A stretch of 32,942 bases of DNA from Pseudomonadales bacterium. GTDB lineage: Bacteria; Pseudomonadota; Gammaproteobacteria; Pseudomonadales; Pseudohongiellaceae. Below, in pieces: positions 1 to 32,942 of this stretch. Position 1 is the first letter of the stretch, and each line of letters begins with the position of its first letter. The DNA is taken from assembly GCA_022360535.1 (NCBI GenBank), contig JAKSCP010000358.1:1-32942 (forward strand). The letters run 5' to 3'. A program made the translations under genes and the position numbers. Below the pieces are notes generated by a model. The model was given only the letters and a program-made list of their open reading frames with translations. It did no database searches and was not told the origin of the DNA.

Positions 1-1314
1 ACGGTTGGAGAAGATGGCGACAATTTGTATTTACTGGATACTCACTCGTTGGAACTGGCGGTGATCTCACAACCAGAATCTCGTGCCAATCACAGCGATG
101 GCGGTTTTGCCTGGTCACCGGATAGTAAGAGTTTCTATCTCGCCACCAATCTGGACCGCGAGTTTACGGCGCTAATGCGTTACGACCTGGATGCGGAGCG
201 ATTCCAGCTGGTGGAAGCCAGTGACTATGACATTGGTAATGTTTCGTTGTGCGGTGCTAACGATGAGTATCTGGCCTGGACTGTTAACGAAGATGGATTC
301 GAAAAACTGAATTACAAAAGCGTTGCGGGTGGTGACGTGCAAACGGTTTCCGGATTGCCGGAAGGGGATTACAGTCTGAGCTGCGCCGACCAGTCACCTA
401 TGATGGCCATCCGGACCAATGGCTGGCGCACGCCAGGTGATATTCACAGCTTTGATTTTTCAACCAAGCGACTTCAACGAACGTTCGCTTCCAATATGGC
501 TGGGTTGGACGCTGATCGTTTAATCCGCCCGGTGAGTGTGCGTATGCCAGCGCAGGATGGTGTGATGTTGCAAGGGCTTCTGTACTTGCCTGATGACGAC
601 TCCTATCAAGGCGACGGTGCACCGCCAGTGATCTTCGAAGTACATGGCGGTCCCACCGGTCAGTCACGACCTACTTTCGATCCAATCGTTCAATACCACG
701 TGGATAGAGGCGTGGCGGTGTTTGAACCGAATGTGCGCGGCTCCACCGGTTTCGGTCGCACCTATGTCACTCTGGACGATCGCACCAGGCGTTTGGACAG
801 TGTGCGGGATCTGGTGGATATGCTGGACTTTTTCCGAGCTGACGGTCGCGTGGATGTGGATCGTGCTGCTGTAAGCGGAGGTTCCTACGGTGGCTACATG
901 GTGAATGCGGTATTGGCAGCTTATCCGGACTCCTTTAAGGCGGGTGTGTCGCGATACGGGGTTGCCGACTGGGTGACTGCTCTGGAAGTAGCCTCTCCCG
1001 CATTAAAAGCGTCCGACAGGATCGAATACGGTGATATCAATTTGCCAGAATGGCGCAGTTTCTATGAAGTGAATTCACCCATCGTGCAGGCGGATCGCAT
1101 CGAAGTGCCGGTACTGTATTCTCATGGCGAGATGGATCCGCGCATCGACATCGCCGAATCGGAAACCATGGTCAAGGCATTGCGGGACAAAGGCATCGAT
1201 GCCCCTTTTATTCGTATTCCCGATGAAGGACATGGTTGGCGTAAGCTATCCAATCGTTTGTTTTACTACCGTCGCCAGGCGGAGTTTATCGAATCAGTGC
1301 TTGGCTCTGACTAG
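1..1314 (+). CDS. S9 family peptidase (prolyl oligopeptidase/acylaminoacyl-peptidase-like), 5' truncated by window edge
   Basis: Frame is open from base 1; GGSYGGYM nucleophile elbow (GxSxGG), HGGPTGQ motif, C-terminal SHGEMDPRI and DEGHGW catalytic Asp/His regions. Confidence 0.92.
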   Translation, partial: TVGEDGDNLYLLDTHSLELAVISQPESRANHSDGGFAWSPDSKSFYLATNLDREFTALMRYDLDAERFQLVEASDYDIGNVSLCGANDEYLAWTVNEDGFEKLNYKSVAGGDVQTVSGLPEGDYSLSCADQSPMMAIRTNGWRTPGDIHSFDFSTKRLQRTFASNMAGLDADRLIRPVSVRMPAQDGVMLQGLLYLPDDDSYQGDGAPPVIFEVHGGPTGQSRPTFDPIVQYHVDRGVAVFEPNVRGSTGFGRTYVTLDDRTRRLDSVRDLVDMLDFFRADGRVDVDRAAVSGGSYGGYMVNAVLAAYPDSFKAGVSRYGVADWVTALEVASPALKASDRIEYGDINLPEWRSFYEVNSPIVQADRIEVPVLYSHGEMDPRIDIAESETMVKALRDKGIDAPFIRIPDEGHGWRKLSNRLFYYRRQAEFIESVLGSD

Positions 1315-1814
1315 TCGGCTTCGCTTTCGGTGGCTTCTCTGAGAGTAGAGAGGTCGACCCCGCGATAGGGGATGTTTTCTTTCATCACCACATAGGAGTT
1401 AATGGTTACCTGGTAACGATTATCGCCAACCAGTTGATCGTTAATTTCCACGTAACGATTCATGTCCGGGCATAGAATGCGTAACAGGAAATCTGATTCA
1501 CCGCTGACGGTGTAGCACTCCACAACTTCGGGGATGGAAGCGATCAGGGATTCAAAGGCATTGAACTCTTCCTGTGTGTGATTGCGTAAGGAAACGGTAG
1601 CAATGCACATGATGTGACGCGCTATACTGCCCAGATTCAAGCTCGCATGGTAGGACTGAATCACACCTTCCTGCTCCAGGCGTCGCATCCGCTGTAAACA
1701 GGAACTGGGAGACAGGCTAACCTGTTCCGCCAGTTTCTGGTTGGTGATGCGGCCATCCCGCTGCAGGATTTCCAGGATGCGTAGATCTATCTTGTCCAGT
1801 TTGGAGCTTTTCAT
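1311..1814 (-). CDS. Lrp/AsnC family transcriptional regulator
   Basis: N-terminal LDKIDLRILEILQRDGRITNQKLAEQVSLSPSSCLQRMRRLEQEGVI HTH, followed by a RAM-like domain (VVECYTVSGESDFLLRI). Confidence 0.95.
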   Translation of the reverse strand: MKSSKLDKIDLRILEILQRDGRITNQKLAEQVSLSPSSCLQRMRRLEQEGVIQSYHASLNLGSIARHIMCIATVSLRNHTQEEFNAFESLIASIPEVVECYTVSGESDFLLRILCPDMNRYVEINDQLVGDNRYQVTINSYVVMKENIPYRGVDLSTLREATESEAD

Positions 1815-1861
1815 TGCCAGTTAACTCATTGTCGGGGTTTGTCTTGTCTGCCCGAAACGGG

Positions 1862-1880
1862 AACCGAATTTTATTCGGTT
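1862..1880. promoter_or_regulatory. Candidate operator: perfect inverted repeat AACCGAAT-ttt-ATTCGGTT between divergent lrp-type and AST genes
   Basis: 8-bp perfect arms with 3-nt spacer; preceded by CCCG-AAA-CGGG at 1851-1861; lies in the divergent intergenic region 1815-1988. Confidence 0.45.
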
Positions 1881-1988
1881 TATGGCGCAAATGAAAACAG
1901 CTTATATTTCAACCGCTAAAAGATAGATAACTCCTTTCGCAGGGTTCTTGATACCCTATGTTGGAAAGATAATTCGACGGAGAGCCCA

Positions 1989-3212
1989 GTGACAGAATTA
2001 GCCAAGAACAGCAGCCCGGAATCCGCTGCTGTTGCGCAGTCCAGAGATTCCTTGTGGCCAAATTACAGCCCGCCCCAGGATATTGTCTTCAGCCACGGTC
2101 GCGGCAGTGAATTGTTCACTGAAAATGGCGATTCCTATCTGGATTTCCTCAGCGGCATCGCAGTGACAGCCTTTGGTCATGCCCATCCCCATCTTGTGCA
2201 AGCCCTGAGTTCCCAGGCAGAGAAACTTTGGCACCTGTCCAATGTGTTCCGCATTCCAGAAGGTGAACGGTTGGCGGCAAGACTGGCCGAGAACAGTTTC
2301 GCCGATCGTGTGTTCTTTGCTAATTCCGGCACCGAAGCCATCGAAGCGGGTATCAAAGCCGTACGCGGCTATCAGGTGGCCAAGGGGCATAAAGAAAAAT
2401 ATCGACTGATTGGCTTTACCGACAGCTTCCATGGCAGAACCATCGCGGCAGTCGCTGCCTCTGGCAATCCCAACTACATTCAGAATTTTGCGCCCACCGA
2501 CCACGGCTTCGATCAGGTCGCCTGGGGCGATATCGATGCGGTAAAGGCCGCCATTGGTGAACATACGGCTGGCATCATCATTGAAACCGTGCAGGGCGAG
2601 GGCGGCATCCGTCCGGTTACCCAGGAGTTTCTGAGTCAGTTGCGAGAGCTGTGTGATCAGCATGGCTTGTTGCTGATGTTGGACGAAGTGCAATGCGGTG
2701 TTGGGCGCACCGGTAAACTGTTTGCTCACGAAAACTATGGGGTGACTCCCGATGTACTGGCGTCTGCCAAAGGATTAGGTGGCGGTTTTCCGGTGGGCGC
2801 CTGCCTCACCACGGAGGAAATTGGTCAGCATATGGTAGTGGGTACTCATGGCAGTACTTTTGGCGGCAACCCGCTGGCTATGGCCGTTGGCAACGCAGTG
2901 CTGGATCTTGTGCTGGAGCCAGGCTTGTTGGATGAGGTAAAGCGCAAAGGCTCCGTGTTGCGTGAAGGACTGGAGAATCTTGCAGCGGCCTATCCCACTG
3001 TGATTTCCAGTGTTACCGGATTGGGTCTCATGATCGGAGTGAAATGTGTGGTGCCGAACACCGACATGTTAACAGCGCTCAGGGCGAACAAACTGTTAGT
3101 CGGAAAGGCGGGCGACAACATGATTCGTTTACTACCCCCTCTGAATGTTTCTGATGAGCATGCCACCCAGGCATTGCAGACTATCGAATCTGTCTTGAAG
3201 CAGATGCAGTGA
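1989..3212 (+). CDS. astC: Acetylornithine/succinylornithine aminotransferase family protein (AstC/ArgD-like), GTG start
   Basis: Class III aminotransferase motifs: NSGTEAIEAGIKAVR, DSFHGRT, DEVQCGVGRTGKLFAHE, ASAKGLGGGFPVGA (PLP Lys), HGSTFGGNPLA; first gene of an AST operon. Confidence 0.88.
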   Translation: MTELAKNSSPESAAVAQSRDSLWPNYSPPQDIVFSHGRGSELFTENGDSYLDFLSGIAVTAFGHAHPHLVQALSSQAEKLWHLSNVFRIPEGERLAARLAENSFADRVFFANSGTEAIEAGIKAVRGYQVAKGHKEKYRLIGFTDSFHGRTIAAVAASGNPNYIQNFAPTDHGFDQVAWGDIDAVKAAIGEHTAGIIIETVQGEGGIRPVTQEFLSQLRELCDQHGLLLMLDEVQCGVGRTGKLFAHENYGVTPDVLASAKGLGGGFPVGACLTTEEIGQHMVVGTHGSTFGGNPLAMAVGNAVLDLVLEPGLLDEVKRKGSVLREGLENLAAAYPTVISSVTGLGLMIGVKCVVPNTDMLTALRANKLLVGKAGDNMIRLLPPLNVSDEHATQALQTIESVLKQMQ

Positions 3213-3219
3213 GAACGGC

Positions 3220-4455
3220 ATGAGCGCTAAGGAATCGTTACAGTGGATTGATGCCAGACAGCCAACACTGATTGCTACTTTGAAGGAACTGTCTGCCATC
3301 AATTCTGGCACCGGAAACCTGGATGGCCTGGCCAGTATGGAAACGGCCTTTTCTGAATTGTTCACGCCAATCGCTGACTCTGTCGAGGTGATCCCTTCCG
3401 AAAAAGCGGAGCACGCTGATCTGGAAGGCAATGTGCAGACAACTCAATACGGCAATATGCTCAAGTTCAGCAAGCGAGCTGAAGCGCCGATTCAGGTCCT
3501 GCTCGTTGGTCATATGGATACAGTATTCCCCATTGATCATCCCTTTCAGTCACCCACTCAGATTGATGATAACGTTCTGAAGGGGCCAGGTGTCGCTGAT
3601 ATGAAAGGGGGTATTCTGGTTATGCATACAGCCCTCAGTGCATTCGAAAACGCGTCGAATAACGACCAGTTGGGCTGGCAGGTTTTGTTAAATGCCGATG
3701 AGGAAACAGGGTCTCATGGTTCCAAAGACGCTCTGGTGGCCGCCGCCGAGACTGCAACAGCCGGCATGATTTACGAGCCAGCTCTGGCAGATGGAACACT
3801 GTCACGGGCACGCAAGGGTTCCGGCAATTTCACCCTGATCGCCCATGGTCGTTCCGCTCATGCAGGCAGGGAATTTGAAAAGGGTAAGAATGCCATTCTG
3901 GCCTTGGGTCAGGCGATGACCCAACTTGCAGCGTTAACGGACCTGGCACGGGGGCTGACGGTTAACATAGCCAGAGTGAACGGCGGTACTGCTTTCAATG
4001 TGGTGCCAGATACCGCGGTGTGTCAGTTCAACATTCGTTGTGTGCGTAGTGAAGATCAAGTCGAAGTGAAGCAGCAAATCGATGATTTGCTGCAACAATG
4101 GAATCGAAATGGCGATGCCCGTTTTGAATTGCATGGCAAGTTCACCAGGCCACCGAAAGAAGTGAGTCCCGCCCACCAATTGATGATGGATTGGTTGCAG
4201 GACTGTGGCGCGCAACTTGGTGTTGATGTTGCGTTCCAGGATACAGGGGGCTGTTGCGATGGCAATAATCTCGCCGCGGCAGGCCTGCCCAACATTGATA
4301 CCCTTGGTGTGCTGGGCGGACACATCCACACCGATCAGGAATTCATGCTGATGGATAGTCTGGCGCAACGGGCCAAGCTGAGTCTGGGCCTGTTGCAACG
4401 GTTGGCAGCAGAGGGTGAGCATCTGATAGCGCTACGGGAAAGTGCTTCATGCTGA
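3220..4455 (+). CDS. M20 family metallohydrolase (carboxypeptidase G2/ArgE/DapE-like)
   Basis: GHMDTVFP, GPGVADMKGG, NADEETGS, SAHAG, GGCCDGNN and C-terminal GGHIHTDQEF metal/catalytic motifs of the M20 family. Confidence 0.9.
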   Translation: MSAKESLQWIDARQPTLIATLKELSAINSGTGNLDGLASMETAFSELFTPIADSVEVIPSEKAEHADLEGNVQTTQYGNMLKFSKRAEAPIQVLLVGHMDTVFPIDHPFQSPTQIDDNVLKGPGVADMKGGILVMHTALSAFENASNNDQLGWQVLLNADEETGSHGSKDALVAAAETATAGMIYEPALADGTLSRARKGSGNFTLIAHGRSAHAGREFEKGKNAILALGQAMTQLAALTDLARGLTVNIARVNGGTAFNVVPDTAVCQFNIRCVRSEDQVEVKQQIDDLLQQWNRNGDARFELHGKFTRPPKEVSPAHQLMMDWLQDCGAQLGVDVAFQDTGGCCDGNNLAAAGLPNIDTLGVLGGHIHTDQEFMLMDSLAQRAKLSLGLLQRLAAEGEHLIALRESASC

Positions 4456-5498
4456 TACGAAGCGCAAAGCCTGATGATCTCAATCAGCTGATGCAGCTCT
4501 CTGCATTGTTGCCTCCCGGTATGACCTCCATGCCGTTTGATAAATCGACCTGGGAGAAGAAGCTTGCACTGGTCGAAGCCAGTTTGCAGGAGTCGCCGGA
4601 CCAGAACACCGAACGTGTCTATCTCCTGGTGATGGAAGATCCGGAGTCAGGAAAAATTGTTGGCACGGCGGGAATCGTTGCTGGCGTGGGTCTGACCCGT
4701 CCTTTTTACAACTATAAACTTTCCAAAGACTTCAAAGTATCGGAAGAGTTGGATATTCGCCGTGTTAGTACCCTGCTAAATCTGGTCAACGATTTTACAG
4801 GTGAAACAGAATTAATCTCTCTGTTTCTATTGCCGGAATACCGGTCAAAATACTCCGGCCAGTTTCTTTCCCGTTGCCGTTTCGTGTTCATGAGTGATTT
4901 TCCTGAGCGCTTTAGTGACATGGTATTTGCTGAGATTCGTGGATGGTTGGATGAAAGTGAAAAATCACCGTTCTGGGAACATCTGGGCAAAAAGTTTTTT
5001 AATCTGCCTTTTGGCAAAGCTGATTTCATCAGCGCCGTGAATGGTTCGCAATTTATCTCTGATTTGATGCCGACTTTCCCTGTGTATCTTGAATTGCTGC
5101 CGCAAGAAGCGATTGAGGTAATAGGTAAACCTCACGACGAGGCAGCACCGGCGAAAGTCATATTGGAGAAGGAAGGCTTCAAGTTTGAAGGTACAGTAGA
5201 CATCTTCGATGCAGGTCCCGTTATGCAATGCCATCGGGAGAACATAGAGTCTATGAAACAGTCTCGGGAGCTGACAGTTGCGTCGCTGTCCGATGATATA
5301 AGTCTGGAGGATGAATCTCAGGTACTCTGCATCGTGAGCAACCGCCAGCTAGGTGATTATCGTCTCACTCTCACCCGATTGAGTTTCATCGACGACGAAT
5401 CGGTAGCGCTTCCGAACAAGGCGGCAGAGTTGGTTGGCGTAGATGCAGGTAGCAAAGTACGGATACTGGAAATCAGGGCGGGGCAAAATGGAAAGTAG
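4449..5498 (+). CDS. astA: Arginine N-succinyltransferase
   Basis: MLIRSAKPDDLNQLMQLS N-terminus, LFLLPEYR, EIRGWLDESEKSPFWEHLGKKFFNLPFGKADF, NGSQFISDLMPTFPVYLELLP typical of AstA; in AST operon. Confidence 0.93.
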   Translation: MLIRSAKPDDLNQLMQLSALLPPGMTSMPFDKSTWEKKLALVEASLQESPDQNTERVYLLVMEDPESGKIVGTAGIVAGVGLTRPFYNYKLSKDFKVSEELDIRRVSTLLNLVNDFTGETELISLFLLPEYRSKYSGQFLSRCRFVFMSDFPERFSDMVFAEIRGWLDESEKSPFWEHLGKKFFNLPFGKADFISAVNGSQFISDLMPTFPVYLELLPQEAIEVIGKPHDEAAPAKVILEKEGFKFEGTVDIFDAGPVMQCHRENIESMKQSRELTVASLSDDISLEDESQVLCIVSNRQLGDYRLTLTRLSFIDDESVALPNKAAELVGVDAGSKVRILEIRAGQNGK

Positions 5499-6951
5499 GC
5501 AGCAACACTATATTGATGGCCAATGGGTTGGTGGCGGCAGCCACGTGTTTGATTCAGTCAGTCCAATTGATGGTGCAACACTGTGGAGTGGCAAGGCTGC
5601 AACTACCGAACAGGCTTTTCAGGCTGTGGGTGCGGCTCGGCTCGCATTTGAATCATGGAGTGAATTGAGTTTTGAGCAGCGGCAGGTCTATATCACTCGC
5701 TTCGTCGAACTGGTTGAGGCGAATAAAGATCTGCTGGCGGAGACTATTCATAGCGAAACCGGCAAGCCACTGTGGGAGAGTAAGACTGAGATTGGCACTA
5801 TGGTGGCCAAGGCAGCAGTTTCCGCTAAAGCCTATGAAGAACGCACGGGGCAAAAAGAGTCCGAGGCTAACGGTGTGCATCTGGCGCTGAGCCATAAAGC
5901 GATAGGTGTTTTCGTTGTGCTGGGACCATACAATTTCCCGGGTCATCTGCCAAACGGTCATATCATTCCAGCCTTGTTGGCGGGCAACACCATCATCTTC
6001 AAACCTTCGGAACTGACCCCCTTGTTTGGCGAACTGATGGTTCAATGTTGGGAGCAGGCCGGCCTGCCTAAGGGCGTGCTTAATCTGTTGCAAGGAGAAG
6101 CCGACACCGGTCGCCTTCTCGCCAACGTGGATGGCATCGATGGATTGTTGTTTACCGGCAGCTCCAGGACTGGCCAGGCGATTCACAAAGCCTTCGGTGG
6201 TCAACCCAATAAAATGCTGGCGCTGGAAATGGGTGGCAATAATCCGCTGGTAGTCGATCATGTGGCGGACATTCCAGCGGCTGTCTACACGATTCTACAA
6301 TCCGCCTTCATCTCTGCGGGTCAACGTTGCACTTGTGCCCGCCGCCTGATTCTTGTCCGATCAGAAGAAAACGAAGCGTTGGTTGAAGCGCTGGTGGCTG
6401 CAACTGAAAAACTCAAAGTGGGATTCGACGATGACTGTTTCATGGGGCCGGTTGTTTCCAATCGTGCTGCTGACCAGGTGATGGCATTCTCTGCCGAGTT
6501 GCTAGCCAATGGTGGCAAGATTCTCAAGCTCTCCGAACGACCCTTTCAGGATAAGCCCTTAGTGTTGCCCGGCATCGTGGATGTCACCGATATCAATAAC
6601 AAAAACGATGAAGAATGTTTTGGTCCGCTGTTGCAGGTGGAGTGGGTGGATAGTCTGGAAGAAGGCATTCGCATTGCTAATGCAACTCAGTATGGTTTGT
6701 CCGCGGGGCTGCTGAGCGATAGCAATCGAGCCTGGGAATTGTTCTCACGCAAGATTCGCGCTGGTATCGTGAATCGTAATCGTCCGCTGACCGGTGCCAG
6801 TGGTGCTGCGCCTTTCGGTGGTGTGGGCGCCAGTGGTAACTATCGCCCCGGAGCCTACTACGCGGCCGACTACTGCGCCTATCCCATGGCCAGTATGAGC
6901 AGTGATCAGGTTGAATTACCCGACAGTTTGGCGCCTGGCATTGAGCTATGA
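5488..6951 (+). CDS. astD: N-succinylglutamate 5-semialdehyde dehydrogenase
   Basis: Aldehyde dehydrogenase motifs [54 protein letters not shown]. The ORF track opens at 5443; ATG at 5488 overlapping the astA stop is the more natural start. Confidence 0.93.
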
Positions 6952-8294
6952 GCAGCGGGTCTGCGTGGGAAGTCAACTTCGATGGCATAGTGGGTCTGAC
7001 TCACAACTATGCGGGATTGTCTTTCGGCAATGTTGCTTCCGCCGATCATGGCGGTGAAACCTCGTCACCAAAACAGGCAGCCTTGCAGGGATTGGAAAAA
7101 GCCTGGGCCTTGTCAGAAATGGGCCTTAGGCAAGCGGTGCTGCCTCCCCAGGAACGACCCCATGTTCCCAGCCTACGTCGGTTAGGTTTTGCTGGCAGCA
7201 GGGATGCTGTTGTCATTGCTAACGCTGCCCAGCAAGCCCCTCACCTGCTGGCTGCTGCCAGTTCCGCCTCCTGCATGTGGGTAGCTAATGCGGCCACGAT
7301 TTCTCCGTTCGCGGATACTGACGATGGGAAGACCCATATCACACCAGCGAATCTATGCTCCATGTTTCATCGCTCCATCGAGCCGCCCACAACCGGCAGA
7401 GTGTTGCGGGCAATCTTTGCCGATGACAGTTTTGTGCATCATCAACCATTGCCTGCAGGTACACAGTTTTCCGATGAGGGCGCGGCCAACCATACGCGTT
7501 TCTGTGCTGACTACGGGAGCGCCGGGGTTGAGTTTTTCGTGTATGGCGATGATTTGAATCGCGACAGTGTCAGGCCCAGTAAATTTCCGGCTCGACAAAC
7601 CCTGCCAGCCTGTGAGGCAATCGCTCGCAATCACGGCCTGGACTCAGCACGCGTTGTCTATGCGCAACAAAATCCTCAGGCGATTGATGCAGGTGTTTTT
7701 CACAATGATGTAATCGCCGTAGGAAACAGAAGTCTGCTGTTCCATCACGAACTCGCGTTCCTCGATACCGCGAAAGTGAGAGCGGAATTGAATTCGGCGT
7801 TAGGTGCGGAGCTGGAATACATCGAAGTGCCTGCAGCCAGTGTTTCTTTACAGGATGCTGTACGCTCTTATCTATTCAATTCGCAGTTGCTGCAAGTGCC
7901 AGGGCAGGGGGGTACTGCACTTGTCGTTCCCGGTGAGTGTGAGGAAGTCGGTTCGGTGCACAGGTACTTGCAGGAGCTTGAAGCGGGCGACAACTCAATC
8001 CATAAGGTTCACTACTTCAATCTGCGTCAAAGCATGAACAATGGCGGTGGTCCAGCTTGTCTGCGATTGCGAGTGGTGATGACAGACAGGCAAATCACCG
8101 AGAGCAGGGCCCGGGTGTTTCTGGATGAGGCGCTATACCAGGATCTTCGGCATTGGGTGGAAAAGCACTATCGCGACGCCATTGCGCCAGCCGATTTAGT
8201 CGATCCGAATCTGCTTGTGGAATGCCGAACCGCGCTTGATGAATTGAGTCAGCTACTCAATATCGGAAGCGTCTACGACTTTCAGCTCAATTAA
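6948..8294 (+). CDS. astB: N-succinylarginine dihydrolase
   Basis: [21 protein letters not shown] start, [52 protein letters not shown] (catalytic Cys); ATGA overlap with astD. Confidence 0.95.
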
Positions 8295-8322
8295 CTCCAA
8301 CTCCAACTCTAACTCTAACTCT
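8293..8322. repeat. Five tandem copies of hexamer AACTC(C/T) between convergent astB and alkaline phosphatase
   Basis: aactcc aactcc aactct aactct aactct read directly; runs from the astB stop into the minus-strand stop codon. Confidence 0.9.
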
Positions 8323-9865
8323 AGCGCTGACTTAGCTGACTCGCTTCCATCATGACGTGGAAGATCACGTTCTGTTCCATCACACCTCGAATCAAATCTG
8401 ACCCCGGGCCGATTGCATAGATGGCAACGTCTTCACCGCCGTGAGTTTCCGAACCCATGGGTACGGTGACTTCCGGTCTGAAACTTCGATCCGTGGTGTC
8501 CACATTGGTAAGATTCGGTCGGCGGTATTCTGTTAAGGGTAAGGGTTGTCCGCCGAATGAGGCTGGTTCTCCGTTGGCATAACTAAGGGTTGTATAGGGC
8601 AAACCATCGGCAGCCAGACTGGGTTCTTCCAATGGGTTGCCGGCTGCATCCAGGCCCACCGATTTTCCCAGGATAGGATTGCCCCGTTTCGGATAGCCAG
8701 CAATGGTGAACACATGACTGTGATCTGCAGTCACGATAATGAGTGTTTCACTCAGGTCGACACGTTCTACCGCTGTACGTATCGCGTTTGAAAATTCAAT
8801 AGCATCCGTCAGCGCTCGAATTGGGCTGGTTGCATGGTGACCGTGATCGATCCGGCCCGACTCCACTTGTAGAAAGTAGCCGTTACTGTTTTTGGCGAGA
8901 ATATCAATAGCCTTGGCAGTCATGTCGCTGAGATCGGGTTCGCCAGCAGCATCCTGTGGGCGATCTAATTCATACTGCATATGGGACGGTTGGAACAACC
9001 CTAGCAGATGATCAGTGCTTGCCGGATCGATGGCATCAAATTGCTGCTTGTTCCACACGTAATGGCTGTTAGGTTCCAGCGCTACCCATTCTTCTGTCAG
9101 GTCACGACCATCGAGGCGGTTGCCACTTCGCCCTGACTCCGGGTCGGTGACTGCTTGTGGGATGAAACTGGCGCGGCCACCGCCCATGGCAACTTCCAGA
9201 CCATCACTGCCTAAGGTCTTGCTGCCGAACTCAATCAGTTGGCGAGCGATATCAACACAATCGCCCGGAAAGGCGAGTCGTGCCGCATCGGCGTCATCTT
9301 CGAAATCTCTATCCATGATGTGGGCGTAGTTGGCTGCTGGAGTCGCGTGAGTCAGACGAGCAGTAGTTACTACCCCAGTGGATAGCCCGCGCATTTCGGC
9401 TCGCTCCAGGAAAGTGAGTGTCTGATTTCCCGCCTGGCTATCACAGTCACCCCGAATGACGTTTTGATTAACACTGATCAGGCCAGCCTTGGTTTTAATG
9501 CCAGTGGCCATGGCGGACATGGTGCCTGCGGAATCTGCGACCTGTGCATTCGTGTTGTAAGTTTTAGAGAGTGCCAAGCTGGGAAATGTCTCGAAGCTCA
9601 GCAGATTTTCTTCCCCGGTTTCACCGCGCAACTGCCCCTCGAATATACGTGCAGCGGTAACGGTGGAGACTCCCATGCCATCACCAACGAACAGAATGAC
9701 ATTGCGTGCAATGCCATCAGTTTGAGCAGATCGTAGCGCCAGATTTCTGGCTACCGTTTCCTGGCCTGCATCAAACCACCCTTGTGGCGTCTCTTGGGGC
9801 AGTGCAGATTGAGAAGCAGTAATGCACGCAGCAAAGCCGATGGCATGAGCGAGGTTGGTACGCAT
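8321..9865 (-). CDS. phoA: Alkaline phosphatase (PhoA family), exported
   Basis: NVILFVGDGMGVSTVTAARI, VADSAGTMSAMATGIKTKAG (nucleophile Ser), RIDHGHHATSP, IIVTADHSHVF, ETHGGEDVAIYAIGP. Start set at MRTNLAHAIGFAACITASQSA (signal peptide-like) rather than 9898. Confidence 0.93.
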   Translation of the reverse strand: MRTNLAHAIGFAACITASQSALPQETPQGWFDAGQETVARNLALRSAQTDGIARNVILFVGDGMGVSTVTAARIFEGQLRGETGEENLLSFETFPSLALSKTYNTNAQVADSAGTMSAMATGIKTKAGLISVNQNVIRGDCDSQAGNQTLTFLERAEMRGLSTGVVTTARLTHATPAANYAHIMDRDFEDDADAARLAFPGDCVDIARQLIEFGSKTLGSDGLEVAMGGGRASFIPQAVTDPESGRSGNRLDGRDLTEEWVALEPNSHYVWNKQQFDAIDPASTDHLLGLFQPSHMQYELDRPQDAAGEPDLSDMTAKAIDILAKNSNGYFLQVESGRIDHGHHATSPIRALTDAIEFSNAIRTAVERVDLSETLIIVTADHSHVFTIAGYPKRGNPILGKSVGLDAAGNPLEEPSLAADGLPYTTLSYANGEPASFGGQPLPLTEYRRPNLTNVDTTDRSFRPEVTVPMGSETHGGEDVAIYAIGPGSDLIRGVMEQNVIFHVMMEASQLSQR

Positions 9866-9997
9866 AATGAATTCCTGAAACAAGAAACTGTTGATCAAAA
9901 TTGCTGATAGACTCCCATGTCCATATTACAGGAAAATGAACAGACAAAGACCTTCGCGGGCTGAATTAGCCCCGTTCTCTTCATTGGAGATTCATGC

Positions 9998-10216
9998 ATG
10001 GTAGTCACAATTACCTATTGCACGGCCTGAAACTATCGGCCCGAAGCGGACCGTGTGTCTGCAGAGATTGCGGCAGCTGTGAACGTAGTCCCTGAGTTAA
10101 TTGGTGGCGGGGGAGGCGTCTTCGATGTTGTCGTCGATGGCAACACTGTGTTCTCCAAATTTTCTGAAAATCGCTTTCCCAGGCAAGGTGAAATCGCTGC
10201 GATTTTGGGCAAGTAG
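9998..10216 (+). CDS. Putative SelW/Rdx-family selenoprotein with in-frame TGA (codon 11, 10028-10030) read as Sec: MVVTITYCTAUNYRPEADRVSAEIAAAVNVVPELIGGGGGVFDVVVDGNTVFSKFSENRFPRQGEIAAILGK
   Basis: Hand translation: 72 residues if TGA is Sec; N-terminal beta strand plus CxxU, then GGxFDVxVDGxxVFSK...RFPRQGEI matching the SelT/SelW/SelH (Rdx) pattern. GGAGA Shine-Dalgarno-like sequence at 9985-9989. Missing from the ORF track because of the TGA. Confidence 0.82.
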
Positions 10217-10301
10217 TAAGACCAATCTGGCTTTGACTCTCGCGGTCGATGCGCGAAATAATTGGCTGTTAATGGATTAGGAATTCGGCGGGTCATTTTT
10301 T

Positions 10302-10937
10302 TTGGTTACTAGCATCATTGCCATCACTGGCCCTTCAGGCTCCGGTAAGACCTCCCTGGCGCAGGTACTACGTCAAGAATTACAGATTTCCTTTCCAGGT
10401 CTTGGAATAGAAATCCTGGCCGAAGATTCTTATTACCACGATCTGGCCGATCTCTCGATGCAGGAAAGGGAGCAGGTGAATTTCGATCATCCCTCGGCGC
10501 TGGAACACGATCTACTGCTGACTCATTTGCGTGAACTCAAGGCAGGGGCTGCGGTGGATGTGCCGAACTACGACTACACACGACACACGCGACACGTACA
10601 TACTCGCCCTTTAGAGCCCACCAAGTTACTTATTGTCGAAGGCATACTGTTATTGAGTCACGCGCAGCTACGGGGCGAGTTTGACCTGCGATTGTTTATC
10701 GACACACCTCTCGACGTCTGTCTTTCACGTCGAATGGCGCGCGATGCCGCTGAACGCGGACGCAGCCCGGAATCAATAGAACAACAGTTTGCAAAAACGG
10801 TGATTCCCATGTTTCATGAGCACATCGCACCCACACGCGATCATGCTCATCTGGTTTTGTCAGGTGAGGAGACGCCGCAAGATCTCAGCCGACAGGTGCA
10901 ACTAGAATTAAAGCAACGAGGCTATCTGGAAAGATAG
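10302..10937 (+). CDS. udk: Uridine kinase, TTG start after an 8-T run
   Basis: P-loop [72 protein letters not shown]. Confidence 0.92.
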
Positions 10938-10956
10938 CGGTAGGGGAAACACACAC

Positions 10957-12177
10957 ATGGATTCTTTGGTTAGCCTGTTCGGCATCCTGGTTCTGTTTGG
11001 TATTGCTTACGGACTTTCCGCCAAGCGCAGCTTTGTTAACTGGCGCACAGTCGGCTTCGCCTTGCTTTTGCAGTTCACTCTTGGGGGTATTGCCTTGTAC
11101 CTGCCAGTTGGTGTTGCAGTGTTGGAAGCCATATCCAACGGTGTTGCCAGCGTGTTAGCCAATGCTCAGGATGGCATCGACTTCGTGTTTGGTCCGATTG
11201 GTGCTTTTGAAGTCGGTTTTATTTTTGCTTTCCATGTCTTGCCCGTAATCGTGTTCTTTTCATCATTGGTATCGGTGCTGTACTACCTGGGCATCATGGG
11301 TTGGCTGATTCGAGTAATCGGTGGCGGATTGCAGAAGTTATTGAAAACCAGTCAACCAGAATCCATGTCTGCCACTGCCAATATTTTTGTCGGGCAAACC
11401 GAAGCGCCATTGGTGGTGCGTCCTTATATAGCAACCATGACCCGATCAGAGCTGTTCGCCATTATGGTGGGCGGTATGTCTACGGTGGCCGGGTCGGTGT
11501 TGGCCGGGTATGTGCTGCTGGGCGTTGAGATCCAGTATTTGTTGGCAGCCAGCTTTATGGCCGCCCCAGGTGGTTTCCTGATGGCCAAACTGTTGCTTCC
11601 CGAATCGGAGAAGGTTCAGAGTGAAGAAGAGGAGTTCAAGCTCGAGTTTGAAAACCACGTAAATGTAATTGACGCAGCGGCTTCTGGTGCAAGCAGCGGT
11701 ATGTCATTAGCCTTGAATGTGGGGGCTATGGTGCTGGCTTTTGTTGGATTGATTGCTCTTTTGAATACTGTGCTTGCCTGGATGGGAGGGATGATAGGTT
11801 TCGATTCTCTTTCTCTTCAGCTTATTCTTGGCTATGTGTTTCAACCTCTGGCCTTCGCGATTGGAATTCCTTGGGAAGAAACTCGCTTGGCGGGCAGTCT
11901 GATTGGACAGAAGTTGGTGTTCAATGAGTTCGTTGCCTTCGTGGAATTCACGTCCCAAATGGAAGTGATGAGCGAACGCGCTCAGGCGATTGTGACATTT
12001 GCACTCTGCGGCTTTGCCAATTTCTCATCCATAGGGATTGTGTTAGGTGGAATTGGCATGATGGCACCGAATCGACGCGGTGATATTGCAGAGTTAGGAT
12101 TGCGGGCTGTCTTCGCTGGATTCATGGCGAATCTAATGAGCGCTGCGATTGCCGGGTTTTTTCTATCTTTAGGCTAA
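10957..12177 (+). CDS. nupC: NupC/CNT family nucleoside transporter
   Basis: Hydrophobic ~406 aa; [73 protein letters not shown] characteristic of CNT. Confidence 0.94.
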
Positions 12178-12189
12178 GCGACGGCTTAG
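12174..12189. terminator. Possible bidirectional hairpin CTAAGC-gacg-GCTTAG between convergent nupC and oxygenase genes
   Basis: 6-bp perfect stem, 4-nt loop, overlaps both stop codons; short T/A-rich flank only. Confidence 0.35.
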
Positions 12190-13121
12190 ATTTTAGTCAG
12201 GCCAATTTCTTCCAGACGCTGATTCAAAAACTCCCCAGCCGTAATCGGTGGATACTTTGGGCCAGTTCGGCCTTCACATTGCGGTAAGCAATTGAGGCTG
12301 GCGGCGCTGTGGGGATGCAAAAAGAAGGGCATTGAATACCGGGAGGTGTCTTGTCTTTCCGGATTGACCACCCGATGCACCGTGGAAGGTAACACGTCGT
12401 TAGTGAGTCGTGACATCATGTCGCCAGTATCCAAAACGATTTCTTCTTCATTGCTGATCACGGGCATCCAGTTGCCGTCTTTATCCAACAGTTCAAGCCC
12501 GGAATCGGTTGCGCCAACGAGTAGGGTAAGTAAGTTGATATCGGCGTGGGCGGCCGCTCGCATGGAGTTGGACGTGTCCAGGCCCTCAATGCTTGGGTAG
12601 TGGAGGATGCGACAGATCGAATTACCATCGGTTACCATGTCGCGGAAAAATTCTTTTTCCAACCCCATAGCTTCACCGAGCGCTTCCAGCATAGTTTTCC
12701 CAAGAGTTTCCAGGTCGCGATAGAGTGTCTGAAACACTTCTTTGAATTCTGGTAATTCGCTTGGCCAGACATTGGGTGGATACTCATCGATGTAGGGGCT
12801 GGATGCATCCACGTCTTGACCTACGTGCCAAAACTCTTTCAGATCTGCATGGGGATTGCCTTTGGCATTTTCTCTGCCAAAGGAAGTGTAGCCACGGGCG
12901 CCGCCTTTGCCACTGTCGTATTGCAGTTTCGTGTCCAAGGGTAGCTCGAAGAACTCTTTGGCTAATTGGTAAGCGCGATCCAATTGCTCTCGCTTAATGC
13001 TGTGGTCTCGTAGTACGACGAAGCCATACTCTTTCAAACCAACATGTAAGTCATTGATGAAGCGGTCCCGGTTGGGGCCATTCAGATCACTCATGCTGAG
13101 ACGTTTGATTGCATTACTCAT
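12186..13121 (-). CDS. Isopenicillin N synthase-like 2-oxoglutarate/Fe(II)-dependent oxygenase
   Basis: HAD...H facial triad (AAAHADINLLTLL; STVHRVVNP) and RYSMPFF (RxS) motif, N-terminal GFVVLRDH DIOX_N-like region. Confidence 0.9.
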   Translation of the reverse strand: MSNAIKRLSMSDLNGPNRDRFINDLHVGLKEYGFVVLRDHSIKREQLDRAYQLAKEFFELPLDTKLQYDSGKGGARGYTSFGRENAKGNPHADLKEFWHVGQDVDASSPYIDEYPPNVWPSELPEFKEVFQTLYRDLETLGKTMLEALGEAMGLEKEFFRDMVTDGNSICRILHYPSIEGLDTSNSMRAAAHADINLLTLLVGATDSGLELLDKDGNWMPVISNEEEIVLDTGDMMSRLTNDVLPSTVHRVVNPERQDTSRYSMPFFLHPHSAASLNCLPQCEGRTGPKYPPITAGEFLNQRLEEIGLTKI

Positions 13122-13126
13122 GGCAT

Positions 13127-13549
13127 TCAGCCCTTGTTCCCATTTAATGAAAACGCTTTGGGAATTAGATCGGCGCTGTTGGCCAGTACTTCGGATTCCG
13201 AATCACAGAAACTCAACACAGTGGCATCCCTGGCAAATTCACTGATGACCTGACGGCAGGCTCCGCAGGGAGTGCTTGGCTCAGCAGTAGGTGTGTACAC
13301 CACAACCTCATGAATCTCCGTGGCGCCTTCACCAATAGCTGTGCAAATAGCGGAGCGCTCTGCACATTGGGTGAGTCCGTAGGATCCGTTTTCAACATTA
13401 ACTCCGGTATACACCCTGCCACGTTCGTCCCGCACTGCGGCGGCTACACGAAATCCACTGTAGGGTGCATAACTGTTTTGCAAGGCCTCGCGGGCACGTT
13501 GTTTCAGGTCTTCCACTCTGGTCTTCTCAAGCGCGGCCATAATCGGCAC
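13127..13549 (-). CDS. cdd: Cytidine deaminase
   Basis: SYAPYSGFRVAAAV, GVNVENGSYGLTQCAERSAI, TPCGACRQVISEF zinc-binding motifs. Confidence 0.95.
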   Translation of the reverse strand: MPIMAALEKTRVEDLKQRAREALQNSYAPYSGFRVAAAVRDERGRVYTGVNVENGSYGLTQCAERSAICTAIGEGATEIHEVVVYTPTAEPSTPCGACRQVISEFARDATVLSFCDSESEVLANSADLIPKAFSLNGNKG

Positions 13550-13591
13550 GGCCGGCTATTATCGCCGGAGCGGGCGGAAGAGTCATGTATT

Positions 13592-15298
13592 CTATGCCGG
13601 GTTTTTCTGCATGTGGTGACGTGGATCAACAGGCTTCATCAGGGCATTGCTGACCAGTGCAATCCCTAACAGCAGGGCCATCAAGATCATGGTGGAGTTG
13701 TAAAGGCTACTGGTGGGATCAGTCGTGCCAGGTGGCGCAATTTCCATAAGCCGGGCTATGGTGACGGTATTCTGGGCGACCAGTTCATCCAATTGTGTAA
13801 TGGGGGCGCCGAATTGCGCTTGAAAATCATTAGCATCGATACTGGTCGCTAGCTCATTGATGGCAGTGGTTACGGAATTTTGCCGTAGTGAGGTGATTGC
13901 TAATGGGCCAAGTACACCGGCTGTACTCCAGGCGGTCAGTAAGCGACCATGAATGCCACCCACGTAGCGGGTTCCGAATATATCTGCAAGATAGGCGGGG
14001 ATAGTGGCAAACCCGCCACCGTACATGGTGAAGATAATCATCGTGGCTGCATAAAAATAAACCAGCCAGACTACTGAAGGGCTAACGCTTACCTGCTGCG
14101 CAGTCCATGGAATGGACAGGTATAACAGAATGCCCAGTACAAAAAACACCCAATAGGTATTGCGACGACCAATATAGTCCGATGCACTAGCCCAGATGAA
14201 ACGTCCAACCATGTTGAATGCGCTGATCATAACCACATAGGTTGCAGCAAACGCAGTATCCACAACTTGTGGCAGAGAAGAGCCAAAGATCTCCGTGATC
14301 ATGGTGCGGGCGACCCCCAACACACCAATGCCTGCGGTGACATTCAGGCATAAGACGATCCATAACTGATAAAACTGCGGCGTCTTTAATGCCTGATCGA
14401 TATCTACATCGTGGGCGGTGATCAGGCCGCCGCGTTCTGCGACCGTTGGTTCTTCCCAGCCTTCCGGTTTCCAGTCCGGCGCCGGCAGACGATAGGAAAA
14501 TGCCGCGATTAGCATCACCACCAGATAAATCAGGCCAATCACCAGAAAGGCTTCTGCTACACCTGCGGCACCGGTATCCACGACGTATACGCCTTCGGGT
14601 CCAGCTATGGTCATGTCGCGAACTTCTGTGGCGCCTACGACAACGACTTCTCTTAACTCACCGGCAATATCGGCGAAGCGTCTTCCTGCCTGGGTAATCA
14701 GTTGCACCTGATCCTGAGTGCCCAAATACTCAGGTGCCTGATAAAACAGGCGAATAAAATACTCCTTTATCGGCGTACCGATCATGGCGCCACCACCGAA
14801 ACCCATGATGGCCATTCCTGCGGCCATGCCTCTTCTGTCGGGAAACCAGCGAATCAGCGTACTAACGGGAGAGACGTAACCCAGCCCCAGACCACAACCT
14901 CCGATAACGCCGTAGCCAAGATAGAGTAACCAAAGCTGATGGGTCATGATGCCAGCTGCGCCAACCAGATAACCGCCGCCCCAGCAACAGGCTGATACAA
15001 CTCCAACTTTGCGCGGTCCCACTTCCTCTAACCATTTGCCAGCGAAGGCAGCGGCCAATCCCAGAAACACGATGGCAACGGTAAATACCCAGACCACTTC
15101 GCTAAGACTCCAGTCATCGGCGGCACTGGTGACCACGCCATGCACACGAATTAGTGAAGGGTTATAGATACTCCAGGCGTAAACTGAGCCGATGCAAAGA
15201 TGAATGGCAATTGAAGCGAGGGGGACGCGCCAGCGGTTATAACCCGGCGCAGCAATGATGCGTTCCTTGGCGAGAAGCCCTGTCATGATACTGTTCAA
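13592..15298 (-). CDS. OFA-type (oxalate/formate antiporter-like) MFS transporter
   Basis: Large polytopic protein; LCIGSVYAWSIYNPSL, GGCGLGLGYVSPVSTLIRWFPDRRGMAAGMAIMGFGGGAMIG, FTMYGGGFATIPAYLADIFGTRYVGGIHG. Confidence 0.88.
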   Translation of the reverse strand: MNSIMTGLLAKERIIAAPGYNRWRVPLASIAIHLCIGSVYAWSIYNPSLIRVHGVVTSAADDWSLSEVVWVFTVAIVFLGLAAAFAGKWLEEVGPRKVGVVSACCWGGGYLVGAAGIMTHQLWLLYLGYGVIGGCGLGLGYVSPVSTLIRWFPDRRGMAAGMAIMGFGGGAMIGTPIKEYFIRLFYQAPEYLGTQDQVQLITQAGRRFADIAGELREVVVVGATEVRDMTIAGPEGVYVVDTGAAGVAEAFLVIGLIYLVVMLIAAFSYRLPAPDWKPEGWEEPTVAERGGLITAHDVDIDQALKTPQFYQLWIVLCLNVTAGIGVLGVARTMITEIFGSSLPQVVDTAFAATYVVMISAFNMVGRFIWASASDYIGRRNTYWVFFVLGILLYLSIPWTAQQVSVSPSVVWLVYFYAATMIIFTMYGGGFATIPAYLADIFGTRYVGGIHGRLLTAWSTAGVLGPLAITSLRQNSVTTAINELATSIDANDFQAQFGAPITQLDELVAQNTVTIARLMEIAPPGTTDPTSSLYNSTMILMALLLGIALVSNALMKPVDPRHHMQKNPA

Positions 15299-15495
15299 TA
15301 TTATTGTTATTGTGCGGGCTTAAGCTAACCCATTCGGCAGTCGCTGTATACTCTGCGCCGCCGAGGCCGAAAGTCTCACTTAGTCGCCAACAGTGGGGTC
15401 GTGTATGTCGGCTAGCTACTCAACAGGTCAGAAAACTCTGCTTTGGTTGCTGGCAATCAACCTTTTCTGAAACGGATGATGCAGGTATCCCATAT

Positions 15496-15942
15496 TCACT
15501 CGAAAGCGGTATGGTGGATTGTCATCCCTGCGAACATGGCGAGTACGAATAAAAATACATTTCCATCAAGGGAAATCAGGGAAGTAATTGCCGGACCAGG
15601 GCAGAATCCTGCAAGACCCCAACCCATTCCAAAAAGCATGGCACCTAGCAAAAGCTTTGCGTCGATATCGGTACGAGTGGGTAAATAAAAGCGAGTCTCG
15701 AATAGGGGGCGTTCAGATTTTGTAGTGAACTGAAAACCGGGTATGGATACCCCAAGACCTGCGGCCATCACCAGCAGCAGACTTGGATCCCAGTTGCCAA
15801 AGAAATCCAGAAAGCCTATCACCTTGGCTGGGTTGGTCATGCCAGAAATCGTCAAACCCAAGCCAAACAACGCACCTGCTATAAGTAATGAAAGCGCGGT
15901 TTGAATGGGTATGGAACCGGGAGCAGCGACGTTTTCAGACAT
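15496..15942 (-). CDS. YeeE/YedE-like sulfur-compound transporter component (half 2)
   Basis: GALFGLGLTISGMTNPAKVIGFLDFFGNWDPSLLLVMAAGL and GMGWGLAGFCPGPA (conserved Cys in CPGPA). Confidence 0.88.
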   Translation of the reverse strand: MSENVAAPGSIPIQTALSLLIAGALFGLGLTISGMTNPAKVIGFLDFFGNWDPSLLLVMAAGLGVSIPGFQFTTKSERPLFETRFYLPTRTDIDAKLLLGAMLFGMGWGLAGFCPGPAITSLISLDGNVFLFVLAMFAGMTIHHTAFE

Positions 15943-16351
15943 GGCTTGTCACAAACACAGTCAGCACACCTGACAGGATAAAAACGGAAGTAGCGAGAAA
16001 AGAACGTTTGGAAAACCTGGCGATTCCGCAGATTCCGTGCCCACTAGTACATCCACTCCCTAGGCGAGTACCGAAACCCACCAATAATCCAGCCACTATG
16101 GTGGTGAGAGGCGAAGACTGAATCTGAATATCCATCGAGCCCTGGTTAAAGAGTAAGTACACGAGTCCGCCAGTGAGCATTCCTCCAAGGAAGAGCAATC
16201 GCCACGCGACATCGGCTCGCTTGGGAAACAAAGCGCCGGCAACTATCCCGCTGATACCGGCGATACGGCCAGTTGTCCACAGAGTGAGACTGGCAGCCAC
16301 ACCTATCAACAATCCTCCAAGAACGGCGCTGACGGGTGTGAAGTTTTCCAT
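15935..16351 (-). CDS. YeeE/YedE-like sulfur-compound transporter component (half 1)
   Basis: GGLLIGVAASLTLWTTGRIAGISGI, GFGTRLGSGCTSGHGICGIARFSKRS; 8-nt overlap with the downstream half. Confidence 0.9.
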   Translation of the reverse strand: MENFTPVSAVLGGLLIGVAASLTLWTTGRIAGISGIVAGALFPKRADVAWRLLFLGGMLTGGLVYLLFNQGSMDIQIQSSPLTTIVAGLLVGFGTRLGSGCTSGHGICGIARFSKRSFLATSVFILSGVLTVFVTSHV

Positions 16352-16357
16352 TCGAGC

Positions 16358-17107
16358 CTAACCTTGGGGGCTCTCGGTCATTTGTTGGCAGTACTTTTCC
16401 ATGTGCTCAGGAAGGTCGCTGGGACACTCGCCACAGAGTCGATTACCGGGCACCGCATATTCGATAAAGGTCGGGTGGGGCAGATCGAGTTTGGCCATGG
16501 TTTGCACGAACTCTTCTTCGCTGGTGGATTCATTGATACGAGGGTTTCGTGCTCGTTCCTGCGCGATTGATGAGACGAATCTGCCGTTGTAGTCATGCCC
16601 CGGATAAACCAGCGTTTCCTCGGGTAAGGTATACAGAATTTCACTGATGCTTCTATAGAGCTGCACACTGTTACCATTCTGAAAATCTGTTCGTCCACAG
16701 CCGTCTATCAGCAGGCAGTCACCGGTAAACAGTTTGTTATCAATTAAAAAGCAAAAGTGATCATCAGTATGCCCGGGTGTGTGAAGGGGCATGATGTTGA
16801 TATTCCCCACCTGTAAAGAGTTTCTGTCATTAATCTGTACGTCGGCGCAAGACAGATCGTCGATTGCCGGGAAGGCGATCTGGCAGCCTACTGCTTGCCG
16901 TAGATGCAGGGCGGCAGTGATATGGTCCGCATGCACATGGGTTTCCAGTGTCATGTGTAGCTGAAGTCCGAGATCTTTGAGCAGGGCAAGATCTCGCTCC
17001 ATGGTTGGCACTACTGGATCAATCAGCGCTGCTTTCCCGGTATCTTCGCAACCGATCAAGTAGGTGTAGGTGCTGGAGATTGGCTCAAAGAGCTGTTTGA
17101 AAATCAT
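16358..17107 (-). CDS. MBL-fold metallo-hydrolase, persulfide dioxygenase (ETHE1/Blh)-like
   Basis: ETHVHADHITAALHLR, PLHTPGHTDDHFCFLID, FTGDCLLIDGCGRTDFQNG, VYPGHDYNGR; next to YeeE/YedE genes. Confidence 0.92.
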   Translation of the reverse strand: MIFKQLFEPISSTYTYLIGCEDTGKAALIDPVVPTMERDLALLKDLGLQLHMTLETHVHADHITAALHLRQAVGCQIAFPAIDDLSCADVQINDRNSLQVGNINIMPLHTPGHTDDHFCFLIDNKLFTGDCLLIDGCGRTDFQNGNSVQLYRSISEILYTLPEETLVYPGHDYNGRFVSSIAQERARNPRINESTSEEEFVQTMAKLDLPHPTFIEYAVPGNRLCGECPSDLPEHMEKYCQQMTESPQG

Positions 17108-17262
17108 CGATAAAACCTCATAGGATCATAGGTTTCATGTTAAATCGAGATTCCAGACTTCTGAAGAGCGCGAGCGCTTATCTTGGCACTAGATTGATCT
17201 TACGCAATAACTTCTGTCGATTTGGAGACAGCTGCGCCTGGCTCGGCCAGATATTGGATAAA

Positions 17263-17290
17263 AAAACGGCCTCTGATCAGAGGCCGTTTT
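17263..17290 (-). terminator. Intrinsic terminator (perfect palindrome AAAACGGCCTCTGATCAGAGGCCGTTTT)
   Basis: 28-bp perfect palindrome flanked by A/T runs, just downstream of the minus-strand cytochrome gene stop; could act bidirectionally. Confidence 0.85.
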
Positions 17291-17306
17291 CATGGGTGCT
17301 GATTTG

Positions 17307-17843
17307 CTAGAGCAGGTGACTCTGATCGATAAATCCGTCGGCATTTGGCATCTCTATATTCGGAAGAGTCTCAGCGTTCAGGACTTCATCCTCACCAACG
17401 ATGCCGTTGAGATACAACACGTAAGCCACCACCTGATAGACCTCCTCATTAGAAAGCGACTTCGGGGCATCGGCTGGCATGGCGCGACGGACAAAGTCGA
17501 ATACCGTGCTGGCATAGGGCCAATAACTGCCGACGGTGCGCAGTGGTGTGCCTTCTGAATTCATATCGCCGCCGACGATGATGGTATTGCCAGAGACGCC
17601 TTCGCCGGTAAGAGCATGACAGGCAGCGCAACGTGCGTCATAAACTGCCTTGCCTTGACGAGCTGTGCCACTGCCTGCTGGAAAGCCATCCCCGTCTGGG
17701 CCAGCGATCAAATCGAATTCTGATAACTGGTCTTCTGTGACAGGAGTACCAAGTCCTACAGATTCCTGTGAGTTAACAGTCAGGTGCAGGTACGCAGTGC
17801 TGGCTATGGTCGCCATCATCAGATATTTCTTAAGCGTAGACAT
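17307..17843 (-). CDS. c-type cytochrome, sulfite dehydrogenase cytochrome subunit (SoxD/SorB-like)
   Basis: Signal-like N-terminus, CAACH heme motif (ARCAACHALTGEGV), distal Met region RRAMPADAPKSLSNEEVYQVVAYVLYLNG. Confidence 0.87.
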   Translation of the reverse strand: MSTLKKYLMMATIASTAYLHLTVNSQESVGLGTPVTEDQLSEFDLIAGPDGDGFPAGSGTARQGKAVYDARCAACHALTGEGVSGNTIIVGGDMNSEGTPLRTVGSYWPYASTVFDFVRRAMPADAPKSLSNEEVYQVVAYVLYLNGIVGEDEVLNAETLPNIEMPNADGFIDQSHLL

Positions 17844-19095
17844 TGCGCACCTCACCCGCGGAGTTAACCCCCCAACTTTGAATACAATGATTGTGGTAAG
17901 TGGTAATCAAACCTTTCTCCGCAATGATTGAGTCGCGGGTTGGCTGCACATTACCCAAGCTGTCCGTGGCTCGACTTTGTAAGACGGCATCGCCGCCATC
18001 CCATTCCCAGGGGATACTAAATCGGGTTAAGGACTTTTCGCTCTGATGGCTGTCGATCAGCGCATCCGCCCAGGTTCGGCCACCATCGGCACTCACTTCC
18101 ACCCGGCGAATGCTGCCAGAACCTGACCAGGCAATGCCGGTAACGCGATAGATGCCACGCTGATTTAACGACATTTGTCCGGAAGGAGATGTGATTAGCG
18201 ACTTGGTTCCCATTGGAAAGGTGAATTTCAGGCTGCTGCGGTCAGGCAAGGTATCGGTGTACTTGCTGGTTTCATCGCGGAAGTGAGGTGATTCATTAGT
18301 TAGCTTGAGTTGGGTTAGCCATTTCACGCTGGTGTTGCCTTCCCAACCGGGATTGAACAAGCGCATTGGATAACCTTGTCCTGGCATCACCGGCTCACCG
18401 TTCTGGAACAGAGCCACCATGGAGTCATCCATGGCTTTTCCGATTGGTACAGAACGGCCCATGCTGGCGGCGTCGGCGCCAACAGCTGCAACCCAATTTG
18501 CCTCTGGCAGCACACCTGCCTCATCCAGCAGGGTAGACAATGGAATGCCGGTCCACTCAGCGCAAGACACTAATCCATGCAGGCTCTGAGCGGTGCCATT
18601 AGGATCAGGATCGCGTTGCCTCAGTACCGCACCGCTGTTACCGGAACACTCCAGGAAATAAATCTTGCTCACCATGGGGTAGCGCAACAGGTCTTCATAA
18701 CTGAATACCAAAGGTTGGCGGACCAGTCCGTTGATGACCAATTTGTGTTGTGCGGGATCGATATCAGGAATGCCGGCATGGTGACGTTCGAAATGCAGTG
18801 CATTGGGTGTGATCGTTCCCTGTAGGTGCTGCAAGGGTGATCGGGATGCGCCACCGCCGGGATAAATGGGATTGGGATTGCCAGCCATGCGCATCATGTT
18901 TTCGGCATGGGGTGAGCGGCTGCCATAGGCGCTGGCGTTCGCACCTGGTGCCTTCGACCAGTCGGGAATCTGCAGGTCCTGTCCCAGAACTGTGTTGGCA
19001 ACAGCCATGCCGGCACCACCCAGGCCAAGACCCAGCAGATGGCGCCGATTGATTAGGCCGTTTCCAGCAACTTTTTCTAATTCTTGTTTCTTCAT
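17830..19095 (-). CDS. soxC: Sulfite dehydrogenase, molybdopterin oxidoreductase subunit (SoxC/SorA-like)
   Basis: Twin-Arg-like INRRHLLGLGLGGAGM; HHAGIPDIDPAQHKLVINGLV, YFLECSGNSGA (Moco Cys), GYPMRLFNPGWEGNTSVKWLTQLKL, RVEVSADGGRTW, Mo-co dimerisation-like C-terminus. Confidence 0.92.
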   Translation of the reverse strand: MKKQELEKVAGNGLINRRHLLGLGLGGAGMAVANTVLGQDLQIPDWSKAPGANASAYGSRSPHAENMMRMAGNPNPIYPGGGASRSPLQHLQGTITPNALHFERHHAGIPDIDPAQHKLVINGLVRQPLVFSYEDLLRYPMVSKIYFLECSGNSGAVLRQRDPDPNGTAQSLHGLVSCAEWTGIPLSTLLDEAGVLPEANWVAAVGADAASMGRSVPIGKAMDDSMVALFQNGEPVMPGQGYPMRLFNPGWEGNTSVKWLTQLKLTNESPHFRDETSKYTDTLPDRSSLKFTFPMGTKSLITSPSGQMSLNQRGIYRVTGIAWSGSGSIRRVEVSADGGRTWADALIDSHQSEKSLTRFSIPWEWDGGDAVLQSRATDSLGNVQPTRDSIIAEKGLITTYHNHCIQSWGVNSAGEVRNVYA

Positions 19096-19113
19096 GGCTG
19101 CTACTGAATACCT

Positions 19114-20673
19114 CTAATTGAGTGCAACGAAGCGCTTGGCTTCCTGTACTGATGGCATGGAATCATCACTCCAGATCATCAGCAATTGCTCATACTTCAG
19201 ATCTGCTTGTTCCTCGTCACCCAAAGCTGCGTAGGCACGAGCTGCACCCAGCAAAGAAAGTGGGCGGTTAGGCAGACGCAGCAGAGAAGTTTCAAACAAC
19301 TCAACCGCTTCTGCAGAGTTGCCAAGCTCAAGATGAATCTCGCCAGCGAATTCGTGAATTGGCTTCAGCGGTGTGGCGGCACCGTTAGGCAGACGACCAG
19401 CTTCCTTTCTTGCAATAGCGTCTTCTAATAAAGTCGCAGCTTCTTCAGCCGCAGCCATGCCATTGCGTTTCACTTTAGCCAGGGCTGAGACTTGAGCAAA
19501 CATGATTTGCAGGTTGGCATTATTGGGGCTGTCTGAGGCGAGTTGTCCCAGACGTTCGGCAACGCGATCTGCCAAATCCAGTTCGCCCAGATTTGCCGCG
19601 CTCATTCCCAGTGCCAGCAATTCATCGCCAGTGAGATCATTGTTGAGTTCGGTAAGCTGCCAATCACGAGTCTCGATAGTGTGGCGAGCTTTCATGATCT
19701 TAACCGTGTTGGTGGAGCGAGTGTCGCCCGGGTTTTCGGAAAGTGTTTCCTCGGCGCGTGCAATCCACAGCTTGGAACGTTCCAGATCTCCACGTTGCAG
19801 GTCGCCATACTGTCCCCAATCCGACGCGTGGTTCTGTTCTCCCACGGCGTCACCTGGCTTCCACAGTTCACGGGCGACCAGATAGGCAGAGTCATTCCAC
19901 TCAGCCACCATGTCCCACATACCGTGCTGTATGAAGATATGAGAAGGCATGTGGCGCGCATGGGAAACGGCCGGTGCGATGTCACGGTACTTCAGCGCTG
20001 CTTCCAGTGCGATAGGCGCATGTATCGGATCATCAAAGGCGTGAATCACATAGTGCGCTGCACCTGGGTGATTATCATTACGCTTGAACAAGTCCAGTGC
20101 CAGGGCGCCTGCTTTCATGTTCATGCGCTCACGCATATCACCGGATGCACCGGCAGCCGCCAGCGTTGATACCGTATAGAACGCGATGACTTCATCGTCA
20201 TTGGGGTATTTCTCATACACTTCTTCCATGGCCTTGTTCCAGGCGATGCGTCTTTCAGGCATGCCACCCGGAGTAAGAGCATAAGCTTCAGCAGCCTTCA
20301 AAAATCCTTTCTCTTTGTCATTGGGCGCTTTCGCCAGTCGTAGCTCTGATGTTGGTGCCAGGCGTTCCAGCGCAGCCGCTGGCCCATCACTCACGGGGCC
20401 AAAGAAAGGGTGCTGGTAGGTGAATACTTCGCCCCAATATGCCATGGCGAAATCAGGATCCAGTTCCTGCGCTCGGCGGAAAGCTGCTTGCGCCTGGGTA
20501 AAACCGAAGCTGTGCAGATAACCAACACCCAGCATGAACTGCTCCTGGGCTTCAGCATTTTGCGTGGAAGTTGGGAAATCATAGGTGCCAACCCGGGGAA
20601 TATCTGCCGCCTGGGCACTCAGGGAAATGACACAAAAAGCGATGATTGCAGAGAAAAATAAACGAAGAGACAT
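19114..20673 (-). CDS. Exported tetratricopeptide repeat protein
   Basis: Signal peptide; QFMLGVGYLHSFGFTQAQAAFRRAQELDPDFAMAYWGEVFTYQHPFF; C-terminal TPR-like repeats; same strand and close to soxC. Confidence 0.85.
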   Translation of the reverse strand: MSLRLFFSAIIAFCVISLSAQAADIPRVGTYDFPTSTQNAEAQEQFMLGVGYLHSFGFTQAQAAFRRAQELDPDFAMAYWGEVFTYQHPFFGPVSDGPAAALERLAPTSELRLAKAPNDKEKGFLKAAEAYALTPGGMPERRIAWNKAMEEVYEKYPNDDEVIAFYTVSTLAAAGASGDMRERMNMKAGALALDLFKRNDNHPGAAHYVIHAFDDPIHAPIALEAALKYRDIAPAVSHARHMPSHIFIQHGMWDMVAEWNDSAYLVARELWKPGDAVGEQNHASDWGQYGDLQRGDLERSKLWIARAEETLSENPGDTRSTNTVKIMKARHTIETRDWQLTELNNDLTGDELLALGMSAANLGELDLADRVAERLGQLASDSPNNANLQIMFAQVSALAKVKRNGMAAAEEAATLLEDAIARKEAGRLPNGAATPLKPIHEFAGEIHLELGNSAEAVELFETSLLRLPNRPLSLLGAARAYAALGDEEQADLKYEQLLMIWSDDSMPSVQEAKRFVALN

Positions 20674-20829
20674 GGTGTAACCCCACTAATCAGTATTATT
20701 CTGCGTTCAAGGTTGCCAAGACTGCTGGCGCAATGCAAATGCTTCTTTGTGTCGGAATGTGGCACCTTTGCTACCACCTTAACTTGTTGATTATTATAAG
20801 AATTTATTAAATTTCGAGAGCTGTTAACG

Positions 20830-21354
20830 ATGCCAATTCGTCTGTTTTCTCTAACACTTTGTACTTTACTTGCTATTCCCCATGCGAATGCCCAACAAGC
20901 GGGCTGCCAGGACCTTGCGGGCTTTTCAGATTTTGATTTTTGGGTCGGGGAATGGGAAGTCTTCGACAACAATACTGGCAATCGAGCCGGAGAGAACTCT
21001 ATTGTGAAGATGGAGGATGGCTGCATGCTGATGGAGAGTTGGAGCGGCGGGGGAGGAGCGACAACCGGTACCAGCATCAACTACTACAATTCAGTAACCC
21101 GCGAGTGGCGGCAGGTGTGGGTTTCAGGAGGTGCTTATGCCATCGACATTGTCGGTGGCTTGCGTGGTGAGTCCATGGTGTTAGAGGGAAGTATCTACAA
21201 CTTCGCAGGCGCCGTCTGGAATTTTCGTGGGACCTGGACACCTAACGCTGATGGTAGTGTGCGGCAGTTCTTTGAACAGTTTAACCACGACACAGAAGAA
21301 TGGGCGCCGTGGTTTGATGGCCGTTATGTGCGCAAGAAGGGAACAAACAACTGA
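20830..21354 (+). CDS. Exported protein of unknown function (DUF1579-like beta-barrel style)
   Basis: Signal peptide MPIRLFSLTLCTLLAIPHANA; FDFWVGEWEVFDNNTG..., many aromatic/Gly residues. Confidence 0.7.
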   Translation: MPIRLFSLTLCTLLAIPHANAQQAGCQDLAGFSDFDFWVGEWEVFDNNTGNRAGENSIVKMEDGCMLMESWSGGGGATTGTSINYYNSVTREWRQVWVSGGAYAIDIVGGLRGESMVLEGSIYNFAGAVWNFRGTWTPNADGSVRQFFEQFNHDTEEWAPWFDGRYVRKKGTNN

Positions 21355-21525
21355 GTCCTGTTGCACAGTTATCTGATCATTAGAATTGTAATCAAATATC
21401 AGATCTTCCAAGTTTAAGAACTGCTTACTATTAGGTGCTTTACTTAACACATTGCAATCTTGAATCTTACACGATATGCCGCTAATATTTTAGCGACCCC
21501 CTAAAAATTTCGCGAAGATTTACAG

Positions 21526-23253
21526 ATGCAGGCTCGGAACAGTCTTAAGAGCGGGCGAAGCAAACACAAAGCGCAAGCATTCTTGTTAGCCGTTGTTCGC
21601 ATTTGCACCATAGCTCTGGGGTTAGCTTATTTTCCGGCTACCTTTTCTCAGAGCCAATTCGACATAGATTCCAACGCTATTGATGCAGTGTTTTCCCATT
21701 GGACTGAAAACACTCCTGGTGGTGTGGTAGGCATTTTTGAAGATGGACAGCAGATCTACGCTAACGCATTTGGGTTGGCCGATTTGGAAATCCGAAAGCC
21801 GATAACGCTTGATACACAATTCAATATAGCCTCCATATCAAAAACGTTTACAGCGTTCGCTATCTTACTACTCGAGGAACAAGGACGATTGGCTCTCGAT
21901 GATGATATTCGGACTTACCTGCCTGAACTACCCGATTTCGGCTACTCGATTTCGATAGCAGATTTACTTCATCATTTCAGTGGCATTAGAAACTACTCAA
22001 CCCTGTTTGCGATGCAAGGAACTTCTAGCGAACGGCTTGAGCATAAGCAGGTGTTAGATGTTTTGAAATCACAACAGGAATTGAATCATCGACCTGGCGA
22101 TCGCGAGACTTATAGTAATTCAAACTACTATTTGCTGGCCCTTATCGTAGAGAAAGTAACTGGCCAGACATTCCGGGAGTTTACACATAAGGAGATCTTT
22201 GACCCCCTGGGAATGAACAGTACCTATTTTCGCGATAACCTGGATGAAGATATGGGTAATCTGGCCTGGGGGCATTTTTCCCCAGATGGGGAGACGTACT
22301 TCCGAGACATGCCCACGAACAATGTTTACGGTAGTAGCAATCTCATCACTACCATGAATGACTTTGCCCGCTGGGAGAGAAATCTGGCTTCTCCAGTGAT
22401 AGGTTCAACTGAACTCGTTAACAGCCTCTACACGCGAGGTATTCTGAGAAGTGGTGCTGCTTCCAGATTTGCGAAAGGAACTGGCTACAATCAGGCACAA
22501 GGCATCAACATTCGAGGCATGGGCGGTACAACCTTGGGCTATGTTAGTAGTCATACTCAACATCCGGGCCTTGGCCTGACGATAGTAATCCTGACCAATT
22601 CGGCCTCGGAGGTGTACACACCCTACAGCAAGATTATGCAACTATGTTGTGAAGATGCGATTGCGCGTGGACTCTCTGACTTGGCGAACTATGGAGAAAA
22701 GTTCGTTTCCATGTCGGATGAACAACTTGGCATGTACTCAGGTGCTTACAGGGACCAACGCTCTAATGACGTGCTTTTGGTCAATGTGAATTCGGAATCG
22801 TTGCTAGTGACAGGATTTGAGTTTCCGATTCGAGTTAGACCAATAGGAGAATCAGAGTTTGCTTCAGAATCTCCAATCGATTTAACCCGTTTGTCTTTTA
22901 ACTCAACAGGACCAGACATTACGCTTGAGATTTTTCGTGAAGAGGAACTGGTTTTCTCTGCTTCACGACTTGCGGAGGTAGAGGTTTCACCTGAGTATCT
23001 GGCTCAGTTTGTTGGAGTGTATAGAAGCCCGGAATTGCAATCAGAATTCCAGCTCAGCTTGAAGGATGGCGAACTCTACCGCGGTGGAGAAGGATTTCCT
23101 GACCGGCTGTTGACTGCCCAGTATGCTGATTTGTTTATCGCCGCAGGAAACACTGGTACACATTTGTTTCAGCGGGACGGTGAAGGGAATGTTTCAGGCT
23201 TCAGAATTTCTGTGGCTGGTGTTAATAATCTCCTGTATGAAAAACTGCAATAG
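21526..23253 (+). CDS. Serine hydrolase, class C beta-lactamase/PBP-like
   Basis: SISKTF (SxxK), YSNSNYYLLALIVEKVTGQTF (YxN), HFSGIRNY; C-terminal extension. Confidence 0.9.
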   Translation: MQARNSLKSGRSKHKAQAFLLAVVRICTIALGLAYFPATFSQSQFDIDSNAIDAVFSHWTENTPGGVVGIFEDGQQIYANAFGLADLEIRKPITLDTQFNIASISKTFTAFAILLLEEQGRLALDDDIRTYLPELPDFGYSISIADLLHHFSGIRNYSTLFAMQGTSSERLEHKQVLDVLKSQQELNHRPGDRETYSNSNYYLLALIVEKVTGQTFREFTHKEIFDPLGMNSTYFRDNLDEDMGNLAWGHFSPDGETYFRDMPTNNVYGSSNLITTMNDFARWERNLASPVIGSTELVNSLYTRGILRSGAASRFAKGTGYNQAQGINIRGMGGTTLGYVSSHTQHPGLGLTIVILTNSASEVYTPYSKIMQLCCEDAIARGLSDLANYGEKFVSMSDEQLGMYSGAYRDQRSNDVLLVNVNSESLLVTGFEFPIRVRPIGESEFASESPIDLTRLSFNSTGPDITLEIFREEELVFSASRLAEVEVSPEYLAQFVGVYRSPELQSEFQLSLKDGELYRGGEGFPDRLLTAQYADLFIAAGNTGTHLFQRDGEGNVSGFRISVAGVNNLLYEKLQ

Positions 23254-23313
23254 TTTAGATGAGATCAATGTCCTTACAATATTTGCGCAAGGCAGATTTG
23301 CCGCACTAAATCT

Positions 23314-24687
23314 CTATTTCTCAGAGCTAATTTCGTATCTAAGAACACTACTGCTCTTTATTACCTGACCGTTGAGCATTTTCGGTCTGAATCGCAATTG
23401 TTCCAGCCTGTCCAGCGCTCTCCTATCTCTCCGTTCCAGCTCTCTGAAGCCTTTGATGCTCTCTGCATCGTAGGCTTTGCCGATGCTTACTGGAAATCTG
23501 TTCGAGTAGAGAAACGAAACTTCGTTCTCCGCCGGTAAATGCACCGACATCAACGCGTAATCTGTTTCTTCGACATCGTGACTAAAGGAATTTAGTGGGC
23601 TCCTTACAGTAGGAATGCTAGCCGTCCACTCTGTCAGCAGTAGTTGGGGGTCAGTCGTGCTTTCGGCAAGTGGAAATGCTGTCAGAGCCTCATCCAAGCT
23701 CATGTGAAACTGTTGCAATGGCAGTATTCTGGGTTGGTTAAAAAACGCATTGATCCGGTCGCGACTCTCTCCCGATTCGATGAGTAAGGCATAAGCCCGC
23801 TCATAGCCTTCAACAGCCAGATCTGAGAAGTCGAACAGATTGTGCCAATCAGCAAGATACAACTCGCTCATCGCCTGCCCAACCAGATTGGGTGGATCCA
23901 ATTGAGCATAAATAGTACTTATCTGATTCAACAAATAGAGGCCTTCGGTGTAATAAATCCGTTTCAGATCTTTGCGCGTCATATGCCGGGCACGGGCACC
24001 GTTGCTGGAGTATTCCTGGAGTGAGTCCTTAAACGCTGTGTTTCGTGCTCCGTTGTTGTCGAATACCTTTCGGAACATGTAATAGTGTTGGGTCTGACGA
24101 TAGAGCAATGGGATTAGAATCGGACTGACCTCTCCGTGTAATTGGCGAGCTGCAACGATCATTGCCACATTTAATTGGTGTGACCGATTAAAATGGAACC
24201 CCTGTTCCTCAACAGAATCCTCGGTCACACCACGCAGGTGCTGTTCGGCGAGAACGAGAAAATCATCAATCAAGTCTGCATTGAGCGCTACTGGAACTCG
24301 CAGGTAGTAGGTAAACAGATACTCCATTTGATCGCGAGCACTGTCCCAGTCCTGACGATTAGTGAAATTTTCAATTCTCTTTCGAATCAAACCTAACTGG
24401 GCGGGGGTGTGCAGGCCGTTGTGATAGCGAGTGATTTGAACAGCGCGATCTAACAGAGCATCGGCATCGTCAAACTGATTCAGCGCCATCAAACGATCAG
24501 CGAGTTGCTCCATCGGCTCAATCAGTGCCATGGCGTCGCGGCCAAATTCGGATTCGATTACGTCGAGAACTTCACGGGCTGCCTCCAGCTCTTCTAAAGC
24601 CTGGAGATTGCGTGCCGTTTGTTCTTGCGCCGCTGTCAGGCCGCAGATCAGCAAAGCGCAGACGGGGATAAGGAGCCTTTCGCGCAT
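23314..24687 (-). CDS. Exported protein with TPR-like helical repeats
   Basis: Signal peptide MRERLLIPVCALLICGLTAA; helical LADRLMALNQFDDADALLDRAVQITRYHNG repeats. Confidence 0.7.
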   Translation of the reverse strand: MRERLLIPVCALLICGLTAAQEQTARNLQALEELEAAREVLDVIESEFGRDAMALIEPMEQLADRLMALNQFDDADALLDRAVQITRYHNGLHTPAQLGLIRKRIENFTNRQDWDSARDQMEYLFTYYLRVPVALNADLIDDFLVLAEQHLRGVTEDSVEEQGFHFNRSHQLNVAMIVAARQLHGEVSPILIPLLYRQTQHYYMFRKVFDNNGARNTAFKDSLQEYSSNGARARHMTRKDLKRIYYTEGLYLLNQISTIYAQLDPPNLVGQAMSELYLADWHNLFDFSDLAVEGYERAYALLIESGESRDRINAFFNQPRILPLQQFHMSLDEALTAFPLAESTTDPQLLLTEWTASIPTVRSPLNSFSHDVEETDYALMSVHLPAENEVSFLYSNRFPVSIGKAYDAESIKGFRELERRDRRALDRLEQLRFRPKMLNGQVIKSSSVLRYEISSEK

Positions 24688-24817
24688 CCTGTCTTGTCTC
24701 CCAAGGTTGAAGGACCGCTAATTTTTTAACACTACGCCACCTGCTTAGTGACTGTCAATTCGCAAAATTCTAAAGGAGGTGAGGGGTGTGGTTCTGGCGG
24801 GTGAAACTTGTATTCGT

Positions 24818-25237
24818 CTACACGTCAATTTCATCTTGGGGTGTCGATGAAGAGTCTTCGATGCACGCTATGCCAAATCGTCGATACCCATCAAGGCAGA
24901 TCCAGCCTTTGCCAGCGTGGTCCAATCTTGCATTCTGCGGGACAACAACTTTTAGACACTCATCTCCTTCGTGCACATAGCCGGTCAGGCAGATCCAGGC
25001 ATTACCATCGATTCTATACCTCGCGTTTTCCGGCAGCAGGATTCGTTCACAACTGAATCCAACTCGTGCGTATCCCCAATTGCAGACCCAGTTACTTCCA
25101 GGAAGCACTAAAGAAGCATTTTCAGGAATTTTGTAGAAATCACCTTCAGGTACAAGGCCTTGAGCATTCCCTTTCGACCCAAGAATAAATGCTACGAGAA
25201 AAAGCAGAGCGAGTTTGAGGCTATGACAATTTCTCAC
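24818..25237 (-). CDS. Small exported protein with three Cys/Trp repeats of unknown function
   Basis: Signal peptide followed by three tandem units: NASLVLPGSNWVCNWGYARVGFSCERI / NARYRIDGNAWICLTGYVHEGDECLKV / NARLDHAGKGWICLDGYRRFGIACIED. Confidence 0.75.
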   Translation of the reverse strand: MRNCHSLKLALLFLVAFILGSKGNAQGLVPEGDFYKIPENASLVLPGSNWVCNWGYARVGFSCERILLPENARYRIDGNAWICLTGYVHEGDECLKVVVPQNARLDHAGKGWICLDGYRRFGIACIEDSSSTPQDEIDV

Positions 25238-25780
25238 TTATTTGCTCTCGTTCTCCTTCCAGAGCGGCACCATCGAATCCCAAATGCCGTCTCCTTTCTG
25301 CCGGTGGTAGATGGCAGCAATGATATGAGCGGCAATGAGGTTCATGCTGGTCCAGTAGGCAATTTCATGCAGCAGGATAATGGCGTCAAGTAAGGCGCCA
25401 CTTTTGGTTCCAGACCAATACAAGCTGCCGATAGTCAACCCCGTCATCGCAATCAACGCCAGACTTGCATACATTCCGAGATGCACTGCTTTCGCCAGAT
25501 TCTTCATCATCCTGGGAGTGTCGTCAGGTAAGACGGTAGGGCGAGTCTTGCGCATGTAGAAGAATCGGGCAAGCAGCAGAATGAGAAAAAAAGAGGCGTA
25601 GGCCATCTCAAATTGCAGCAAGGCAAAATCTTCGAGCTCTTCAACTTCGTCGATCTGCTTGTAAAGTGCAAAGATAAACACAGCGATAAATCCCCAGTGC
25701 AGAACTTTCGCCAAAGCGCTGTGAGAGTCGACCCTCGGCTGTGAGTCCTCTATCGTTGTTTCTGTAATTGAAGTCATCAT
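25238..25780 (-). CDS. Cytochrome b561/b-type membrane protein
   Basis: Four hydrophobic segments with His residues placed as in b561 (ALAKVLHWGFIAVFIF, AKAVHLGMYASLALIAMTGL, LLHEIAYWTSMNLIAAHIIAAIYH). Confidence 0.83.
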   Translation of the reverse strand: MMTSITETTIEDSQPRVDSHSALAKVLHWGFIAVFIFALYKQIDEVEELEDFALLQFEMAYASFFLILLLARFFYMRKTRPTVLPDDTPRMMKNLAKAVHLGMYASLALIAMTGLTIGSLYWSGTKSGALLDAIILLHEIAYWTSMNLIAAHIIAAIYHRQKGDGIWDSMVPLWKENESK

Positions 25781-25929
25781 GTTCCCCGTTTACTCGCCTG
25801 TTGATCACAATTGATCCTGTCTACTGGGTTTAGACGGTGCCGGTGCCGAAAGGTTGCAATAGCAGAGCAATGGGATGGGGCTGGATTAGAGCCAGGATCC
25901 AGCGAGAAAAGTCAGTGGTTCAGGAAAAG

Positions 25930-25951
25930 AGGCCTGAAGCGGGTCAGGCCT
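25930..25951 (-). terminator. Candidate intrinsic terminator AGGCCTGA-agcggg-TCAGGCCT
   Basis: 8-bp perfect stem; minus strand continues CTTTTCC; 24 bp downstream of the minus-strand gene end at 25975. Confidence 0.55.
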
Positions 25952-25974
25952 TGCTGTTCGTAAAGGGTTGATCG

Positions 25975-27555
25975 TTATTGACTAGCTACAACGAATTCAA
26001 ATTCTCCGGATTGGGGGGAAACTTCATTTCTATAGCTTGTATTCCAGCGCACTACGTAAGTGCCTGGGGTTAGTTCTGATCCGACTGACATCATCAGATC
26101 ATCAGCACCCATGTTGTGCATTCCTGCTAGCGGGATAGAGGAGTCCGGGTTGTCTGCGTGATGCAGGGTGACCGAACTCCCGGAGACTTCGGGCAGACGG
26201 TCAAAATAGAGTCTTAGAAAACGGGGCGTCTGTTGCAGTTCTGTTCCTGCCGCAGGCTCGGAGCGAATTAGTTCTCCCAATCCCATGCCCACTGGCTGTG
26301 CGCGTTGCACGAATTGCGCAAAGGGGTCCACATCGGCTTCCTCATGCCACTCGTACTCGACACTGCTGGCGAGATCGCGTGCAGCCTGGATGCCGTGGGT
26401 CTTGGCCACTAAACCCAGAGCCATATCGGTGCCAGCAGATACTCCGGATGAAGTGAACATCTTGCCACTCTCCACCCAGCGTGCGTCCACAACCCAATCC
26501 ACTTCCTTGCTCTGCTGTTCGGACAGAAAGAAGAAGCGTTTATTCGCAGTCGCTCGGTGACCGTTTAATACACCAGCCTTGGCGAGGAGGGCAGAACCCG
26601 TGCAAACTGAAGTCGTAAACTCTGTGGTTTCATTAACGACTTCCAGGTAATCGAGAAAAGTTTGATTTTCCAGTTGCTGTCTGGAACCTGTGCCACCTGG
26701 CACCATGACAATATCCAACTGGGGAGCTGTTTCGAATGAATGGGTGGCTACGGTGGCAACACCCTGCGCTGACATCACTGGTCCAGCTTCTTCGGCGATC
26801 ATGACGATGTTGTAGTCCGGTACATAGGCCCACATTTCCAGCGGACCGTACACATCCAGAACTTCGAAACCTGGATATAGAATAATGCCCAGGGTTTTGC
26901 GTGAGTCCTTGGCTGAAACCAGTTCAATAGGTTGGTTAGTATCTGGCTGTGCGTTTGGGTCCAGTGCTGCAGCTATATAGGCGCTGGCGCTGCGATCACT
27001 TAACGCGCTGAATTCTTGGATATTGGAAAAGCCGTCGCCATCTGCATCGCCTTCAGCCTTGAACCATTCTCCAACGGCCAGGGCCTGTGAATAGTCGCCA
27101 TTCATGCCAGCGCCGAACGCTGCAACCATGGTGTCCATTTGCTGAAATGAAGTGCTGCCCAGCATGGCGTAGCCCAGGCCGACTTCGGCACTGGTTGACC
27201 AGGTTTCAAGAAGGGGCTTCAGATCACTCATAGCCACCTCAATGCCAGCGACATAAGCTGCATAAACTGCATCGTGAGATACGCCGCCACTATTGGAGAA
27301 ATCCAGACTTGCATCCGCCAGTACTGCGGAAACCAGTGCCAGTTCAATCGCGTCCGGGACGCCATTGCCCACTCCTTGCTCTTCGCCATTGAAGTCCAGG
27401 GTGGCTGGATCGAATTGGACTCCACGCAGCGCCTCATCGAAGTCCACCGCCAGGGAGTCCGCTGTTGCAACTCCAGGAACCAATAAGAGCGCCGTCAGGC
27501 ACAAGGCTGACAACAGGCGAATATGTTCTGTTAATTCGATTTTCAGGAAAGACAT
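25975..27555 (-). CDS. Exported multidomain protein: EF-hand-like segment + DJ-1/PfpI (isonitrile hydratase-like) domain + C-terminal CopC-like domain
   Basis: DADGDGFSNIQEF; KTLGIILYPGFEVLDVYGPLEMW ... VPGGTGSRQQLEN ... SVCTGSALLAKAGVLNGHRAT; C-terminal LIRSEPAAGTELQQTPRFLRLYFDRLPEVSGSSV...LTPGTYVVRWNT. Confidence 0.85.
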   Translation of the reverse strand: MSFLKIELTEHIRLLSALCLTALLLVPGVATADSLAVDFDEALRGVQFDPATLDFNGEEQGVGNGVPDAIELALVSAVLADASLDFSNSGGVSHDAVYAAYVAGIEVAMSDLKPLLETWSTSAEVGLGYAMLGSTSFQQMDTMVAAFGAGMNGDYSQALAVGEWFKAEGDADGDGFSNIQEFSALSDRSASAYIAAALDPNAQPDTNQPIELVSAKDSRKTLGIILYPGFEVLDVYGPLEMWAYVPDYNIVMIAEEAGPVMSAQGVATVATHSFETAPQLDIVMVPGGTGSRQQLENQTFLDYLEVVNETTEFTTSVCTGSALLAKAGVLNGHRATANKRFFFLSEQQSKEVDWVVDARWVESGKMFTSSGVSAGTDMALGLVAKTHGIQAARDLASSVEYEWHEEADVDPFAQFVQRAQPVGMGLGELIRSEPAAGTELQQTPRFLRLYFDRLPEVSGSSVTLHHADNPDSSIPLAGMHNMGADDLMMSVGSELTPGTYVVRWNTSYRNEVSPQSGEFEFVVASQ

Positions 27556-27760
27556 GGTGTTCCCCTAACTCAAGCATTTCTAAATCAATCTGACGGTTAC
27601 TCTAGTGAATATTGTAAGCAGACGTCGATGCGACACAGTGACGCAGAGAGAGAAAGTGAGTCGTTTAGAAATTCAGTTACTAACTTTCGTTGAAGGATGC
27701 GGAACAGCGGAAGCTATGCTTGCCGCATCAAGTTTGAGCGAGTGTTGCCGTTCAAAAAAA

Positions 27761-27794
27761 CAAGCCTCGCTAAAGAATGCTCTAGCGAGGCTTG
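27761..27794 (-). terminator. Intrinsic terminator CAAGCCTCGCTA-loop-TAGCGAGGCTTG
   Basis: 12-bp perfect stem, 10-nt loop; on the minus strand it is followed by T7 (A7 at 27754-27760 on plus). Confidence 0.9.
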
Positions 27795-27825
27795 CCAGGT
27801 GTTAAGTGCTTAGGTGTCGAGGTGC

Positions 27826-28416
27826 TTAAGTATCGAAAATAGCAACCAGGCAACCTTTGGAATCAGGAATATCCTGCATGTCGACTGTGCCTCCGGCTAG
27901 CACAGTGTTTAGTGCATCTTTGAGGTATTCATCGTGTGCTTCGTTACGTTGGGTTTCGTAACCAAGCTGGTCGTTGATTGGTCCGCGGAAGAGAACATCC
28001 TGTGTTTTCGGATCAATAATGAAGACTTCGGCTGTTCGTTCAACGCCGAGTGACTTGGCTAACAACTGTTCGCTGTCTTTCAGAATAGTAAAGTCGATGC
28101 CGAACTCCGTAGCCTCCCGATTGATGCGTTTCAAGTCATCCTGAATATTGGCATTGAACATGAGGAACTCGATGTTTTGACTCTGGTACATTTCCCGCAC
28201 TTCCCGGAACTGTGGCAACGCTATGCGAGCTATTGGGCAACCCACACCCTGCACATACATAACGATCAGTTCTCTATCCCGATACTGATCGAGGGAATGG
28301 GTGGTGCCGTGCTGATCCAGTAATTCGAAATCGGGTAGAGATTTCAGCCACTCGTCTGCAGCACTGCCAGCCGTACAGGCGATTAACGAGATACCTAACA
28401 AGACTTTTCTTAACAT
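27826..28416 (-). CDS. Exported redoxin-domain protein (thioredoxin fold, GCPIAR motif)
   Basis: Signal peptide; PDFELLDQHGTTHSLDQYRDRELIVMYVQGVGCPIAR...VFIIDPKTQDVLFRGPINDQ. Confidence 0.82.
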   Translation of the reverse strand: MLRKVLLGISLIACTAGSAADEWLKSLPDFELLDQHGTTHSLDQYRDRELIVMYVQGVGCPIARIALPQFREVREMYQSQNIEFLMFNANIQDDLKRINREATEFGIDFTILKDSEQLLAKSLGVERTAEVFIIDPKTQDVLFRGPINDQLGYETQRNEAHDEYLKDALNTVLAGGTVDMQDIPDSKGCLVAIFDT

Positions 28417-28431
28417 AATAATTCCTTTGAA

Positions 28432-30135
28432 TTACTCATCAACATAGTAGGTGAGATAACCAGTGAACATTTCTTCCCAGCTCTCCAGCCCCCACGTGAC
28501 CTCTTCTCTGGGGTCCGGGTTAAAGGGGTTGGATAATGAGTTATCAAACGCCCCCGCGACCTGCACGCTGGTGCCGGGTTCGATGGTGCGGGGCTCATTC
28601 AGCCAGTAGTGTGGTTGCCAGCCGTAGTTGTAGGCCGGGATACTGAAAACAACATCATGGTCGCCACCCGGGGGCTGCACCGTAAACTTCATATGTTTAC
28701 CGCGATAATTCATGCGCGCTCTAACGGCCAGTAATTTCACCCGTTGGTCGAACTTATAGCTTGCAGCTATTGGATGCTCCGGATCTTCAGGCGCGATAGT
28801 GAAACGCTCAGAAACGGCGCGGGTGAGAACTTCGTTTTCTGGCGCCTCATCCGCAAAATAGAGACCGATGCTGGTTGTCTCGCGAATTTCCACTCCATTG
28901 GTGACATAGTGGAATTGGAGTGCGAGCTTATGGCCAGCGGGAATTCGCACTCCAGAGTTTTCTGGAAATACCGTCGCTGGATTTTCACCGGGTATAAAGC
29001 TACCCAGGAAGCGTCGTTCGGGAGTGGTTTCGGTTTTTTCCGGCCCCCAGAAATCTTCATCCGGACCTATCACAAAGGTCATCAGGTGATGGAGTATTCT
29101 CTCGTCGCCAGGCGAATACTGAAAAGCACGAACCCATTTCTCTTCCTCAAAGGGCAGTTCGACTTCCAAATATTCATAGTCCAGGATGCCTACGGCTGGC
29201 ACGATATTCGTCGGTGCTTTGACGACAAAGTCTGGTTCGCCAAGTTGCCAGGCAAATTCTTTTTCCAAAGGAATTTCTTCCAGCGGATCGATAGCGCCTT
29301 CGCCCCGAGGCGCGCCCGCCGCCATCCAGTGAATCAGTTTTTGTCGCTCTTCCGCTGATATTTCATGAGCGTTAGGGGAATTACTCAATTCAGGATCAAC
29401 CTGCATGGGTGGCATGCGTTTGTTCAGTAGGACTTCTCTTACCATCGGCGACCAACCTAATAATGAAACATAGCCGTCGAAGGCAAAAGGGCCTGCGCCA
29501 CCCCAGCGGTGGCAGATAGCACAATTCTCTACAATGATTGGGGCAACTTCAGTGCTGTAGTCCGGCGGATTCTGCTGGTGCATGGCCAGATCAGCGTAGT
29601 CAATCTGACAGCCACTTACTTCCGTTGTAACTGTGTCCGACGCTTCGCCCTTCTCCACCGCAAGCAATCTGTTGGCGAGGTTTTCTTCGACGCCACCACG
29701 GTAGTACAGCGACATCCGCTCGGGATTAAATACCAGAATTTCTCCCGCCTGCGATAGTGACAGGCTCTCTGCTACCAGTAGCTCCTCATCACCCAGGGCA
29801 GGAAAGGGCATCTCCCACTGCTGTCTTTGCCCGCGAGATGCGCCGCCTACATCCAGGGCGAGAAATTCGATGTATTCGCCATGTTGTTGTTGCAACCTGG
29901 CTAACTCCAGAGAGGCTTCCCTGGCGGCTGGACAACCGGCATCGTAAGCCAGCATGACTACCGCTTCGCGATGTTGATAGCGACTCAGTTGATGAAATCT
30001 TCCTGTTTCATCCAGTAGGGCGAAGTCGCCCACCCGTTCTGTCGCAGCATGGCTAAGACCATAAGTAGCCGCCCAAGTAATAATAATTGCTGAAAGAGTT
30101 CGCAGGTTTTTAATGGTCAATGCTGACGGGATCAT
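28432..30135 (-). CDS. Redoxin - cytochrome c (CxxCH) - PHM-like (Cu type II ascorbate-dependent monooxygenase-like) fusion
   Basis: N-terminal GDFALLDETGRFHQLSRYQHREAVVMLAYDAGCPAAR; ENCAICHRWGGAGPFAFDGY...KRMPPMQ; ILHHLMTFVIG and GHKLALQFHYVTNG of PHM-like domains. Confidence 0.82.
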   Translation of the reverse strand: MIPSALTIKNLRTLSAIIITWAATYGLSHAATERVGDFALLDETGRFHQLSRYQHREAVVMLAYDAGCPAAREASLELARLQQQHGEYIEFLALDVGGASRGQRQQWEMPFPALGDEELLVAESLSLSQAGEILVFNPERMSLYYRGGVEENLANRLLAVEKGEASDTVTTEVSGCQIDYADLAMHQQNPPDYSTEVAPIIVENCAICHRWGGAGPFAFDGYVSLLGWSPMVREVLLNKRMPPMQVDPELSNSPNAHEISAEERQKLIHWMAAGAPRGEGAIDPLEEIPLEKEFAWQLGEPDFVVKAPTNIVPAVGILDYEYLEVELPFEEEKWVRAFQYSPGDERILHHLMTFVIGPDEDFWGPEKTETTPERRFLGSFIPGENPATVFPENSGVRIPAGHKLALQFHYVTNGVEIRETTSIGLYFADEAPENEVLTRAVSERFTIAPEDPEHPIAASYKFDQRVKLLAVRARMNYRGKHMKFTVQPPGGDHDVVFSIPAYNYGWQPHYWLNEPRTIEPGTSVQVAGAFDNSLSNPFNPDPREEVTWGLESWEEMFTGYLTYYVDE

Positions 30136-30149
30136 TCAATTATCTCCAA

Positions 30150-31274
30150 CTACTGAGCCATTGGGCTGGTACTGATGTGGGGATTCTCTACCTGTTCTCT
30201 GGTCCAGTTGCGATCTGGTACCGTCAGGCCTCCACGGGCTGGTCCGCCGGCGTTATAGATTCCGCCACGTAGCACATACAACAGGTAATCCGTTTCGTCG
30301 CTCAGGTTGGAAGTTTTTTCAGTGTAGTTAGCTACCGCGCGTTCAATCTCCAGCCAGCGGTCTTCCACTTCAGGGTGAGCCAATATGTCGCCGATGACGA
30401 CCTTCAGCAGTTCAAGGTTGTCGATAATGTAAGCTGCATCTGGATGCAAACTGTAGAAATTTGGTGCGATGACTGGATTTGTTGGAATGTCGCTGGGCAG
30501 TGAGACGAAACTGCCGTGCAGTCGGGTTATCTTATCGCCATACAAAGAGAGCATTGTTTGTATATCAGCATCCCGAGTCTCTTTGTCCGGCGCAAAAACC
30601 AATATTTCCAGCAGGGCTACTTTTAACCACTGAGACGCCCAGGTCAGCCCGCTCAGTTGTGGGAAGCCTGCCTTGTAGGCATAGGCATAAGGATGGTCAG
30701 ACAATAGTTCATCTGATTTAGGTCTGTCGGCGACCGAATGCTGCTCATCTGCGAGATAAGCTTGCACTGCTTCTGACACAGCGGCTTTCTTGTCTTCAAA
30801 CACGGGATTGAGGTAGATCTCAATCAACTGCTCTATAAATTGTCTGCCTCTCTGCAGAGTGTCTACAGCTACCGGTGGCAGGTTGCCAATATCGGCCAGG
30901 GCGGTGCGCACTTCTTCTGCATTGTGGTCCTCCCGAATCACGCCAAGTAAACCCGGTGTGGCCCGGCTTTCAAATACTCTATGGGGTCCAAGCATCGAGG
31001 AATGGTCACCGGCTGTGTGATAGTGAGAGCCTTTGGTTTCCTCCAATTCCAGCAATGTGTCCATAAGCACCCGTTGTCCAATGGTAGCAGTGGGAGAGCT
31101 ATTGGTAATGGTAATTTCCTCGTAAGCGCGAGCCTGCACCACATCATGTGCCAGCAGTAACTGCTGAAGTTCAGGATAATCTCTGGCAAGTACAGTGCTG
31201 TCGTTGGCCTGAATAGCTTGCGAACCTGTCGTGAGTAGCAAAAGCCCCAGCACTCTCCCGATAGGCAAGCGCAT
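30150..31274 (-). CDS. Exported protein of unknown function
   Basis: Start chosen at MRLPIGRVLGLLLLTTGSQAIQA (signal peptide-like); ORF track opens at 31463. Predicted helical, Asp/Glu/His-rich; same strand and 14 nt upstream of the redoxin-cyt c-PHM gene. Confidence 0.65.
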   Translation of the reverse strand: MRLPIGRVLGLLLLTTGSQAIQANDSTVLARDYPELQQLLLAHDVVQARAYEEITITNSSPTATIGQRVLMDTLLELEETKGSHYHTAGDHSSMLGPHRVFESRATPGLLGVIREDHNAEEVRTALADIGNLPPVAVDTLQRGRQFIEQLIEIYLNPVFEDKKAAVSEAVQAYLADEQHSVADRPKSDELLSDHPYAYAYKAGFPQLSGLTWASQWLKVALLEILVFAPDKETRDADIQTMLSLYGDKITRLHGSFVSLPSDIPTNPVIAPNFYSLHPDAAYIIDNLELLKVVIGDILAHPEVEDRWLEIERAVANYTEKTSNLSDETDYLLYVLRGGIYNAGGPARGGLTVPDRNWTREQVENPHISTSPMAQ

Positions 31275-31653
31275 GGTGAAAGACTCTAAATGAGTAGTGA
31301 AGTTAGTCATTTCGCTGGTTTTTTCCTTTCCAAATCTACTAATCAGACACGTTAATTTTCGGTAGCCGAGTATACGTGAGCAGGTTGGGGCGACAGCTGT
31401 GACAAAATGCCTCAGGGAATTAGTGGATTGCAGTTTTGTTGGCGGAAAACCCCAATGTATCAAGCTATTACATTAATCCGACAGATTCGCTGAATCGCCA
31501 AAATTACAACTTGCTACATTTGGTTCGCCAGTTTTCAGCGTTCACGAGGAATGGAGAATCAATGAAAACGTTAATAGCAATGCGGCAATTTGTCATCTTG
31601 TTCACCGGCTGCAGCGAACTTAGTCTGTTAAACAACAGTATTAATTGCCGTAG

Positions 31654-32049
31654 ATGAAGGAGAGAAGTGTGTTAGCGGGAGCTTGGAAATCAGCGATCAT
31701 TATTATTATTGGCGTACTGGCCTCCTGTGTAAGCAGTCCTGAGGAGTCGCCATTGATTCGAGCCGAGCCTGATGTCGGGTCAGTTTTAACACGAGCGCCG
31801 CGTACTCTTCGTTTGTATTACACCGCTCTGCCTGACGTTTCACAGAGCAGTTTGCGTCTTATCGGACCGGATGGCGACCTCGCCTTGCGAGGACTTCATA
31901 CCATGGCAGCCGACGATCTGATGATAGAGATACTGGATACGGTCACACCGGGCAGCTACACCGTGGTCTGGGAAACGGTAGTGGAAGGAAGTCCTGCTCA
32001 GCACGAGGGTAGCTATCAGTTCAGCTACGTCCCCGAGAGTTCCAGGTAG
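31654..32049 (+). CDS. CopC-like domain lipoprotein
   Basis: Lipobox VLASC; LIRAEPDVGSVLTRAPRTLRLYYTALPDVSQSSLRLI...VTPGSYTVVWETV...GSYQFSYV, close paralogue of the C-terminal domain of the 25975-27555 protein. Confidence 0.78.
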   Translation: MKERSVLAGAWKSAIIIIIGVLASCVSSPEESPLIRAEPDVGSVLTRAPRTLRLYYTALPDVSQSSLRLIGPDGDLALRGLHTMAADDLMIEILDTVTPGSYTVVWETVVEGSPAQHEGSYQFSYVPESSR

Positions 32050-32059
32050 AACGATTGAT

Positions 32060-32317
32060 ATGAAATCAGCAATGTCAGATTCAGCTACCAATAGTGATAG
32101 TCAATTCAGAATGAACACCTACTCCAATGAGCAACTGCAGCAGGCCGTGACAATCTACGCCGCGAGTTTTGAGGATAGCATTCCGTTGGAGTTGCTCGCC
32201 GGGGCTGCTAACAGGTTTCGTTCCCGTGAACTGATGTCAGCGCTTTTGGATCGGGTTAAAACCAATGATCCGGTGCAAAATTGGGACGAATTCAGTAACT
32301 GGTTTCTCAATGAGTGA
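32060..32317 (+). CDS. Small hypothetical protein
   Basis: 85 aa ORF 10 nt downstream of and same strand as the CopC-like gene; no recognised motif. Confidence 0.5.
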   Translation: MKSAMSDSATNSDSQFRMNTYSNEQLQQAVTIYAASFEDSIPLELLAGAANRFRSRELMSALLDRVKTNDPVQNWDEFSNWFLNE

Positions 32318-32386
32318 TTGGGCTTACAGTAAAGTCACTGCGCTGTGAGTGTCCCTTATTGTCGATCTATGGCTACTGTTGATGGA

Positions 32387-32942
32387 TCAGTTATGAATAA
32401 TCCCCTCAACGACATTGACAGTAAAACCTTCCGCTACCGCCGAAATCTCTCGTGTCACTCGATTTTCCACCACTTCTCCTCTGAACGTTATGTCGGGAAT
32501 TTCTAATGGGCCGCTCTCCTGTGGAGTTAGCACATAGCGTTTCTCATAAACACCATAGCGCACGCTATCAATTCGTTGTTCGTATTGGTTAGGTGGGTCG
32601 ATTTCTTGCGTTACAGAATTGGGCAGGAGCAGCTCAGAGAATTGAGGATTTCTGATACCGTTAGTGGTATAGAAAAGCTGAACCTTCAATTCCAGTTGGC
32701 TGCCAACAAAAACTGAAGATTGGTCGGCCTCCACTTTTAGCCACAGCCCATCGCTGTTAAGAGTATATTGTTGGACCGTGGCGCTGGTACCTTCATTGCC
32801 AGCGGCCATTGAGGTGTCGCTTGTTCCCTGTAACACATTTGTTTGTAGTTCTGACTCCAATAAAGGCGGAGCTGCATCTATCGTACGGGGTAGTGCTGAA
32901 CTTCGAGGAGCAAACTGAATGGTGATACCGAGAGCGACCACG
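32387..32942 (-). CDS. BatD-like (oxygen tolerance) protein, partial (runs off window end)
   Basis: LKVEADQSSVFVGSQLELKVQLFYTTNGIRNPQFSELLLPNSVTQEID...RYVLTPQESGPLEIPDITFRGEV typical BatD pattern. Confidence 0.8.
   Translation of the reverse strand, partial: VVALGITIQFAPRSSALPRTIDAAPPLLESELQTNVLQGTSDTSMAAGNEGTSATVQQYTLNSDGLWLKVEADQSSVFVGSQLELKVQLFYTTNGIRNPQFSELLLPNSVTQEIDPPNQYEQRIDSVRYGVYEKRYVLTPQESGPLEIPDITFRGEVVENRVTREISAVAEGFTVNVVEGIIHN

Follow-up and report, generated by a model that had tools for sequence, protein, structure and literature searches.

A redoxin-cytochrome c-PHM-fold fusion with altered CuM ligands and its proposed lineage-restricted helical partner in Pseudohongiellaceae

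A cluster of three minus-strand genes on a contig from the family Pseudohongiellaceae raises the question of whether a bacterial fusion protein with a PHM-like domain can be regarded as a copper monooxygenase, and whether the genes beside it form a conserved unit with it. The window, meaning the whole stretch of DNA that was analysed, is 32,942 nucleotides long and makes up the whole of contig C65, from a genome assembly of 3.8 Mb that is incomplete. A first-pass annotation had described the cluster as a protein without assignment (A), a fusion (B) and a stand-alone redoxin (C), closely spaced and followed by a strong terminator, and this layout was confirmed. The three open reading frames were found at the coordinates listed in Table 1, with gaps of 14 nt from A to B and 15 nt from B to C, and the terminator, previously placed at 27761-27794, is present with slightly wider limits. 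Shine-Dalgarno-like sequences precede B and C, an alternative start further upstream at 31310 is possible for A, and a signal-peptide-like segment is recognizable by eye at the start of all three proteins. The relatives used for comparison, whose loci and genomes are given as L and G numbers, are Pseudohongiella-type Pseudomonadales.

Table 1. Features of the A-B-C locus, in positions of the window.
Feature	Position	Strand	Remarks
Gene A (A1 family)	30150..31274	(-)	Exported, all-helical, fold without known match; first gene of conserved pair
HxHx4HxxM loop of A (H84, H86, H91, M94)	30993..31025	(-)	Candidate metal-binding site; low-confidence loop in model
Gene B	28432..30135	(-)	Redoxin-cytochrome c-PHM-fold fusion, 567 aa
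B redoxin domain, residues 31-178	29602..30045	(-)	Cys68 and Cys176; profile match to 3u5r, 2ywi, 2cvb; Foldseek
B cytochrome c domain, residues 190-285	29281..29568	(-)	CxxCH 205-209; Met241 candidate axial ligand; invariant in 65 + 32 fusions
B PHM-fold domain, residues 286-567	28432..29280	(-)	Foldseek 1phm/3mll, E 4e-14 to 8e-14
H349-H350, equivalents of PHM CuH ligands H107/H108	29086..29091	(-)	
H409, equivalent of PHM CuH ligand H172	28909..28911	(-)	
R474-M475-N476, replacing CuM ligands H242-x-H244	28708..28716	(-)	
Gene C	27826..28416	(-)	Stand-alone exported redoxin; Pfam AhpC-TSA 4e-16; recent neighbour, second copy of family-wide gene
Intrinsic terminator after C	27759..27796	(-)	17 bp stem, -27.4 kcal/mol, z = -5.8 vs shuffles

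The redoxin domain, CxxCH heme site and PHM-like domain ascribed earlier to B are all present, the first with only a marginal Pfam match (AhpC-TSA) and the last recognized through AlphaFold and Foldseek. An AlphaFold2 model of the protein, built with 34 homologues, reached a pLDDT of 87.3 and a pTM of 0.84, and its N-terminal part was matched by Foldseek to 3u5r, 2cvb and ResA. This domain shares with SMc02350-like proteins (3u5r, 2ywi, 2cvb) a thioredoxin-type redoxin fold, the position of an N-terminal Cys and a C-terminal GC motif, but differs from them in being fused to a cytochrome c and a PHM fold. The peroxiredoxin motif PxxxT/SxxC is found neither in B, which has M61...D65..C68 with position 65 varying between D, H, A and S, nor in C, which has MYVQGVGC, and the CxxC active site of thioredoxin and ResA is replaced by CPAA in B and CPIA in C. 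The middle domain carries the CxxCH and downstream Met of class I cytochromes c, with a Pfam Cytochrom_C match below the cut-off. Cys68, Cys176, CxxCH and Met241 are invariant in 65 of the 65 members of the clade of B.

For the C-terminal part of the model, Foldseek retrieved structures of PHM and DBH at 15-18% identity (E about 4e-14, probability 1.00), and the description of B as PHM-like is right for the predicted fold. Sequence searches of the PDB did not find PHM when B or one relative alone was used as query, and did so only with a profile of intact relatives. Relatives with an intact motif exceed the Cu2_monoox_C cut-off of 23 (L162, 25.5 bits; L092, 33.4 bits), and this profile aligns to rat PHM with an E value of 0.0024, their HMH falling on HTH (H242-T243-H244), in which we take His242 and His244 to be the CuM ligands. 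Nothing on bacterial cytochrome c-PHM fusions was found in the open-access literature searched.

With PHM and dopamine beta-hydroxylase (Cu2_monooxygen, Cu2_monoox_C), B shares the two-lobed fold, the His-His and His positions of CuH and the Met of CuM, but it has Arg and Asn in place of both CuM histidines, is an exported bacterial protein fused to a redoxin and a cytochrome c, and itself has no match to either of these Pfam families. In PHM, O2 binds only at CuM, the CuH ligands are H107, H108 and H172, and activity disappears once a single CuH His is missing (PMC6123673). When the ligands were compared in 97 redoxin-cytochrome c-PHM fusions longer than 540 aa, 65 (the B clade) had R or K at 474, Met at 475 and N or S at 476, whereas the other 32, their sisters, had His at 474 and 476, with HMH in 32/32; position 476 alone separates the two groups at the thresholds used. 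Only M556 is kept from the CuM set of B. The CuH set is complete in the window protein and lost in some subclades, with HN at 349-350 in the L093-L100 type, HQ at 349-350 plus Q409 in L114-L116, and Q409 in L124 and L129, and M556 is replaced by Val or Ile in L117, L121, L122, L120, L126 and L130. In a tree built without the ligand columns, the trait corresponds to 2 changes of state against 27 expected for shuffled labels, and the tree is compatible with the CuM-ligand change having arisen once. Because the CuM His-x-His is replaced throughout the clade, with some members also lacking CuH ligands, the residues present make canonical PHM/DBM hydroxylation by B unlikely, and the copper monooxygenase-type activity once suggested for it finds no support. 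That B falls outside the canonical dicopper monooxygenases we consider highly probable. The CuH ligands and Met556 persist in most members, however, and may still allow some copper chemistry.

Of the three parts of B, the altered PHM domain is under the tightest constraint. In the comparison of the window with L086 it is 97% identical with a dN/dS of 0.024, compared with 0.050 for the redoxin part and 0.060 for the cytochrome part, values which come from one genome pair and, for the redoxin part, from a saturated dS. This lowest dN/dS points to strong purifying selection and indicates that the loss of CuM is not a matter of decay.

Protein A has no match in Pfam, NCBIfam, PHROG or PDB sequence searches. 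Its AlphaFold2 model is all-helical (pLDDT 77.7, pTM 0.80) with good confidence in the core, and Foldseek returned nothing significant for it (best E 0.7). Matches to A occur in 6 of 295 genomes of the order, all in the GTDB family of the window, and in a sample of the phylum only in the window's own genome; A is thus a lineage-restricted exported family, all-helical and without a PDB match. Its HxHx4HxxM loop is probably a metal-binding site, to judge from its residues. The loop histidines are constant among A1 proteins, with HYH always present, and M94 is Leu in the subclade with HN at 349-350 of B. A2 proteins are paralogs of A with about 36% identity, most of which have a His/Met-rich stretch at the place of the A1 loop; their genes neighbour intact cytochrome c-PHM, GMC oxidoreductase, gluconate-dehydrogenase-3 and cupin genes, or lie in a SorA-like/DUF5916/YdbH setting. 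A role of A in delivering copper to B alone was considered and rejected, as the loop persists where B has lost its copper ligands.

The linkage of the three genes was followed across 48 A1-type loci, defined as loci with a relative of A at 45% identity or more. B lies directly downstream of A in 43 of these, with gaps mostly of 3-102 nt; since the search was seeded with A, on loci many of which are MAG contigs and a few near-duplicates, this count tells how often B follows A and not how often A precedes each RMN-type gene. Genes of this type without an adjacent A do occur (19 rows of the RMN class, with A absent or only near, and 3 RMS rows). Among the 48 loci, those without B directly downstream of A are L090-L092, L128 and L132, and the HMH proteins next to A are the three of L090-L092, stand-alone cytochrome c-PHM proteins without a redoxin; none of the redoxin fusions adjoining A is of the HMH type. 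A and B are both retained in subclades also short of CuH ligands (HN; HQ plus Q409). Outside the window, gene C adjoins B in the four closest relatives (L086-L089) and at no other locus. Of 119 family genomes, 88 carry C-like genes, mostly as a single copy elsewhere in the genome; two copies are found in window-clade genomes (G000, G1028, G011, G002, G1026) and in certain genomes from the family's other genera. Conserved co-occurrence, on which the first-pass annotation had staked its three-gene unit, therefore holds for A and B and fails for C, otherwise a stand-alone gene. C was also considered as a lipoprotein and rejected, its lipobox-like Cys14 in the window not being kept in relatives. 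One A-B pair (L117) belongs to a cultured strain, LSUCC0112 (PMC6606908), and a typical Pseudohongiella-type A-B locus is found in a MAG labelled Klebsiella pneumoniae (L123), a label that is probably wrong.

Intact HMH redoxin-cytochrome c-PHM fusions (L137, L162, L213 and, outside the order, L167 and L168) share the domain order, Cys pair and heme site of B, but have the full set of CuM and CuH ligands, and their genes do not stand directly behind A1. Intact HMH fusions also occur in tandem pairs (L219, L220, L222, L224, L230, L231, L232, L234), suggesting heteromeric working pairs. Of 54 RMN-type genes whose fragments exceed 9 kb, 27 have an intact HxH cytochrome c-PHM gene within 10 kb, for which reason such proteins are plausible clients of A and B. 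None is present near the window locus, where only 1.7 kb of contig remain beyond A. About 20 cytochrome c-PHM-like copies are found in the window's own genome (22 matches including C6, C305, C176, C464, C538, C355 and C476), and family genomes generally hold several redoxin fusions each.

It had further been suggested, as an unproven idea, that a cytochrome b561 encoded at 25238-25780, 2 kb from the cluster, could feed the PHM-like domain. This gene matches PF01292, the prokaryotic b561 family, and not PF03188, which we take to be the ascorbate-linked eukaryotic one; together with the DJ-1/CopC and TPR genes it is near the cluster only in L086 among the relatives. As the b561 gene belongs to PF01292 and is not conserved with the A-B pair, the proposal is without support. 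The likeness to the eukaryotic cytochrome b561-ascorbate-PHM/DBH system is superficial: b561 and PHM-like genes are both present here, but with a b561 of the other family and a PHM-like domain lacking CuM. CopC-like proteins do lie nearby, as had been observed; CopC is a conserved neighbour only in L086-L089, where it is divergently placed.

The best explanation of these computational results, to which we assign a probability of about one half, is that A and B constitute a two-protein module, exported and conserved in Pseudohongiellaceae, a family of mostly marine bacteria, with B acting as a periplasmic thiol/heme redox protein and A as its partner. B would have abandoned hydroxylation of a substrate by the PHM/DBM mechanism; its Cys68/Cys176 pair would swap electrons with a partner, heme c would pass electrons on, and the PHM-fold lobe, holding at most one CuH-type copper, would be retained as a surface for docking or relay. 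A would be dedicated to B, probably binding metal through its His/Met loop, and the likeliest clients of the module would be the cytochrome c-PHM proteins with intact copper ligands that adjoin it in many relatives. That same proximity, often of 0.1-2 kb between RMN-type genes and a gene with HGH, HLH or HMH, also fits B being a pseudoenzyme that serves the intact enzymes as a non-catalytic subunit or chaperone, by dimerising with them or by maintaining their copper and disulfides, while A delivers metal. The numerous paralogs in the own genome and the occurrence of A paralogs beside intact cytochrome c-PHM genes agree with this idea; we nonetheless find it rather doubtful, as the sampled flanks of most window-clade loci hold no intact gene, and the A-B pair is retained even where few copper ligands are left in B.

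Were B a working PHM/DBM-type copper monooxygenase receiving electrons through its heme or through cytochrome b561, with the three genes as a metal/oxygen module, the PHM fold, the CuH ligands and Met556 of the window protein and the nearby b561 gene would all find a place. This is improbable, however, considering that O2 binds PHM only at the site whose histidines are replaced across the clade, that one missing CuH His, as in some subclades, suffices for inactivity (PMC6123673), and that the b561 gene is neither of the expected family nor conserved with the pair. A and B might instead rebuild a copper/oxygen site, either with ligands lent by A in trans or with Arg-Met-Asn supporting a new chemistry coupled to heme and thiols, which we regard as decidedly improbable and which, if true, would represent a new enzyme type on the PHM fold. 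The specific version in which the HxHx4HxxM loop supplies the missing CuM ligands, giving a composite dicopper enzyme, draws on the HYH motif of every A1 and on A linkage and CuM loss largely coinciding on the tree. It is very improbable given that the loop is kept next to intact HMH partners (L090-L092) as well as next to B proteins also short of CuH (L114-L116), and that R474 would bring a positive charge into the site. Neutral erosion of a decaying paralog could draw on the size of the family and on the further ligands lost in some subclades, yet it is scarcely credible and already contradicted by the constraint on the PHM domain, a specific R/K-M-N/S state being kept in 65 genes and linkage to A being kept across the family.

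The altered ligands of B have consequences for annotation, in that bacterial fusions of this kind should not be labelled as copper monooxygenases. A PHM-fold clade has given up its oxygen-activating copper site, yet its fold is under strong selection, joined to a redoxin and a heme and accompanied by a lineage-specific partner with an unseen fold, and the ligand states of the sister clades make the role of the CuM-less fold testable by comparison. Several further genes of the window may be mentioned. By eye, both the DJ-1/PfpI-CopC fusion at 25975-27555 (-) and the small CopC protein at 31654-32049 (+) seem to be without the N-terminal His that would be expected in a CopC copper site. A small exported Cys-rich protein encoded at 24818-25237 (-), adjoining the b561 gene, matches an MSP1 EGF domain model (E 7e-7). 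At 17307-20673 (-) lies a trio comprising a TPR protein, a SorA-like molybdopterin oxidoreductase and a cytochrome c, and a trio of this type, followed by a DUF5916 gene, precedes an A2 paralog in several relatives (L059, L062, L068, L075).
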